Source: Tolumonas auensis DSM 9187
GTDB lineage: Bacteria; Pseudomonadota; Gammaproteobacteria; Enterobacterales; Aeromonadaceae
Reading direction: 5' to 3'
Assembly (NCBI RefSeq): GCF_000023065.1
Contig: NC_012691.1
Coordinates: 1,904,501-1,968,500 of the forward strand
DNA length: 64,000 bases
In this document: piece after piece, positions 1 through 64,000 of the stretch
How positions within the stretch are numbered: the first letter of the stretch is position 1
Layout of the letters: each line of letters starts with the position of its first letter
The notes under the pieces: generated by a model
Told to the model about the DNA's origin: nothing
The model's database searches: none
What the model saw: only the letters and a program-made list of their open reading frames with translations
Translations under genes and position numbers: made by a program

Positions 1-158
1 TTATCGACAGCGCAAAAGTGTTTGCCGCGATGGTCGAACAAGGCATTATTTTGCGTGATTTCGCTAATAAGCCGATGCTGGACAATTCCGTGCGTGTCAC
101 TATCGGTGACGAAGCGGAAATGCAGGCGGTATTAACCGTGCTGCAATCATTGGCCTGA
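1..158 (+). CDS. hisC: Histidinol-phosphate aminotransferase, 3' end only
   Basis: The first 158 bases hold the last 51 codons of a gene that starts left of the window, read in the frame that begins at base 3 and stopping at TGA 156-158. The tail contains [19 protein letters not shown], which matches the C-terminal small domain of HisC, the PLP enzyme that transaminates imidazole-acetol phosphate. HisB starts 13 bases later, so it sits in the expected place in the his operon. The catalytic lysine is outside the window. The call rests on the tail plus context. Confidence 0.85.
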
Positions 159-171
159 CAGGGAGAACGCC

Positions 172-1245
172 GTGAGCCAAAAACAAAAATTTCTCTTCAT
201 TGACCGCGACGGTACTTTGATTGAAGAACCTGTGATTGATAAGCAGGTTGATAGTCTGGATAAACTGCGTTTTGAACCAATGGTCATCCCGGCACTGCGT
301 GATTTACAAGCTGCTGGTTATATTCTGGTGATGGTGACCAATCAGGATGGTCTCGGCACCGAGAGTCTGCCACTGGAAAACTTCCAGCCACCGCAAGATC
401 TGATGATGCACATCTTTGAATCGCAGGGCGTGACCTGGGAAGAAGTGCTGATTTGCCCGCACTTCCCGCATGATGACTGTACCTGCCGCAAACCTAAGCT
501 GGGTATAGTGAAAGATTACATGCACTCTGGTCGCATTGATCACGCAAACTCGTATGTGATCGGCGATCGCATCACTGATATGCAGTTGGCAGAAAACATG
601 GGTATCCACGGAATTCGTTATAATCCGGAGACCTGCAACTGGAATCAAATTCGTGACATGCTGCTGAACAAAGGCCGCAAAGCGCACGTGATCAGAAATA
701 CCAAAGAAACACAGATCGGCGTTGACGTGGATCTGGATAAATCTGGTGGAAATCAAATATCTACCGGTATTGGCTTCTTTGATCACATGCTGGATCAGAT
801 CGCAACGCATGCTGGCTTCAGCCTGCAGTTGAATGTTCAGGGCGACCTGCATATCGATGATCACCACACGGTAGAAGACACCGCTATTGCACTGGGTGAA
901 GCACTGAAAAAAGCACTCGGCAATAAGCGCGGCGTTGGTCGTTTTGGCTTCCTGCTGCCGATGGATGAATGTCTGGCTCAGGTTGCCATTGACCTTTCTG
1001 GCCGTCCTTTCCTGGTATTTGAAGCCAACTTTGGCCGCGAACAGGTTGGTGAATTCAATACCGAAATGGTTGAACATTTCTTCCGTTCTCTGACTGATTC
1101 AATGGCTATCACGCTGAATCTGTCCGTGACCGAAGGTAATACGCATCATCAGGTAGAAGCACTGTTTAAAGGTTTTGGCCGCGCATTGCGTCAAGCCATT
1201 AAGGTAGAAGGCACCGAGTTGCCATCATCCAAAGGTGTTCTGTAA
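172..1245 (+). CDS. hisB: Bifunctional histidinol-phosphatase / imidazoleglycerol-phosphate dehydratase
   Basis: Carries out two steps of histidine synthesis: dehydration of imidazoleglycerol phosphate and dephosphorylation of histidinol phosphate. The N-terminal half is a HAD phosphatase with [12 protein letters not shown] near residues 9-20 and a Cys/His zinc loop ([15 protein letters not shown], about residues 93-107). The C-terminal half is the dehydratase with [14 protein letters not shown] and [10 protein letters not shown] metal-binding histidines. At 357 aa it has the fused size typical of enterobacterial-type HisB. The start is GTG at 172, preceded by GGGAGAA. It sits between hisC and hisH in one transcript. 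Confidence 0.97.
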
Positions 1246-1255
1246 GGGGTTCAGC

Positions 1256-3342
<2,087 letters not shown>

Positions 3343-3350
<8 letters not shown>

Positions 3351-3963
3351 TTTAATTACTGTTGACCCAAGCCGTCTGGATTGGGAAAAAACTGACGGCA
3401 TGATCCCGGCGATTGTGCAGCATGTGCACACCGGCCAGGTGCTGATGCAGGGTTATATGACCCGTGAAGCACTGGATAAAACTATTGCAACCGGTCATGT
3501 GACCTTCTTCAGCCGCAGCAAAGGCCGTTTATGGACCAAAGGTGAAACCTCTGGTCACGTTCTGCAACTGCGTGCAATTACCACCGACTGCGATAACGAC
3601 AGCCTGCTGGTTGCTGCTGATCCAATCGGCCCAACCTGCCATCGTGGCTGCCCGTCCTGCTTTGATGAGCACCCTGCTCTGCCGTTGGGCTTTTTAGCTG
3701 AACTGGAACAGATCCTGGCTGGTCGTAAAAATGCAGATCCGGAATCCAGTTATACCGCTCGTCTGTATGCCAAAGGCACTAAGCGTATTGCTCAGAAAGT
3801 GGGCGAAGAAGGTGTGGAAGTTGCACTGGCTGCCATGGCAAAAGATCGTGAAGAGTTGATCAATGAATCCGCTGATCTGCTGTATCACCTGACCGTTCTG
3901 CTGCAAAACGAAGGCCTGCAACTGGCTGACGTAGTACAGTGCCTGCAGGAACGTCATAAGTAA
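3343..3963 (+). CDS. hisI: Bifunctional phosphoribosyl-AMP cyclohydrolase / phosphoribosyl-ATP pyrophosphatase
   Basis: Fused HisIE of 206 aa that opens and trims phosphoribosyl-ATP early in histidine synthesis. The cyclohydrolase half has [25 protein letters not shown] and the zinc cysteines in DCDNDS and CHRGCPSC. The pyrophosphatase half follows, with [17 protein letters not shown] and the E-rich [13 protein letters not shown]. The start is GTG at 3343, overlapping hisF by 8 bases. It is the last gene before a clear terminator. Confidence 0.96.
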
Positions 3964-3975
3964 TCTGAATCTGAA

Positions 3976-4015
3976 ACAGAACAGAAATCTACCGGATTTT
4001 CTGTTCTGTTTTTTT
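3976..4015 (+). terminator. his operon terminator
   Basis: The arms ACAGAACAGAAA (3976-3987) and TTTCTGTTCTGT (3998-4009) are perfect complements around a 10-base loop. They are followed directly by a run of seven T. It lies 12 bases after the hisIE stop. Confidence 0.92.
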
Positions 4016-4089
4016 CTGCCCGCCGCAATTCCCAGTCGCGTTTATACTTAACTATATACAGATGCATCTAACCTTTATGTCGTTATTGT

Positions 4090-5334
4090 ATGAACAGAAT
4101 ACTGTTAATCGAAGATGGCCAGATGATCACCCATGCACTCAGTTCAAGCATTAGCAAAGAACTGGCTATTGAAATAGATAGTGTGGATTCATTGGCAGAA
4201 GCAAAGGCCCGTCTGGCTGTAAATCATGATTATTTTGCAGTACTGACCGGTCAGTCTGACCCCGATGCGCCGGACAACGAAGCATTGGATGAAATAATGC
4301 AATTGCATATTCCCGTCGTAGTAATAACCGCCAGTTTCAGCGAAAAAACACGGAATGAATTACTCGAGCGAGGCCTTACTAATTATATTGTCTATGATTC
4401 AAAGCATTCATTCAGCGATCTCATCCATATTCTGCAGCGCCTCTATCTGAATCAGTTCGTTTCTGTACTGGTTGTTGAGGATGTTTTTACTGACATGCAG
4501 TTTATTACCAAACAACTCAGAAAATGGCTTTTGAATGTGCATGAAGCAAAAAATGGCATTGAGGCACTGAATATTCTGGAACGACATCCTGAAATCAAAA
4601 TGGTGCTGGCCAATTATCATATGCCGGAAATGAATGGTATGGAGCTGGTAAAAGCCTTACGGGAAAAACACGATAAAGAGAATTTAGCCATCATCGGTAT
4701 TTCGGCGCTCGATGAAAAATTACTGTCTGCCAGTTTTATCAAATACGGAGCTAATGACGTTCTGACCAAACCATTTTCACCGGAAGAACTTCTGTGCCGG
4801 ATAAACCATAATCTGGAAATGCTGGAACTGCAGACAGACTTGCGTGATGTGATCTATCGTGATCATTTGACTCAACTATTTAATCGCCGTTATTTGTTTG
4901 AAAAGGTTGAAAAACAGTTCCGGTCGGCCAAATCAGCCGGACAATCCATTACCATGGGCGTTATGGATATTGACCATTTCAAGCGTATCAATGATTCATA
5001 TGGCCATCATTCAGGCGATGCAGTTCTGCAGGCGGTATCAGCGCTGTTTTCCCAGCGTTTTCCGGATTGCATTACCTTCCGTTTAGGCGGTGAAGAATTC
5101 GGTTTGATTTTATTTGATACCCCGTTTGAAATTGCGCTGTCGCGGATTGAACAATTCCGGCATGACCTGAAAGGCACGGCGATAGATTTGGGACATCCGG
5201 TTTATATTACCGCCAGTTTTGGTGTTACAGACGAACTAACCGAGCAGCTGGAAGAAATGCTTCAGGCGGCTGATCGGTTGCTCTATCTGGCAAAACAACA
5301 AGGTCGGGATCAGATTTGTACTAACTGTGAATAA
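4090..5334 (+). CDS. Diguanylate cyclase with two degenerate receiver domains
   Basis: 414 aa: receiver-like domain 1 (about 1-118), receiver domain 2 (about 124-245), GGDEF domain (about 255-412). The GGDEF has FNRRYL, DIDHFKRINDSYGH and an intact GGEEF at 333-337, so it should make cyclic di-GMP. Receiver 2 keeps the acidic pair E130-D131, Ser205 and Lys227, but the acceptor position in LANYHMPEMNG is Asn175, not Asp. Receiver 1 has Thr53 at that place. An RxxD lies before the GGEEF but six rather than five residues away, so the usual inhibitory site is doubtful. The gene stands alone between the his terminator and the Fur-box region. The start is ATG 4090 with a weak ribosome site. Confidence 0.9.
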   Translation: MNRILLIEDGQMITHALSSSISKELAIEIDSVDSLAEAKARLAVNHDYFAVLTGQSDPDAPDNEALDEIMQLHIPVVVITASFSEKTRNELLERGLTNYIVYDSKHSFSDLIHILQRLYLNQFVSVLVVEDVFTDMQFITKQLRKWLLNVHEAKNGIEALNILERHPEIKMVLANYHMPEMNGMELVKALREKHDKENLAIIGISALDEKLLSASFIKYGANDVLTKPFSPEELLCRINHNLEMLELQTDLRDVIYRDHLTQLFNRRYLFEKVEKQFRSAKSAGQSITMGVMDIDHFKRINDSYGHHSGDAVLQAVSALFSQRFPDCITFRLGGEEFGLILFDTPFEIALSRIEQFRHDLKGTAIDLGHPVYITASFGVTDELTEQLEEMLQAADRLLYLAKQQGRDQICTNCE

Positions 5335-5340
5335 ATGCCG

Positions 5341-5430
5341 TTATCCGGCTTTCCCCTGATTTGCGACAGCATGTGCTTTCGCTGCGATTTCATCCGGATC
5401 ACCCAGGTAATAATGCGTAACTGGTTTCAT
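5341..5430 (-). CDS. Possible Fur-controlled micro-ORF, 29 aa
   Basis: Small minus-strand ORF, ATG at 5430 and TAA at 5343, encoding a peptide with [20 protein letters not shown] followed by a short Lys/Gly tail. The stop is seven bases beyond the end of the convergent cyclase gene. A perfect Fur box lies about 20 bases upstream of the start, which is the main reason to take it seriously. The Shine-Dalgarno match is weak (GAG). I do not recognise the peptide. It could also be the remnant 3' end of a longer gene. Function unknown. Confidence 0.4.
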
Positions 5431-5450
5431 ATTGTCATCAAACTCACAAA

Positions 5451-5465
5451 TGATAATTATTATCA
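5451..5465. promoter_or_regulatory. Perfect Fur box
   Basis: TGATAATTATTATCA fits the 7-1-7 Fur consensus TGATAATNATTATCA at every position. It lies in the 412-base gap between the cyclase and the marR gene, close to the micro-ORF on the minus strand and almost 300 bases from marR, so the minus-strand transcript is the likelier target. Confidence 0.75.
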
Positions 5466-5706
5466 ATAAGGAATGTGGGAGCAATCTTATTTACGCCATT
5501 TATCTGAGAGGTTTCACCTATCAATCCCCTTCAGACCGCTTCCCCCTCTGAAATAGATTCGGAGAACCGCTTGAATAAAGGACACCTCATTGAACATAAC
5601 ATTTGCGATAATGAACTTAATGCAAACGCAACCTTTCTTCTGTAACTATGCTGCGTCAGAGATCCTGTATTGCCATTCTCAAAATAGAAGCGCACAATTA
5701 GTTGCA

Positions 5707-5723
5707 TAGGCAATTAATGCCTA
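5707..5723. promoter_or_regulatory. Candidate MarR operator
   Basis: The inverted repeat TAGGCA-ATTAA-TGCCTA lies 24 bases before the marR start codon. MarR proteins typically bind such short AT-centred palindromes in their own promoter. The rest of 5471-5706 shows no gene I can support. Confidence 0.45.
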
Positions 5724-5746
5724 ATCAATTACTGTGAGGTCAATTA

Positions 5747-6250
5747 ATGTCTAAGCAAGAATCAGGAAAGATGGAGCCTTTGGCGGAAAGCCTTGGTTTT
5801 CTGTTAGGACACACTAACCTGCTGAAAGATCGCTTATTAGATAAACATCTGGAACCGGAAGACATTACCGCGGGTCAGGCTAAAGCCTTGTTTAATATCT
5901 ATCGTTTTAATAAAAATCGTCCCAGCGATATTGGTAAATCACTGGGCGTAGATAACAGCGCCATAACCAGAATGCTGGATAGGCTGGAAAAGAAAGAACT
6001 GATTAAACGTTATCCGGCACCGGAAGATCGCCGGGCACAGTTAATTGAATTAACGGATAAGGGTAATGAAACGATTGAGCGCGCGATGCCTCTGGCGAAA
6101 GATGCAATTGCAGAACTAACTCATGCGTTGACCGAGGAAGAGAAATCTCAGCTCAAACATTGCCTGAGAAAAATCCTGGCCTCCTCGGGTTGTGCCTTCG
6201 CTAAAGAACACTATTCAGTACCAGATCCATCTTCTGAATCGCAGGAATAA
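5747..6250 (+). CDS. MarR-family repressor of the efflux operon
   Basis: 167 aa winged-helix regulator. The helix-turn-helix and wing are visible in RPSDIGKSLGVDNSAITRML and RLEKKELIKRYPAPEDRRAQ (about residues 61-105), including the DRR of the wing. It starts at ATG 5747 after TGTGAGG. It is the first gene of a compact operon with an outer-membrane factor, a membrane-fusion protein and a DHA2 exporter. This is the EmrR/MprA or FarR arrangement in which the repressor is released by the toxic substrate. Effector unknown. Confidence 0.88.
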   Translation: MSKQESGKMEPLAESLGFLLGHTNLLKDRLLDKHLEPEDITAGQAKALFNIYRFNKNRPSDIGKSLGVDNSAITRMLDRLEKKELIKRYPAPEDRRAQLIELTDKGNETIERAMPLAKDAIAELTHALTEEEKSQLKHCLRKILASSGCAFAKEHYSVPDPSSESQE

Positions 6251-6253
6251 AAA

Positions 6254-7705
6254 ATGCGCAGATATTTCCTTTTATCTTCATTAACACTGGTGGTTTTATT
6301 ATCCGGTTGCGCTTCTCCGGATGATATCCGCCCGCAAAATACTTTATTTGGCAATAATGTACTGACTCACAGCAAAAGTCTGACTACGGATGCGCTGTCA
6401 TCAGCAAACTGGCCGCAACAGGCCTGGTGGCTGGATTTTGGTGATCAGGATCTGAATGCGTTGATTGCTGAATCATTGAAAAACAGCCCGGATATGCAAC
6501 TGGCTTCAGCCAGACTGAATCAGGCAAATGCGCAGGTTGCGACAGCGGACAGTCAGTTTGATCCAACTTTAAGCGCTGATGCAAATATGAGTCGGGCCCG
6601 TTTTTCCCGTATGGAAGATCCGCTGGGAGAAGGTAATCGTTACTCCACCAGCCGCTCACTCGGTTTAACGTTTAATTACAATTTCGACTTGTGGGGTGGT
6701 AAGCGCGCCGCATGGGAAGCCAGTGTCAATAACCAGAAAGCCGCGGAAATTGATCAACAGGCAGCCCGGATCGCGCTGTCTACTGGCATTACCCAGACCT
6801 ATATTCAATTAGCTAATGCTTACGCGTTAGAAGATCTGGCACAAAAGGATTTCGACCGGAATCAGCACATTGTTGAAATCACTGATCGTTTATTTAAAAA
6901 CGGACTGACATCTGAAGATCGTTTGTATGCCGCACAAAGTGGCGCAGCAAGTGCAAAACAGGCTCTGAAACAGCGATCTTTAGTTGTGGCTCAGCTTAAG
7001 AACGCACTGGCTGCGCTTGTCGGAACCGGACCGGACAGAGCGTTGAGTATTGCTCGTCCAGACGTATCGGTGCAGGCTGATTTCCATCTTCCGGCAGATT
7101 TACCGGCCTCGTTAATCAGTCATCGCCCCGATATTACTGCTGCCCGCTGGCGTGTAGAAGCCACCAGCAAACAGATTGATGCCGCTAAAACCCGCTTTTA
7201 TCCGGATTTCAACCTGACCGCGATGGCCGGATTCAAATCAGTATTAGGTGATGCTGTGTTTGCCGATGTCAGCCGTTCATGGAATGTAACGCCTGCTATT
7301 TCTCTGCCGATTTTCACATCGGATTTGAAAGCAAATCTGCTGTCAAAAACAGCGGATTACGATGCGGCTGTCGCGCAATACAACCAGACGCTGATCACCG
7401 CATTAAACGAAGTCAGCGATAACGTGCTGGCATTAAAATCATTCGAACAGCAACTGATTGATGCCAAAGAAAGTATGGAACTGGCAGAGAAAAGTTATCA
7501 AATCACGGAAAAAAGATATCAGGCAGGAATGGGCAGTCAGCTGGAAGTGCTGATGGCTGAACAGCAATTACTGCAGGCTGAATCAGCGTTTACTGCGCTG
7601 AAAAACCAGCAGCAGGAATCGCAGATCCAATTGATTAAATCTTTAGGTGGCGGCTTTTTAGCTTCTCAGCCACCAGCAGCCGTTAAAGATGCTCAGAACA
7701 GTTAG
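6254..7705 (+). CDS. Outer-membrane efflux lipoprotein (NodT/OprM type)
   Basis: 483 aa TolC-family exit duct for tripartite efflux. The signal peptide ends in a lipobox, LLSGC at about residues 17-21, so it should be lipid-anchored in the outer membrane. Two long alpha-helical OEP repeats follow, each with the usual Ala/Gln/Leu-rich coiled coils (for example SARLNQANAQVATADSQFDP and YQAGMGSQLEVLMAEQQLLQ). It starts 3 bases after the marR stop. Its position before the EmrA-like and EmrB-like genes means this operon carries its own outer-membrane part and need not share TolC. Confidence 0.92.
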   Translation: MRRYFLLSSLTLVVLLSGCASPDDIRPQNTLFGNNVLTHSKSLTTDALSSANWPQQAWWLDFGDQDLNALIAESLKNSPDMQLASARLNQANAQVATADSQFDPTLSADANMSRARFSRMEDPLGEGNRYSTSRSLGLTFNYNFDLWGGKRAAWEASVNNQKAAEIDQQAARIALSTGITQTYIQLANAYALEDLAQKDFDRNQHIVEITDRLFKNGLTSEDRLYAAQSGAASAKQALKQRSLVVAQLKNALAALVGTGPDRALSIARPDVSVQADFHLPADLPASLISHRPDITAARWRVEATSKQIDAAKTRFYPDFNLTAMAGFKSVLGDAVFADVSRSWNVTPAISLPIFTSDLKANLLSKTADYDAAVAQYNQTLITALNEVSDNVLALKSFEQQLIDAKESMELAEKSYQITEKRYQAGMGSQLEVLMAEQQLLQAESAFTALKNQQQESQIQLIKSLGGGFLASQPPAAVKDAQNS

Positions 7706-7723
7706 TCTTTTTAGAGGTTTTTT

Positions 7724-8914
7724 ATGAGTCAGACTAAATCAGAAAAAAATGTGTCATTACATGCCGGGCAACGTAAAAAGAGCCTGATGATTTTTGCCGC
7801 GCTGTTGCTGACTGCAGGCACAGGTTCCGCATTCTGGTATGTCAACTACGGCGTAGGTTCAGAGTTTACTGATGATGCGTATGTGAATGGCAATCTGGTA
7901 CAGATTACGCCGGAAATCGTTGGTACGGTCACCAGTATTACCGCCGATGACGGTGATTATGTGGTTAAAGGTCAGGAGCTGGTGCGCTTTGATAACAGCG
8001 ACGCAGATATTGCCTTTGATACTGCGGAAGCCAATTTAGCGCAGGCCGTTCGTCAGGTGCGTTCTATGTTTAATAACACCGAACAGGCTAAAGCGGTTGT
8101 CGCTGAGCAGAAAATTGCGCTGCGTAAAGCCGAAACTGATCTTTCCCGCCGTAAGAACATGGTGAAAGCCGGCGGTTTATCGCAGGAAGAACTGAGTCAT
8201 GCACAAGATACGGTGAATTCTGCGGAAAAAGCGCTGGCGGTTGCTGAACAGCAAATGAAAGCGCAGGAAGCATTAATTGTGAATACGAATGTCAGTACGC
8301 ATCCACTGGTAAAAAATGCAATCGCGCAACTGCGTCAGGCTTATCTGGCAAAACAACGGACTGCGTTGATCGCGCCAGTCTCCGGTTATATTGCCCGTCG
8401 GAATGTTCAGGTCGGTCAACGAGTTAATCCCGGTTCGGCTTTGATGGCGGTGATCCCTTTAGATCAGGTCTGGGTTGATGCCAATTTCAAAGAAACGCAG
8501 TTGACAGGTATGCGTATCGGTCAGCCCGCCACAATCACGGCTGATCTGTACGGCGATAAAGTGGAGTATCACGGCACAGTAGAAAGTCTGGGAATTGGCA
8601 CTGGTAGCGCGTTCTCTTTATTGCCTGCGCAAAACGCGACCGGTAACTGGATCAAAGTGGTTCAGCGTCTGCCGGTTCGTATCCAGCTGGATGCCGAAGA
8701 ACTGAAAGCACATCCGTTACGTGTGGGTCTGTCGATGTTGGTGGATGTTGATACCGGTAATTCGAAGGGTGAATTACTGTCGCAGACTTCGCCTGCCAAG
8801 CCTCGCTATCAGACTGACGTCTATACCCGTCAACTGGATGGCGCTGACGGTATTATCGGTCAGATCATTGCCGCCAATGATACGCAGTCATCTACTCTGT
8901 ATGTTAAGAAATAG
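7724..8914 (+). CDS. EmrA-like membrane-fusion protein
   Basis: 396 aa periplasmic adaptor. A single N-terminal membrane anchor (about residues 19-43, LMIFAALLLTAGTGSAFWYV) is followed by the biotinyl-lipoyl half GDYVVKGQELVRFDNSDA, a coiled coil (about 95-205) and the second half APVSGYIARRNVQVGQRVNP. This is the HlyD/EmrA pattern. It lies 18 bases after the outer-membrane gene and 12 before the exporter and would couple the two. Confidence 0.93.
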   Translation: MSQTKSEKNVSLHAGQRKKSLMIFAALLLTAGTGSAFWYVNYGVGSEFTDDAYVNGNLVQITPEIVGTVTSITADDGDYVVKGQELVRFDNSDADIAFDTAEANLAQAVRQVRSMFNNTEQAKAVVAEQKIALRKAETDLSRRKNMVKAGGLSQEELSHAQDTVNSAEKALAVAEQQMKAQEALIVNTNVSTHPLVKNAIAQLRQAYLAKQRTALIAPVSGYIARRNVQVGQRVNPGSALMAVIPLDQVWVDANFKETQLTGMRIGQPATITADLYGDKVEYHGTVESLGIGTGSAFSLLPAQNATGNWIKVVQRLPVRIQLDAEELKAHPLRVGLSMLVDVDTGNSKGELLSQTSPAKPRYQTDVYTRQLDGADGIIGQIIAANDTQSSTLYVKK

Positions 8915-8926
8915 CAGGTCGTTGGT

Positions 8927-10444
8927 ATGAGTCAACAGCAAGGATTCCAGCCGGCGAATCTCGCGCTCTGTACGTTTGCGATTGCATTGGGTGTGTTCAT
9001 GCAGGTGTTGGACAGCACTATCGCGAACGTTTCATTGCCAACGATTGCCGGCAATATGGGCGTCAGCCTGAATCAGGGTACCTGGGTTATTACGTCGTTT
9101 ACGGTAAGTAATGCAATTGGTTTGCCTGTCACCGCCTGGCTGAGTCGCCGGATTGGTGAAGTGCACTTGTATGTCGGTGCCCTGATTTTCTTTCTGATCA
9201 CCTCATTCTTATGCGGCATTGCGCAGTCCATGAATGAACTGGTGGTATTCCGCGCGTTACAAGGGTTAGCCGCGGCGCCGCTGTTCCCGATGAGTCAGGT
9301 ATTGCTGATGTCTATCTTCCCGGCAGCAAAACGCAGTATGGCGCTGGCGTTGTTAGGGATGGTTGCTGTCGTCGGCCCGATTGTCGGACCTATTCTGGGC
9401 GGCTGGTTGACCTACGACTATAGCTGGCCGTGGATCTTCTTCATTAACATCCCGATTGGTATTTTTGCAGTGATGGTGGTGCTGTCTCAGTTGAAGGATC
9501 GGCCGCATAAACCGGTAAAGGCACCATTGGATTACGTGGGCTTTACCGCACTGGTATTGGGTGTCGGCGTGCTGCAGATTGTGCTGGATAAAGGGAACGA
9601 TCTGGACTGGTTCAGTGATCCGTGGATTATTGGTGGTTCTGTCTTTGCGGTAATCATGCTGGTGTTTCTGGTGATCTGGGAGCTCACGGACGATCATCCG
9701 ATTATAAACCTGCGCTTGTTCGCTAATCGTAACTTCCGTTTAGGTACAATTCTGTTAACGCTCGGCTTTTCAGGTTTCTTCAGTATTAACCTGATCCTGC
9801 CGCAGTGGTTGCAAAGTCAGATGGGCTATACCTCTGTATGGGCCGGACTGGCGGCGGCTCCGATGGGCATGATTCCACTGTTTCTGACGCCGATCCTGGG
9901 CCGGTTCGGACCGAAACTGGATATGCGGAAGTTGGCTGCGCTGTCATTCATGGTGATCAGTCTGAGCTGCTTCTTACGTTCAAATTTCACCACGGACGTC
10001 GATTTCCAGACCATTGCGCTTATTCAGCTGTTTATGGGAATTGGTATTTCGCTGTTCTTTATGCCAATGACCACCATTCTGCTGTCTGATTTATCCGGTC
10101 CGGCCATCGCGGATGCCGCTTCGCTGTCCACGTTTATCCGCACGCTCGGTGCCAGTTTTGCGTCTTCCGTTACTACCTGGTTCTGGACGCACGACGCCAG
10201 CCTGCACCATTCGGTGTTAACAGAGCACATTAACCCGTATAACCCACTGGCGGCGGAATTCAGTGGTGAGAACGCAACCAGTGCGCTGATGAGCATTAAT
10301 AATACGATCAATCATCAGTCGTATATGCTCTCAACACTGGATCTGTTCGATATCCTGATGTGGATGTTTGTGGTGCTGATCCCGTTTGTGTTCCTGACTA
10401 CCCGCCCCCGAGCAACCCATGCCAGTGGTGGCGCCGCTCATTAA
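8927..10444 (+). CDS. DHA2-family multidrug exporter, EmrB-like
   Basis: 505 aa inner-membrane drug/proton antiporter with about 14 predicted membrane spans. The motif-D1 region LDSTIANVSLPTIAG (residues about 28-42) and motif C GPIVGPILGGWLTYDYSWPW are typical of the 14-TM EmrB/QacA class. It exports hydrophobic toxic compounds through the adaptor and outer-membrane partners encoded just upstream. It ends at 10444, one base short of the convergent cadR-like gene. Confidence 0.94.
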   Translation: MSQQQGFQPANLALCTFAIALGVFMQVLDSTIANVSLPTIAGNMGVSLNQGTWVITSFTVSNAIGLPVTAWLSRRIGEVHLYVGALIFFLITSFLCGIAQSMNELVVFRALQGLAAAPLFPMSQVLLMSIFPAAKRSMALALLGMVAVVGPIVGPILGGWLTYDYSWPWIFFINIPIGIFAVMVVLSQLKDRPHKPVKAPLDYVGFTALVLGVGVLQIVLDKGNDLDWFSDPWIIGGSVFAVIMLVFLVIWELTDDHPIINLRLFANRNFRLGTILLTLGFSGFFSINLILPQWLQSQMGYTSVWAGLAAAPMGMIPLFLTPILGRFGPKLDMRKLAALSFMVISLSCFLRSNFTTDVDFQTIALIQLFMGIGISLFFMPMTTILLSDLSGPAIADAASLSTFIRTLGASFASSVTTWFWTHDASLHHSVLTEHINPYNPLAAEFSGENATSALMSINNTINHQSYMLSTLDLFDILMWMFVVLIPFVFLTTRPRATHASGGAAH

Positions 10445-10445
10445 T

Positions 10446-10877
10446 TCAGCCCAGGTGGCTGTGCCGTTCTGTACGTTCCGGTAACGTCAGACTGGCCAGC
10501 CCCTGCACTATCTTGCACTCATCCACACCTTGCTGTTGACGGCATTGCTGACGCAGTGTTCTGAGTTGCCCCACCAGCATTGTCAATTCGGATATCCGAT
10601 CTTCAATATGATGGATATGCTCATCCAGAATTTCATTTACCGAGTGACAACTCTCGGCATGGGAATCCACCAGCGAGATAAGCTGACGGATCTCATCATG
10701 CGACATATCAAAAGCCCGGCAATTCCGGATAAACCGCAGGCGCTCTAAATGTGCCGGCTCATAATCACGGTAATTGCTCTCCGTGCGCAGCGCTTCCGGT
10801 AACAGGCCGGTTTTCTCATAAAACCGAATTGTTTCGACCGGACAATTGGTCAGTCTGGCTAATTCACCGATTTTCAT
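10446..10877 (-). CDS. cadR: MerR-family Cd/Pb/Zn-responsive regulator, CadR/PbrR type
   Basis: 143 aa. The N-terminal MerR DNA-binding domain begins MKIGELARLTNCPVETIRFY and the long dimerisation helix carries SVNEILDEHIHHIEDRI. The metal-site cysteines expected in the CadR/PbrR group are visible in HAESCHSVN, in RQQCRQQQ and in DECKIV. It is divergent from the P-type ATPase gene, with the operator in the shared promoter. Regulation is by promoter twisting when metal binds, as known for the family. The choice among Cd, Pb and Zn cannot be made from sequence. Confidence 0.9.
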   Translation of the reverse strand: MKIGELARLTNCPVETIRFYEKTGLLPEALRTESNYRDYEPAHLERLRFIRNCRAFDMSHDEIRQLISLVDSHAESCHSVNEILDEHIHHIEDRISELTMLVGQLRTLRQQCRQQQGVDECKIVQGLASLTLPERTERHSHLG

Positions 10878-10896
10878 CTTTTTCTCCGCAGAAAAC

Positions 10897-10927
10897 TTGA
10901 CCCTGTAGTTACTATAGGGTGTTAAAT
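10897..10927 (+). promoter_or_regulatory. MerR-type promoter of the metal ATPase gene
   Basis: -35 TTGACC (10897-10902) and -10 TTAAAT (10922-10927) are separated by 19 bases, the long spacer that MerR activators need. The spacer region holds an inverted repeat at 10900-10920 with arms ACCCTGTAGT and ACTATAGGGT, very like the known CadR operator of Pseudomonas putida. Confidence 0.85.
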
Positions 10928-10977
10928 GATAAAAGCTATCATTTATCTGTCAAATTGTGTGATCGGAGAAGTCGTAT

Positions 10978-13182
10978 ATGGGACAACCGGAATCCGGAAA
11001 AATCAGCAAGATCACTTCGCTGACGCCAGGAAAAAACGGTGCCATTCGCCGGGGAACACCAGCCGCTGTGTCTGAGACAAAACCTGCGCTTAAAATCAGT
11101 GGTATCGCCTGCGGATGCGGCTCTTGCGATACGGAAACCCCGAAACAGGAATTACCGCCTTCTGAACCCAAGCTCACCACTGCTATCAATTGTGGCTGTG
11201 ATTCCTGCGATGATGAACAAAAGGAGCAAAAGGCAGACACACAGCCCTCTGTGAGTGTTGGCGCCATTAGCTGTAGTTGTGACTCATGTGATGATTCTCA
11301 TGAGAGTGTGACTTCAGAAGAAAAACAGTCTCTGCTCACATCCAATCAGAAGCTGGTATTAGCCGGTATTTTTGCTATCGCAGCAGAAGCTATCGACTGG
11401 TTCAGTGTTTCTGAGTGGCTGGCCGCGTTCTTTGCTCTGATTGCCGTGGCATTAAGTGGTGTGACGACCTACAAAAAAGGCTGGCAGGCATTACGCCGTT
11501 TTGATCCGAACATGCATGCCTTAATGAGTATTGCCGTGACGGGCGCCTTTCTGATTGGCCAGTGGCCGGAAGCCGCGATGGTCATGGTGCTGTTTAATAT
11601 TGCAGAGTTTCTGGAAAGCAAATCGCTGGAACGGGCTCGCAATGCGATTCAGGAACTGATGACACTGACGCCGGAACAGGCATTGGTACAACAATCTGAT
11701 AACACATGGAAAGAGCTGTATATAAATACAGTAGGCGTCAATCAGGTCATAAGAATCAAGCCCGGCGTGCGGATCCCGCTGGATGGTACGGTTATTCGTG
11801 GCAGTTCGAGTGTGGATCAGGCCCCTATCACCGGTGAAAGTCTGCCTGCTGAAAAAAATGAAGGTGATTTGGTGTATGCCGGTACGATTAATCAGCAAGG
11901 ATCGTTCGATTACCGGGTCACCGCGACAACGCAAAATACCCTGCTCGCCCGGATTATTCATTCTGTGGAAGAAGCACAGGGAAAACGGGCCCCCATTCAA
12001 CGTCTGGTCGATCGTTTTGCCCGTATTTATACGCCGATCATTCTGATTATTGCGGTATTGGTGGCATTGGTTCCGCCATTATTCTTTGCTGCACCCTGGT
12101 TTGAATGGCTTTATAAGGCGCTGGTGTTACTGGTTATTGGTTGCCCGTGTGCACTGGTACTCTCTACACCGGTCGCGATAGTTACCGCCCTGTCGGTTGC
12201 CGCGCGTCATGGCATTCTGATTAAAGGCGGCCATTACCTCGAACTGGGCAGGAAGCTGCAAGTGCTGGCGCTGGATAAAACCGGCACTATTACCACCGGG
12301 AAACCAGAACTGACGGATATGATCCCGCTGGCAGATACCAACATCGCTGAATGTCAGCAAATCGCGGTGGCGCTGGCGTTACATTCCGAACATCCGGTGT
12401 CACGGACGATTGTCCGCGCCTACCCGGAAACCGCCGATCTATCAGTTCAGGATATTACTTCCTTAACTGGTGCAGGTATCCAAGGCGTAATCGCCGGAGA
12501 AACATTCCGTTTGATCAGCCCTAAGGCTTTTGCTGCGAATAACGCCCTGACGGCTCAGGTAGCACAACCGATCAGCCAGTACGAAGCACAAGGCAAGACA
12601 GTTGTATTGTTGGTGAAAGCTGACACCCCGTTAGCACTGTTTGCTGTCGCTGATACGATAAAAGCCAGCAGCCAGCAGGCCATTACCGAATTACATCATC
12701 TGCATATTCATACCGTCATGCTGACCGGCGATAACGCACATACCGCGAACCGGATTGCGACTCAGGCAGGCATTGATCAGGTTTACAGTAATCAGTTACC
12801 GGAAGACAAGCTGAATCAGATAGACACCATGAGTAAGCATCAGATCGTCGGCATGGTGGGTGATGGCATCAATGATGCGCCCGCGTTAGCTCGTGCCAGT
12901 ATCGGTTTTGCGATGGGTGGCATGGGCAGTGATACGGCGATCGAGACAGCCGATATTGCGCTGATGGATGATGACTTGCGCAAAGTGCCGCTGTTTGTAC
13001 GGCTGTCACAGGCCACCTGGCGCAATATACTGCAAAACATCACTGTGGCACTCGGCATCAAAGCCGGCTTCCTGCTGGCAACGCTGCTGGGGTTCGGTAC
13101 GTTATGGATGGCGGTCTTTGCCGATATGGGAACAAGCCTGCTGGTGGTCGCGAATGCCATGCGGTTGTTACGGTTTAAGTAG
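10978..13182 (+). CDS. Zn/Cd/Pb-exporting P1B-type ATPase with CxCxxC repeats
   Basis: 734 aa inner-membrane metal exporter. The core has the CPC ion site in IGCPCALVLSTP, the phosphorylation motif DKTGT, SEHPVSRT (HP motif), MLTGDN and GDGINDAPAL, and ends WMAVFADMGTSLLVVANAMR, the TM8 signature with Asp of the Zn/Cd/Pb class. The N-terminus is odd. There is no ferredoxin-like HMA domain with GMDCxxC. Instead three CxCxxC motifs lie at residues 45-50, 72-77 and 99-104, spaced by exactly 27 residues. Expression is from the MerR-type promoter shared with cadR. Confidence 0.94.
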   Translation: MGQPESGKISKITSLTPGKNGAIRRGTPAAVSETKPALKISGIACGCGSCDTETPKQELPPSEPKLTTAINCGCDSCDDEQKEQKADTQPSVSVGAISCSCDSCDDSHESVTSEEKQSLLTSNQKLVLAGIFAIAAEAIDWFSVSEWLAAFFALIAVALSGVTTYKKGWQALRRFDPNMHALMSIAVTGAFLIGQWPEAAMVMVLFNIAEFLESKSLERARNAIQELMTLTPEQALVQQSDNTWKELYINTVGVNQVIRIKPGVRIPLDGTVIRGSSSVDQAPITGESLPAEKNEGDLVYAGTINQQGSFDYRVTATTQNTLLARIIHSVEEAQGKRAPIQRLVDRFARIYTPIILIIAVLVALVPPLFFAAPWFEWLYKALVLLVIGCPCALVLSTPVAIVTALSVAARHGILIKGGHYLELGRKLQVLALDKTGTITTGKPELTDMIPLADTNIAECQQIAVALALHSEHPVSRTIVRAYPETADLSVQDITSLTGAGIQGVIAGETFRLISPKAFAANNALTAQVAQPISQYEAQGKTVVLLVKADTPLALFAVADTIKASSQQAITELHHLHIHTVMLTGDNAHTANRIATQAGIDQVYSNQLPEDKLNQIDTMSKHQIVGMVGDGINDAPALARASIGFAMGGMGSDTAIETADIALMDDDLRKVPLFVRLSQATWRNILQNITVALGIKAGFLLATLLGFGTLWMAVFADMGTSLLVVANAMRLLRFK

Positions 13183-13318
13183 TTACAGATTAATGTTTAT
13201 TTTGACCGATGCTTATCGTTTGGGCTGAGCGTTTCGTTTATTCTGAATTATGGGCATCCGGTCTCATCTGATCTTTCTGAGTCGGATCAACTTCTTATAC
13301 TTAGTGAATGAGAAAACG

Positions 13319-14254
13319 ATGACTCATCCCAAAATCGCCATAATCGGCTGCGGTGCAATAGGTACTACCCTCGCTTATTCCCTACTGCTCAGACATCCGC
13401 ACCTTGATATCGCGCTGGTTAACCGTAATCCGCAGAAATCGTGGGCTAAAGCCTTCGATATGTCGCACTGCTCGCCGGAACTGCCAGACCGCACTATCCG
13501 GTCTGAAACACCGGAGGAATGCACGGGGGCTGATGTTATTGTTATGACTGCGGGCGCACTGCCTCGTGAAAATGGTACGCGTGCCGATGTGCTGAAAGAC
13601 AATGTCGCTATTTTCCAGACGCTGCTACCGACACTAGCCCGCAACAACCCGCATGCTGTTTTAATCAATATCACCAATCCGGTCGATGCGATGGCCTATG
13701 CTGCCGGGAAAATTACTGGTTACCCTTCTGAACGGGTGATCGGCACAGGTACAGAACTGGACAGTATGCGGTTACGCCATTTTACCGCTCAGGTGCTGGA
13801 TCTGAATGCAACTGAGTTAAAGATTCAGGTTATCGGTGAACATGGCGATTCGATGGTGCCGTTATGGAGTCTGGCGACTTATCGGGGTCAATCACTCCGT
13901 GAGATCTGTCCGGCACTGGATGAAGAGCTGAAAGCAACGCTGCTGCATCAAACCAAACGCGCCGGATGGGATATTCGCCTTGCCGGTGAACACAGTTGCT
14001 ATGGTATTGCCTTTAGTGCCACCCGTATTGTGGAAACAATATTAGGTCATTCATTCGCACCAATAAAAATCTCTGCTGAAATTCAGGATGAATATGGCTT
14101 GTCCGGCACGTTTCTGAGTTTACCCACTCAACTCAATTTACGCGGTATTGAATCCCGAATAATGCCGTCGCTGTCATCGTCTGAAAGAAGCCAGCTCGAA
14201 CAGTCGGCGAAGATAGTAAAAAAACAACTGGATGATGTTGATAAGCTGTTGTAA
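13319..14254 (+). CDS. Lactate/malate dehydrogenase family protein
   Basis: 312 aa NAD-dependent 2-hydroxyacid dehydrogenase of the LDH/MDH fold. It has the nucleotide loop GCGAIGTT, VMTAGALPRENGTR, INITNPVDAM, the D-x-x-R in GTELDSMRLR and the catalytic His in IGEHGDSMVP. Arg in PRENGTR falls at the position that favours malate rather than lactate, but the family is mixed and I leave the substrate open. The usual acidic residue after beta-2 is replaced (LVNRN), which could relax NAD preference. I prefer ATG 13319 to an in-frame ATG at 13250 because the protein then starts directly at the Rossmann strand. Confidence 0.85.
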   Translation: MTHPKIAIIGCGAIGTTLAYSLLLRHPHLDIALVNRNPQKSWAKAFDMSHCSPELPDRTIRSETPEECTGADVIVMTAGALPRENGTRADVLKDNVAIFQTLLPTLARNNPHAVLINITNPVDAMAYAAGKITGYPSERVIGTGTELDSMRLRHFTAQVLDLNATELKIQVIGEHGDSMVPLWSLATYRGQSLREICPALDEELKATLLHQTKRAGWDIRLAGEHSCYGIAFSATRIVETILGHSFAPIKISAEIQDEYGLSGTFLSLPTQLNLRGIESRIMPSLSSSERSQLEQSAKIVKKQLDDVDKLL

Positions 14255-14325
14255 TAAAACAGTTTCAGTCAACTTTCCAGGCAATATAACCCTTTTTGTA
14301 TACAGACCTGCCGAGGCGAAGATAT

Positions 14326-14739
14326 ATGGATATTCAATACACAGTTAACAAACCCATTTCTGCTGAGCAGTTTATCGGTTTATTAAAGGAAACCACGCTG
14401 GGTGGTCGCCGCCCTATCGATAACCTTGAACGCATTCAGGGTATGCTTGATCACGCCGATCTGATCGCCACCGCCTGGGCTGGCGAAAAACTGGTTGGCA
14501 TCGCCCGTTCAGTGACCGATTTTAACTTCTGCTGTTATCTCTCCGATCTGGCGGTCTCAGAAACCGTTCAGGCCAGTGGTATTGGCAAAGAGCTGATCCG
14601 CAAAACATTTCTTGAATTAAAAGAAGGTTGCACGCTTTACCTTGTCGCCGCACCACAGGCGGTGAACTATTACCCGAAAATCGGTATGACCCGCCATGAC
14701 AGCGCATGGACATTAAATGATGTGGCGGCGTTGAAGTAA
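14326..14739 (+). CDS. GNAT-family N-acetyltransferase
   Basis: 137 aa. The acetyl-CoA-binding core is visible as LSDLAVSETVQASGIGKELI (R/Q-x-x-G-x-G/A region) and the C-terminal YYPKIGMTRHDSAW. It starts at ATG 14326 after GAGGCG, downstream of an alternative in-frame ATG at 14296 without a ribosome site. It lies 71 bases after the dehydrogenase on the same strand. The acceptor substrate cannot be told. Confidence 0.85.
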   Translation: MDIQYTVNKPISAEQFIGLLKETTLGGRRPIDNLERIQGMLDHADLIATAWAGEKLVGIARSVTDFNFCCYLSDLAVSETVQASGIGKELIRKTFLELKEGCTLYLVAAPQAVNYYPKIGMTRHDSAWTLNDVAALK

Positions 14740-14745
14740 GCAGAC

Positions 14746-14854
14746 GTCACTGCTTGGACTGACTGTTTTTTATGAAAGATGGGATGAGAAATATCAGGAA
14801 AAGCGGAACATTGCTGAAGTGAAGGCCAGTCAGCGGGAAACTGACTGGTGGTAG
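14746..14854 (+). pseudogene. Possible 3' remnant of an unknown gene
   Basis: A short open frame without a usable start ends at TAG 14852-14854. Its translation ends in WDEKYQEKRNIAEVKASQRE and a few further residues and looks protein-like rather than random. It begins at the GNAT stop and runs toward the AT-rich effector region. It could be the scar of a gene lost when that region was acquired. Low confidence. Confidence 0.25.
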
Positions 14855-14910
14855 TAAATATTCTTGCGTTATTGAGATCTCTATATTTCAAGCACGTTCA
14901 TCAATATATA

Positions 14911-15462
14911 TTAACGAAGAATATTCAACCTAAGTACGCATTCATCTTCATCTTCATTGTTTACCTTCTTGCTTAAGCCACAAGAAGACACCACATAATC
15001 ATTAAATAAAACAGAGTTATTATTGCTTTTTAATTCTTTTATTTTTCTTTCATAATCCGCACCGGTCAATGCCTTAGATAAAACGGATTGAATAACAAAG
15101 TTTACATTTTCACGAGCAGCATCGTTGGCAAGTGCTTCCAACTCAATGTTTCTTGCTTTGGTCTGATTATAAAGGCATAGCTGTTTCTCTATCGAGGCTT
15201 CATTACCTAAATCTTCTTTATTGTAAATTTCATCACTACAAACTAAATCTCTTAATTTAATCCATTTTTTTTGGACGGCTTTCAATACAGAAAAGTCATC
15301 AGATTTAAGATGCAACTTTAGTTCAGCATAGTTTTTATTAAGCTGTCCATCTTCATTGTGTTGATTTTCTATAGCTTTCGCCATAATACATTGTGTAGCA
15401 ACACACTCGCCAGCATTGGCGTTGTATATAAAAACAGATAATATATATAATATTTTTTTCAT
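14911..15462 (-). CDS. LprI/DUF1311-like secreted protein, probable immunity protein
   Basis: 183 aa from ATG 15462. A signal peptide ends near NANA before GEC, so it should be periplasmic. The mature part shows the LprI (lysozyme-inhibitor N-terminal, DUF1311) pattern: QLNKNYAELKLHL, then AVQKKWIKLRDLVC, then a Cys and an R-x-x-x-L helix. LprI proteins are known to block lysozyme. The start codon lies one base past the stop of an 863 aa protein whose C-terminus is a lysozyme domain, so the pair reads as immunity and toxin. The gene is strongly AT-rich, like the toxin's 3' part. Immunity is inference. Confidence 0.75.
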   Translation of the reverse strand: MKKILYILSVFIYNANAGECVATQCIMAKAIENQHNEDGQLNKNYAELKLHLKSDDFSVLKAVQKKWIKLRDLVCSDEIYNKEDLGNEASIEKQLCLYNQTKARNIELEALANDAARENVNFVIQSVLSKALTGADYERKIKELKSNNNSVLFNDYVVSSCGLSKKVNNEDEDECVLRLNILR

Positions 15463-15463
15463 T

Positions 15464-18055
15464 CTATTTTCCATAATGAGGGCATGATAAACCATTTTCA
15501 AATAAAACTGCTTCTTTCTCTCTTCGTTCGATTAAGCCACCCAGTCCTCGACCTGCCCATAGTCTTTTCATACCTCTAAATTGTGAAGGAATATCGGAAG
15601 TATTTTTGGTTTGCAAATCAAACTGTATAGTTCTCATTTCTTCCCTTTCTCGTCTGGTTGAGCTCCTTGCATCAGTTAGTTTATTTCCTCTATTAAAAAC
15701 AAGGGATAACAATGCACCCTGACAGTGAGGATGCAGATTAATAGAGTTCGGATATATATCAACCACGTATTGAGCATATCTTTTATTTGTTCTAGTTGCT
15801 AACGTATAAGCATCATCTTTTGATATTGATATACTATTAACATTATTCAACGCAGTACAAGCTGCATTACCAGTATAATATCTTCCTGATACATCGATAA
15901 ACTTACCTATATCATCTTGGCTATAGATATTTTTCAAGTCATTCCTTATATTTGTTTCTGTTTGCTGACTTAAATCATAACCATACCCAATTGTTATGCC
16001 GCTGGTATCTGATGGTACATATGGAAATTTTTGATATGATTCATATGCCAATATTAAGTCAACACTTTCTTTTGACACCGCAACCATACCGCCTGTGGTT
16101 TCTATCTCATATATTTCAGATGGGCAATATTTGCATTTCCCATCTAATGTTTTAATTGTTTCTAAAGGATGAAAATGCCACAGCTTCTGCGTTAATCCCT
16201 CGATCTGACTAACAAACTCGCATTTCAGGAAGCGGTCAATTTCAAACTGAATGGCATTTTTATATTCTTCTTCCGTATTTTGAGCTTTGATCTCTTCAAA
16301 CAGTTTTTTTATGTTGTTCTGTGTAGTGCTGTGCCATTCACTAGGATGGCCTGCGATCATCTTATAAAGATCGTTTCGCAGCTCTTTATCTTGTTGCAAT
16401 GCATCTTTAATTTCCTGACCGGTCAAAGTGCCGTCGCCCTGACCATTCCGGCTGTTGATTCCGTCAACTCGTTTGAAGATATCTTTAAACAGTGCGGATG
16501 GTATTTTGTCCGGGTCGATATAGCCATCGGCATCATTATTGGTCTCTTCCAGTGTGCTAAAACCGAGTTCCTTCCAGTCATATTGCGTGACCAGCTTTAC
16601 ACCGCCTTCAATTTTAACGTGAGCAAAATCAACCGGGCCTGTTGCGGCTTCTCCTGTTCGTATGCCTTTTATATTGTAGAAAACGGTGCCCGCAGTATCT
16701 TTCACCTGTGTGCAGGCGCTTTCTTCAAACACATAATCACGGGCGGCATTCAGAAGCGCGTCCGGATTCACAAAACTGCCATCACCGTCACTGCTATAGA
16801 GTTTGCTGCCTTTCGGCACTTTCAGATATTTTTTGCCGGTGGTGAGTCTGGCCTCATTGTTCAGAAATTTATCTAATGCTGCTTTGTCATCGGTTGTGAA
16901 TAGCTCTACATGCATTTGATATTTTATTTTTGTGGTGCCTGCTCCGATGGGATCTGCAGGGCTTTCCCAGATGCCCATAAACCCGATGGGAGCACCCGCT
17001 TTGATGGGAAAATTGCATTTAACAATGCGGTCAAACTCGGTGGGCTCGACTTTTTCCCAGTTGACCTGACTTTCATCGACAATCATCCAGCCTTCGTTCA
17101 ATCGGGTGTTATGCGCAAAGGTTGCTGCATTGTCGATTTTGCACAGAGCAATTTTTAGTGTCTTACCATTGATCGTGGCTGATTTAACCTGAGCGCTATC
17201 GAATGAAACGGTTTGCTGTTCATTAAGTAATGCATCGTGGGGAGTCGTTCTGTCCTTACAGGCTTGTTCAGTACTATAAACCCTCATACGCTCTTTTGAT
17301 TTGCCGATAACTGTCGATTTCCAGTAGCCGGGTAATGCAGGTTTTTCTGTGGTAGCAAACGTCCCAGCAGGAAAACAGCCGGAGTAAAGATAAACCGTAG
17401 TACCGACAGCAACAGTGTCATCAGAGCTGGCCGCTTTGCTTTCTACCGTTCCTTTGTAATAGTCATGTTGTTGACCATTCGCTACGGCTTTATAGGGTTG
17501 TTGCTGTGTGTCGACCTTTAACATACTGCCACTTTTTAAGACACCGATGGCATGGTTGATATTAGTCGCGTCGCGAGCCTTGGTATTCTTTGTAATGGCA
17601 ATGGTTTTTTCTGTGTTCGCACAGTCTGCAACATAAGTGTTGTAATCCGCCAGGTGCATATAAAGGCTGTAGAAAGTGAGCGGATTCGCCGGGCTTTCAT
17701 ACTCATGTTTGATCAGACAAAATCCATTGCTGAATTTCAGATCAGTCGCAGGCGGTGTGCTTTTGGCCTGCCACTTTTGGGTTGGGTAATAGTGATTCAG
17801 CTGATAGGCGATGACGGTGCCATCCATCATGCAACGCACGGGATGGGTCTTCTTGTGATGGGAAAATTTTTCATCGGTGATGTGGATACCACCGTGCCAG
17901 CAGTTGTTGGCTCCCAGGAGGTAATATCCACCGGATTGTTGACCTAAATCGGTCAGCAGTTTTTCCAGATCGTTGAATTCCTTTCCGTCTTCGGTAACAA
18001 AAGGATATTTAACGGCAAGCGGAAGGTTCGCTGCCGGGATGTTTGTTGCTGCCAT
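15464..18055 (-). CDS. Two-domain peptidoglycan hydrolase, probable type VI secretion effector
   Basis: 863 aa, no signal peptide. The N-terminal part has an M23/LytM-like or related zinc-amidase pattern: HGGIHI with H54, LYMHLAD with H134 and QMHVELF with H382, interrupted by SH3-like sequence. Two EF-hand-like loops lie near 507-516 and 531-542. The C-terminal 200 residues form a T4-type/pesticin-like lysozyme domain: E672 in AYESYQKFPY, TSGITIGYGYDL, then ALLSLVFNRG and WAGRGLGG. An amidase plus a lysozyme without a signal peptide, followed by a periplasmic LprI-type gene, fits a T6SS effector. I recall Aeromonas TseP having this two-headed design. No VgrG or PAAR gene is in the window. 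The 3' part (below about 16190) is much more AT-rich than the 5' part. Confidence 0.8.
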   Translation of the reverse strand: MAATNIPAANLPLAVKYPFVTEDGKEFNDLEKLLTDLGQQSGGYYLLGANNCWHGGIHITDEKFSHHKKTHPVRCMMDGTVIAYQLNHYYPTQKWQAKSTPPATDLKFSNGFCLIKHEYESPANPLTFYSLYMHLADYNTYVADCANTEKTIAITKNTKARDATNINHAIGVLKSGSMLKVDTQQQPYKAVANGQQHDYYKGTVESKAASSDDTVAVGTTVYLYSGCFPAGTFATTEKPALPGYWKSTVIGKSKERMRVYSTEQACKDRTTPHDALLNEQQTVSFDSAQVKSATINGKTLKIALCKIDNAATFAHNTRLNEGWMIVDESQVNWEKVEPTEFDRIVKCNFPIKAGAPIGFMGIWESPADPIGAGTTKIKYQMHVELFTTDDKAALDKFLNNEARLTTGKKYLKVPKGSKLYSSDGDGSFVNPDALLNAARDYVFEESACTQVKDTAGTVFYNIKGIRTGEAATGPVDFAHVKIEGGVKLVTQYDWKELGFSTLEETNNDADGYIDPDKIPSALFKDIFKRVDGINSRNGQGDGTLTGQEIKDALQQDKELRNDLYKMIAGHPSEWHSTTQNNIKKLFEEIKAQNTEEEYKNAIQFEIDRFLKCEFVSQIEGLTQKLWHFHPLETIKTLDGKCKYCPSEIYEIETTGGMVAVSKESVDLILAYESYQKFPYVPSDTSGITIGYGYDLSQQTETNIRNDLKNIYSQDDIGKFIDVSGRYYTGNAACTALNNVNSISISKDDAYTLATRTNKRYAQYVVDIYPNSINLHPHCQGALLSLVFNRGNKLTDARSSTRREREEMRTIQFDLQTKNTSDIPSQFRGMKRLWAGRGLGGLIERREKEAVLFENGLSCPHYGK

Positions 18056-18089
18056 TTATCTGTGCTCTTTTAATTTATATTTATGACCA

Positions 18090-18109
18090 TTTACTATCGG
18101 GATAGTAAA
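18090..18109. promoter_or_regulatory. Inverted repeat upstream of the effector gene
   Basis: Arms TTTACTAT and ATAGTAAA flank CGGG, 35 bases upstream of the effector start. It may be an operator or an mRNA leader hairpin. No regulator gene for it is visible nearby. Confidence 0.4.
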
Positions 18110-18208
18110 GAACACAAAATTATAAACTTAAGAGCTACATATGAATACGATTCACAACCCGTCAATAATGACAGCACCTGACATCTAATTAATCAGGATT
18201 ACTTAGTT

Positions 18209-19042
18209 CTATTTTGTTTTTCCCGCCAGGGTTTCTTTCAGAAACGCGACTGTGGTCGCCCAGCCATCGGTGGCGGCTTTGAGGTTGGCGCCATTCATGC
18301 CATTTTGCTGGCGTAAAAAGGCGTGTCCGGCACCGTCATAGATTTTTACATCATAACGTTTAGCCAGCCGTTTCATTTCTTCCTGAGTGGGTGGCACAGT
18401 AGTGGTTACGCGGGCATCGTCACCACCATATAAGCCAAGAACAGGTGCTTTAATGGTGCTCAGTGTTTCCGTTTTCGGGGATACGCCGTAATAAACAACT
18501 GACGCGCCCAGCTCCGGCTGCTGAATGGCCCAGTTAAATGCTACGCCGCCGCCCCAGCAAAAACCGACTACGCCGTATTTTTTACCCCCAGCAGACTGAC
18601 TGGTTGCCCACGCAGCCGCGGCATCCAGTCGACGTTTCAGTTCCGCCGGATCAAGGTTGCGGATCGCCGTGCGCACATCATCACCTTTGAATGATGCAGT
18701 ACCCGCCCCACCTTCCCCTTTACCACTCAGAAAGTCAGGTGCAACCACCAGAAAACCTTCTGCCGCCAGTTGATCGGCGGTGGCCCGGGCCCAGTCGGTC
18801 AAACCAAAAATTTCGTGGATCAGAATAACAACCGGCGCTTTATCGCTGCGTTCCGGATAAACCACCCAGGCATCAACTTTATCGCCTTGTCCGGCATCAT
18901 ATTTTACCCATTCGCCATGACGAGGTGAGGCCTTCAAAGCAGTCATCGCGTCAACTTCCATCGGCGGGAGTTTCAACGGTTGGGCGTTAACCGATAGCAC
19001 GCTGAAAAATGTCAGAATAAGTGCGGATATAAATTGGCGCAT
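18209..19042 (-). CDS. Dienelactone hydrolase family protein, exported
   Basis: 277 aa alpha/beta hydrolase. The nucleophile is Cys in VGFCWGGG, with the acid in YGGDDARV and His in GAGHAF, the Cys-Asp-His triad of dienelactone hydrolases. A signal peptide (FISALILTFFSVLSVNAQ) indicates a periplasmic enzyme. I choose ATG 19042, seven bases after GTGAGG. An upstream GTG at 19054 is that ribosome site itself. It follows moaE on the same strand after 45 bases, but its role is unrelated to cofactor synthesis. A TATAAT-like -10 in the gap suggests its own promoter. Confidence 0.88.
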   Translation of the reverse strand: MRQFISALILTFFSVLSVNAQPLKLPPMEVDAMTALKASPRHGEWVKYDAGQGDKVDAWVVYPERSDKAPVVILIHEIFGLTDWARATADQLAAEGFLVVAPDFLSGKGEGGAGTASFKGDDVRTAIRNLDPAELKRRLDAAAAWATSQSAGGKKYGVVGFCWGGGVAFNWAIQQPELGASVVYYGVSPKTETLSTIKAPVLGLYGGDDARVTTTVPPTQEEMKRLAKRYDVKIYDGAGHAFLRQQNGMNGANLKAATDGWATTVAFLKETLAGKTK

Positions 19043-19087
19043 AAGAAGCCTCACTGAATCAGGAATGAGAATCAGATTTATTATAGG

Positions 19088-19522
19088 TTATATCGGAGAA
19101 AGCGCCGGGCTCACCCACCGTAACGAACCATCGGTCAGCCGTTCTTTTTTCCAGAACGGGGCGCTGGTTTTCAGTTCATCGATCAGGAATTCGCAAGCAG
19201 CAAATGCGGCCTTACGGTGCACACTGGCGACCAGAATCAGCACAATCTGATCGTTGATGGTCAGATCCCCTACCCGATGGATCAGCGTGCAGCTTTGGAT
19301 TGGCCAACGTGCGTGAGCTTCTGCCACCAGCTTTTCCAGGCTTAACTGTGTCATCGCTGGATAATGTTCGAGGTGTAATCCGGTCACATCGCTGTTCTGG
19401 TTAAAGTTACGCACTTTGCCGATAAAACTGACTATCGCACCGGTTTCCGGATTGTCGCTGAGACGGGCATATTCCGCCGCTACATCGAAGTCTTCCTGCT
19501 GGACTAGGATTTTGTCGGTCAT
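19088..19522 (-). CDS. moaE: Molybdopterin synthase large subunit
   Basis: 144 aa. It transfers sulfur from the MoaD thiocarboxylate to cyclic pyranopterin to make molybdopterin. Conserved stretches are GAIVSFIGKVRN, IHRVGDLTINDQIVLI, HRKAAFAACEFLIDELK and the lysine-rich APFWKKE active site. It lies one base after moaD and is the last gene of the moa run. A fragment of a second moaE copy lies near 56.2 kb. Confidence 0.96.
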   Translation of the reverse strand: MTDKILVQQEDFDVAAEYARLSDNPETGAIVSFIGKVRNFNQNSDVTGLHLEHYPAMTQLSLEKLVAEAHARWPIQSCTLIHRVGDLTINDQIVLILVASVHRKAAFAACEFLIDELKTSAPFWKKERLTDGSLRWVSPALSPI

Positions 19523-19523
19523 A

Positions 19524-19766
19524 TCAGCCTCCTGTTACCGGTGGGAAAAAGGCGATTTCGTCATCGGCAGATAACGGTGTATCCCACGGCACCAAACATT
19601 GATTCACCGCCACCAGCAATGGGGATTCTTGTAATGCTAACTGCCATTTATCGCCACGGGTTGCCAGTGCTTCCCGGAGCTGTTGTGCAGTGAGATAAGG
19701 CTCATCTATGGTTAACTCATCGACTCCTACCAGCTCGCGAGTTTGGGCAAAAAACAGTACTTTCAT
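19524..19766 (-). CDS. moaD: Molybdopterin synthase sulfur carrier subunit
   Basis: 80 aa ubiquitin-fold carrier ending in the required Gly-Gly (FFPPVTGG), which MoeB adenylates and which then carries the sulfur to MoaE. It begins MKVLFFAQTRELVGVDELTI. It lies 39 bases after moaC and one base before moaE. Confidence 0.96.
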   Translation of the reverse strand: MKVLFFAQTRELVGVDELTIDEPYLTAQQLREALATRGDKWQLALQESPLLVAVNQCLVPWDTPLSADDEIAFFPPVTGG

Positions 19767-19805
19767 GTGTTCCTCCGGCTTCCGTGCATTTGGGTGATCG
19801 GGCTG

Positions 19806-20285
19806 CTAAACCTGAAAATCGCCGGATTTCCCGCCGGTTTTGGTCAGCAAACGTACCGATTCAATCACCATGTCTTTTTGCAGTGCTTTACACATGTCAT
19901 AGATGGTCAGTGCGGCTACTGATGCCGCCGTCAGCGCTTCCATTTCCACACCGGTTCTGCCATTCAGTTTGCATAAGGTTTCGATACGTACCTGATTACG
20001 TTCGGTATCAGCCGTTAATTCTACTTCCACCTTGCTCAGTGCCAGCGGATGACACAGCGGGATCAGATCAGATGTCTTTTTCGCCGCCATGATCCCGGCG
20101 ATACGGGCAGTAGCGAATACATCCCCTTTGTGGTGATCGCCAGCCATGACGACACGCAACGTTTCGGCGGACATGGACACGATCGCTTCAGCGCGTGCGG
20201 TGCGGGTGGTAATGTCTTTGTCACTGACATCCACCATGTGCGCTTCGCCACTGTTGTTGATATGCGTTAACTGATTTGACTGCAT
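19806..20285 (-). CDS. moaC: Cyclic pyranopterin monophosphate synthase
   Basis: 159 aa. It works with MoaA to turn GTP into cyclic pyranopterin monophosphate. The motifs MVDVSDK near the start, [15 protein letters not shown] and [26 protein letters not shown] (residues given in part) are those of MoaC, including the catalytic Lys region near [11 protein letters not shown]. It is placed between moaB and moaD with 9 and 39 base gaps. Confidence 0.96.
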
Positions 20286-20294
20286 GATGTTTCC

Positions 20295-20807
20295 TTAGCG
20301 GCGCAGATGTGGCACGAAATTACAGGGTTTATGACGGGAATCGAGCTGAGACTGGATAATATGATCCCACGCGGTGCGGCAGGCATTGGTCGACCCCGGC
20401 ATGCAGAAAATCAGCGTCTTGTTAGCCATTCCTGCCAGTGCACGGCTTTGAATGGTAGAGGTGCCAATCTCATTAAAGGAAACCTGACGGAACAGTTCGC
20501 CAAATCCTTCGATGGTTTTATCAAACAGTGGAGCTACTGCTTCGGGCGTCGTATCGCGGCCAGTAAAGCCTGTACCACCGGTGACTAACACCACCTGCAC
20601 GTTTGTATCCGCGATCCAGCGTGAAAGAATGGCGCGGATGTCGTATTTGTCGTCAATGACGATCTGCTTCTCGACCAGATGATGACCCGCTGATTGCAGA
20701 TTATCGACCAGTGAACGACCGGATGTATCTGTCTCTTCGTTACGGGTATCAGACACGGTTAACACAGCGATATTGAGTGGCACAAATTCAGTGGCGGCAT
20801 GAGTCAT
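20295..20807 (-). CDS. moaB: Molybdopterin adenylyltransferase-like protein
   Basis: 170 aa MoaB/Mog fold protein. The signature [20 protein letters not shown] is present, as is the start [20 protein letters not shown]. It binds molybdopterin and probably adenylates it before metal insertion by MoeA. It overlaps the end of mobA by 4 bases, so translation is coupled. Confidence 0.94.
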
Positions 20808-21388
20808 AATGATATTCCTTCATAAGTTCCGTTTAACAGAAGCTGGCACTGTTGCCACTCTTCCGGGGTATTCGTATTGTTAAAACAGTGGCGGTATTTC
20901 GGCGACACCGGTAATTCAGTGATATGCGCCTGACGGTAGAACTGCGTAATGCTGCGCTGGTTCGCCGGGGTTTCTGATGCGAGCAGTCCGGCAAGCACTT
21001 CGCGGTTTGCATCGTTGTTCAGTAGCAGCAACGGGAACTGCGCATCGGCATAGCTGACGCCGTTGCCTTCAAAACGAAAGTGCATCAATAACTGGATAAG
21101 CTCACTGGTCATATACGGCATATCGACCGGCAGGATCAGTAATTTTTCGGTCTGGCAGGCATCCAGTCCTGCAGCGATTCCCGCTAACGGGCCTAATTGC
21201 GCGGTATCGGTAACACAGCGATAGCCGTAATAATCGCCGCTGATCAGCACCTGGCGGCAGCCTGACTGTTCCAATAAACGCATGGTTCTGTGTAGCAACG
21301 TTTCACCGTTAATTTCGAGCAATGCTTTGTTGGTACCCATCCGGCTGGAACGGCCGCCGGCGAGCACTAATCCGGTTGTTTTGTGCAT
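20804..21388 (-). CDS. mobA: Molybdenum cofactor guanylyltransferase
   Basis: 194 aa. It adds GMP to Mo-molybdopterin to form the guanine dinucleotide cofactor that NasA-type nitrate reductase uses. The GTP-binding LVLAGGRSSRMGTNKALLEI and the metal-binding Asp in LPVDMPYM are visible. It starts one base after the moaA stop. Having mobA inside this moa run links the cluster to the nitrate reductase 18 kb away. Confidence 0.95.
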   Translation of the reverse strand: MHKTTGLVLAGGRSSRMGTNKALLEINGETLLHRTMRLLEQSGCRQVLISGDYYGYRCVTDTAQLGPLAGIAAGLDACQTEKLLILPVDMPYMTSELIQLLMHFRFEGNGVSYADAQFPLLLLNNDANREVLAGLLASETPANQRSITQFYRQAHITELPVSPKYRHCFNNTNTPEEWQQCQLLLNGTYEGISL

Positions 21389-21389
21389 G

Positions 21390-22367
21390 TCAGCCTCCGA
21401 TTGATGCCAGATGTGGTGTCACGCCACTATCACCGTCATGCAGGAAGTGGGTTTCACGTTTATGCGTTAAACCTTCCAGAATGCGGCTTTGTAATTCGCT
21501 GTTCTGCTCATCTGCCTGCAACAGATCGCGCAATGGCACCCCTTCCTCACCAAACAGACAAAGATGCAGTTTGCCGACTGACGAAACACGCAGACGATTG
21601 CAGTTGGTACAGAAATCTTTGCTGTACGGCATGATGAGGCCGATTTGCCCCTGATAGTCAGGATGCGAAAACACTTCTGCCGGGCCATCAGTCAGATTAC
21701 GGTTTTGCTGAGTCCAGCCTTCCCGCAGCAGACGCGTTTTCACGGGCAGGCCGCTCTGATGATGTTTCTGGAAACGGGCATCCATTTCGCCGGTTTGCAT
21801 CAGTTCAATTAAACGCAGTTGGATGGGCTGTTTCTTTAGCCAGAACAGGAATTGCGAGAGTTCGTGATCATTCAGATTTTTCAGTAAAACGGTGTTCACT
21901 TTGATCTTACGAAAACCGGCTTTTTGCGCGGCCTCTAAGCCTTCCAATATTTCGACGAGTTTGTTTTCACCGGTAATAAGCTGGAATTGACGCGGATCGA
22001 GGCTATCAATGCTGACATTGAGGGAGCGTAAACCGGCATCAAACCATTGCTGGGCGCGATCTTTCAGGCGATAGCCGTTGGTGGTCATCGCTACTTTTTC
22101 TATACCGGCGGTGTTGGCGACGGTTTCGATAATGGCGGGTAAATCACGACGCATTGACGGTTCACCACCGGTCAGGCGGATTTTCTTCACGCCCAATTCG
22201 GCAAAGCCGTACACCACCCGTCGGATCTCGTCGACAGTGAGGAATGATTTACGTCCGTCGGGGCGGTAGCCATCCGGCAGACAGTATGTGCAGCGAAAAT
22301 TACATGCTTCTGTCACTGACAGACGCAGGTAATGAAAGCGGCGGGAAAAACCGTCTTCTAATATCAT
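21390..22367 (-). CDS. moaA: GTP 3',8-cyclase, radical SAM
   Basis: 325 aa. It catalyses the first step of molybdopterin synthesis from GTP. The N-terminal radical-SAM cluster is CNFRCTYC and the C-terminal second 4Fe-4S cluster uses CTNCNRLR plus a later Cys in LHLCLFG. The C-terminus ends in GDSGVTPHLASIGG with the conserved GG. I choose ATG 22367 because GGAAAGGTG stands right before it. An in-frame ATG at 22400 lacks a ribosome site. Confidence 0.95.
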   Translation of the reverse strand: MILEDGFSRRFHYLRLSVTEACNFRCTYCLPDGYRPDGRKSFLTVDEIRRVVYGFAELGVKKIRLTGGEPSMRRDLPAIIETVANTAGIEKVAMTTNGYRLKDRAQQWFDAGLRSLNVSIDSLDPRQFQLITGENKLVEILEGLEAAQKAGFRKIKVNTVLLKNLNDHELSQFLFWLKKQPIQLRLIELMQTGEMDARFQKHHQSGLPVKTRLLREGWTQQNRNLTDGPAEVFSHPDYQGQIGLIMPYSKDFCTNCNRLRVSSVGKLHLCLFGEEGVPLRDLLQADEQNSELQSRILEGLTHKRETHFLHDGDSGVTPHLASIGG

Positions 22368-22435
22368 AAACACCTTTCCAAATTCGGGAGGCCAGTGCAT
22401 TTCTTTACTGACCCTCGCAACATCGCTGCTGCTCG

Positions 22436-22471
22436 GCTGTATTGCCTTATCAGTGACTTAGGTAATACAGC
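22436..22471. repeat. Hairpin in the moaA leader
   Basis: Arms GCTGTATT and AATACAGC enclose a shorter CC/GG pairing, 69 bases upstream of moaA. I could not match the 22368-22494 leader to the molybdenum-cofactor riboswitch consensus. Function unknown. Confidence 0.35.
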
Positions 22472-22494
22472 TCGGTGTGTTGTTTTTTCGGTGT

Positions 22495-22595
22495 GTGTAA
22501 CCCTTATTTTGCGAACGACACGTCGTGAATCCATCCTTGGAGACTTGGACGCCGCGTCCTGCGGCGTACAGTCGTCTGCAAAACAAGGGCTACAC
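22495..22595. repeat. Palindromic intergenic repeat, copy 1
   Basis: Two 25-base arms (22495-22519 and 22571-22595) are imperfect inverted repeats, about 21 of 25 matching. The core between them is homologous, in inverted orientation, to the core of the second element at 22639-22734. The two elements thus share a core but have unrelated arms. Confidence 0.75.
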
Positions 22596-22638
22596 CCACC
22601 CTCTGTTTGTTCTATTTTTTTCATCCATCAAAGTGGAT

Positions 22639-22734
22639 GAACTCATACTCTGAAGGCGACTGTGTGCCGCAGGGATGCGGCACTCAAGCTCCCATGGATG
22701 GGTTTACGGCGTGTCGATCTCAGAGTATGAGTTC
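22639..22734. repeat. Palindromic intergenic repeat, copy 2, overlapping the end of moeB
   Basis: Perfect 15-base inverted arms GAACTCATACTCTGA (22639-22653) and its complement (22720-22734) bound a core with GTGCCGCAGGGATGCGGC. The core matches the reverse complement of copy 1. The right arm and part of the core supply the last codons of moeB. Confidence 0.8.
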
Positions 22735-23507
22735 GTCCGCGCACCATCCCCACATACAGCACAACTACTATTCTTCTTTAATTTCATCGATCTAAACTGC
22801 CCGCTTAATCCGTCGATCAGCAACAACTGACCACTCATCGGGATTCCGGCATTGGTCAGTAATTTCAGGGCTTCCATGGCTTGTAAACAACCAACCACCC
22901 CCACTATCGGGGCCAGCACGCCGGCTTCAACGCAGCTTTGCCCCTGATTAGCGGAGGATGAGTTAGAAAAAAACTGGCTGAAACAGTGGTAGCAGGGTTC
23001 GTCTTGCAGCCAGCGAAAAACGGAGACCTGACCTTCAAAGCGGATCGCAGCACCGGAAACCAGCGGGGTCTTTTGCTGAAAGCAGGTCAGATTTAATAAA
23101 TTACGGGTATCCAGATTGTCACTGCAGTCGAGCACCAGACCGTGTGCTGCCACCAGCGACAGAACGGACGATTCATCCAGATAACGCGGGATCACTTCAA
23201 ACTGACAATTCGGATTTAAAACCGCTAACGTTTGACGCGCTGATTCCGCCTTGTTCATGCCAATACGGGCATCGTGATGTAACACCTGCCGTTGCAGGTT
23301 GCTGACATCGACCGTATCACCATCCACCAGTGTGAGTTGCCCGACACCTGCAGTGGTCAGATATTGCGCGGCGGCACAGCCAAGGCCACCTAAGCCCACG
23401 ATCAGCACGCATGCATTTTTCAGCGCCGTCTGACCATCAATATCGACACTACGCAGATTGATCTGACGGTGATAACGCAGCAGTTCCTGATCAGTCAGTT
23501 CTTTCAT
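22704..23507 (-). CDS. moeB: Molybdopterin-synthase adenylyltransferase
   Basis: 267 aa E1-like enzyme that activates the MoaD C-terminus. It has the ATP loop GLGGLGCAAAQYL, the catalytic Asp in DCSDNLDTRN and zinc cysteines in CYHCF and CAVCG. Normal MoeB ends soon after the second CxxC. Here about a dozen extra residues (GARTNSYSEIDTP) follow, encoded by the palindromic repeat that overlaps the 3' end. It lies 8 bases after moeA. Confidence 0.95.
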   Translation of the reverse strand: MKELTDQELLRYHRQINLRSVDIDGQTALKNACVLIVGLGGLGCAAAQYLTTAGVGQLTLVDGDTVDVSNLQRQVLHHDARIGMNKAESARQTLAVLNPNCQFEVIPRYLDESSVLSLVAAHGLVLDCSDNLDTRNLLNLTCFQQKTPLVSGAAIRFEGQVSVFRWLQDEPCYHCFSQFFSNSSSANQGQSCVEAGVLAPIVGVVGCLQAMEALKLLTNAGIPMSGQLLLIDGLSGQFRSMKLKKNSSCAVCGDGARTNSYSEIDTP

Positions 23508-23515
23508 TCGTCACC

Positions 23516-24736
23516 TCAGTTCACGATCTCGTTAAACAATTCAATGGTGACTGACGAACCCGCAGGCACGTCTTTTTCCACGATAACGAAACAATTGGCG
23601 GCACACAGCGATGTGAACATGCCGGAACCTTGTGCGCCGGTGGATCGCACCGTGATCAGCCCATCAGCATTAACACTGATCAGCCCACGTTGGAAATCGA
23701 CACGGTTTTTAGCACTACGGAAATTGTGTTCCGCAATGGCAGGAATACGTAATGGAGCGACGGTAATTTCACCCGCCAGTTTGCGTAACGCCGGTTGCAC
23801 CAGCTGATAGAAAGTGACAAACGCAGAAACTGGGTTACCCGGCAAACCAAAGAAGTGTTTATCGCGGATCTTGCCGAATGCAAACGGTTTGCCCGGCTTC
23901 ATGGCTACCGACCAGAAACCGACCTCGCCCAGTTCCAGCAGCAGATCTTTGGTGTAATCGGCTTCACCGACGGAAACACCACCAGAGGTAATAATGGCAT
24001 CGGCGGACTGTGCAGCCTGAATAAAGGTATCGCGCAGTTGTGCCGGATCATCGGGAATAATGCCCAGATTCAGACATTCAATGCCCATCCGGTTCAGCAT
24101 GGCTTCGATGCCATAACGATTAGAGTCGTAGATTTCGCCAGCTTGTAATGGCGTTCCAGGCATTTTCAGTTCATCACCGGTACTGAAAATGGCGACTTTC
24201 AGACGGCGGCGCACTTTAATTTCCGACAGACCCAGCGTAGCCAGTAACGGTAATGCGCGGGCATGCAGACGGGAGCCCGCTTTTAACACCACATCTCCGG
24301 TGCGAATTTCTTCGCCCAGATATCGAATATTGGCTTTTGCTTTTGGTGGCTGAGTAAACAACACGCCTTCCGGAGTCTGCGCCATGTGTTCCTGCATGAT
24401 CACGGTGTCTAACCCCGCAGGCACCTGCGCACCAGTCATAATACGTAAACAAGCACCAGCAGGAATATCAGCGGTAAATGGTTGCCCCGCCAAAGCGGTT
24501 CCGGCAATGGCTAACGTTTGCCCGTCTACCCATTCCGCAAAACGAAAGGCGTAACCATCCATCGCGGAATTATCAAACGGAGGCATATTCAGCGGAGAAA
24601 GCACGTCCTCCGCTAAGATATGCCCCTGTGAATTTGCCAGAGACACTGTGACGCACTCCCTGACCGGCGTGATTTGCACCAGCATCGTATTTAATGCGTC
24701 CTGAACGCTCATTGCACCTGCATCACAGCAACTCAT
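23516..24736 (-). CDS. moeA: Molybdopterin molybdenumtransferase
   Basis: 406 aa. It inserts molybdate into adenylated molybdopterin. Conserved features are PPFDNSAMDGYAFR, FSTGDEL near mid-protein, the IITSGGVSVGEADYTKDLL block and GLPGNPVSAFVTF. A Cys pair near the start (MSCCDAG) is unusual and may not be part of the fold. It starts only 10 bases after the end of nirD, so it is almost certainly co-transcribed with the nitrite reductase genes. Confidence 0.95.
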   Translation of the reverse strand: MSCCDAGAMSVQDALNTMLVQITPVRECVTVSLANSQGHILAEDVLSPLNMPPFDNSAMDGYAFRFAEWVDGQTLAIAGTALAGQPFTADIPAGACLRIMTGAQVPAGLDTVIMQEHMAQTPEGVLFTQPPKAKANIRYLGEEIRTGDVVLKAGSRLHARALPLLATLGLSEIKVRRRLKVAIFSTGDELKMPGTPLQAGEIYDSNRYGIEAMLNRMGIECLNLGIIPDDPAQLRDTFIQAAQSADAIITSGGVSVGEADYTKDLLLELGEVGFWSVAMKPGKPFAFGKIRDKHFFGLPGNPVSAFVTFYQLVQPALRKLAGEITVAPLRIPAIAEHNFRSAKNRVDFQRGLISVNADGLITVRSTGAQGSGMFTSLCAANCFVIVEKDVPAGSSVTIELFNEIVN

Positions 24737-24746
24737 TTCGACTTCC

Positions 24747-25076
24747 TTATTCCGCTTTTAACCAGACTTCGTCACCGCGCACTTCCACCGGCCAGTTTTT
24801 TACGGCGATCCCCGGCGCGTCTAAGCAACGCCCGTCAGCCAGTGCGAAATGCTGTTTGTACAGTGGCGATGCCACACAGAGTTCATCCTGAATATCGCCG
24901 ATGATGCCGCGGGACAACACAAAGGCTTCACCCAGCGGATCCCAGTTATCCAGTGCATATACCGACGGAATTTCATTCGGGATATAAAACACCGCCACCT
25001 GTTTGCCATTCACTAATGCAGTACGGCCAGAATGTTCAACCAGGTCGTTCAACTCACAAATTTTCTGCCAGCTCAT
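24747..25076 (-). CDS. nirD: Nitrite reductase small subunit
   Basis: 109 aa Rieske-fold subunit of the NADH-dependent assimilatory nitrite reductase. As in other NirD proteins, the CxH pairs that would bind a 2Fe-2S cluster are missing (DNWDPLGEAF and SPLYKQHF stand in their place). It overlaps nirB by 4 bases. Confidence 0.95.
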   Translation of the reverse strand: MSWQKICELNDLVEHSGRTALVNGKQVAVFYIPNEIPSVYALDNWDPLGEAFVLSRGIIGDIQDELCVASPLYKQHFALADGRCLDAPGIAVKNWPVEVRGDEVWLKAE

Positions 25077-27592
25077 ACCAGCTCCTTAATCAAAATAAGT
25101 TCTTCATCTTGTTTCGGAATTGCCTGCTCACGAACGATTTGACGCGGTGGCATATAGGCTTCATCACTGTTCACAAATGGCGCAAAACGCTTCATTTTTT
25201 CCGGGTCTTCCAGCGTGGTTTTCCATTCACACTGATAGGTATTGATCAGGTGCTGCATCTGGTCTTCCAGTTCAGCGGTAATACCTAATTTGTCGTCGAT
25301 GATGACCGATTTCAGGTAATCCAGACCGCCTTCCATGTTTTCCATCCACACGGAAGTACGTTGCAAACGATCACCAGTGCGGATGTAGAACACCATCAGG
25401 CGATCGATGTATTTGATCAGGTCTTCATCGCTCAAATCGGTAGCAAACAGATCAGCATGGCGTGGGCGCATACCGCCGTTACCACAGACGTACAAGTTCC
25501 AGCCTTTTTCAGTGGCAATCACACCAAAGTCTTTGCTTTGTGCTTCGGCGCATTCACGGGTGCAACCGGAAACAGCAAATTTGATTTTGTGAGGGGCACG
25601 GATGCCCTTGTAGCGATTCTCCAGCGTCACTGCCATGCCGGCAGAATCTTTCACGCCATAACGACACCAGGTTGAACCAACACACGATTTCACGGTACGC
25701 AATGATTTGCCGTAGGCATGGCCCGTCTCAAAACCGGCATCGACCAGCTCTTTCCAGATCACCGGCAGTTGATCGACGCGGGCACCGAATAAGTCGACAC
25801 GCTGACCACCGGTGATCTTGGTGTAAAGGTTGTATTTCTTCGCCACCTGACCGAGCACAATCAGTTTGTCGGGGGTAATTTCACCGCCGGCAATACGTGG
25901 CACGATGGAATAGGTGCCGTCTTTTTGCAGGTTACCGAGGAACGCGTCATTGGTGTCCTGCAAAGGCTGGTGCTTTTTTTCCAGAATATGGTCATTCCAC
26001 AGTGACGCCATGATGGAACCAATCATTGGTTTGCAGACATCACAACCGCGACCCTGACCGTGTTTGCTTAACACTTGTTCAAAACTTTTCAGCTCACCAA
26101 CGCGGATCTGGTGGAACAATTCCTGACGGGTAAACGCGAAGTGCTCACAAACGTGATTGTTTGCTTCCATGCCCAGTTCAGTCAGCGTTTGATCGACAAC
26201 CTGTTTCAGCAGATTTGAACAACCACCACAACCAGTTCCGGCTTTGGTGCAAGACTTCACATCAGCAACCGTGTGATTACCGGCTTTAACTGCCGCCACC
26301 ACATCACCTTTGGTGACGTTATGGCAGGAACAAATCGTGGCGGTATCTGGCAATGCCAGTGAGGTTGGTTTCGCACTACCGCCTTCCGGCAGCAGCAGTG
26401 ACAGCGCCGGATCTGGCAGCTCCATCTTGTTCAGATAAAATTGCAGCAGTTGATCGTAATCGCTGTTATCGCCAATCAAGATCGCACCGAGCAGGAATTT
26501 GCCGGTTTCATCAGTGACCAGCTTTTTGTAGATGCCGGACGGACGATCCAGCAGCAGTAATTCTTGCGCGCCGGCACTGGCGGCATGGCTGTCACCGATG
26601 GCGCCCACATCAACGCCCATCAGTTTCAGCTTGGTGCTCATATCGGCACCTTTAAAGCGGGTTTCACCGCCCAACAGAGAGCTGACCGCAGAGCGTGCCA
26701 TCTGATAGCCAGGAGCAACCAGACCAAAAATTTTGCCGGACCACAGCGCACATTCGCCGATAGCCAGAATATCCGGATGCGAAGTCACACATTGTTCATC
26801 AATGGTGATACCACCGCGTTCACCCACAGCCAGACCCGCTTGACGAGCCAAACGATCTTCCGGACGGATACCCGCAGAGAACAGGATCACATCGGTTTCG
26901 AGATGGGTGCCGTCTTTAAACATCATGCGGTGCAGTGCACCTTCCCCATCGACGATTTTGTCGGTGGCGGTATCAACGTGCACTTTAACGCCCAAGCTAC
27001 CAATTTTATTTTTCAGCAGATCACCGGCAACCGGATCAAGCTGCACCGGCATCAGGCGTGGCGCGAATTCAATGACGTGCGTTTCCAAACCGAGCAGACG
27101 CAGCGCGTTAGCCGCTTCCAGCCCCAGCAAACCGCCACCAACAACCACACCGGTGCGGCCACCAGCACAGGCATCACGGATTTCATCCAGGTCAGCCAGC
27201 GTGCGATAGACATAGCAACCTTTACGCTCGTGACCAGGAATAGGTGGAACGAACGGATAAGAACCGGTTGCCAGTACCATTTTGTCAAAAACATAAGATT
27301 CGCCCTGTTCGGAAGTAATAGTCTTGTTTACCAGATCCAGCGATTCGGCTTTACAACTCAGGATCAATGACACGCCTTTTTCGGCGTACCATTCCGGATC
27401 AGCCATCTGCAGCTCTTTCGGTGCACGACCGCCGAAAACTTCGGACAGATGTACCCGGTCATAGGCACTATCAGGCTCTGCACCTAATACGGTGACTTCA
27501 AATTGTTCCAGACCACCCGCGTTGACCAGTTGTTCAACAAAATGGTGGCCAACCATGCCGTTACCGACGACTAACAGACGTTGCTTGCTCAT
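25073..27592 (-). CDS. nirB: NADH-dependent nitrite reductase large subunit
   Basis: 839 aa cytoplasmic enzyme that reduces nitrite to ammonium. In order: FAD/NAD domains (VGNGMVGHHF, ATGSYPFVPPIPG, GVVVGGGLLGLEAANAL), a BFD-like 2Fe-2S site (C421, C423, C455, C458), nitrite/sulfite reductase ferredoxin-like half domain, and the 4Fe-4S/siroheme site (C637, C643, C677, C681 in CVGSTWC and CTREC). Siroheme comes from uroporphyrinogen via cobA in the same cluster. The start ATG 27592 lies 128 bases beyond the attenuator in its leader. Transcribed with nirD and very likely moeA-moeB. Confidence 0.97.
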   Translation of the reverse strand: MSKQRLLVVGNGMVGHHFVEQLVNAGGLEQFEVTVLGAEPDSAYDRVHLSEVFGGRAPKELQMADPEWYAEKGVSLILSCKAESLDLVNKTITSEQGESYVFDKMVLATGSYPFVPPIPGHERKGCYVYRTLADLDEIRDACAGGRTGVVVGGGLLGLEAANALRLLGLETHVIEFAPRLMPVQLDPVAGDLLKNKIGSLGVKVHVDTATDKIVDGEGALHRMMFKDGTHLETDVILFSAGIRPEDRLARQAGLAVGERGGITIDEQCVTSHPDILAIGECALWSGKIFGLVAPGYQMARSAVSSLLGGETRFKGADMSTKLKLMGVDVGAIGDSHAASAGAQELLLLDRPSGIYKKLVTDETGKFLLGAILIGDNSDYDQLLQFYLNKMELPDPALSLLLPEGGSAKPTSLALPDTATICSCHNVTKGDVVAAVKAGNHTVADVKSCTKAGTGCGGCSNLLKQVVDQTLTELGMEANNHVCEHFAFTRQELFHQIRVGELKSFEQVLSKHGQGRGCDVCKPMIGSIMASLWNDHILEKKHQPLQDTNDAFLGNLQKDGTYSIVPRIAGGEITPDKLIVLGQVAKKYNLYTKITGGQRVDLFGARVDQLPVIWKELVDAGFETGHAYGKSLRTVKSCVGSTWCRYGVKDSAGMAVTLENRYKGIRAPHKIKFAVSGCTRECAEAQSKDFGVIATEKGWNLYVCGNGGMRPRHADLFATDLSDEDLIKYIDRLMVFYIRTGDRLQRTSVWMENMEGGLDYLKSVIIDDKLGITAELEDQMQHLINTYQCEWKTTLEDPEKMKRFAPFVNSDEAYMPPRQIVREQAIPKQDEELILIKELV

Positions 27593-27712
27593 GTTTATGT
27601 TCCTTAAACTACGGCACTATTTTTGATAAAATCCGTTCCGATTAAATCCGTTTTAGTGGTTCTAGCACTCTTCTCGCGGGTTACTGTGTCAGCACCTGCT
27701 GGCGTAATACTC

Positions 27713-27758
27713 AAAAAAAAACGCCTCACTGGAATTAACCAGTGAGGCGTCATTGCCT
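27713..27758 (-). promoter_or_regulatory. Antitermination leader of nirB (terminator plus P2 hexaloop hairpin)
   Basis: Read on the minus strand, ACGCCTCACTGG pairs with CCAGTGAGGCGT around a 6-base loop and runs into eight or more T, a strong terminator upstream of nirB. The 5' arm can instead form AGGC-[AATGAC]-GCCT, a hexaloop hairpin with A at 1 and G at 4, the ANTAR-binding consensus. The two folds exclude each other. Just upstream the first hairpin (AGCCAA/TTGGCT) has a 17-base loop enlarged by a 16-base tandem duplication starting TTGGAAAG (27773 and 27789). Confidence 0.85.
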
Positions 27759-27830
27759 GAGTGACCAAATTGTTGGAAAGCCAAGTTCTTGGAAAGACAG
27801 GTTGGCTAATCCGTTAACAATTTAGATACA

Positions 27831-27846
27831 TTCAGCTTTCATGCCA
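27831..27846 (-). promoter_or_regulatory. Sigma54-like promoter of nirB
   Basis: The minus strand reads TGGCATGAAAGCTGAA, with GG and TG at the -24/-12 spacing. The same motif recurs at the narK, nrtA and nasA leaders. The -12 element deviates from the TTGC consensus. Confidence 0.55.
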
Positions 27847-27920
27847 GTTTTAAAAATCCTGTAAAACATAGCCTTTAGATGCATTTTTAAGGGTTTTAAT
27901 GGTTTTCCATGATTCACGAC

Positions 27921-27934
27921 GGTGCAATTGCACC
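27921..27934. promoter_or_regulatory. Palindrome upstream of nirB, NtrC-like half-sites
   Basis: GGTGCAATTGCACC is a perfect palindrome about 80 bases upstream of the sigma54-like promoter. Its arms match NtrC half-sites, but the arm order is reversed from a single canonical NtrC site. It may be two overlapping sites. It is present identically upstream of narK and in altered form upstream of nrtA. Confidence 0.45.
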
Positions 27935-27937
27935 AGA

Positions 27938-27966
27938 TCAGTCAACCAGCATGGCGAAGATTCTGT
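27938..27966 (-). pseudogene. Relic of the nasT 3' end
   Basis: The stretch from the TGA stop equivalent (27938) to about 27966 matches the last ten codons of nasT at 37791-37820 with few differences. It sits right behind the palindrome, just as in the true nasT-nrtA gap. This shows that the nirB leader was copied from there. A more decayed scrap lies at about 31587-31608 behind the narK leader. Confidence 0.7.
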
Positions 27967-27969
27967 GAC

Positions 27970-29697
27970 CTAGCCTGCATTAAAAATGTGATAGAACATC
28001 TGGAGCAAATTTCCCAGCAACAAAGCCAAGGCAGTTAGCTTCCAGAATAAAACCGGGTTCTTTTCCAATATAGGGCGATGCTGTAAATCAGCTTCCAGCG
28101 CCCGATTCGGCGCTGAAATATCAGTAAAAAACTCAGAAAATGCCTCATAGCGGTTTTCCGGATCGGGCTGCAGTGCTTTTTGTAATGCCGCATCAACCCA
28201 GACCGGCAGATCTTTGCGGAAGTATTTCCCCGGCGTATAGGTCAATTCGGCATAACTGTTTAATTTACCCGCTCGCGGCGAACGTTCTTTATAAGGCAGT
28301 TTGCCGACCAGCATTTCATAGACAATGACGCCTAACGAAAACAAGTCAGAACGCATGGTACCGGGTAATCCCATGAGATATTCCGGTGCAATGTAATTCA
28401 CACTGCCCTGCGGGATGGACTTATCCAATGGGGAATTCATCTCCTGACTGCCGGCGATCAGCACGGTGCCAAAATCGAGGATTTTGACCTTGCCCTCGGT
28501 GGTGAGCATGATGTTTTCCGGTTTTAGATCCTGATGCACCATGTCGTTGCGTTGAAAGGCGCGTAATCCGGCGATGATCTGTTTGGTGATCTCTCTGACA
28601 GCCGTTAATGCAGGTTCCGGATGTTCGTTGATCCAGGTTCTTAAATCGCAGCCAACAATATATTCGCCCAGATAATACATAAACTGTTTCGGCCGCAACG
28701 GCTTATAGGTTTTCATCACGTTCGGATGATCAATCGTCAACCCAACCCACTCTTCGCGGATAAAACCATCCAGATACAGCAGATCTTCGGTGAAATATTC
28801 TGACGGTGCCTTGAGCACAAACAACGCACCGGTTTCAATATCTTTGACTTTATACATATGGCTGCGCGTGCCGCTGAAGATAATATCCAGCACTTCATAG
28901 CCATCGATTTTATTTCCTACCTGCAACACTGGCGGAATGGGCAATTGGGTTAGCCGCTGCTGCGTTTCATCCAGTGTTTCATTAGGCAGCAAATCCACCG
29001 CGAGAATCAGTGCGGTTAGGTTATCGTCACTGGCTTTGTATAACGCCAGATCCACCAGCGCTTTGGCTTGTGCATCCAGATCATGCTCACGAGCAAGAAT
29101 ATCGCACATCATTTCTGGCGTCAGAACACTATGCACGCCATCGGAGGTGAGAATAATGCGATCACCCTCGCTGAGTAAGCGCTTTAAGTAATCAACTTCA
29201 AGGTGCGAATCTGCCCCTAATGCACGCGTCAGGTGTGTGCGTTTGCCGCTCATGGCGACATGATCGGTGGTTAGTTTTTCGAGTTGTTGATTGCTGTAGA
29301 GATAAATTCGGGTATCGCCGACATGAAAAGCATGCAGCGTGGACGATTTAATCACCGCAGCGGTGAATGTCGTCAGCATGCTGTCTTTGACGCCATGATT
29401 TTGCTGATTCTTCTGATATAACCAACGGTTCAGGCTGGTGATCACTTTGGAAGCGCTGGTGCTGACGCTCCAATTCGGCGAGGTGCTCAGGTAGTCATTG
29501 ATGAAGCTGGTGACCGCGGTCTGGCTGGCAATATGCGAGTCTTCACAACTGCTCACGCCATCAGCAATGACGGCGACGATCCCTTTATAATCCAGTTCGT
29601 GATGGTCTGGGATCTTAACGGCAAACGCATCCTGATTAATGGCCTTTTGCCCTGCAATTGAATATCCGCCAACCCGAACCTGAAGGGATTTTGCCAT
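27970..29697 (-). CDS. PP2C phosphatase / Ser-Thr protein kinase fusion
   Basis: 575 aa. Residues 1-235 form a PP2C domain with metal ligands D23, D46, D128, D186 and D225 in QDAF, ADGVS, HVGDTR, TSDGV and SDDN. Residues about 265-525 form a kinase with K296 in VLK, HQDLKPEN (D390), DFG (408-410) and APE (437-439). The Arg normally before the catalytic Asp is Gln389, a non-RD kinase. A single membrane span near 549-570 anchors the C-terminus. It lies between narK and nirB, so a role in controlling nitrate uptake or reduction is likely by context. Similar genes occur beside nir/nas genes in other proteobacteria. Substrate unknown. Confidence 0.92.
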   Translation of the reverse strand: MAKSLQVRVGGYSIAGQKAINQDAFAVKIPDHHELDYKGIVAVIADGVSSCEDSHIASQTAVTSFINDYLSTSPNWSVSTSASKVITSLNRWLYQKNQQNHGVKDSMLTTFTAAVIKSSTLHAFHVGDTRIYLYSNQQLEKLTTDHVAMSGKRTHLTRALGADSHLEVDYLKRLLSEGDRIILTSDGVHSVLTPEMMCDILAREHDLDAQAKALVDLALYKASDDNLTALILAVDLLPNETLDETQQRLTQLPIPPVLQVGNKIDGYEVLDIIFSGTRSHMYKVKDIETGALFVLKAPSEYFTEDLLYLDGFIREEWVGLTIDHPNVMKTYKPLRPKQFMYYLGEYIVGCDLRTWINEHPEPALTAVREITKQIIAGLRAFQRNDMVHQDLKPENIMLTTEGKVKILDFGTVLIAGSQEMNSPLDKSIPQGSVNYIAPEYLMGLPGTMRSDLFSLGVIVYEMLVGKLPYKERSPRAGKLNSYAELTYTPGKYFRKDLPVWVDAALQKALQPDPENRYEAFSEFFTDISAPNRALEADLQHRPILEKNPVLFWKLTALALLLGNLLQMFYHIFNAG

Positions 29698-29730
29698 GCT
29701 GCTTCACCCGTAATGTTTAATCTATATTTC

Positions 29731-29768
29731 AAAAAAAGAGAAACGGCTATTCTTATGAATAGCCGTTT
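29731..29768 (-). terminator. Terminator after narK
   Basis: Arms AAACGGCTATTC and GAATAGCCGTTT are perfect with a 4-base loop. On the minus strand they are followed by TCTCTTTTTTT. It falls between narK and the phosphatase-kinase gene, so the latter needs read-through or its own promoter. Confidence 0.85.
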
Positions 29769-29781
29769 TTATCCCTATAAC

Positions 29782-31251
29782 TTAACTCACTTTGATGAGT
29801 TCTACCGTACCATCATCATTTATTTCTGCCATATGGCCACGAGGTTCATTCATAAACAAGATAGCAGTGATCCCCAAAATCGCGGTCGCTGCTATTACCA
29901 AAAAGAATGTTGAATAATCCACGAACGAGAGCACTGTAAGGAAGAACACACCGCCAGTATTACCATACGCCCCGGTCATGCCGGCAATTTGGCCAGTCAA
30001 GCGACGTTTAATAAGTGGCACCACCGCAAACACCGCACCACAACCGGCCTGCACACAGAATGAACAAGTTATGACGACCAGCACGGCAAAGAATAACGGC
30101 CATGCACTCGTGATCATCGACATCGCGCAAAAACCCACCGCCAGCCCGGCAATCACAAACATCAACGTCTTTTTCCGACCAAAATGGTCACTTAACCAGC
30201 CACCATAAGGGCGCGCGATCAGGTTCATGATGGCAAACAACGACCCGACTAAACCGGCATAGACCATGTCGAGCTTATACACATCGGCAAAGAACATTGG
30301 CAACATAGACACGACCGCCAACTCAGAACCAAAAGTGGTGAAATAGAGAATGTTAACTGCCGCAACTTGCTTAAATTGGTAACGCTGAATCTCCGGCACT
30401 GGTGTATGAAAGATCTCTTTATTGACCTTATAAACACAGAAACAGTCGTAAACCAGAATCGCCGCGAGAACTGCGTACACCCCGAAGGCCATGGAGTCAG
30501 AAATCAGCGCCACACCGTGTGGTGATAATTTCCAGGTGACTAACACCAGCGCAATATACATGGGCAGTTTCATCAGCAGCAGGAAGAAGAAATCGCCTTT
30601 ACTGGTCACTTCCAGACCACCCATTTTTTTGGATTTAAAATAGGTGGAACCTTTCGGTGAATCAGAAACGTTGAAGTACCAGACAAAACTAAACGCCAAG
30701 CAGATCAAGCCAGAAAAACCAACGGCATAACGCCAGCCATCATCACCACCAAAGAACAAGGCGATCGTTGGCAGCAAAATAGCCGCCGCTGCCGAACCAA
30801 AATTCCCCCAACCGCCGTAGATACCTTCCGCGATGCCCAGTTCATTGGCCGGGAACCATTCGCTGACCATGCGGATACCGATAACAAATCCGGCACCGAC
30901 AAAACCGAGCAGCAATCGGGCCATCGCCAGCTGGGCGAAATCGGTCGCGAACGCAAACCAGAAGCAGGGAATACTGCCTGCGAACAGTAAAAAGCTATAG
31001 GTCAGACGCGGGCCAAATTTATCGGTCAGCATACCGATAATGATACGGGCGGGAATGGTTAACGCGACATTCAGGATCAGCAGCGTTTTTACTTCTGCCA
31101 TGCTGATATTCAGGGATTGGGCGATCAAACCCAGCAATGGCGCGTGGTTAAACCACACCACAAACGTGATAAAAAAGGCCATCCAACTCAGATGAAGAAT
31201 CTTCATTTTGCCGGTAAATGACAGCATATTAAATTTATTATCTTGTTTCAT
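29782..31251 (-). CDS. narK: Nitrate/nitrite MFS transporter
   Basis: 489 aa, 12 membrane spans, NNP family. The first span is WMAFFITFVVWFNHAPL and the nitrate signature is visible as GFVGAGFVIGIRMVSEWF with the conserved substrate Arg, and again in the C-half as AGCGAVFAVVP. I start it at ATG 31251 (MKQDNKFN). A longer frame back to 31317 has no support and runs into the leader RNA. It is preceded by an attenuator leader, so uptake should respond to nitrate. Confidence 0.93.
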   Translation of the reverse strand: MKQDNKFNMLSFTGKMKILHLSWMAFFITFVVWFNHAPLLGLIAQSLNISMAEVKTLLILNVALTIPARIIIGMLTDKFGPRLTYSFLLFAGSIPCFWFAFATDFAQLAMARLLLGFVGAGFVIGIRMVSEWFPANELGIAEGIYGGWGNFGSAAAAILLPTIALFFGGDDGWRYAVGFSGLICLAFSFVWYFNVSDSPKGSTYFKSKKMGGLEVTSKGDFFFLLLMKLPMYIALVLVTWKLSPHGVALISDSMAFGVYAVLAAILVYDCFCVYKVNKEIFHTPVPEIQRYQFKQVAAVNILYFTTFGSELAVVSMLPMFFADVYKLDMVYAGLVGSLFAIMNLIARPYGGWLSDHFGRKKTLMFVIAGLAVGFCAMSMITSAWPLFFAVLVVITCSFCVQAGCGAVFAVVPLIKRRLTGQIAGMTGAYGNTGGVFFLTVLSFVDYSTFFLVIAATAILGITAILFMNEPRGHMAEINDDGTVELIKVS

Positions 31252-31377
31252 AATGATTCCATCTTGTCTTGGAAACAAACCTAAACGCGTCCGATCTGCC
31301 ACTGTTCCCAATAACATTGGGTCGGTGAAGCGAACGCCTTTGCTCTAAGTTGGTATTTTCCGACTGGCGTAGCGCTC

Positions 31378-31454
31378 AAAAAAAACGCCTCACTGGAATT
31401 AACCAGTGAGGCGTCATTGCCTGAGTGACCAAATTGTTGGAAAGCCCATCGGCT
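31378..31454 (-). promoter_or_regulatory. Antitermination leader of narK
   Basis: The terminator arms (31385-31396 and 31403-31414) and T-run on the minus strand are identical to those of nirB, as is the overlapping AGGC-[AATGAC]-GCCT hexaloop hairpin (31409-31422). The upstream P1 hairpin AGCC/GGCT (31443-31454) has only a 4-base loop, GATG, so it lacks the hexaloop. Confidence 0.85.
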
Positions 31455-31477
31455 AATCCGTTAACAATTTAGATACA

Positions 31478-31493
31478 TTCAGCTTTCATGCCA
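31478..31493 (-). promoter_or_regulatory. Sigma54-like promoter of narK
   Basis: The minus strand reads TGGCATGAAAGCTGAA, identical to the nirB element. The palindrome GGTGCAATTGCACC lies upstream at 31568-31581, at the same distance as in the nirB copy. Confidence 0.55.
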
Positions 31494-31614
31494 ATTCTAA
31501 AAGCCCGACAAAACATAGCTTTTATATGTATTTTTAAGAGTTTTCATGGTTTCCCATGATTCACGACGGTGCAATTGCACCAGATCAGCCAACCAGTATT
31601 ACGAAATTGGTTTT

Positions 31615-32532
31615 TCAGCAGCCAAATACATTAGGTTTCATTTTTGCCATTTGAAGCAAGGCATCGACCGTCATTCTCACCTTGGGCTGAATGTAGCGCG
31701 TGCGGGGCCAGATCACATGGATCGGCATCTTCGCGCCAGCGTAGCAATCCAGCACCGTGACCAACGCCCCGTTTTGCAGATGTTCCGAAATCAACCACGT
31801 CGGCAGTTGCGATAAACCACAACCATCCAGCGTGGCTTGCAGCATCATCTCGCCATCACCAAATTCATGGCGAACCAGGATCTGTTGCTGCTCTAATTCC
31901 CCTTTCGCATTTTTAAGCAACCAAGCTGCACGCAGCCCTTTCCGCCAACCAATGATGCAATCGTGTTGTAGTAAATCAGCTTTATCTATAACGGGTGGAT
32001 TGTTACGTAAATAGTCAGGCGCCGCACAAATAACCAGCTCTTGATCGCCAAGCTTACGGGCAACCAATTCAGGATCGTTGTGTAAATCACCGATGCGAAC
32101 AGCCAGATCAACCCCTTCCCCGATCATATCAATGGTGCGTTCACCAAACGTCAGTGTGAGATCGAGCTGAGAAAATTGCTTCGATAAATCAATCAACATG
32201 GGTGCGATATGCCGACGGCCGAACGCGGCGGGCAGATCGACACGCAACCGTCCTCTTGGCTCAGAGACGCCCGTTGACATGTTGCTCTCGATATCACGAA
32301 GCTCATCGATGATATGTAAACAACTGCTCAAATAGACTTCGCCTTCATGCGTCAAAACCAGTTTTCGCGTCGTGCGATGCAGCAGCTTTATGCCTAAACG
32401 CCGTTCTAACCGGGAAACACTTTTGCCCACGGCGGAACTGGTTACACCAAGCTGCAGAGCCGCTGCGGTAAAACTCTGCAGCTGGGCCGCTAATGTGAAT
32501 TCCCGGATGCCATCGAAACTAAGCGGGTCCAT
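31615..32532 (-). CDS. LysR-family regulator
   Basis: 305 aa. N-terminal HTH: FTLAAQLQSFTAAALQLGVT, then SSAVGKSVSRLERRLGIKLL. The substrate-binding domain follows. It is divergent from a SnoaL-like gene and an Old Yellow Enzyme gene, which it probably controls. This three-gene unit splits the nitrate cluster between nrtD and narK and looks like an insertion into it. Confidence 0.9.
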   Translation of the reverse strand: MDPLSFDGIREFTLAAQLQSFTAAALQLGVTSSAVGKSVSRLERRLGIKLLHRTTRKLVLTHEGEVYLSSCLHIIDELRDIESNMSTGVSEPRGRLRVDLPAAFGRRHIAPMLIDLSKQFSQLDLTLTFGERTIDMIGEGVDLAVRIGDLHNDPELVARKLGDQELVICAAPDYLRNNPPVIDKADLLQHDCIIGWRKGLRAAWLLKNAKGELEQQQILVRHEFGDGEMMLQATLDGCGLSQLPTWLISEHLQNGALVTVLDCYAGAKMPIHVIWPRTRYIQPKVRMTVDALLQMAKMKPNVFGC

Positions 32533-32663
32533 CGTTAATTCCTCGTACTAAGCATTCAGATTTAATCCCTGCGGGATGAAGTGATTGTAATTTTACCCCA
32601 TTAATGGCGAAAAAGTTTAGTAATAGACTATGCGGCACATGACCCACTGCAAATGAGCCTTTA

Positions 32664-33143
32664 ATGAACACCGAGCTAAACAGACTACTTTCCCTTGAAG
32701 CGATTCGGCATCTACGCATCCAATATTGTCATTTTTTAGATACTAATCGCATGGATGAATTGGCCCAGCTATTTACCAACGATGCCGTCTGTTTTGTTGA
32801 CCGCGCAGGTTGGCAGGGTCGTGAAGCCATACGGAATGGCTTGTCGCAGGCATTTGCGGAATATGACGTCCAACATCGGGGCGCTTACCCATTCCTGCAT
32901 TCCATTTCCAATCATTGGATTGAAATTCTCAGCGAAGACCACGCCGAAGGACGTTGCTACCTCACCGATTTCGTCACTGAACGATCCGCCGGAATAAGCC
33001 CGTTATTACTTTTGGGATCATACGCAGACGAATATCTACGGGTTGATGGTAAATGGTTAATCAATCGAACCCGTTTAGATGTGGTGTGGCCCGAACCGAA
33101 TGTCGGTGGCGGTGTTCCCGGTAATGGCCTCGTGCTGCCCTGA
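32664..33143 (+). CDS. SnoaL/NTF2-like protein
   Basis: 159 aa alpha+beta cone-fold protein. It shows the family pattern EAIRHLRIQYCHFLDTNRMD, then LFTNDAVCFVD and a C-terminal YADEYLRVDGKWLINRTRLD. Proteins of this fold act as isomerases, cyclases or dehydratases, and the substrate cannot be deduced. It is divergent from the LysR gene and 48 bases before the Old Yellow Enzyme gene, suggesting a joint detoxification or catabolic role. Confidence 0.82.
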   Translation: MNTELNRLLSLEAIRHLRIQYCHFLDTNRMDELAQLFTNDAVCFVDRAGWQGREAIRNGLSQAFAEYDVQHRGAYPFLHSISNHWIEILSEDHAEGRCYLTDFVTERSAGISPLLLLGSYADEYLRVDGKWLINRTRLDVVWPEPNVGGGVPGNGLVLP

Positions 33144-33191
33144 CAATCGCTTAATTATGTTCTACCTTTCTTTTTCTATTTGAGGTTTTTA

Positions 33192-34307
33192 ATGAGTCTT
33201 TTATTCACATCTTACGATCTGGCCGGTACTCAATTATCAAATCGTGTCGTGATGGCACCGATGACACGAGCAAGAGCATCAAACAATGTTCCGGATGAAC
33301 AAACCGTTCTGTATTACGCACAACGCGCCTCTGCTGGCTTAATCATTTCTGAAGGTGTGCCGGTAAGCCAGGAAGGTTGCGGATATCTCTTCAACCCAAG
33401 CTTATATACGGATGAGCAAACGCAGGCTTGGCGCAAAGTGACCGATGCGGTTCATGCAAAAGGTGGAAAAATATTTGCTCAACTTTGGCATGTCGGACGC
33501 TTGTCGCATGTGTCAATTCAGCCAAATAACCAAGCGCCGGTATCATCCGTTGCCGAAGCGGTGGCGACGTCACATGCTTATGCCTGGGTTGAACCGGGCA
33601 AACCCGGCCGAGTCAAAGCTAGCACGCCACGCGCCTTGCTCACGGATGAAGTTCAACGAGTTACCGCTGATTTTGTGAAAGCAGGCCTGCGTGCTATCGA
33701 AGCGGGCTTTGATGGCGTTGAGTTGCACGGTGCAAACGGCTATCTGTTTGAACAATTCATCAACGGTGCTTTAAATAACCGTACGGATATTTATGGCGGA
33801 TCAATCGCGAATCGACTGCGTTTTTTACTCGAAACGCTCGATGCATTGGCGGATAAACTGGGCAGTAACAAAGTGGGTGTTCGCTTATCGCCGTTTGGTC
33901 GACTGTATGACATGCATCCTTATGCGGAAGAGGCTGAAACTTGGCTAAGTTTAGCCAGTGCATTGAATGAACGAGACCTTGCCTATGTGCATTTGAGTGA
34001 CCAGCTCACTATCGGTGCTGAAGCTATTCCTGATGGGTTTGCAACGCAATTTCGACAAAACTATAAAGGAACGCTGATTGCTGCGGGTGGTTTTACGCGT
34101 GAGTCAGCCGAACAAGCCCTGAGTAATGGCGATTTAGATCTGATTGCATTTGGCCGCCCATTTATCTCAAATCCCGATCTGGTAGAACGTATGCAAAATA
34201 ACTGGCCTCTCGCGGAAAGTGATCGCGCAACCTATTATGGAATAGATGGTGCTGTTGAGAAGGGCTATACCGACTACCCCTTCTATGAAATAAAACCCGC
34301 CAGCTAA
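33192..34307 (+). CDS. Old Yellow Enzyme family ene-reductase, NemA-like
   Basis: 371 aa FMN-dependent reductase of activated alkenes, maleimides or nitro-esters. Visible motifs are NRVVMAPMTRARAS, the substrate-binding pair in FAQLWHVGRLSH, GFDGVELHGANGYLFEQF and NDRTD-like NNRTDIYGGS. A normal NemA has HGAHGYLI; here His is replaced by Asn (HGAN). I choose ATG 33192 with GAGG upstream; an in-frame start at 33180 lacks this. It ends at the shared terminator at 34309-34344. Confidence 0.93.
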   Translation: MSLLFTSYDLAGTQLSNRVVMAPMTRARASNNVPDEQTVLYYAQRASAGLIISEGVPVSQEGCGYLFNPSLYTDEQTQAWRKVTDAVHAKGGKIFAQLWHVGRLSHVSIQPNNQAPVSSVAEAVATSHAYAWVEPGKPGRVKASTPRALLTDEVQRVTADFVKAGLRAIEAGFDGVELHGANGYLFEQFINGALNNRTDIYGGSIANRLRFLLETLDALADKLGSNKVGVRLSPFGRLYDMHPYAEEAETWLSLASALNERDLAYVHLSDQLTIGAEAIPDGFATQFRQNYKGTLIAAGGFTRESAEQALSNGDLDLIAFGRPFISNPDLVERMQNNWPLAESDRATYYGIDGAVEKGYTDYPFYEIKPAS

Positions 34308-34308
34308 C

Positions 34309-34344
34309 AAAAAAATCGGGCTTTAGAGAACCTCCAAAGCCCGA
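34309..34344 (-). terminator. Terminator of the nrtABD operon
   Basis: Arms TCGGGCTTT (34316-34324) and AAAGCCCGA (34336-34344). On the minus strand the hairpin runs into TTTTTTT (plus 34309-34315). It also stands right at the end of the convergent Old Yellow Enzyme gene. Confidence 0.85.
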
Positions 34345-34363
34345 AATTCATACAAAAATAGCG

Positions 34364-35194
34364 CTAAGCAACTGCACTACTTTTCGTCGTTTTAGCCGTT
34401 TTCAAGCGGGTCACTTTGCTGTGTTTTTCATACAGGAAGCTCAGCACCTGCTGACGTAAATGGTGATAATGCGGGTTGTCTGCCAGCTCAACCCGATCAC
34501 GTGGGCGCGGCAGATCGATATTCAGGATCTCACCCACAGTGGCCGATGGGCCGTTGGTCATCATCACAATACGATCAGACAGCAGCACCGCTTCATCCAC
34601 GTCATGCGTGATCATGATGACGGTGTTGTTCAGTTCCGCCTGAATTTCCATTACCGAATCTTGCAAGTGAGCACGCGTCAGCGCATCCAATGCACCAAAT
34701 GGCTCATCCATCAGCAGCACTTTTGGTGACATCGACAACGCACGGGCGATACCGACACGTTGTTTCATGCCGCCGGAGATCTCGTGCGGTTTTTTATCCA
34801 GCGCGTGGTCCATCTGTACCAGTGACAGGTAGTAACGCACTTTCTCTTCAATCTCTTTTTTGCTGGCCTCTTTCATCACCTGACGCACAGCCAGTTCAAC
34901 GTTCTGATAGACCGATAACCAAGGCAATAAAGCGTGGTTCTGGAACACCACCGAACGCTCCGGGCCGGGGCCATCAACTTCACGACCATCGAGAATGATG
35001 CCGCCGGAAGTGGCTTCGGTCAGGCCAGCCACCAGATTCAGCACGGTACTTTTGCCACAACCGGAGTGGCCGATCAGGGAGATAAACTCACCTTTGGCGA
35101 TCTTTAGATTTACATCAACCAGTGCTTCAAAAAAGCCTTTGTCGGTTTTGAAACGCATGCCCACGGCACTTAAATCGAGATAGGTTTTGCTCAT
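34364..35194 (-). CDS. nrtD: Nitrate ABC transporter, ATP-binding subunit
   Basis: 276 aa ATPase of the NrtD/SsuB class. It has Walker A GHSGCGKST, Q-loop VVFQNHALLPW, signature ISGGMKQRVGIARAL, Walker B VLLMDEPFGALD and H-loop MITHDVDEA. I choose ATG 35194; a TTG two codons earlier is also possible. It lies 18 bases after nrtB and energises nitrate import through NrtB. Confidence 0.93.
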   Translation of the reverse strand: MSKTYLDLSAVGMRFKTDKGFFEALVDVNLKIAKGEFISLIGHSGCGKSTVLNLVAGLTEATSGGIILDGREVDGPGPERSVVFQNHALLPWLSVYQNVELAVRQVMKEASKKEIEEKVRYYLSLVQMDHALDKKPHEISGGMKQRVGIARALSMSPKVLLMDEPFGALDALTRAHLQDSVMEIQAELNNTVIMITHDVDEAVLLSDRIVMMTNGPSATVGEILNIDLPRPRDRVELADNPHYHHLRQQVLSFLYEKHSKVTRLKTAKTTKSSAVA

Positions 35195-35212
35195 TTTCAA
35201 TATCCCTATTAA

Positions 35213-36151
35213 TTAGCGCAGTTCACTGCGTTTATCCCAAGAGAACCATTTCTGCAGTTGCAGCATGCCACGATCCAGCATGAACCCGATGATACCAATC
35301 GTGACCACAGCAACCATGATACGAGCCAGTGACTGAGCGCTACCGTTCTGGAATTCATCCCACACGAATTTGCCTAAGCCCGGATTCTGCGCCAGCATTT
35401 CTGCTGCAATCAGCACCATCCACGCCACGCCCAGCGACAGGCGCAAGCCGGTGAAAATCATCGGTATCGCCGATGGCAGCACAATTTTGCGCACATGCGT
35501 CAGCGGGTCGAGTTTCAATACACGGCTGACGTTTTTTAAGTCAGGATCGATGTTCGCTACGCCCACGGTGGTATTCAGCAGTGTTGGCCACAGGCTGCAC
35601 AGAGTTACCGTGAACGCGGAGTTGATGAATGATTTGGCGACCAATGGGTTATCACTGGAATAAACCGCACTCACCACCATCGTCACCAGCGGCAACCAGG
35701 CCAGTGGCGAGATAGGTTTCAGGATCTGAATAACCGGATTCAGCGCCTGATACATCCACTGATTAAGACCGAGGATGATCCCCATCGGAATCGCGATCAA
35801 ACTGGCAACCAGAAAACCGGTCGCAACGGTGATCAGACTGGTGGTGATCTGATCAAAGAAGGTTGGGCGTCCGGTATACGGGCGCACCGTCACTTTAAAA
35901 TCAGGATCGGCTTTTAACTTGTCAGCATTACGTTGCTCCTGACGTTGATAAAAGGCGGTTTTCTTATCTTGTTCTGCTTCGTGTTCATCCACCAAGCCCA
36001 TAAATTGCTGGGCGGTCGCGACCGGGCCCGGTAAAGAGCCCAGTGTAGTAGTGACCTGACTTGCAGCTATTTGCCAGAAGAACAGGAAGGCAAGCAGACC
36101 CACGAATGGAAACGCCATATTTTGCCATTTGATATTCAGTAATGCTGACAT
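35213..36151 (-). CDS. nrtB: Nitrate ABC transporter, permease subunit
   Basis: 312 aa inner-membrane permease. After an N-terminal span (FPFVGLLAFLFFWQIAA) there is a charged segment of about 50 residues and then five spans. The EAA-type loop is visible in AAEMLAQNPGLGKFVWDEF. It lies 54 bases after nrtA and 18 before nrtD. Confidence 0.92.
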   Translation of the reverse strand: MSALLNIKWQNMAFPFVGLLAFLFFWQIAASQVTTTLGSLPGPVATAQQFMGLVDEHEAEQDKKTAFYQRQEQRNADKLKADPDFKVTVRPYTGRPTFFDQITTSLITVATGFLVASLIAIPMGIILGLNQWMYQALNPVIQILKPISPLAWLPLVTMVVSAVYSSDNPLVAKSFINSAFTVTLCSLWPTLLNTTVGVANIDPDLKNVSRVLKLDPLTHVRKIVLPSAIPMIFTGLRLSLGVAWMVLIAAEMLAQNPGLGKFVWDEFQNGSAQSLARIMVAVVTIGIIGFMLDRGMLQLQKWFSWDKRSELR

Positions 36152-36205
36152 GGTTAACTCTCCTCAACTTCAGCCTTAACCCTAATCTCAACCTATACCT
36201 GACAT

Positions 36206-37570
36206 TTAAAGTTTCTGATCGCCTTTCAGGCCGATTGGAAATTGCTTCAGATAATCGTTAGGTTTGTGACCATCGTAGGTAATACCGTCGATGAACTTGT
36301 TATCGGGCGATTTATAGCCAGTTTCTTTGGCAAAATCAGGGAAGTCGCTGACTTTCATCTTGCCTTCAGCGATCAGCTCTTCTGCGGCCTGACGGTACAC
36401 TTCCGGTTTGTAAACCTTCTTCGCCAGATCGGCATACCAACTGTCTGGTTTCGCTTCCGGGATCTGACCCCAGCGACGCATCTGCGTCAGATACCAAATC
36501 GCATCGGAGTAGTACGGGTAAGTCGCGTGATGACGGAAGAAGATGTTGAAGTCGGCAGCCGGACGTTTGTCGCCTTTTTCAAATTCAAAGGTGCCGGTCA
36601 TGGAATTCGCGATCACTTTGGCATCAGCACCGACATATTCCGGTTTTGCCAGCAGGTTGACCGCTTCCTGACGATTAGCGTTGTTGTCCTGATCCAGCCA
36701 GTAAGCGGCACGGATCAGTGCTTTCACCAGATGGACGTGGGTATTCGGATATTTCTCAGCCCAGCTTTGCGCTACGCCAAAAACTTTTTCAGGATTGTTG
36801 TGCCAGATCTCAGCGTCAGTCACGACCGGCACACCGATACCTTTAAAGACCGCAGCCTGATTCCACGGTTCACCAACGCTGTAACCCAGGATTGTGCCGG
36901 CTTCCAGCGTAGCTGGCATTTGTGGTGGCGGGGTTACTGACAACAGGACATCGGCCTGTTGCTGTCCGGTGTTGTCCCCTTTCAGTGGCGCGTAAAAGCC
37001 AGGGTTCAGCCCACCTGCGGCCAGCCAGTAACGCAGCTCATAGTTATGAGTAGAGACCGGGAATACCATGCCCATGTTGAAGGCTTTGCCCTGATCTTTG
37101 TAAGACTGCACAACGGGTTTCAGCGCATCTGCTTTAATAGGATGCACCGGTTTACCGTCCGCGCCGGCGGGTACGTTGGCTTTCATCGCTTCCCAGATCT
37201 TATTGGAAACGGTGGTCGCATTACCGTTCAGATCCATACTGAACGCGGTCACCACATCGGCCTTGGTACCCACACCTGCAGTGGCACCCAACGGCTGACC
37301 AGCCAGCATATGTGCACCGTCTAATTCACCGGTGATCACGCGATCCAGCAGCACTTTCCAGTTGGCTTGTGCTTCCAGCGTGACATACAGCCCTTCATCT
37401 TCGAAATAGCCTTTCTCATAAGCGACCGCCAGAGGAGCCATATCAGTTAACTTGATAAAACCCAGTTTCAGCTCTTCTTTCTCAGGGGCGCCAACTTGCG
37501 CCTGCACCGCAGTTGAAACTAATACTGCACTTACCATCAGAGCCACTGCATTGCGTTTTAATGTGATCAT
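36206..37570 (-). CDS. nrtA: Nitrate ABC transporter, substrate-binding protein
   Basis: 454 aa. A Sec signal peptide ([15 protein letters not shown]) is followed by a NrtA-type type-II binding fold: [46 protein letters not shown] and [10 protein letters not shown]. Without a lipobox it should be a soluble periplasmic protein. Its leader holds the best-formed ANTAR antiterminator of the cluster. The soluble nitrate sensor NasS belongs to the same fold, but this protein's signal peptide argues for a transport role. Confidence 0.93.
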
Positions 37571-37581
37571 TCCATTGCTCC

Positions 37582-37661
37582 AAAAAAAAACGCCTCACTG
37601 GTCAATTCCAGTGAGGCGTCATTGCCTGAGATACCAAATTGTTGGGAAGCCGCCGTTGGCT
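37582..37661 (-). promoter_or_regulatory. Antitermination leader of nrtA with both hexaloop hairpins
   Basis: On the minus strand: P1 AGCC-[AACGGC]-GGCT (37648-37661), P2 AGGC-[AATGAC]-GCCT (37614-37627) and a terminator with 12-base arms (37590-37601, 37608-37619) followed by a T-run. Both hexaloops have A1 and G4, the ANTAR signature. P2 and the terminator share sequence and exclude each other. It lies between nasT and nrtA. Confidence 0.9.
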
Positions 37662-37684
37662 GATCCGTTAACATATTTGATACA

Positions 37685-37700
37685 TTCAGCTTTCGTGCCA
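37685..37700 (-). promoter_or_regulatory. Sigma54-like promoter of nrtA
   Basis: The minus strand reads TGGCACGAAAGCTGAA. The -24 half TGGCACG is a full consensus match, while the -12 half is CTGA rather than TTGC. A palindrome, GGTGCAGGCGCACC, lies upstream at 37774-37787, just past the nasT stop. Confidence 0.6.
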
Positions 37701-37790
37701 GTTTTAAAAGCCATCAAAACATGGCTTTTTTATGCATTTTTAGGGGATTTAATGGAATTTAATGATTCAGAACGGTGCAGGCGCACCGGA

Positions 37791-38351
37791 TCAGTCAACC
37801 AGCGTGGCGAGAATTCTGCGCGCCAGATCCGCCATGGACTGGCTGTTTTTCATCGCCGTGGAACGCATTACCTTATAAGCTGTTTCTTCATCCAGTCCCT
37901 GCACTTTCATCAGCCGCGCTTTGGCCTGCTGGATGAGTTTGTTCTCTTCCAGACGCTGCGTGAGATCATCCACTGCCAGCTGCTGTTTACGCATCACATC
38001 CTGTTGCAGACGCGCCTGTTTCAGCCAGCTTTCTACCGGTTCTTTCTCTTCAACCCGGTGCGGCACCAGCGTCACACCAGCTTCCAGTAAAAGTTGCTGC
38101 TGCGTTTCCGGCAAATTTTCCATAAACACCACCACCGGCAAGCCCTGACCAGCCAGTGTGGTGGCGACCAAACGCCACTCTGCCGTTAAACGCCGGCAAT
38201 CGAGCATCGCCCCATGAATATCACCCGGTGGGTGCATAGGGTCGATTTGTCGCACTAAATAAGGCTCATGACCATAACGACTTAATAACAAACCCAGGCG
38301 GTTTGCCTGGGCTATATCGTCGCTATAAATCAGGATCTTCGAATAACTCAT
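37791..38351 (-). CDS. nasT: ANTAR-domain antiterminator, NasT type
   Basis: 186 aa. A receiver-like domain (residues 1-115; acidic YSDD and AMLDCRR visible, the lysine end unclear) is followed by a coiled linker and the RNA-binding ANTAR domain (about 130-184: LEENKLIQQAKARLMKVQG and EETAYKVMRSTAMKNSQSMA). ANTAR proteins bind paired hexaloop hairpins and stop terminator formation. It follows cobA by 22 bases, downstream of the nasA attenuator, so it should stimulate its own operon. NasT usually needs the nitrate sensor NasS, and no cytoplasmic NasS gene is in the window. Confidence 0.92.
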   Translation of the reverse strand: MSYSKILIYSDDIAQANRLGLLLSRYGHEPYLVRQIDPMHPPGDIHGAMLDCRRLTAEWRLVATTLAGQGLPVVVFMENLPETQQQLLLEAGVTLVPHRVEEKEPVESWLKQARLQQDVMRKQQLAVDDLTQRLEENKLIQQAKARLMKVQGLDEETAYKVMRSTAMKNSQSMADLARRILATLVD

Positions 38352-38373
38352 CCATGATTCCTAAATAGAAGAT

Positions 38374-39135
38374 CTAGGCTACCGATTGCAGCAAGGTTTC
38401 AGCCATATCACCTAACTCTGCCCGTAACTGAACAACCTCACCCATGATCATTAAAACGGGCGTTAATCCGCTTAAAGTATGAGCGGTTTGTTCCAGACAC
38501 GCGAGGGTCGTCACTTCAACCCGCTGCTGACGTGTGGTGCCGGCAGCCACCAGCGCAATAGGCAAATTCGCCGGAGCACCGGCCTGCAATAAGCCGCGGC
38601 GCAATTCCGTTGCCCGCTCCAGGCCCATATAAAAAACCAAAGTGCCACCGGCTTTGACTAAACCACTCCAGCCGTGAAATTCACCGCCATCCTGCACATG
38701 GCCAGTCACCAGTGTGACTGAGCGCGACAGACCACGGTGCGTCAGCGGAATGCCGGTCGCAGCAGCACAACCAATGGCGGCGGTAATACCCGGCACTACC
38801 TCAAATGGCACATTATTCGCCACCAGCAGTAATGCCTCTTCACCACCGCGACCGAACACGTACGGATCACCGCCCTTGAGACGAACAATCCGTTTGTATT
38901 TTCCAGCCAGCGTCACCAGTAATTCCGAGATCGCCTCCTGTTTCAGGCTGGGCTGTCCGCAACGTTTACCGACGTCATAACGCGCCGTCGCAGCCGGAAT
39001 CAGTGCCAGGATCTCATCACTCACCAGACGGTCATACACCACCACATCGGCCTGCTGGATACTGCGTAATGCTTTAACGGTCAGCAAATCCGGATCACCA
39101 GGGCCAGCACCTACTAACGAAACAAATCCGTTCAT
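38374..39135 (-). CDS. cobA: Uroporphyrinogen-III C-methyltransferase
   Basis: 253 aa SUMT that makes precorrin-2, the siroheme precursor. It has the glycine loop VSLVGAGPGDPDLLT, the CGQPSLKQEA region and GGDPYVFGRGGEEALLL. It is the methyltransferase only, without the CysG dehydrogenase/chelatase half, so another gene must finish siroheme for NirB. I choose ATG 39135, 8 bases after GGAG. It lies between nasA and nasT. Confidence 0.95.
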   Translation of the reverse strand: MNGFVSLVGAGPGDPDLLTVKALRSIQQADVVVYDRLVSDEILALIPAATARYDVGKRCGQPSLKQEAISELLVTLAGKYKRIVRLKGGDPYVFGRGGEEALLLVANNVPFEVVPGITAAIGCAAATGIPLTHRGLSRSVTLVTGHVQDGGEFHGWSGLVKAGGTLVFYMGLERATELRRGLLQAGAPANLPIALVAAGTTRQQRVEVTTLACLEQTAHTLSGLTPVLMIMGEVVQLRAELGDMAETLLQSVA

Positions 39136-39161
39136 CTTCAACACTCCTTTTGCTTCGTTAA

Positions 39162-41780
39162 TCAGACTTCGTTACTGCTGATGTGTTTGTGCAGCAATTT
39201 TTTCAGCTCCACCACGCAAGTGCCGCAGTTTGTGCCGCAACGCAGCAGACTCTGCAGACCACTCAGTTCACCAATGCCCTGCTCGCTGATCGCATCCACA
39301 ATCTGTTTTTCACTGACGCGGAAGCAGGAACAAATCATGCGACTATCACCCGCCAGCGCCTGTTCCAGCGTGGTGGAAAGCGCGGTACTGCTCATTGGCA
39401 GACCTAACAACCCCGCCAACAGATCGATATTCACCTGCTGATGCGTAGTGCTGACCATCAGTAAACCAATGATGCGGCCCTGATTCAGTTTCACCGCCAG
39501 CCAGCCACTTTTCAGTGGCAGACGTAACCAGCGTCCCTGTTGGGCGAGCTGGAACCAGACCTGCTCAGCGGTACGGGTTTCATCGGTCAGACGGCGACAT
39601 TCACCGGCATCTAACGGACGCCGCGCCCACCAGCTCACTTCTAATTCCGGTTCATGCTGCCCGACCCACAGGCCATGCCATTTCACATTGACCGCTTCCG
39701 CCATCACTTCGGTTTGCTTGAACTGCGGCTGACCGGAGATAGCATCCACCACCGGCGCTACCAAACGATTCACACCGGAACAGGATGAAAAATCGTCCGA
39801 CCAGTGCATCGGCATAAACGCTTCACCATCGCGCAGTCCATCGTCGCGACCCAGCAAGGTCATCACTGAACCTTGCAGGGAATTAATGCGGATCAACGCG
39901 CCTTCGGTAAACCCGCTATTCAGAATAGTCTGGTGGTTCACATACACTTTCGGCAGCGGTTCGGTTTCCATTAATCGCGGCAGATGCCCAGTACGCGTCA
40001 TGGTGTGCCATTGATCACGCAGACGACCGGTATTTAACAACCAAGAGCCTTCCTGCCGTTCGGCTTTCCGCTTCAGGACGGGCTCCTGCGGCACCACGGC
40101 CAGCAGATTGGCTTTGCCATTCGGAGTAGAAAAACAGCCATCACCGAATAAGCGCTGACTGGCGACATTTTTACCGGCAGGTAACGGCCATTGGCGTGGC
40201 GTGAATTGCTCGTACTCTTCATCCGTCAGTGTCGCCAGAGCGGAAATATCAAACTGACGGCTGCTGTTTTCAAAACCTGACAACGCCGCATGTTCACGGA
40301 AGATATCGACGGTATCGTTGTAATCAAACGCTTCAGTAAAGCCGAGGCGTTTACCCAGTTCAGCCATCGCCCACCAGTCCGGCTTGGCTTCGCCGGGTGC
40401 ATCAGTGAAGGCGCGCTGACGCGTCATGCAGCGTTCAGAGTTGGTCACTGTGCCACCGCGTTCCCCCCAACCGGCAGCTGGCAGAAGCAGATGCGCGAAT
40501 TGTGCAGTATCGGTTTTCGGTGTCATTTCAGAAACCACCAGAAACTCGCATTTTGCCAGCGCTTCACGCACCATCACCGAATCCGGTAATGACACCGCCG
40601 GGTTGGTCGCCACCACCCATAACGCGCGGATTTTGCCGCTGCGCACCGCCTCAAACATATCGACGGCTTTTAAGCCCGGTTTACGGGCAATATTCGGCGC
40701 GTTCCAGAAACGGGCAACCCGGTCACAGTTTTCATCAGAGAAGGTCATGTGAGAAGCCAACTGTGTTGCCAGCCCACCGACTTCACGGCCACCCATCGCA
40801 TTCGGCTGGCCGGTCATCGAAAACGGTGAAGCCCCCGGCTTGCCGACCCGCCCGGTCAGCAGATGCGGGTTGATCAGTGCATTACCTTTATCGGTACCCT
40901 GATTGGATTGGTTGATCCCCTGACAGAATAGTGTCACCGCTTTTTCGTTTTCACCAAACCAGCGATAGAAGGTCTGCAGTTCGCTGACCGTCAGGCCACA
41001 TTTCTGCGCCACGTTCGCCAACTCATAATCCGGTGTCATCAGCAGCGCATGCAGTTCACTGAAGCCGTTGACGTGATCTTCGATATAGGCGTTATCGACC
41101 AGATCATTTTCCAGCAGATAACGACTCAGGCCGTTAAATAGCCAGACATCCGTTCCCGGACGCACGGCCAGATGCAGATCGGCCTGTTCCGCGGTCATGG
41201 TTTTACGCGGATCAATTACTACCATTTTCATGTCAGGGCGACGCGCACGCGCCTGCTGAATGCGGCGGAAAATGACAGGATGTGTCCAGGCCGTATTCGC
41301 ACCGGCGATCACCAGCAGATCAGCCAGTTCCAGATCGTCATAACACCCCGGCACCACGTCTTCACCAAAAGCCCGACTGTGCGCCATGACGGCGGAAGAC
41401 ATACAAAGACGGGAATTGGTATCAATGTTCGCAGCGCCGATGAAGCCTTTCATCAGCTTATTGGCGACATAATAATCTTCGGTGAGTAACTGGCCGGAGA
41501 CATAAAACGCGACCGACTCCGGACCCGTTTCAGCGATGATCCGGCTGAACTGTGCCGCCATTTCATCGAGCGCATTATTCCAGCTAACCTGTTGACCGTT
41601 CAGACGCGGATAAAGCAGGCGATTCGGAAAAGCCAGCGTTTCCATCAAACTGCCGCCTTTTACACATAACGCCCCGCCATTCGCCGGATGTCCGGTGTCT
41701 CCGGACAAGGTTTTGGCATCCTCTACCGTAATGCCGCAACCGACGCCACAATAAGCACAACTGGTATGAACACGACTCAT
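39162..41780 (-). CDS. nasA: Assimilatory nitrate reductase, catalytic subunit
   Basis: 872 aa cytoplasmic molybdoenzyme that reduces nitrate to nitrite. The N-terminal 4Fe-4S site is CAYCGVGC plus a later Cys in GGALCVKG. The Mo-bisMGD domains follow (DTNSRLCMSSAV with the Mo-region Cys, VSGQLLTEDYY, GQPNAMGGREVGG). The C-terminus carries a BFD-like 2Fe-2S site with CSCFRVSEKQI and CGTNCGTC, through which electrons enter. The start is ATG 41780 after AGAGGCAAGG. A longer frame beginning at a TTG (41819) would lie inside the attenuator hairpin and is rejected. Confidence 0.95.
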   Translation of the reverse strand: MSRVHTSCAYCGVGCGITVEDAKTLSGDTGHPANGGALCVKGGSLMETLAFPNRLLYPRLNGQQVSWNNALDEMAAQFSRIIAETGPESVAFYVSGQLLTEDYYVANKLMKGFIGAANIDTNSRLCMSSAVMAHSRAFGEDVVPGCYDDLELADLLVIAGANTAWTHPVIFRRIQQARARRPDMKMVVIDPRKTMTAEQADLHLAVRPGTDVWLFNGLSRYLLENDLVDNAYIEDHVNGFSELHALLMTPDYELANVAQKCGLTVSELQTFYRWFGENEKAVTLFCQGINQSNQGTDKGNALINPHLLTGRVGKPGASPFSMTGQPNAMGGREVGGLATQLASHMTFSDENCDRVARFWNAPNIARKPGLKAVDMFEAVRSGKIRALWVVATNPAVSLPDSVMVREALAKCEFLVVSEMTPKTDTAQFAHLLLPAAGWGERGGTVTNSERCMTRQRAFTDAPGEAKPDWWAMAELGKRLGFTEAFDYNDTVDIFREHAALSGFENSSRQFDISALATLTDEEYEQFTPRQWPLPAGKNVASQRLFGDGCFSTPNGKANLLAVVPQEPVLKRKAERQEGSWLLNTGRLRDQWHTMTRTGHLPRLMETEPLPKVYVNHQTILNSGFTEGALIRINSLQGSVMTLLGRDDGLRDGEAFMPMHWSDDFSSCSGVNRLVAPVVDAISGQPQFKQTEVMAEAVNVKWHGLWVGQHEPELEVSWWARRPLDAGECRRLTDETRTAEQVWFQLAQQGRWLRLPLKSGWLAVKLNQGRIIGLLMVSTTHQQVNIDLLAGLLGLPMSSTALSTTLEQALAGDSRMICSCFRVSEKQIVDAISEQGIGELSGLQSLLRCGTNCGTCVVELKKLLHKHISSNEV

Positions 41781-41797
41781 CCTTGCCTCTCTAAAAT

Positions 41798-41841
41798 AAA
41801 AAAACGTCCGGCCCTTCAAGAGAGCGCGGACGTCGGTGTCC
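41798..41841 (-). promoter_or_regulatory. Antitermination leader of nasA
   Basis: On the minus strand ACGTCCG (41827-41833) pairs with CGGACGT (41804-41810), followed by seven T. The alternative GGAC-[ACCGAC]-GTCC hairpin (41828-41841) is a hexaloop with A1 and G4. Sequence differs from the other three leaders but the logic is the same. I see no clear P1. Confidence 0.8.
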
Positions 41842-41864
41842 CAAATCTAATTTAGTATTTTTGA

Positions 41865-41880
41865 TACAAGTTTCATGCCT
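41865..41880 (-). promoter_or_regulatory. Sigma54-like promoter of nasA
   Basis: The minus strand reads AGGCATGAAACTTGTA, close to the -24/-12 consensus with TTG at -12. It lies about 25 bases upstream of the attenuator. Confidence 0.6.
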
Positions 41881-41930
41881 GATTTAAACAACTTGATAAC
41901 AAAGGATTTTTCTGAAAACAGCCGGGAAAA

Positions 41931-41947
41931 TGCACCAGAATTGAGCA
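41931..41947. promoter_or_regulatory. NtrC-like site upstream of nasA
   Basis: TGCACCAGAATTGAGCA matches the NtrC pattern TGCAC-N7-GTGCA with one mismatch, about 60 bases from the sigma54-like promoter. A second inverted repeat, GTGCCCTAAGAGGGCAC, follows at 41962-41978. Confidence 0.55.
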
Positions 41948-42047
41948 ATAAAAGGAAGGGGGTGCCCTAAGAGGGCACAAATTTGAATATCGCTGAAGAA
42001 GTATATTGCGCAATACTTCAACTTAATCAGCAGCTAGAGACACCCAC

Positions 42048-42641
42048 ATGACATCACTCGAATCACTACTCACCGATGTTCGTGCCTGCACGCTTTGCGC
42101 AAAGCACTTACCGCTCGGCCCGCATCCGGTGCTACAAATGCAGGCATCCGCGCAGATCCTGATTGCCGGGCAAGCGCCGGGGAGAAAGGTTCACGAAACA
42201 GGTATCCCGTTCAACGATGCCAGTGGTGACAGGCTGCGCTCCTGGCTGGGTATTTCGCGTGAAGTATTTTACGATGCCAGCCAGATAGCCATCTTGCCGA
42301 TGGGTTTCTGCTTCCCCGGAACCGGCAAGTCTGGCGATCTGCCGCCGAGACCGGAATGCGCTCCCGCCTGGAGAGCGCCATTGCTGTCACATCTGAAGAA
42401 CCTCAAACTCGCATTGGTCATCGGTCAGTACGCTATGGCCTATCATCTTCCGAATGAGACGGGAACGCTGACAGAGATCGTTCAGTCCTGGCACAAATAC
42501 TGGCCTCATATTGTTCCGCTGCCGCATCCAAGCCCGCGAAATAATTTCTGGCTCAAACGCAATCCGTGGTTTGAGAAAGAGCTGGTGCCACAGCTTCAAA
42601 GCCGGGTAGCAGAAATCCTTGGTGGTGACACTGCACATTAA
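42048..42641 (+). CDS. Uracil-DNA glycosylase family protein
   Basis: 197 aa UDG-fold protein. Motif 1 is visible as LIAGQAPGRKVHETGIPF and motif 2 as LPHPSPRNNFW, with the DNA-binding Ser-Pro loop. The active-site Asp/Asn of true uracil glycosylases is not clearly in place, so the substrate, or whether it cuts bases at all, is uncertain. It is divergent from nasA, but no functional link is evident. The start is ATG 42048. Confidence 0.8.
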   Translation: MTSLESLLTDVRACTLCAKHLPLGPHPVLQMQASAQILIAGQAPGRKVHETGIPFNDASGDRLRSWLGISREVFYDASQIAILPMGFCFPGTGKSGDLPPRPECAPAWRAPLLSHLKNLKLALVIGQYAMAYHLPNETGTLTEIVQSWHKYWPHIVPLPHPSPRNNFWLKRNPWFEKELVPQLQSRVAEILGGDTAH

Positions 42642-42715
42642 CCCCAGTGATGTTGGAAGAGTCAGTCGCCTGCTGCTATCTTCAATAGAGGATCCATTCA
42701 CTCAGGGAGGCGATT

Positions 42716-42937
42716 ATGAACAGTCGTGAAAAGGTTCTCGAGTATCTGTCCACCGATTACCACGTAGTTAACCTCACCGCCGGCGAGGCTTTTATCAGCA
42801 TAACGCCTGACATGGCTTCGTATTTGACTCAGGACGATAAACATTTCTTCCAGATCCATGGCGATGACCCTTGTCTCGAGGTTGCCAAGGCGTGTAATGC
42901 CGGGCATGTATGGCACGGTGACGAGAACATGAAATAG
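42716..42937 (+). CDS. Hypothetical small protein, 73 aa
   Basis: Starts at ATG 42716 after a strong CAGGGAGGCG. The acidic protein has no membrane span, with EYLSTDYHVVNLTAGEAFIS and a C-terminal HGDDPCLEVAKACNAGHVWH holding two Cys and three His that could bind metal. I do not recognise the family. A cupin gene follows 67 bases later, and the two may be co-transcribed. Confidence 0.7.
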   Translation: MNSREKVLEYLSTDYHVVNLTAGEAFISITPDMASYLTQDDKHFFQIHGDDPCLEVAKACNAGHVWHGDENMK

Positions 42938-43004
42938 TGTTGAATAAGCACTGTGTGTTGGTGTGTTCGTATGGCACACAGTGCCAGATAATCGGAGGCG
43001 CACT

Positions 43005-43436
43005 ATGGCTACATCTGAAATCAAGATAGGTCAACTCGGTATCAACTATGTCGTCGACGGATCGCAGAGCGCGAGCATTGGTATGTTCGAACTCACCGTC
43101 CCTCCTGCATCCAATGTTCCTCCGCCGCACAGTCACTCCAACAACGAAGAGTGCGTCTATGTACTCGAAGGTATTCTCCGCTATTCGGTTGGCGATGAAA
43201 CCCACGATTTGGGTGTCGGACAGACCATGAGTACACCCAAGGGGGTGGTTCACTCATTCGCCAACCCATTCGACAAGACGGCCAAGGCACTAATCGTCCA
43301 GTCGCCGGATATCGGTGCACAGTACTTCCTGGACATAGCCGCCGTTGTTAACGCAGGCGGACCTCCCGACAAAGCAGCATTATTATCTGTCATGCGTCGC
43401 TATGGTCTTGTTCCTGCAGTGCCCAAGGATGCCTGA
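43005..43436 (+). CDS. Cupin-domain protein
   Basis: 143 aa single-domain cupin. Motif 1 is visible as PPHSHSNNEECVYVLEG (two His and a Glu as metal ligands) and motif 2 as TPKGVVHSFANP (third His). I start it at ATG 43005, 7 bases after CGGAGG, not at an upstream in-frame ATG at 42963. Function (dioxygenase, isomerase or binding protein) cannot be assigned. Confidence 0.88.
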   Translation: MATSEIKIGQLGINYVVDGSQSASIGMFELTVPPASNVPPPHSHSNNEECVYVLEGILRYSVGDETHDLGVGQTMSTPKGVVHSFANPFDKTAKALIVQSPDIGAQYFLDIAAVVNAGGPPDKAALLSVMRRYGLVPAVPKDA

Positions 43437-43571
43437 CCACACGCATCAATCATCGTTCAACCCGGACTCTGCCTCACTACTGCGAGGCAGTGTTGTATCA
43501 ACGAAGACTGTTACTCCGCCCCGATTCTTTTTATAGTATTCCTGAAATCAAACAGATAAAGAGGTTCAGGA

Positions 43572-44519
43572 ATGAAGGTGCTCTTTGCTGCGGAAGAACA
43601 CGCCTGGGGCGGCATTCTCAATAAATTCCGCCAGGCGCTTCCCGATGTGGCGTTTGTTGCAGCAGGTGGTTACGGTACACAATCACTGCAAGGTTTTGAT
43701 GTACTCATCCCCACCATGACCAAAATTGACGCCCGTTTGCTGGCAACCGCAGACCAGCTGAAATTGATCCAGCAGATTGGTGCCGGTCTGGAAGGTGTTG
43801 ACCTTGAAGCCGCAAAACAGCATCAGATCGCTGTCGCTAACGTTCCCACCGATATTTCCGGTAATGCCGATTCTGTCGCGGAGTTAGGCATCTATATGAT
43901 GCTGGCGCTGGCGCGTAACGCGCATGAAATTCCCCATCATTTCCGGCAACGCGAATCAGGTCGACCAATGGGCCTGGGGCTGAAAGGCAAAACCGTCGGG
44001 TTGATTGGCTTAGGCGGTATCGGCAAAGTACTGGCAAAACGCCTGACTGCTTTTGATATGCGCCTGATCGGCATCAAGCAACACGTCGATCCTGATTTTG
44101 CCAAAACCCATCATCTGGACTGGCTTGGCACATTGCACGAACTGCCCACCTTGCTGCAGCAAGCGGATTTTGTCGTGCTCAGCCTGCCCGACAGCCCGGA
44201 TACACATCATATTCTGAATCAGCAAACCTTCCGCCAAATGAAAGCCGGGAGTTTTCTGATCAATCTTGGCCGGGGCGGTCTGATTGATAAAGATGCGCTC
44301 GAAACAGCACTGAAAAGCGGACATCTTGCCGGTGCCGGGCTGGATGTATTCTGGCAGGAGCCACCGGATCCGACCGATCCGATCTTCCAACAAAATATCA
44401 TCGCCACCCCGCATATTGGTGGTGTCACCGATATTTCTGTACAAGGGATATTCGAAGCCGCATGTGACAATATCCGCCGGTTACAAACCGGAGAACCTAT
44501 TCTTCATCGTCATGCCTGA
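43572..44519 (+). CDS. D-2-hydroxyacid dehydrogenase (phosphoglycerate dehydrogenase-like)
   Basis: 315 aa NAD(P)-dependent reductase of 2-oxoacids. The cofactor loop is GLGGIGKVLAKRL. The catalytic Arg, Glu and His are seen in NLGRGGLID, VFWQEPPDP and TPHIGG. The start is ATG 43572 after AGAGGTTCAGGA. It lies 33 bases before a GhrB-like gene on the same strand, so the two enzymes may act on related 2-oxoacids. The exact substrate is not clear. Confidence 0.88.
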   Translation: MKVLFAAEEHAWGGILNKFRQALPDVAFVAAGGYGTQSLQGFDVLIPTMTKIDARLLATADQLKLIQQIGAGLEGVDLEAAKQHQIAVANVPTDISGNADSVAELGIYMMLALARNAHEIPHHFRQRESGRPMGLGLKGKTVGLIGLGGIGKVLAKRLTAFDMRLIGIKQHVDPDFAKTHHLDWLGTLHELPTLLQQADFVVLSLPDSPDTHHILNQQTFRQMKAGSFLINLGRGGLIDKDALETALKSGHLAGAGLDVFWQEPPDPTDPIFQQNIIATPHIGGVTDISVQGIFEAACDNIRRLQTGEPILHRHA

Positions 44520-44552
44520 TGTCTATCGGGCAAACTTATTTCAGAGGTGATA

Positions 44553-45527
44553 ATGAAACCAAACGTTGTGCTTTACCGAAAAATCCCTGATGACCTGTTG
44601 GCTAAATTACAGGAACAATGTCAGGTCACTTATTTTGACGGCATCAATGCAGATAACCGTGCTGCTTTTATCAAAGCGTTAGCTGAGGCAGAAGGTGTTA
44701 TCGGTGTTGGTCTGCAATTTTCTGATGAACTGATGGCTGCCGCTCCAAAGTTAAAAGCCGTGTCGACTATCTCTGTTGGCTATGATGACTTCAACGTCGC
44801 CAAACTGTCGGCACGCGGTATTGCGCTGATGCATACCCCCGGTGTGCTGACCGAAACTACTGCAGACACCATTTTTACGCTGGTGCTGTGTGCTGCCCGC
44901 CGCATTACGGAACTAGCGGAAAAGGTGAAACAAGGCGAATGGCAAGGCAGTATCGGCCCGGACTGGTACGGCTCAAACGTGCATGGCAAAACCATCGGTA
45001 TTCTGGGGATGGGGCGTATCGGTTATGCCGTGGCTAAGCGTGCTCACTTTGGTTTTGGTATGAATGTGATTTATTACAATCGCTCCGCCAAACCGGAAGC
45101 CGAACAGCAATTAAACGCGCGTCGTTGCTCACTGGATGAATTGCTGGCCGATGCGGATTTTGTCTGTAACGTACTGCCACTGATGCCGGAAACCCGCCAC
45201 ATCATTAATCGTGACACACTGGCAAAAATGAAGCCTTCTGCCTTTTTCATTAATGGTGGCCGCGGCGCCTCGGTTGATGAAGCGGCACTGGTTGAGGCAT
45301 TAAAATCCGGCGTGATCAAAGGTGCCGGACTGGATGTGTTTGAAACGGAACCGCTGCCGGTAAATTCAGAATTACTGTCACTGCCGAATGTCGTCGCCCT
45401 GCCCCATATCGGTTCTGCCACCCACGAAACCCGTTATGAAATGTCAAAAATGGCGGTAGAAAATCTGCTGGCAGCACTGAAAGGTGACCTGACGAAGCAC
45501 TGTGTCAATCCGGACATTTTACGCTGA
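44553..45527 (+). CDS. Glyoxylate/hydroxypyruvate/2-ketogluconate reductase, GhrB-like
   Basis: 324 aa. NADP loop [16 protein letters not shown]; catalytic Arg in NGGRGASVDEAAL, Glu in VFETEPLPV and His in [12 protein letters not shown]. It closely resembles the kguD product at 59514 (same MKPNVVLY start, long identical blocks), so it is a paralogue outside the kgu operon. I choose ATG 44553 after AGAGGTG. 45528-45717 downstream shows a weak hairpin near 45534-45560 and no gene. Confidence 0.9.
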   Translation: MKPNVVLYRKIPDDLLAKLQEQCQVTYFDGINADNRAAFIKALAEAEGVIGVGLQFSDELMAAAPKLKAVSTISVGYDDFNVAKLSARGIALMHTPGVLTETTADTIFTLVLCAARRITELAEKVKQGEWQGSIGPDWYGSNVHGKTIGILGMGRIGYAVAKRAHFGFGMNVIYYNRSAKPEAEQQLNARRCSLDELLADADFVCNVLPLMPETRHIINRDTLAKMKPSAFFINGGRGASVDEAALVEALKSGVIKGAGLDVFETEPLPVNSELLSLPNVVALPHIGSATHETRYEMSKMAVENLLAALKGDLTKHCVNPDILR

Positions 45528-45717
45528 TTTTCTGAGGTGATCAGTCTTCTCTGGTCACCTTATAGTGCACCGCATACACGCCGGTTCAGCCCCTCTGCAT
45601 CAGCAACATGCAAGCAATTCACTGATAAATAAGCGTCATTTTTTTCATTAACTCGTTCCCATATGCCATGATTAAGGAGGATACTAATCCGGCATACATT
45701 TCAAAATGGAGCAAGTG

Positions 45718-48456
45718 ATGACCGATCCTGCATTCTCCTCTTCTGATTTTCATGCTCAACCGACCTCTCAGGTTTTACAAATCGTCGGCTCTCAAACCGA
45801 TGGCCTTTCTGATGAACAAGTACAGCAACGCCAGCAAAAATACGGGGCTAACCGCCTGACCCCACCTCCCGGTGAAAGCAACTGGCTCAAACTGTTACGC
45901 CAATTCAACAATGTGCTGATTTATGTGCTGATTGTAGCCGCCGTTATGAGCTGGTTGCTGGGACGCTGGACGGATGGTGGCGTCATCTTTGCTGTCGTGA
46001 TCATTAACGGTATCTTCGGATTTATTCAGGAAGGCAAAGCCGAACAGGCTCTGGCCTCCATCCGCAGCATGTTGCGGGTACATACCCATGTTTTGCGGGA
46101 CGGCGTGCGTCAGCAGGTCGATTCTGAAGTGCTGGTTCCCGGCGATATTGTATTGCTGGAATCAGGGGATCGGGTTCCGGCCGATCTGCGGTTAATTGAA
46201 GGTATCAATTTAGCGGTACAGGAAAGTGCACTGACCGGTGAGTCGTTCAGCGTGCAAAAACAGGCCAATCCGGTCGCGCCGGACACCCCGCTGGCAGAAC
46301 GGTTATGTATGCTCTATGCCGGTACGCTGGTCACTCAGGGACGCGCGCGCGGTGTCATTACTGCTATCGGTGATAATACCGAAATCGGCAAAATCGGCGA
46401 TATGCTACGCGCCGTGGAGCCTATGACGACCCCGCTGATGAAACAGCTCGGTGATCTGGGTCATGTGCTGACCAAAGCGATCCTGGCGCTTTCCGCTCTC
46501 ACTTTTGCCTTTGGCTGGATCTGGCGGAATTACGCGATTGATGAACTGTTCATGGCGGTGGTCGGGCTGGCGGTTGCAGCCATTCCGGAAGGATTACCCG
46601 CTGTTATCACCATCACGCTGGCCATTGGTGTGCAACGGATGGCCAGTCATAACGCCATTATCCGCCGCTTGCCGGCAGTGGAAACTCTCGGTTCGGTCTC
46701 TGTTATCTGTACCGATAAAACCGGCACGCTGACCCGGAATGAGATGAGTGCACAATCAGTGCGGCTCATCAATGGTGAATTGTCCGTCAGCGGTGTTGGC
46801 TATCACCCGCAAGGTGACATTACCGCAGAAGAACAACCGCCAACCGAGGCTCAGCAACTAACCTTACAACGACTCGCCACGGCCGCCATTCTCTGTAATG
46901 ACGCCCGTTTTGATCAGGAAAGTCAGCCTTGGCAGTTGCATGGTGATCCCACCGAAGGGGCGTTATTAATTCTGGCGGCGAAAGCAGGTTTAGACCCTGC
47001 ATCAATCCAGCAAACCATTCCCCGACTGGCTGAAATACCGTTTGAATCAAGCCATGGCTATATGGCGACCTTGCATCCTGCACCGGCAGGATCTCCGCAA
47101 CCCTATCAGCTCCTGCTGAAAGGGGCGCCTGAAAAAGTACTGGAAATGTGTACTCAAGTCTGGACGCCGGCCGGTGCTTACCCGTTACATGCCGATAAAT
47201 GGCAGCAAGCGATAGACAGTTTTGCAGCCCGCGGACAACGCGTACTCGCGCTGGCGGAAGCGGATACCGCGGATGCGGCTATTTCCATTCCCCCCAATCA
47301 GGATGGCACGCCGGATCTCTCCGCGTATCAATTCAGTCTGCTGGGTCTGGTCGGCATTATGGATCCGCCACGGGAAGAGGCGCGTCATGCCATCGCCCAG
47401 TGCCAGCAGGCAGGGATCCGCGTCATTATGGTGACCGGCGATCATGCCAGCACTGCTGCGGCAATCGGTTCACAGCTTGGATTAAGTGAACCCTTGCAGG
47501 TGCTGACCGGCAGTGAACTGGAGCAGCTTGAGGATCATGAGTTACAGGTAAGAGCGGCAGAAATCGATATCGTTGCCCGCGCAACGCCCGCACATAAACT
47601 CAGACTAGTCGCCGCGTTACAGGCTGGCCAGCAAGTCGTAGCCATGACCGGTGATGGCGTTAATGATGCACCTGCCCTGAAACGCGCCGATATTGGTGTT
47701 GCCATGGGCATGAAAGGCACTGAAGCGGCCAAGGAAGCCGCCGGCATGGTACTGGCCGATGACAATTTTGCCACGCTGCGTACTGCCGTACTGGAAGGGC
47801 GGACTGTCTATGACAATCTGCGCAAGGCGCTGGTTTTTCTGCTGCCAACGAACGGCGGTCAGGCACTGGTGATGGTCGCCGCTATTCTGCTTGGCATTAC
47901 CCTGCCGATCACCCCGGTACAGATCTTGTGGGTCAATATGGTCAGCGCCATCACATTGTCCGTGCCGCTCGTCTTTGACCACGCCGCGCCGGATATAATG
48001 AAACGCTCTCCGCGGCAAAGTGACGATTCACTGCTAAACGGCGCCCTGCTCTTCCGTATTGCCTTTGTCTCTGTGCTGCTGATGGTGCTCACGCTGACGC
48101 TCTATGACTGGAGTACATCCCATCAGCCGGATCTATCCCGGGCCCGGACCGTGGCTATCAATAGTCTGGTCGTCGCCGAAATGGTCTATCTGATCAGTTG
48201 CCGGGCGCTGAATCATGCAACGCTGGATCTCACCAGTTGGGTGGGAAATGGCTATGCGCTACTGGCCATTTTTGCGCTGACACTCATGCAACTGGCACTG
48301 ACTTATGTACCTTTCATGAATACTCTTTTCGGCACAGCGCCGATTGATTTGCAGGATTGGCTTATCATTATCGGTAGCTGCCTGCTGCTTTATCTGCTGA
48401 TGGAAGTAGAAAAACAGCTCACGCCACGCTTATTTTTCAGGAATGGCAAAAAATGA
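45718..48456 (+). CDS. P2-type cation-transporting ATPase
   Basis: 912 aa. N-terminal cation-ATPase domain (GLSDEQVQQRQQKYGANRLT), actuator TGES, PEGLPAVITITLAIG in TM4, the phosphorylation motif CTDKTGTLTRNEM, KGAPE, MVTGDHASTA and GDGVNDAPAL. This is the Ca2+/Mn2+ or Na+ class and not a heavy-metal pump. The ion cannot be fixed from sequence. I prefer ATG 45718, which has GGAG 6 bases upstream, to ATG 45706. Its stop overlaps the next MFS gene by 4 bases. Confidence 0.92.
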   Translation: MTDPAFSSSDFHAQPTSQVLQIVGSQTDGLSDEQVQQRQQKYGANRLTPPPGESNWLKLLRQFNNVLIYVLIVAAVMSWLLGRWTDGGVIFAVVIINGIFGFIQEGKAEQALASIRSMLRVHTHVLRDGVRQQVDSEVLVPGDIVLLESGDRVPADLRLIEGINLAVQESALTGESFSVQKQANPVAPDTPLAERLCMLYAGTLVTQGRARGVITAIGDNTEIGKIGDMLRAVEPMTTPLMKQLGDLGHVLTKAILALSALTFAFGWIWRNYAIDELFMAVVGLAVAAIPEGLPAVITITLAIGVQRMASHNAIIRRLPAVETLGSVSVICTDKTGTLTRNEMSAQSVRLINGELSVSGVGYHPQGDITAEEQPPTEAQQLTLQRLATAAILCNDARFDQESQPWQLHGDPTEGALLILAAKAGLDPASIQQTIPRLAEIPFESSHGYMATLHPAPAGSPQPYQLLLKGAPEKVLEMCTQVWTPAGAYPLHADKWQQAIDSFAARGQRVLALAEADTADAAISIPPNQDGTPDLSAYQFSLLGLVGIMDPPREEARHAIAQCQQAGIRVIMVTGDHASTAAAIGSQLGLSEPLQVLTGSELEQLEDHELQVRAAEIDIVARATPAHKLRLVAALQAGQQVVAMTGDGVNDAPALKRADIGVAMGMKGTEAAKEAAGMVLADDNFATLRTAVLEGRTVYDNLRKALVFLLPTNGGQALVMVAAILLGITLPITPVQILWVNMVSAITLSVPLVFDHAAPDIMKRSPRQSDDSLLNGALLFRIAFVSVLLMVLTLTLYDWSTSHQPDLSRARTVAINSLVVAEMVYLISCRALNHATLDLTSWVGNGYALLAIFALTLMQLALTYVPFMNTLFGTAPIDLQDWLIIIGSCLLLYLLMEVEKQLTPRLFFRNGKK

Positions 48457-49649
48457 GCCCGAAAATGAAACCGTCACCATTACGCCGCATTCCGACGGCA
48501 GTCTGGATCCTGGGATTTGTCAGTATGCTGATGGATATCTCATCCGAACTGATCCACAGCCTGCTGCCGCTGTTTATGGTCACCACGCTCGGTGCCAGCA
48601 CGCTGATGGTTGGGTTGATTGAAGGTCTGGCGGAAGCAACGGCTCTGATCGTGAAGGTATTTTCCGGCGTGATCAGTGATTATTTTGGCAAACGGAAATG
48701 GCTGGCTGTTACAGGTTATGCGCTGGGAGCATTAACCAAACCGGTATTTGCCCTTTCCAGCAGTATCGGGCTGGTTCTGACCGCCCGACTGACTGATCGC
48801 GTTGGGAAAGGCATTCGTGGTGCGCCGCGCGATGCCTTGGTTGCCGATATTACGCCGCCGGAATTACGTGGTGCCGCCTTTGGCTTGCGCCAGTCACTGG
48901 ATACCGTCGGTGCGTTTGTCGGGCCATTACTGGCTGTGGGCCTGATGCTGTTGTGGGCCAATGATTTCCGCGCTGTGTTCTGGGTCGCCGTGATCCCCGG
49001 ATTTCTGGCGGTATTATTGCTGATTTTTGGTGTGTCGGAACCGGAATCACACGCCACGACACAACGTACTAATCCGCTGGTGATGGCTAATTTACAGCGA
49101 CTGGACAGTCGTTATTGGTGGATTGTCGGCATCGGCAGTATTTTCACGCTTGCCCGTTTCAGCGAGGCATTTCTGGTGCTGCGAGCGCAGGATAGCGGAG
49201 TCCCGATCGCCTACATCCCGTTGGTCATGGTGCTGATGAATATCGTTTATGCACTCTCGGCATACCCTTTCGGACATTTATCCGATCATGTCAGTCGTTA
49301 CACATTTCTGGCTTATGGTCTGGTGATGTTACTTGCAGCCGACCTGGCACTGGCTGTGGATGGTCACTGGAGTATTCTCCTGCTCGGTGTTGTGCTGTGG
49401 GGTCTGCATATGGGGTTAACGCAGGGCATTCTGGCTGCACTGGTGGCCGACACTGCCCCCGCTGATTTACGCGGCACGGCCTTTGGCTTTTTCAATCTGG
49501 CCAGTGGTGTGGCCATGCTGATCGCCAGTGTCGTCGCCGGCTGGCTGTGGGATAGTTTCGGCGCCTCAGCCACTTTTCTGACGGGCGCCGGGTTTTGCGG
49601 AACAACGTTATTACTGCTGGCTTTAAACGCTAAGTTAAGCCAAAGCTGA
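48453..49649 (+). CDS. MFS transporter
   Basis: 398 aa, 12 predicted spans. Motif A is visible as ISDYFGKRKWLAVTGYALGA, and GKGIRGAPRDALVADITPPE is a loop typical of one MFS group of unknown substrate. It is translationally coupled to the P2-type ATPase (ATGA overlap), so both probably handle the same stress. Its 3' end overlaps the convergent PHP gene by 15 bases. Confidence 0.9.
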   Translation: MSPKMKPSPLRRIPTAVWILGFVSMLMDISSELIHSLLPLFMVTTLGASTLMVGLIEGLAEATALIVKVFSGVISDYFGKRKWLAVTGYALGALTKPVFALSSSIGLVLTARLTDRVGKGIRGAPRDALVADITPPELRGAAFGLRQSLDTVGAFVGPLLAVGLMLLWANDFRAVFWVAVIPGFLAVLLLIFGVSEPESHATTQRTNPLVMANLQRLDSRYWWIVGIGSIFTLARFSEAFLVLRAQDSGVPIAYIPLVMVLMNIVYALSAYPFGHLSDHVSRYTFLAYGLVMLLAADLALAVDGHWSILLLGVVLWGLHMGLTQGILAALVADTAPADLRGTAFGFFNLASGVAMLIASVVAGWLWDSFGASATFLTGAGFCGTTLLLLALNAKLSQS

Positions 49650-50525
49650 TTCAACAAAACGTTTTATATATTGCTCTGCTGCCAAGTCGTAATTACAGAT
49701 GCCGACTTCAATTTTGGGTTTATTTTTACCATGAAAGTCGCTGCCGCAAGTCACAAATAAATCACTTCCAAGTGCATAGTCATAAAGCTTATTAGCCAAT
49801 TCCGCATTATGGTAACTGGAGAATACCTCCACGCCCATTACACCGACTGCTTTCATTTCATCCAGTACTTTTAAATGGTCTGTTTTTACATTGGCCCCAA
49901 TGTGCGCAATAACAGGAATACCATGATTACTTTTTATTAATGACACCATATCGGTTAATGCCGGATAGGCAACCGGTGTATGGCACGGTTTGCCTGCACC
50001 AAAGAAATCCCAGTAGAAATTGATCAGTGGCATATCGGCTCTGGCACCTTCACCGCGATAGATTGACAACAGCGGATGCGAAAAATTCCGTTCATCTTCA
50101 AGGATTAACTCTGCCATCTGTTCTTCCTGCGGAGTATTCCCTTTGGCCAGATGATAGAGATGATCTTCATCCAGATGAAAACCAAGATCTTTCAGTTTTT
50201 GCAGTTTTACGGGAACGACATCCGCCTGCAGCTTGGTAATATGTTTTTCAAGATTATAGAAATCGGCCATGTCGCCCTTAAAGCCATAACCTAATAAGTG
50301 ATAATTGCCGCCCTGAAAAGAGCAGTCAATTTCAATACCCGATAAAACAGTGACGTCTTTATTCTGTGTATATTGTCTGGCGACATTCACCGAATGAACG
50401 GAGTTGTGATCGGTGACGGCTAATGTTGAAACCTGATTAGCCAAACATCTGTCGATCAATATTTCTACCGGTAAATCCGCATCCAGACTAAATGCTGAAT
50501 GCATGTGCAAATCAATTTTTGACAT
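49635..50525 (-). CDS. PHP-domain phosphoesterase
   Basis: 296 aa metal-dependent phosphoesterase (PolIIIA-type PHP fold, RNase AM/YciV-like group). Metal ligands are in DLHMHSAFS, TDHNSVHS, GIEIDCSF, VIAHIGAN and CGSDFHGK. I choose ATG 50525 after AGAGG. An in-frame start at 50573 would overlap the deoR gene. It follows a DeoR regulator by 22 bases and probably acts on a phosphorylated sugar or nucleotide. Confidence 0.88.
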   Translation of the reverse strand: MSKIDLHMHSAFSLDADLPVEILIDRCLANQVSTLAVTDHNSVHSVNVARQYTQNKDVTVLSGIEIDCSFQGGNYHLLGYGFKGDMADFYNLEKHITKLQADVVPVKLQKLKDLGFHLDEDHLYHLAKGNTPQEEQMAELILEDERNFSHPLLSIYRGEGARADMPLINFYWDFFGAGKPCHTPVAYPALTDMVSLIKSNHGIPVIAHIGANVKTDHLKVLDEMKAVGVMGVEVFSSYHNAELANKLYDYALGSDLFVTCGSDFHGKNKPKIEVGICNYDLAAEQYIKRFVESALA

Positions 50526-50547
50526 AAAAATCCTCTGTCTCATAGAG

Positions 50548-51330
50548 TCAAACTGCACGATGGATCTGAACATCCGGTCCGCACAGCGATTTCAGTAATT
50601 GTTCATCGGCATCCGCCTCGGCCACGAGCGCGGTCAGAATATCGGTTCCGGCAATCCGGAACGGTGCCGTGGTTTCAAGCTTATCGTTTGTTATGGCCGT
50701 CACTATCGACTTGGCCTGCGAGGTAACAAGGCGTTTGAACTCGGCATCTTCCAGATCAAACGCTGTCAGCCCCATTTCCGCATCCAGCGCGCAGACGCCG
50801 AGAATGTAGAGATCCGGGCGGATATTGGCGGCATCGCGCAGCGATTGCGCGCCGAGTGCGGCACCGGTATTCCGGTTTATGCTGCCGCCGATCAGAATCA
50901 GATTAATATTTTCCCGCTCGGCCAATACTGCAGCAATAGAAGGTGCGTTCGTGACCACGGTGATGTTCAGATCGTCCGGCAACGCATGAACCACCGCCAG
51001 ATTCGTCGACCCCGCATCAATAAACACCACCTGTCCGGGTTTAATGAGTTTTACCAGACCCGCAGCCAGAGCCTGCTTCCGCTCCGGATTTTGCGCTTCC
51101 CGTTCGGTCAGTGACCCCGACGCCGGAGAAACCGGCAGTGCCCCGCCATAAACCCGCTTGCATAAACCCGCCGCGGCGAGCTCACGCAAATCACGTCGTA
51201 TCGTGTCTTCCGACGTATTGAACTTACGGGCCAGCTCGGAAGCGACTACCCGCCCCTGTTCTGTCAGTAACGCCAGAATGGAACGCTGCCGTTCTTCCGG
51301 TAAACAATCGATCACGTCGGTAGAATTCAT
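50548..51330 (-). CDS. DeoR-family regulator
   Basis: 260 aa. The N-terminal HTH reads RQRSILALLTEQGRVVASEL, then ARKFNTSEDTIRRDLRELAA. The C-terminal sugar-phosphate sensor has VFIDAGSTN and ILIGGSINRNTGAALG. It is the first gene of a two-gene unit with the PHP phosphoesterase. Such regulators sense phosphorylated sugars. Confidence 0.9.
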   Translation of the reverse strand: MNSTDVIDCLPEERQRSILALLTEQGRVVASELARKFNTSEDTIRRDLRELAAAGLCKRVYGGALPVSPASGSLTEREAQNPERKQALAAGLVKLIKPGQVVFIDAGSTNLAVVHALPDDLNITVVTNAPSIAAVLAERENINLILIGGSINRNTGAALGAQSLRDAANIRPDLYILGVCALDAEMGLTAFDLEDAEFKRLVTSQAKSIVTAITNDKLETTAPFRIAGTDILTALVAEADADEQLLKSLCGPDVQIHRAV

Positions 51331-51538
51331 AAATTTCTCGTTTCTGCTTATTCAGCCTGGATGAATCATAACCAATGCCGCACAAACATGCAAAAACAAG
51401 TTTAAACGTGCAATGAGATAGTCTGACGTGATTATTCCACTTCATGAGATTAGTCATATCAAAACCATTGATTTACCAGATACGACCTTTTCTTAAAAAT
51501 AACAGTTCATTACCTCAATCTTCAATTCGGATGAACAC

Positions 51539-51870
51539 ATGAAAAATGTATTAATTCTTGGTGCAAACGGTTCGTTGGCCCGCGTAACAACGCAATATTT
51601 ATTAAAAAATACCGATCTGCATTTAAGCCTGTATTTAAGAAATGCCCGTCGCCTGAATAATCCCGACCAGAGTCGGGTGGATATAGTTGACGGCGATGTC
51701 ATGGATTATCAAAAACTGGTCGCCGCCATGGAAGGACAAGATGTGGTTTACGCCAACCTGAGCGGGAATATGAAAGCGGCCGCAGAAAACATCGTCAAAG
51801 CCATGCATGCCAGCGGTCTGAAGCGAAAGATGTTGAAAACGTTGTTCTCCGGTTGAAGAACAACGCATTT
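51539..51870 (+). pseudogene. Truncated NAD(P)-binding (NmrA/SDR-like) gene
   Basis: A 105-residue frame (51539-51856) starts normally with KNVLILGANGSLARVTTQYL and continues to MHASGLKRK, then ends abruptly where this family runs on for at least 100 more residues. In the next frame the DNA just past that point reads KDVENVVLRLKNN, which looks like a family C-terminus. An internal deletion with frameshift would explain both. The Rossmann loop is intact but the protein is unlikely to work. Confidence 0.7.
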
Positions 51871-51877
51871 AAGTGGC

Positions 51878-52885
51878 TTATTTATTTATAAATTTACTTT
51901 CATTCGAGCTGTAGCGCGGCCCGGTTAGCGGGAATTGATCAACAATAGCCTGAATATTGGCTAAATCATCACTCGATAACGCCAAATCAACAGCGGCGGC
52001 ATTTTCTTCCAGATATTTACGGCGTTTAGTGCCTGGAATAGGAATAATATGCTCACCTTGAGCAATCACCCATGCAATGGCTAATTGTGCTGCTGTCGCA
52101 CCTTTTTCGTGTGCATATGCCGCAAAGGCCGCAGCCAGTTTCTGGTTATTATCCAGATATTCGCCCTGATAACGTGGCAAGCGTGTGCGGAAATCATTGG
52201 CAGCCAGTTCATTCACGTTGACAGTTGCTGTCATTAAACCACGACTCATCGGTGCAAACGGAACGAATGCCACACCCAGTTCTTTGGTTAACTCCAAAAT
52301 ACCGTTTTCTTCCGGGGTGCGGGTCAGCAATGAATATTCACTCTGCACAGCTGTGATCGGATGGACGTTCATCGCACGTTGCAAATGCTCTGTCGTACAT
52401 TCACTCAAACCAAGATAGCGAACTTTCCCCTCTTTTACTAAATCGGCCATTGCGCCGACGGTATCTTCAATTGGCGTATTCGGGTCAACGCGGTGCAGGT
52501 AATAAAGATCGATGCAATCAACACCCAACCGTTGCAGGCTGCCTTCGACGGCTTGTTTGACATAGTCAGGTTTGCCATTCAGGTAAGTTGCACCGGGTTG
52601 AAAGCTATCAGTAAACCCTTCATTCAGTGCAAAACCAAACTTAGTGGCGAGAAAAATCTGATCGCGTTTTTCTTTTAATACCTGAGCTAATAATTTTTCA
52701 TTCGAATGATCATTGCCGTAAATATCAGCCGTATCCCAGAAATTAATCCCCAATTCCAGTGAACGGTACAGCGTGGCAATGCTCTCATCATTATCCGGTG
52801 TGCCATAGGCGGCACTCATGCCCATACAGCCAAGACCAATACCAGAAAGCTTAATGCCGGTTTTACCTAATTCTCTGTATTTCAT
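51878..52885 (-). CDS. Aldo/keto reductase
   Basis: 335 aa NADPH-dependent carbonyl reductase. Catalytic Asp and Tyr in WDTADIYG, Lys in ATKFGFAL and His in YYLHRVD. The C-terminal cofactor loop [14 protein letters not shown] is present. Starting [20 protein letters not shown], it belongs to the AKR13-like group. Together with the Fe-alcohol dehydrogenase and decayed hydrolase genes nearby it suggests an aldehyde or xenobiotic detoxification patch. Confidence 0.94.
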
Positions 52886-52946
52886 AATAACGTCCCGATG
52901 AGTGAGTTATTTCAATGGCATCATTATGAACAGTATTGCGCATTAA

Positions 52947-53485
52947 TTAATGCCTCATATTTCGATTGTTCTCATGAATACAGCTCATGAATAAGAGGTT
53001 AGTTGTTCGATTCAAAAAACACAGCCACATGGCAAAACGTGCTTCCCGGTTAGTGATCAGCCATTGCCCATCGCGACGGATATATTCGTCTTTGTAGATG
53101 ACGCCGTTGAAGTTTTTGAATTCTTTACCTTGATCCTCAGACACCAGCACCACCAGACAGTAGTGGGTTGAACTGGCGTGATCGCCATTGATGTCGGCAA
53201 TCATCTGACCGTTCATGTGATACAGCGCCGAGAAGTTCGCGATAAAACCGGAGAACACCTTGCCGATCTCTTCGCGGCCACGCATTGATGCAAACAGCGT
53301 GTCACCAAAATAGGTGTTAACGGTCGCGTCTTCCGTGAAAAGCTGTATCTGGGTGGCGATATCTTTGTCATCAGCCAGATTAGCGCGGTAAAGATTTCCG
53401 TACCGATAGCGATCGTTTTTGCATCCACATCGGTGCGCAACTGACCGGTACGGTCATAGAACAGGAAACCGTCATAATCAACGTA
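52947..53485 (-). pseudogene. Frameshifted SnoaL-like gene
   Basis: Two frames together rebuild one SnoaL/NTF2-like protein. The first part, DYDGFLFYDRTGQLRTDVDA, runs to IAIGTEIF and then leaves frame near 53390-53396. The continuation YRANLADDKDIATQIQLFTE goes on in the next frame through MRGREEIGKVFSGF to DGQWLITNREARFAMW. One indel separates them. A product from the internal ATG at 53285 (112 aa) is possible but would lack the N-terminal helix. Confidence 0.7.
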
Positions 53486-53524
53486 TTGGCAGGATCAACT
53501 TCTTTCCCGTTTGTCGGATCGATG

Positions 53525-53790
53525 TTAGACGCTGCAACGCTGCAGGTTCCATTTTTTCATCGCTTCGATACCATTGCGCTGCGCGCTGACACCAATCCAG
53601 GCGTTACCGGAGTCGATTTTCTGGGCATCTTTCATGGGATCGGTAATGCGATAGCGGTTGGCCTGCCCCTGAAGAAAGTATTCTGTTTCCATATAGCCGT
53701 TTGGCCTGCATCGGCATCACGGTTGCGCTCATTGGCGTACCAAGCGCAGGTGCCACCACGGCGGTAGACAACTCAGATTGTCTAGCTCGC
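53525..53790 (-). pseudogene. Fragment of an alpha/beta-hydrolase domain protein
   Basis: Minus-strand frames give NGYMETEYFLQGQANRYRI and SGNAWIGVSAQRNGIEAMKK, matching the GYvEeEYf...GtAn and SGyaWvGVSaQ blocks of the large bacterial alpha/beta-hydrolase domain family. The start lies in another frame, and the frame ends at TAA 53525 long before the catalytic region. It is a degraded remnant lying between the SnoaL pseudogene and a LysR gene. Confidence 0.6.
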
Positions 53791-53799
53791 CCTGTGAAA

Positions 53800-54705
53800 T
53801 CAATCCAGTTTGAGCATCGAGAGATAGTCAATGATGCTGTCGTATAACAATCTTACTCTGGCCGGAACCGGCCCTTTCTGTGGCCGGTATACATAGACAT
53901 CCCACGGTTCCGGTTCAGACTCTTCTAACAGACGGATCAGATGACCGTTTTTAATGTCATTATTCGCAATCCAGTCTGATATCTGACCAAAACCGAAACC
54001 ATCAAGAATCGCCAGTCGTTCTATTTCCGGATCATCTGTTCTGAAATTCACATTTCCCGGATGGATCTCAACGCCGTCGGCAAAAAGCCACGGCCAGCCT
54101 TTACCCGAGTTGCAATCTATCGCTTCAATCGCCGGTAAATTTTTCAGCTCGTCTAAATGTCGGGGAGTACCAAAGTTATTAATCGCTTCAGGTGAAGCCA
54201 CCAGGAAAAACTTTACTTCATTTACTTTTCTGACAATAAAACCATTGTTTTTAATTTTTCCTACCCGAATACCGATATCAATTTGCTCATCCACTAAATG
54301 GCTGAAACTGTTGGAAGCTCTGATATCAATATGTATTTTGGGGTATTTTTTATGGAAATCGCTTAATAAAGGATATAGAAAATCCCGGCCAATTAAATCC
54401 GGCGTGGTAATTGTTATATTCCCGCTCAGTTCATCATGATTATTTTTTTGCTGCCCGAATAAAAAGACATCATTCATCACATCCAGTGCATGAGATGCAC
54501 GGGATAGCAACTGTTCACCAAATTTCGTGATTTTGATAGTTCGGGTGCTTCGGTGAAATAAAAGCTCTCCATAGGTTCCTTCCAACATTTTGATCACTCT
54601 GGAGACAGACTGAGGAGACATATGCAACTTATCCGCCGCATCACGGAATGTTTTCGACTCCGCCGCAACGACAAATACGCGTAATAATTCAGATTTAGAA
54701 AGCAT
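53800..54705 (-). CDS. LysR-family regulator
   Basis: 301 aa from ATG 54705. The HTH reads VFVVAAESKTFRDAADKLHM, then SPQSVSRVIKMLEGTYGELL, and the effector domain follows (LSGNITITTPDLIGRDFLYP). Divergent from the Fe-alcohol dehydrogenase with a 243-base shared promoter region, and upstream of the decayed hydrolase and SnoaL genes, which were probably its targets. An in-frame ATG at 54741 is possible; neither start has a good ribosome site. Confidence 0.88.
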   Translation of the reverse strand: MLSKSELLRVFVVAAESKTFRDAADKLHMSPQSVSRVIKMLEGTYGELLFHRSTRTIKITKFGEQLLSRASHALDVMNDVFLFGQQKNNHDELSGNITITTPDLIGRDFLYPLLSDFHKKYPKIHIDIRASNSFSHLVDEQIDIGIRVGKIKNNGFIVRKVNEVKFFLVASPEAINNFGTPRHLDELKNLPAIEAIDCNSGKGWPWLFADGVEIHPGNVNFRTDDPEIERLAILDGFGFGQISDWIANNDIKNGHLIRLLEESEPEPWDVYVYRPQKGPVPARVRLLYDSIIDYLSMLKLD

Positions 54706-54948
54706 GTATGCAACCAGTATAGAAATACTGCTATATCTCAATGCTTTTTGTGCACAATCACAACAAGTGGTTACTGAATAGACTTATGAGCAGATTTCAT
54801 AAATGCAGTGTAAGCATCATAGCACAGGGTTACGGCATAAGATTATTCTGAAAACTGAGTTAATTAATGCCATTAATCATGATTAACAGATGAACCATAT
54901 AAAGATTTAATTGTTGACGAATAAAATCATATCAAGAGGTTTTTCCGC

Positions 54949-56097
54949 ATGGAAAGTTTTGCATATCATAACCCGACAGTCCTCGATTTCGGTAAAGACA
55001 AAGAAAAACAAATTGGTCAACACTTAGTTACTCACGGCGTAAAAAAAGTATTAGTAACTTTTGGCAGCGACCGTATCAAAAAAGATGGTTTATTTGATGC
55101 TGTGACTGCCTCGTTGCAGGCAAATCAGATTGAATATGTGGAATTTGGCGGCATCGTCAGCAACCCGTTATTGTCAAAAGTCTATGAAGGCATTGACGTT
55201 GCCAGAGCTCATCAGGTCGATGCTGTTCTGAGTGTTGGTGGCGGTTCAGTTTTAGATAGCTCCAAAGCCATTGCCGCAGGCGTTATGTATGATGGCGATG
55301 TCTGGGATCTCTTCCTTGGTAAAAGCCCAATCAATACCGCTCTGCCGATTTTCGATATTCTGACACTGGCCGCAACCGGCAGTGAAATGAATTGCGGTGC
55401 AGTGGTGACCAATGAAACGACCAAAGAAAAATTCGCCATTAGTGCACCTGCATTATTCCCGAAAGTCTCTGTAGTGGATCCGGTGCTGATGCAAACGGTC
55501 AGCAAAGATTATCTGGTCTATTCAGCGGCAGATATTATTGCGCACTCCATTGAAGGCTATTTCACTGCTGCTGTGCAACCGCATTTCCAGTCCCGTCTGG
55601 TTGAAGCGATCATAAAAACAGTAATCGAAACAACAGAAATTCTGATTGAAGATCCACTCAATTATGGGGCGCGTGCTGAATTTGCCTGGGCATCAACGCA
55701 GGCGCTGAACGGATTGATCTATTCAGGCACCGCTGGCTTCAGTTATCCGAATCACATGATCGAACATTCGCTGTCAGCACTGTATAACGTGCCACACGGT
55801 GCGGGTTTATCTGTGGTAATGCCGGCGTGGATGAAGTGGTATCACACTAAAAATCCGCAGCAGTTTGAACGGTTTGCCCATGAAATATTCGGTAAATCAA
55901 CTGCGCTCGAGGGCATTGAAGCGTTAGAAAACTGGTTCAATAAGGTGGGAACCCCTACCCGTTTGTCACAGTTTAATATTGCGTCTTCAGAATTACCGGT
56001 CATTCTGGAAAACGTATTAGGAAACGCGAAATACTTCGGTGTAGCTGATATCTACACAGAAGAAGTCAGCACTGAAATTCTTAATAATGCTTTTTAA
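54949..56097 (+). CDS. Iron-containing alcohol dehydrogenase (YqhD/butanol dehydrogenase type)
   Basis: 382 aa NAD(P)H-dependent aldehyde reductase. Cofactor loop SVGGGSVLDSSKAIAAG; metal ligands lie in HSIEGYF and in NHMIEHSLSALYNVPHGAGL. The start is ATG 54949 after AAGAGG. YqhD-like enzymes remove toxic short aldehydes, which fits the aldo/keto reductase nearby. A hairpin with arms CCAGCTCT/AGAGCTGG (56129-56154) follows and may end transcription. Confidence 0.93.
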   Translation: MESFAYHNPTVLDFGKDKEKQIGQHLVTHGVKKVLVTFGSDRIKKDGLFDAVTASLQANQIEYVEFGGIVSNPLLSKVYEGIDVARAHQVDAVLSVGGGSVLDSSKAIAAGVMYDGDVWDLFLGKSPINTALPIFDILTLAATGSEMNCGAVVTNETTKEKFAISAPALFPKVSVVDPVLMQTVSKDYLVYSAADIIAHSIEGYFTAAVQPHFQSRLVEAIIKTVIETTEILIEDPLNYGARAEFAWASTQALNGLIYSGTAGFSYPNHMIEHSLSALYNVPHGAGLSVVMPAWMKWYHTKNPQQFERFAHEIFGKSTALEGIEALENWFNKVGTPTRLSQFNIASSELPVILENVLGNAKYFGVADIYTEEVSTEILNNAF

Positions 56098-56128
56098 TTC
56101 AATTAATTAACACCACTCCAAAAAACAG

Positions 56129-56154
56129 CCAGCTCTGATTATCTGAAGAGCTGG
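56129..56154 (+). terminator. Possible terminator after the alcohol dehydrogenase gene
   Basis: Perfect 8-base arms CCAGCTCT and AGAGCTGG around a 10-base loop, followed by a T-containing but broken tract (TTGATTC). Moderate support only. Confidence 0.5.
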
Positions 56155-56168
56155 TTGATTCAAATTGT

Positions 56169-56249
56169 TATTCTTTTCCACAAAGTCACACCCGTCCTCA
56201 ATTCAGCAATCAAAAATTCGCAGGTGGCAAATGCGGCTTGGCGATATTC
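56169..56249 (-). pseudogene. Relic of a moaE gene
   Basis: The minus strand encodes EYRQAAFATCEFLIAEL and then RTGVTLWKRI, clearly homologous to HRKAAFAACEFLIDELK and the following APFWKKE of the intact moaE at 19088-19522. No start, and no homology on either side that I can see. It is a fragment of about 27 codons in the gap between the alcohol dehydrogenase and kgu genes. Confidence 0.7.
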
Positions 56250-56330
56250 CGATCAGCCGGTGATTTGCATATTTTTGCCATGGAATAGTGACCCGCCTCA
56301 TACTTTTAGACTCCCGAAATGGATCTTTTG

Positions 56331-56346
56331 ATGGGACCGGTCCCAT
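56331..56346. promoter_or_regulatory. LacI-type operator of the kgu operon
   Basis: ATGGGACCGGTCCCAT is a perfect 16-base palindrome with the CG centre typical of LacI-family sites. The inner ACCGGT is the same as in the known PtxS operator that controls Pseudomonas kgu genes. It lies 100 bases upstream of kguE. No lacI-type gene is in the window. Confidence 0.75.
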
Positions 56347-56445
56347 AATCATCTCATCGAGCATAACAGCTCTCCATAAATATCGTCTGACGATCACCAA
56401 ACCCGGATGATATTTACTCTATTTATCTGATTAATAAGGACTTGT

Positions 56446-57195
56446 ATGAGCAAGGAAATCGTTATCGTCACCTCGGCTTATGGTGCTGATACCGTCAGAC
56501 AGCTTGGCGGACAAGCGGCACTGCTGCCGATGATCAAAGCCAGCGGCGCTGACGGGGTTGAGATCCGCCATGAACTGTTAACGCCAGCCGACCAACTGGA
56601 CGAACTGGCTTCGCAAATCAGCACTCATGGCCTGTTCGCGGTCTATTCCGTGCCGGAATCACTACTGACAGATGATGGTCAGCCAGAACTGGAACGACTG
56701 GCACTGCATCTGAAAAATGCCGCTCGTCTGAAAGCCCGTACGCTGAAATTGCCGCTGGGTTCAATTACCAACGATACCGATTTATCCGGCATTACAGCAG
56801 TGATCAAATCACAGCCGGTTAAGTTGTTGATTGAAAACGATCAAACAGTGGAAGGCGGTCGCATCAGCCCGTTAATTACTTTCTTCGGCATGGTGATTTC
56901 GCAGAAATTACCGGTTTCCATGACCTTCGATATGGCGAACTGGAACTGGCTGGACGAAGACGCTTTTGTCGCCGCCAGAGCACTGGCCGCACAAGTCGGG
57001 TATGTACATGTAAAAGCCAGTCATACCGAGCAGGGCAAAGTAAAAGCCATTGCACTGGATAACAGCGATGGCAGCTGGAAAGACTTGCTGGCAATGCTGC
57101 CGACCGATGTGCCTCGCGGTATCGAATTTCCACTGGAAGGCGCTGATCTGACTGAAGTAACCCGTTATTACGTGGCTAAATTGAAAGAGGTGTAA
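56446..57195 (+). CDS. kguE: Sugar phosphate isomerase/epimerase, KguE-like
   Basis: 249 aa xylose-isomerase-type TIM barrel. It has EIRHELLTPADQLDELAS near the start, IENDQTVEGGRISPLI and FDMANWNWLDEDAF with likely metal ligands, and VHVKASHTEQGK. It is the first gene of kguE-kguK-kguT-kguD-edd-eda. In Pseudomonas the kguE product goes with 2-ketogluconate use, but its reaction is not firmly known. Start ATG 56446 after TAAGGA. Confidence 0.82.
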   Translation: MSKEIVIVTSAYGADTVRQLGGQAALLPMIKASGADGVEIRHELLTPADQLDELASQISTHGLFAVYSVPESLLTDDGQPELERLALHLKNAARLKARTLKLPLGSITNDTDLSGITAVIKSQPVKLLIENDQTVEGGRISPLITFFGMVISQKLPVSMTFDMANWNWLDEDAFVAARALAAQVGYVHVKASHTEQGKVKAIALDNSDGSWKDLLAMLPTDVPRGIEFPLEGADLTEVTRYYVAKLKEV

Positions 57196-57201
57196 TGATA
57201 A

Positions 57202-58200
57202 ATGACAACACAAGCTCACACTAAATCTGCCGGACTGGATGTCGTCACTTTCGGCGAAGCCATGATGATGTTTGTTGCCACCCAAACCGGTGATTTACAT
57301 CGCGTGGAACAATTTGTTCGCCGTGCCGCCGGTGCCGAATTGAACGTCGCCATTGGTCTGGCTCGTCTTGACCTGAAATGTGGCTGGGTCAGCCGCCTGG
57401 GTAATGACTCTTTTGGCCGTTTTATTCAGGACACACTGGACAAAGAACACGTCGATCGTCGTGCTGTCACCATTGATAGCGCCTACCCTACCGGCTTTCA
57501 GCTTAAATCCAAAGCCGAAAATGGGACCGATCCCATAGTGGAGTATTTCCGCAAGGGATCAGCCGCCAGCCACCTGTCGCTGGCTGATTTTAACGAAGCT
57601 TATTTCGGCGGTGCCCGTCATCTGCATTTAAGTGGTGTTGCGGCTGCATTGTCATCAACGTCATATGAATTATCCGCTTATGCCGCACAGTGGATGCGTG
57701 CGCATGGCAAAACCGTTTCCTTTGATCCGAACCTGCGCCCTGTGTTGTGGCGTTCCGAAAAAGAGATGGTGACGCAGCTGAACAAACTGGCTTTTGCCGC
57801 CGACTGGGTGCTGCCGGGTATGAAAGAAGGCCGCATTCTGACTGGTTTTACTACACCGGAAGCCGTTGCTGATTTTTATCTCGATGGTGGCGTTAAAGCG
57901 GTTGTGATTAAAACCGGTGAAGAAGGAGCTTATTACAAAACAGCAGAGGGTGAGAAAGGCGTCGTTCCTGCTGTTTTTGTGAAAAACGTGGTGGATACCG
58001 TAGGTGCTGGTGATGGTTTCGCGGTTGGCGTTATCAGCGCATTACTGGAAGGAAAAACAATAAAAAATGCTGTCGCTCGCGGTAACTTTATCGGTGCCCG
58101 GGCAATTCAGGTAATTGGTGATAGTGAAGGTCTTCCAACAAGAAAAGCTCTGATTGCAGAGATGACGATGACACAAGAAACCGCTACGGTTTCTGTATAA
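57202..58200 (+). CDS. kguK: 2-ketogluconate kinase, PfkB family
   Basis: 332 aa sugar kinase. PfkB signature 1 is seen as GAELNVAIGLARLDLKCGWV and signature 2 as DTVGAGDGFAVGVISALLEG with the catalytic Asp. It should phosphorylate 2-ketogluconate at O6 in the cytoplasm. KDG kinase is the main alternative, but the operon partners favour KguK. A palindrome nearly identical to the upstream operator lies inside the gene at 57521-57536. It starts 6 bases after kguE. Confidence 0.88.
   Translation: MTTQAHTKSAGLDVVTFGEAMMMFVATQTGDLHRVEQFVRRAAGAELNVAIGLARLDLKCGWVSRLGNDSFGRFIQDTLDKEHVDRRAVTIDSAYPTGFQLKSKAENGTDPIVEYFRKGSAASHLSLADFNEAYFGGARHLHLSGVAAALSSTSYELSAYAAQWMRAHGKTVSFDPNLRPVLWRSEKEMVTQLNKLAFAADWVLPGMKEGRILTGFTTPEAVADFYLDGGVKAVVIKTGEEGAYYKTAEGEKGVVPAVFVKNVVDTVGAGDGFAVGVISALLEGKTIKNAVARGNFIGARAIQVIGDSEGLPTRKALIAEMTMTQETATVSV
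57521..57536. promoter_or_regulatory. Second LacI-type operator inside kguK
   Basis: ATGGGACCGATCCCAT differs from the upstream operator at one base (G to A in the right half). It encodes part of AENGTDPIVEYF. The two sites are 1190 bases apart, a distance compatible with repression by looping. Confidence 0.6.
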
Positions 58201-58220
58201 CAAATTAAAGAGGAACAAGT

Positions 58221-59501
58221 ATGAATACTAAGCTCCCTGCCCCATCCAGATGGTGGCACATCATGCCGATTGTGTTTATTACCTACAGTCTGGCTTATCT
58301 TGACCGGGCCAATTACAGTTTTGCCGCCGCAGCCGGTATTAACGAAGACCTGGGCATCACCAAAGGGATGTCATCCCTGCTCGGTTCGCTGTTTTTCCTG
58401 GGTTATTTTTTCTTTCAGATCCCCGGGGCGATTTACGCTGAAAAACGCAGTGTCCGGAAACTGATCTTCCTGTGCGTGCTGTTATGGGGTGCCTGTGCCA
58501 CCTTAACCGGTCTGGTCAGTAATATACCGATGCTGATCATCATCCGCTTCACGCTCGGGGTGGTGGAAGCCGCGGTAATGCCGGCGATGCTGATTTATAT
58601 CAGTAACTGGTTTACCAAATCTGAACGCTCCCGCGCCAATACCTTCCTGATCCTGGGCAACCCGGTCACGGTATTGTGGATGTCAGTACTCTCTGGTTAT
58701 CTGATCCAGGCACTGGGCTGGCGTGAAATGTTCATTCTGGAAGGTTTCCCTGCCGTACTGTGGGCCTTCTACTGGTGGAAAACCGCACGTGACAAACCAC
58801 AGCAAGTTAGCTGGCTGACTCAACAAGAGAAAGATGATCTGAACGAGATCATGGTTAACGAGCAGAAAAATATCAAACCAGTGCGTAACTATGCTGAAGC
58901 GTTCAAATCCAAGAATGTGATCCTGCTGTGTGCCCAATACTTCTGCTGGAGTATCGGTGTGTATGGCTTCGTGCTCTGGTTGCCATCCATCATTCGTGGT
59001 GCCTCCAATATGGGGATGGTTGAAACCGGCTGGCTCTCATCTGTTCCTTATCTGGCTGCGACTATCGCGATGATCACCGTGTCCTGGCTGTCTGACCGCA
59101 TGCAAAACCGCAAAATGTTTGTGTGGCCAATGCTGCTGATCGGTGCGATCTGCTTCCTGGGGTCCTTCTTACTGGGTACCGATAATTTCTGGTTGTCTTA
59201 CACGCTGCTGGTGATTGCCGGTGCCTCCATGTATGCCCCGTATGGTCCGTTCTTCGCCATCATTCCTGAAATGCTGCCAAAAAACGTCGCTGGCGGCGCG
59301 ATGGCCCTGATCAACAGTATGGGTGCTTTGGGTTCCTTTATCGGTTCATGGGTTGTGGGTTATCTGAATGGTGCGACCGGTAGTCCTGGTGCGTCTTACA
59401 TCTTCATGGGTAGTGCGTTGTTTGTGTCTGTCATCCTGACACTGATCGTAAAACCAAACGCCGACGAGCAATCAGCTCAATCATTACCACAAGCTGCTTA
59501 A
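58221..59501 (+). CDS. kguT: 2-ketogluconate transporter, MFS (ACS family)
   Basis: 426 aa with 12 spans, of the anion:cation symporter family that carries sugar acids. It has LAYLDRANYSFAAA in TM1, GYFFFQIPGAIYAEKRSVRK (motif A region), WFTKSERSRAN and, in the C-half, PYGPFFAIIPEMLPKNVAGG. It lies 20 bases after kguK and 12 before kguD. Substrate assigned from the operon. Confidence 0.88.
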   Translation: MNTKLPAPSRWWHIMPIVFITYSLAYLDRANYSFAAAAGINEDLGITKGMSSLLGSLFFLGYFFFQIPGAIYAEKRSVRKLIFLCVLLWGACATLTGLVSNIPMLIIIRFTLGVVEAAVMPAMLIYISNWFTKSERSRANTFLILGNPVTVLWMSVLSGYLIQALGWREMFILEGFPAVLWAFYWWKTARDKPQQVSWLTQQEKDDLNEIMVNEQKNIKPVRNYAEAFKSKNVILLCAQYFCWSIGVYGFVLWLPSIIRGASNMGMVETGWLSSVPYLAATIAMITVSWLSDRMQNRKMFVWPMLLIGAICFLGSFLLGTDNFWLSYTLLVIAGASMYAPYGPFFAIIPEMLPKNVAGGAMALINSMGALGSFIGSWVVGYLNGATGSPGASYIFMGSALFVSVILTLIVKPNADEQSAQSLPQAA

Positions 59502-59513
59502 AAGGGAATTAGC

Positions 59514-60491
59514 ATGAAACCGAATGTTGTACTGTACAAAAACATCCCTGCTGACCAGCTGGAACGTCTGCAAAGCCACTTCAATGTGGCTTTCTTTGAA
59601 GGCATTACCGATGCCAACCGGGCTGATTTTATCGGCGCACTCAGTAACGCCGAAGGATTGATTGGGGCAAGTTGCCCCATCACGACCGATTACCTGAATG
59701 CAGCCCCGGCTCTGCGCGCTATCTCCACCATATCTGTCGGCGTAGACCAGTTTAATGTGCCTGATTTAACCAACCGAAAAATCAACCTGATGCATACCCC
59801 GAGTGTACTGACCGAAACCACCGCTGACACCATTTTCACGCTGGTGTTAAACAGTGCCCGCCGGGTGATTGAAATGGCAGAAATGGTGAAGGAAGGCCGC
59901 TGGACCAAAAGTATTGGCGTGGATAGTTACGGCACCGATGTGAATGGAAAAACCATCGGCATTCTCGGCATGGGACGCATTGGTTATGCCGTCGCCAAAC
60001 GTGCGTATGCCGGTTTTGGCATGTCGGTGCTGTATTACAACGATGTAGCAAATCCGATGGCAGAACAGGATTTTAAAGCCCGCCGCTGCGAGCTGGATGA
60101 ACTGCTGGCCAAGTCTGATTTTGTCTGTGTGGTGCTGCCGCTGTTGCCGGAAACCGAAAAATTCATCGGGAAGGAACAGCTACTCAAGATGAAACCGAGT
60201 GCCTTTTTGATCAATGGTTCGCGCGGCAAAATCGTCGATGAAACCGCCTTGATTGAAGCTTTGCAGCAAGGCGTGATCCGCGGTGCCGGTCTGGATGTGT
60301 TTGAAAAAGAACCGCTGCCGGCTGATTCACCGTTAGTCTCTCTGCCGAACGTAGTTGCCCTGCCCCATATCGGCTCGGCGACCCATGAAACCCGCTATGC
60401 CATGGTGCGTTGTGCCGTCGATAACCTGATTGCCGCACTCAACAACGACGTCTCGGTGAACTGTGTTAATCCGGCTGCCCGTAAGAGCTGA
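59514..60491 (+). CDS. kguD: 2-ketogluconate-6-phosphate reductase, KguD-like
   Basis: 325 aa D-2-hydroxyacid dehydrogenase. NADP loop [16 protein letters not shown]; catalytic Arg in [13 protein letters not shown], Glu in VFEKEPLPA and His in [12 protein letters not shown]. In this context it should reduce 2-keto-6-phosphogluconate to 6-phosphogluconate, the substrate of the next gene. A close paralogue lies at 44553-45527. Starts after AAGGGAATTAGC. Confidence 0.88.
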
Positions 60492-60515
60492 TATTTATTT
60501 AAAAGGAGCTGAAGT

Positions 60516-62324
60516 ATGCATCCTGTAATCCGGCAGGTAACGGAGCGGATCCGTCAACGCAGTGAGCAAACCCGTCAGCAATATATCTCGCTGATGCAAC
60601 AGCAGTCGATGGAAGGAAGACCGCGGGCACAGCTGGCCTGCGGTAATCTGGCGCACGTGGTTGCTGCCTGCCCGCAGGCGCAAAAATCCACCTTACTGGA
60701 TATGACACGTTGTAATGTCGCGATTATCACGGCGTATAACGACATGCTGAGTGCCCACCAGCCCTATGCTGACTATCCGGCACAAATCAAAGCCATGGTC
60801 AGTGCGTTGGGCCATTCTGCGCAAGTTGCCGGTGGTGTGCCGGCGATGTGCGATGGCGTCACACAGGGACAAGCTGGCATGGATCTGTCGCTGTTTTCCC
60901 GTGATGTCATCGCGCAGGCGACTGCCGTTTCGCTCAGCCACAACGCCTTTGATGCCACCTTGCTGCTGGGGATCTGCGACAAAATCGCCCCTGGTCAGCT
61001 GATGGGTGCACTCTCCTTTGGTCATCTGCCAACCGCGTTTATACCCGCAGGACCAATGAGTACCGGTATCAGCAATGATGAGAAAGTGCAGGTCAGACAG
61101 CAATATGCGGCCGGGAAACTCGGTCGTGATGCCCTGCAGGATATGGAGAATCAGGCTTATCACAGCCATGGCACCTGTACGTTTTACGGCACAGCGAATA
61201 CCAATCAACTGGTCTTTGAAGCCATGGGGCTGATGTTACCCGGCTCGGCGTTTGTGCATCCGGATGATCCGCTGCGACTGGCACTGACGGAAAAAGCCTC
61301 CGCGTTGATCACCTCGCAAGTGGCGGGCAGTTCACAATATCGTCCGCTGTGGCAAATCGTGGATGAACGGTCACTGGTAAACGGACTGGTCGCACTACTG
61401 GCTTCCGGTGGCAGCACTAATCACACCCTGCATATGGTCGCGGTAGCGCGTGCGGCAGGTCTGTTGCTGACGTGGGATGATTTCAGTGATCTCTCCGACG
61501 TGGTGCCGCTGCTGGCAAAAGTCTATCCAAATGGACCGGCCGATATTAACGCCTTTCATCAGGCTGGCGGCGTGCCGTTATTACTGAAACAACTGGCTGA
61601 TCGTGGGTTGCTGAACACCGATGCACAGACATTTAGCGGCGATTTCAGTGTCCATTTCCATCAGCCATTTTTAGATAACGGCAAGCTTTACTGGCAGGAA
61701 GTTGGCGACTCGAAATTACCGGATGTTATCGCTCCCGCCGGGCAGGCGTTTCATGTATCCGGCGGTTTAAAACTGCTATCCGGCAATCTGGGCCGGGCGG
61801 TCATGAAAGTCAGTGCGGTGGCACCGGAACATCAGATCGTGGAAGCCGATGCGCTGATTTTTGATTCACAACACGACGTCGAAACTGCCTATAAAGCCGG
61901 TCAATTGAATCGTGACGCCATTATTGTCGTGCGTTTCAGTGGCCCGGCCGCGAATGGTATGCCGGAACTGCACAAGTTAATGCCAATTCTCGGTAATGTG
62001 CAGAAAGCCGGTTATAAAGTCGCACTGGTGACCGATGGCCGGTTATCCGGCGCCTCCGGAAAAATTCCTGCTGCGATTCATGTCACTCCGGAAGCCGCCA
62101 AAGGTGGTCCGCTGGCGCATCTGAAAAACGGTGATCGCATTCTGCTGGATGCCACCGAAGGCAGACTGGCAGTGTTAACGGACATTAGCCTGCGTGCTAC
62201 TGCAAAACCTGACTTGCAAAGCCAACATCGGGGAATGGGACGCGAGCTTTTCTCGTTGTTCCGCCAGAACGTTTCCAACGCCGAACAAGGTGCCTGTGTG
62301 CTGTTTTCTGACAATACCGATTAA
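60516..62324 (+). CDS. edd: 6-phosphogluconate dehydratase
   Basis: 602 aa Fe-S dehydratase of the IlvD/Edd family. It converts 6-phosphogluconate to KDPG. Cluster cysteines are seen in VPAMCDGVTQGQAGM, GICDKIAPGQL and HGTCTFYGTANTNQ. GSTNHTLHMVA and the C-terminal VTDGRLSGASGKIPAAIHVT are conserved. It lies 24 bases after kguD with AAAAGGAGCTGAAG upstream. Confidence 0.96.
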   Translation: MHPVIRQVTERIRQRSEQTRQQYISLMQQQSMEGRPRAQLACGNLAHVVAACPQAQKSTLLDMTRCNVAIITAYNDMLSAHQPYADYPAQIKAMVSALGHSAQVAGGVPAMCDGVTQGQAGMDLSLFSRDVIAQATAVSLSHNAFDATLLLGICDKIAPGQLMGALSFGHLPTAFIPAGPMSTGISNDEKVQVRQQYAAGKLGRDALQDMENQAYHSHGTCTFYGTANTNQLVFEAMGLMLPGSAFVHPDDPLRLALTEKASALITSQVAGSSQYRPLWQIVDERSLVNGLVALLASGGSTNHTLHMVAVARAAGLLLTWDDFSDLSDVVPLLAKVYPNGPADINAFHQAGGVPLLLKQLADRGLLNTDAQTFSGDFSVHFHQPFLDNGKLYWQEVGDSKLPDVIAPAGQAFHVSGGLKLLSGNLGRAVMKVSAVAPEHQIVEADALIFDSQHDVETAYKAGQLNRDAIIVVRFSGPAANGMPELHKLMPILGNVQKAGYKVALVTDGRLSGASGKIPAAIHVTPEAAKGGPLAHLKNGDRILLDATEGRLAVLTDISLRATAKPDLQSQHRGMGRELFSLFRQNVSNAEQGACVLFSDNTD

Positions 62325-62339
62325 TCATAAGGAAAGAGA

Positions 62340-62987
62340 ATGAACTGGAATTTATCTCCGGCGGCGATTTTTGCCGCTTCCCCGCTGGTGCCGGTTATGG
62401 TGATCGACGACCTGAATCAGGCTGTGCCGATGACTAAAGCACTGGCTGCCGGTGGCATCACCGTCTATGAAGTAACACTGCGCACCCCTGCCGCCCTTCA
62501 GGCCATCAAAGCGATCCGGGAAGCCTTGCCGGATGCGCTGGTCGGTGCCGGTACGGTGCTGAATCCACAGCAATATGATGCCGCCGTTGAAGCGGGTGCG
62601 CAGTTTGTGATCTCCCCCGGTTGTACATCTGAATTACTGGTACATGCCCGTCAGAACGCAGTGCCGTTAATTCCGGGTGTCGCCACGCCAAGTGACATTA
62701 TGGCGGCATACAGCCTGGGTTATGATCATCTGAAATTTTTTCCGGCAGAAGCCAACGGCGGAGCACCGGCTTTAAAGGCTATTTCAGCACCATTACCACA
62801 AATTCGGTTTTGTCCGACCGGCGGCATCAGCCCGAAAAACGTGCATGACTATCTGGCACTTTCTTGCGTGGGAACCGTGGGAGGATCGTGGATGTTACCG
62901 GCCGATGCGCTGAAACAAGGCGACTGGCAACGTGTGACACAACTGTCGAAGGAAGCTGTTGAGCTGGTTAAATCACTACGTCGTTAA
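62340..62987 (+). CDS. eda: KDPG aldolase
   Basis: 215 aa class I aldolase that splits KDPG into pyruvate and glyceraldehyde 3-phosphate. The Schiff-base Lys is in HLKFFPAEANGG, the catalytic Glu in VYEVTLRTPAA and the phosphate-binding loop in CPTGGISPKN. It lies 15 bases after edd and closes the operon. Confidence 0.97.
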   Translation: MNWNLSPAAIFAASPLVPVMVIDDLNQAVPMTKALAAGGITVYEVTLRTPAALQAIKAIREALPDALVGAGTVLNPQQYDAAVEAGAQFVISPGCTSELLVHARQNAVPLIPGVATPSDIMAAYSLGYDHLKFFPAEANGGAPALKAISAPLPQIRFCPTGGISPKNVHDYLALSCVGTVGGSWMLPADALKQGDWQRVTQLSKEAVELVKSLRR

Positions 62988-63279
62988 TCATTTCGGTGAT
63001 AAGAACTGTAGGAGATGAATAAAGTTTCATACTGGAATGGCAGAAGTAGCAACAACTTGCTGCCATTTCTAACACGAAAATGCCCCGTTCGGTGTTACAG
63101 CTATCTAGAGGGGAATTCCGTATCACCTAGGTGCACAAATTTTAGTAATGTTCTCTGTGCCCCATCGCTTCGAATCAAGTGGAATTGCATCCATGTGATT
63201 CATACCTCGTTGATTTGACACGTCTCATGGCATGATTTAGCGTAAACGTAAATCCATTCAAATAGCATGGGAAATAGAA
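62988..63279. other. Gap between eda and the edge module
   Basis: Contains a hairpin AATGGCAG/CTGCCATT (63036-63067) without a good T-run, possibly a weak eda terminator, and a TTGACA (63215-63220) that may be a -35 for the next gene, with no convincing -10. A short frame at 63015-63218 shows no protein-like features and I do not support it as a gene. I see no tRNA or att-like direct repeat. Confidence 0.4.
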
Positions 63280-63627
63280 ATGTTTGATTATCTAACCTCA
63301 ACGGTTTTATCTGGTATGGTTTACGATGCAATTTGTGCGGGCGCAACCATTGGTGTCGATATGTTGAAATCAGTTCTTCAAGATTGGATCGTAGATGATG
63401 GTCAAATTTGCAAAATTGTAGAAAAAATGAAAGAGGCTGGCATTAACGAAGATTTGAATCCACAGGCAATTGAGCGAAAAATCAATCAGCATCCTGATTT
63501 AGTCCAATTGTTAGCGCAAATTCACCCATCGAGTACTGTGACGCAAACATCTCATATCGGAAATAATATCAACGCCGGAGCTGGCAGCAATGTTTCGGTT
63601 GGCGGTATCCATATTCATAAGAATTAA
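63280..63627 (+). CDS. Unrecognised 115 aa protein with C-terminal Gly/Asn tag
   Basis: Starts at ATG 63280 (ATGGGAAATAGAA upstream gives only a weak ribosome site). The N-terminal 30 residues are apolar and helical (SGMVYDAICAGATIGVDMLK), the middle is a charged helix pair, and the last 23 residues (93-115) form a tag with IGNNIN, then VGGIHIHKN. The next gene, 14 bases on, begins with a similar tag. I do not recognise the family. The layout is reminiscent of small partners in two-gene phage-defence modules, a recollection and not a search result. Confidence 0.75.
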   Translation: MFDYLTSTVLSGMVYDAICAGATIGVDMLKSVLQDWIVDDGQICKIVEKMKEAGINEDLNPQAIERKINQHPDLVQLLAQIHPSSTVTQTSHIGNNINAGAGSNVSVGGIHIHKN

Positions 63628-63641
63628 GCGGTGATTTCGGC

Positions 63642-64000
63642 ATGACAGACGCTTCAAACAGTCAATATACAGCTATAGGATCAAATCTTAATTTGGCAGA
63701 AGGAGCCACCGCAACTGTTGGTGCCATAACCGTTCACTTTAATGACTTGACCTCACAACGGCTAGTAACCACAGCCAAAGAGATCCTTTTGGCTTTAACT
63801 CGCCATGAGTATAAAACTGCAGAAACTTATTTGGCTGTTTTAGAAGCAGTTAACACAACGAATGATGATTGTCGTGCGTTCATCCAGGTGCTTGAGTACA
63901 AATTCAAACTCAGCCAAGGAGAACCGCCCGCCATTAATACGAATTTATTTCTTCAATTGCTTCGTAGTCAATCATCGGATCCCGTAATAAAAGACATCGT
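63642..64000 (+). CDS. Unrecognised protein, 5' part only, with N-terminal tag
   Basis: ATG at 63642; the frame stays open to the window end (119 codons visible). Residues 12-34 (IGSNLN, then VGAITVHFN) align without gaps to the C-terminal tag of the preceding protein, 10 of 23 identical. After the tag come helical repeats that look TPR-like or similar: RLVTTAKEILLALTRHEYKT, AETYLAVLEAVN, CRAFIQVLEYKFKL. The rest and any catalytic domain lie outside. Co-transcription with the upstream gene is very likely. Confidence 0.7.
   Translation, partial: MTDASNSQYTAIGSNLNLAEGATATVGAITVHFNDLTSQRLVTTAKEILLALTRHEYKTAETYLAVLEAVNTTNDDCRAFIQVLEYKFKLSQGEPPAINTNLFLQLLRSQSSDPVIKDI

What the first reader, a model, noticed from the sequence alone, without database searches (positions are those of the whole stretch)
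63280..64000. Two adjacent genes of unknown function share a 23-residue tag, at the C-end of one protein and the N-end of the next
Seen: residues 93-115 of the first protein and 12-34 of the second align ungapped with 10 identities (I-G, N, N, G, V-G, I, H, N at fixed places). The genes are 14 bases apart, on the same strand, right after a metabolic operon. Inference: the tags form matching beta-hairpins or a shared beta-solenoid edge through which the proteins dock, as adaptor tags do in some bacterial conflict systems. This may be the left part of a defence module. I recall two-gene modules (GAPS6-type) with similar small first genes, but cannot confirm a match.
Basis: partly seen in the sequence, partly recalled or inferred. 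Interest (0 to 1): 0.75.

Follow-up and report, generated by a model that had tools for sequence, protein, structure and literature searches.

The report
Anti-phage GAPS6 pair with matching tags
Two neighbouring bacterial genes are the two halves of a known anti-phage system, and a short matching tag on each protein probably lets one protein switch the other on by an amyloid-type contact.

Summary
Residues 93-115 of protein A and 12-34 of protein B align ungapped with 10 identities; 0 of 20,000 shuffles of the two ends reach the score. The window cuts gene B, which codes for 1,086 residues. The pair is GAPS6: A passes NCBIfam GapS6a and B passes GapS6b. It lies in a 4.1-kb insert that two of six compared relatives lack; one relative carries Hachiman at the same spot.

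The tag is the important part. In 22 of 22 HetE-N/partner loci compared, A's C-tail matches B's N-terminal head better than any other sampled stretch of B. Tags differ between loci and covary beyond the bodies. HetE-N keeps matched tags with two other partner families. This is the layout of bacterial amyloid signalling motifs (BASS), but with a PIN protein in place of an NLR.

Others probably hold the amyloid reading already: PDB 9h9v, "BabyBass soluble domain", is identical (82/82) to E. coli GapS6a. I found no paper on it in the library. Verdict: new member of a known system with a striking tag logic; no amyloid or anti-phage activity was tested.

The parts
63280..63627 (+). gapS6a: 115 aa, HetE-N helical domain (about residues 1-85) plus C-tail of low model confidence
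   Evidence: NCBIfam NF047935 E 2.5e-33, 114.5 bits, cut-off 90; Pfam PF20701 HetE-N E 4.9e-36; AF2 best model helices 7-79, residues 86-115 pLDDT<50; PDB 9h9v 'Babybass' phmmer E 2e-11
63556..63624 (+). C-terminal tag of protein A, residues 93-115
   Evidence: 10 of 23 identities with the B tag; shuffle controls
63642..64000 (+). gapS6b, first 119 of 1086 codons (cut by the window; ends at window-equivalent 66902)
   Evidence: NCBIfam NF047936 E 0, 1160.5 bits, cut-off 850; PIN-TPR-GreABC PF20698 at residues 771-903, E 1.1e-20; full ORF in L002:2142-5402
63675..63743 (+). N-terminal tag of protein B, residues 12-34
63006..63022 (+). left copy of a 17-nt direct repeat (16 of 17 identical) that brackets the two genes; right copy outside the window at L002:5588-5604. 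Two-copy repeats this short can be chance
   Evidence: the repeat finder family D3; the insert between the left gene and the LacI-type gene is absent from G003 and G002

Best explanation
The two genes are a GAPS6 anti-phage module inserted at a defence spot. SHOWN by sequence: GapS6a is a small HetE-N domain with a C-tail tag; GapS6b is a large protein with an N-terminal copy of the tag, a predicted helical-repeat body and a PIN nuclease domain; the tags are matched in every locus compared. INFERRED: GapS6b senses infection through its repeat body; this exposes or clusters its N-terminal tag, which seeds a homotypic cross-beta (BASS-type amyloid) assembly with the tag of GapS6a; the assembly concentrates HetE-N domains, which act as the effector arm (cell death or growth arrest), while the PIN domain cuts RNA, giving abortive infection. 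The same HetE-N module can be plugged by its tag into other large partners.
For: Family membership. In 22 of 22 loci the A tail scores highest at the B head: 45-79 against at most 36 in sampled windows elsewhere in B. Over 16 pairs (20 less 4 near-duplicates) the matched mean is 60.6 against 39.3 mismatched, 0 of 100,000 permutations. Partial Mantel r 0.63 after both bodies, 0 of 20,000, 14 GapS6b pairs. Matched tags on partners that are not GapS6b: L045 (312 aa) and L049/L067 (922/930 aa; L048 incomplete), whose bodies score no higher against GapS6b than the best of 30 shuffles. Of the 20 listed relatives of the L049 partner, 18 align only from residue 32-48 on; six fetched have N-terminal parts of 130-455 residues there, with no hit to a simple tag pattern. 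Kaur 2021 names a HetE-type domain among effector domains at the N-end of TPR-GreAB-C-PIN proteins. E. coli GapS6a = 'Babybass' 9h9v, 82/82. PIN acids D773 in 17 of 17 and D895 in 16 of 17. Defence spot: Hachiman at the same site in G005.
Against: No amyloid, binding or phage assay was possible. The receptor side has no NLR NTPase, so it is not a classical BASS pair. Comparison with the three peptides that aggregated in PMC8086366 is weak, and the non-aggregating control peptide matches some tags as well or better. Pairing is not strictly private: the true B head ranks first in 6 of 16 and the true A tail first in 7 of 16, because many GSGDNV-type tags cross-match. PIN residue E801 is E or D in only 11 of 17. 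Local scores of the tags reach 45 in the N-terminal parts of the L049-partner relatives, so a diverged tag is not excluded there. The tag also occurs in six phage proteins outside such pairs. No HeLo/Bell structure is among the 50 of 65 fold matches shown for GapS6a. Only the best of five models of A is confident. That HetE-N kills cells is shown nowhere that I read.
Confidence: 0.6

Rival explanations
1. The tags make a constitutive, stoichiometric contact (strand addition or a small beta-solenoid) that holds GapS6a on GapS6b as one complex; no amyloid templating takes place, and phage sensing changes the complex.
For: Covarying matched ends are equally expected from a co-folded interface; close spacing of the genes in 8 of 9 loci. 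The tag also occurs in phage proteins with no known amyloid role.
Against: Near-identity of the two tags is more natural for parallel in-register stacking than for a heterodimer (inference); two tags in one B head in L052 and L042; the name Babybass on the E. coli homologue.
Confidence: 0.23
2. The pair works as a toxin and its neutraliser: GapS6a binds GapS6b through the tags and keeps the PIN nuclease off until phage infection frees it.
For: Small first gene, close spacing (14 bases here), PIN nuclease domain in B.
Against: A keeps its tag when the partner has no detected PIN domain (L045, L049; weak, since two GapS6b-like proteins in the same call also lack a PIN hit, one of them a partial frame); Kaur 2021 lists a HetE-type domain among effectors.
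Confidence: 0.1
3. The resemblance is chance between two glycine/asparagine-rich stretches.
For: Both stretches are rich in a few small and polar residues (by eye).
Against: Composition-preserving shuffles: 0 of 20,000; the same relation in 22 of 22 loci.
Confidence: 0.005

Closest known systems
GAPS6 (GapS6a/GapS6b; Gamma-Mobile-Trio-encoded anti-phage system, Mahata et al. 2024 Nat Microbiol 9:3268-83; only its reference line seen, in PMC12774648; that GAPS6 comes from that paper is recalled)
   Same: Both genes over the curated NCBIfam cut-offs; a P. damselae relative lies directly after gmtX
   Different: No gmt gene noticed here (not searched for); tags of the GxN...VxVG type rather than the commoner GSGDNV type
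BASS / amyloid signalling motifs (Dyrka and co-workers; PMC8086366 passages and section 13, PMC9815663 passages, PMC12261475 section 3.3; original BASS paper not held)
   Same: Short matched motifs at the C-end of one protein and the N-end of its genomic neighbour
   Different: Neighbour is a PIN protein with a repeat-like body, not an NLR; small protein is HetE-N; amyloid state not tested
TPR-GreAB-C-PIN conflict system with variable N-terminal effector (Kaur et al. 2021, PMC8195603, one part of section 3 read and passages)
   Same: PF20698 PIN domain; an effector domain shared with fungal HetE is named as one of the exchangeable N-terminal domains
   Different: Here HetE-N is a separate gene joined by tags; Kaur et al. 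call the systems mostly standalone genes, and the part read does not mention tags
BabyBass soluble domain, PDB 9h9v (released 2025-10-08; no paper found)
   Same: Identical to E. coli GapS6a over 82 residues; own GapS6a 36% identical in the fold alignment
   Different: The chains are 82-85 residues, so the tag is not in the entry

Membership tests
GAPS6 | GapS6a protein over curated cut-off | tested here: met
   NF047935 114.5 bits against 90
GAPS6 | GapS6b protein over curated cut-off | tested here: met
   NF047936 1160.5 bits against 850. Of three relatives scanned, L036 also passes both; L037 passes a only; L042 passes neither
GAPS6 | Adjacent, same strand, a before b | tested here: met
GAPS6 | Protects against phage | not testable with these tools
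   needs a plaque assay
Bacterial amyloid signalling motif pair (BASS) | Matched short motifs, C-end of effector-side and N-end of receptor-side protein, neighbouring genes | tested here: met
Bacterial amyloid signalling motif pair (BASS) | Receptor side is an NLR (NACHT/NB-ARC type NTPase) | tested here: not met
   Pfam scan of GapS6b at E up to 1 lists PIN-TPR-GreABC and one sub-threshold family, no NTPase
Bacterial amyloid signalling motif pair (BASS) | Effector side is a Bell domain | tested here: inconclusive
   HetE-N by Pfam; Foldseek finds only 9h9v chains with E<=0.001; pdb_via not available
Bacterial amyloid signalling motif pair (BASS) | Motif belongs to one of BASS1-10 | not tested
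   Profiles not held; comparison with four published peptides uninformative
Bacterial amyloid signalling motif pair (BASS) | Motif forms fibrils and propagates | not testable with these tools
   wet-lab assay
TPR-GreAB-C-PIN system | PIN domain of this type | tested here: met
   PF20698 E 1.1e-20, residues 771-903
TPR-GreAB-C-PIN system | GreA/B C-terminal domain | tested here: inconclusive
   no Pfam hit; strands predicted at 608-660 with pLDDT<50
TPR-GreAB-C-PIN system | TPR-like repeat body | tested here: inconclusive
   AF2 helical repeats 38-593, largely pLDDT 50-87 with a poor stretch at 128-179; no Pfam TPR hit

The most novel reading that the evidence does not exclude
GAPS6 belongs to a wider class in which short, interchangeable amyloid tags act as plugs: one HetE-N effector gene serves at least three unrelated partner families in trans, the tag standing where relatives carry a longer N-terminal part in cis; amyloid signalling thus works in gammaproteobacteria without any NLR, and some phages carry the same tag on their own proteins, possibly as decoys or seeds.
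Probability: 0.3. Interest if true: 0.78.

Novelty: new member of a known kind. Interest (0 to 1): 0.5.

Why it matters
If right, GAPS6 is an anti-phage system run by amyloid templating, with a nuclease protein in the place where fungi and multicellular bacteria use an NLR. It ties together three strands that I did not find connected in the papers searched: GapS6a/b (anti-phage family), HetE-N/TPR-GreAB-C-PIN (domain prediction) and Babybass (a solved structure, apparently named after amyloid motifs). It gives a simple test: delete or swap about 20 residues.

Tried and rejected
Chance similarity was rejected by shuffles and conservation. No relative of GapS6b or of a prophage GapS6a in the phage collection. 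PADLOC has nothing for either protein. Viral-contig scans with GapS6b and Babybass found no relative; with a Pantoea GapS6a only a tag match (L064); with the L058 GapS6a only the contig it came from. Searches with the 9-row alignments failed because no stretch was conserved enough; a 2-row alignment gave two loci. A Rouxiella pair found nothing in E. coli. HetE-N is rare: 2 of 369 class genomes and 2 of 398 phylum genomes pass the Pfam cut-off, own genome included in each; GapS6a passes in 1 of 100 relatives, the own, and a second, sub-cut-off match (L005) was not examined. Of 30 of 369 class genomes with a GapS6b match only the own passes the cut-off; the other 29 were not followed.

Rows left out: two Vibrio records that match like L043 (H10, H11) were not fetched; of the E. 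coli pairs one of 22 and one of 7 was fetched; four near-duplicates were dropped from the 16-pair test and the two E. coli pairs were not in it. A second HetE-N in the Rouxiella plasmid is a degraded stretch at the record start, perhaps an overlap of the record's ends, and was not counted. B is incomplete in L048 (record end, 246 aa), L041 (851 aa, annotation splits the gene) and L062 (frame closes at 380 aa). Likeness of the tags to published amyloid peptides was weak and not selective. Literature: Mahata 2024 and the paper I took for Dyrka's original BASS report (doi from recall) are not held; searches for GAPS6, GAPS6a/b, Babybass and GAPS1/4/6 gave nothing relevant; reviews PMC12881547 and PMC12133306 (passages) and PMC7159879 (passages) did not bear on it.

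Full report
What is there. Window 63280-63627 (protein A, 115 aa) and 63642 onward (protein B) are adjacent on the + strand. The window ends inside B. From the same genome B continues to L002:5402, 1,086 aa. A 93-115 and B 12-34 align ungapped with 10 of 23 identities; no 23-residue window of B does better, and 0 of 20,000 shuffles of the two ends reach the local score.

What it is. NCBIfam names A GapS6a (2.5e-33, 114.5 bits, cut-off 90) and B GapS6b (E 0, 1160.5 bits, cut-off 850). Pfam gives HetE-N for A and PIN-TPR-GreABC for B at 771-903. PADLOC 2023 has neither. That GAPS6 protects against phage is taken from the NCBIfam model names and recalled from Mahata et al. 2024, which I could not read; its reference line was seen in PMC12774648.

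Where it sits. GC is 34-41% over the pair, against 53-54% just left and 49-54% from 5.5 to 8.5 kb of L002 on the right. The gene on the left is an aldolase of the Entner-Doudoroff type and the one on the right a LacI-type regulator (both named by eye). In the genus 10 of 11 genomes, own included, match the left gene; three of these ten match only weakly or as a likely paralogue, at 69-75% identity. I compared six relatives. In two (G003, G002) the left gene is directly followed by the LacI-type gene, an empty site for 4.1 kb. G005 carries a two-gene insert there that is Hachiman: HamA (PDLC00155, 3.7e-104) and HamB (PDLC00192, E 0) (Pfam). G006 carries about 1.4 kb of other genes; in G009 and G010 the right flank was not found in the stretch fetched. 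A 17-nt direct repeat with one mismatch brackets the own insert. So the pair is cargo at a variable spot that also takes a known defence system.

The tags. The four viral contigs were found by searching for the tag, so they are not independent evidence that a tag is there; the match between the two ends is still theirs. In 22 of 22 the A tail scores higher against B's first 60 residues (45-79) than against any other sampled stretch of B (at most 36); in four loci B is short or incomplete, so fewer stretches were sampled. The tags differ: GxN...VxVG type here and a similar form in Pseudoalteromonas and Colwellia, GSGDNVxGxK type in most, and GDAVYGDKVMGDK in P. damselae L042, where A and B share AVYGDKVM and B carries it twice. 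With 16 pairs (four near-duplicates dropped) the matched mean is 60.6 and mismatched 39.3, 0 of 100,000 permutations. Against strict privacy: the true partner ranks first in only 6 of 16 (B heads) and 7 of 16 (A tails). With 14 GapS6b pairs the tail and head distances correlate at 0.63 after removing both bodies, 0 of 20,000. Not all partners called GapS6b-like here pass the NCBIfam cut-off: of three relatives scanned L036 passes, L037 and L042 do not.

Partner exchange. HetE-N keeps a matched tag with two partner families whose bodies score against GapS6b no higher than the best of 30 shuffles: a 312-aa protein (L045) and a 922-930-aa protein (L049, L067, and L048 in part). In E. coli F8704-2 the latter pair lies between an Ogr-like gene and a phage late-control D gene, a P2-type prophage position (the type is recalled). 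Of the 20 listed relatives of that partner in plasmids (22 records matched), 18 align only from residue 32-48 on. Six were fetched: each has 130-455 residues before the aligned part; Pfam names one of six (HTH_3, under its cut-off), and a simple tag pattern hits none, though local scores up to 45 leave room for a diverged tag. So the tag seems to stand where relatives have a part fused in cis. Kaur et al. 2021 (PMC8195603, part 4 of section 3 read; passages) describe similar logic for TPR-GreAB-C-PIN proteins, with a domain shared with fungal HetE as one of the exchangeable N-terminal effectors; that part says nothing of tags and calls the systems mostly standalone.

Structure and the amyloid link. 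AlphaFold2 with a 3-row alignment gives A a helical domain and leaves 86-115 below pLDDT 50 (best model 73.9 mean, the other four 42.5-54.1). In B 1-37 is below 50, but so are 507 of 1,086 residues, so this is weak evidence of disorder. The A model matches PDB 9h9v, 'BabyBass soluble domain', E 4.2e-7, 36% identity; phmmer agrees, 2e-11. The Babybass sequence is identical over 82 of 82 residues to E. coli GapS6a of strain EcPF15; a pair of this type is in 22 of 5,426 E. coli genomes, in one of them with the second gene annotated in pieces among the 20 listed. The name points to BASS, bacterial amyloid signalling sequences, and 'soluble domain' to a second part that is not soluble; this is an inference from a name, since no paper with the word is in the library. 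BASS motifs are matched motifs at the C-end of Bell proteins and N-end of NLR neighbours (PMC8086366 passages; [quoted passage not shown] GAPS6 has the layout, in gammaproteobacteria, without an NLR. A direct comparison of tags with four published peptides did not help: weak matches to two of three aggregating ones and equally to the non-aggregating one (peptides from section 13).

Mechanism. Most likely B senses infection, its tag seeds the tag of A, and the assembly triggers the HetE-N arm and the PIN nuclease. Shown: families, matched and covarying tags, conserved PIN acids D773 (17 of 17) and D895 (16 of 17, one row lacks the region); E801 is E/D in 11 of 17. Not shown: amyloid formation, direction of signalling, toxicity, phage protection.

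Novelty. The pair is a new member of GAPS6. The tag reading for GAPS6 did not turn up in the ten searches of the papers held, but the PDB entry suggests that others are on it.

Noticed in passing
L054 6097-6126, L060 1571-1600, L063 3860-3889, L055 7633-7662, L056 606-635, L061 626-655 (viral contigs): Six of ten viral contigs with the tag pattern carry it (Q.HSG[ST]GDNV[AG]G[DN]K or close) in phage proteins with no HetE-N gene noticed beside them (not searched by family); three are contigs of 180-243 kb; in four of six it is in the last quarter of the open frame, in one near its start. Relatives of the L063 protein in named phages match only outside the tag in the 15 rows shown of 64. Could be a decoy or seed, or an unrelated use.
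   Followed up: partly
L090:1082-5238 (genome G005): Hachiman HamA/HamB at the same chromosomal spot as the window's GAPS6 pair.
   Followed up: yes
L067:5001-8119 (E. coli F8704-2): GapS6a with an unnamed 930-aa partner between an Ogr-like gene and phage gene D; 7 of 5,426 E. coli genomes cover at least 80% of the Buttiauxella pair. A candidate two-gene defence system; the Buttiauxella partner (L049) has no Pfam, PADLOC or NCBIfam name.
   Followed up: partly
L053:623-1561 (genome G417): A 312-aa protein with a tag matching its HetE-N neighbour and no Pfam, NCBIfam or PADLOC match.
   Followed up: no
L052:8414-10163 (genome G587): Next to the GapS6b-like gene are two genes that read like DarT and DarG (by eye, not searched).
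   Followed up: no
L002:15947-18889: A second low-GC stretch (35-41%) about 10 kb to the right with small genes of unknown kind and, at 18329-18889, a ParE/RelE-like toxin and antitoxin by eye.
   Followed up: no
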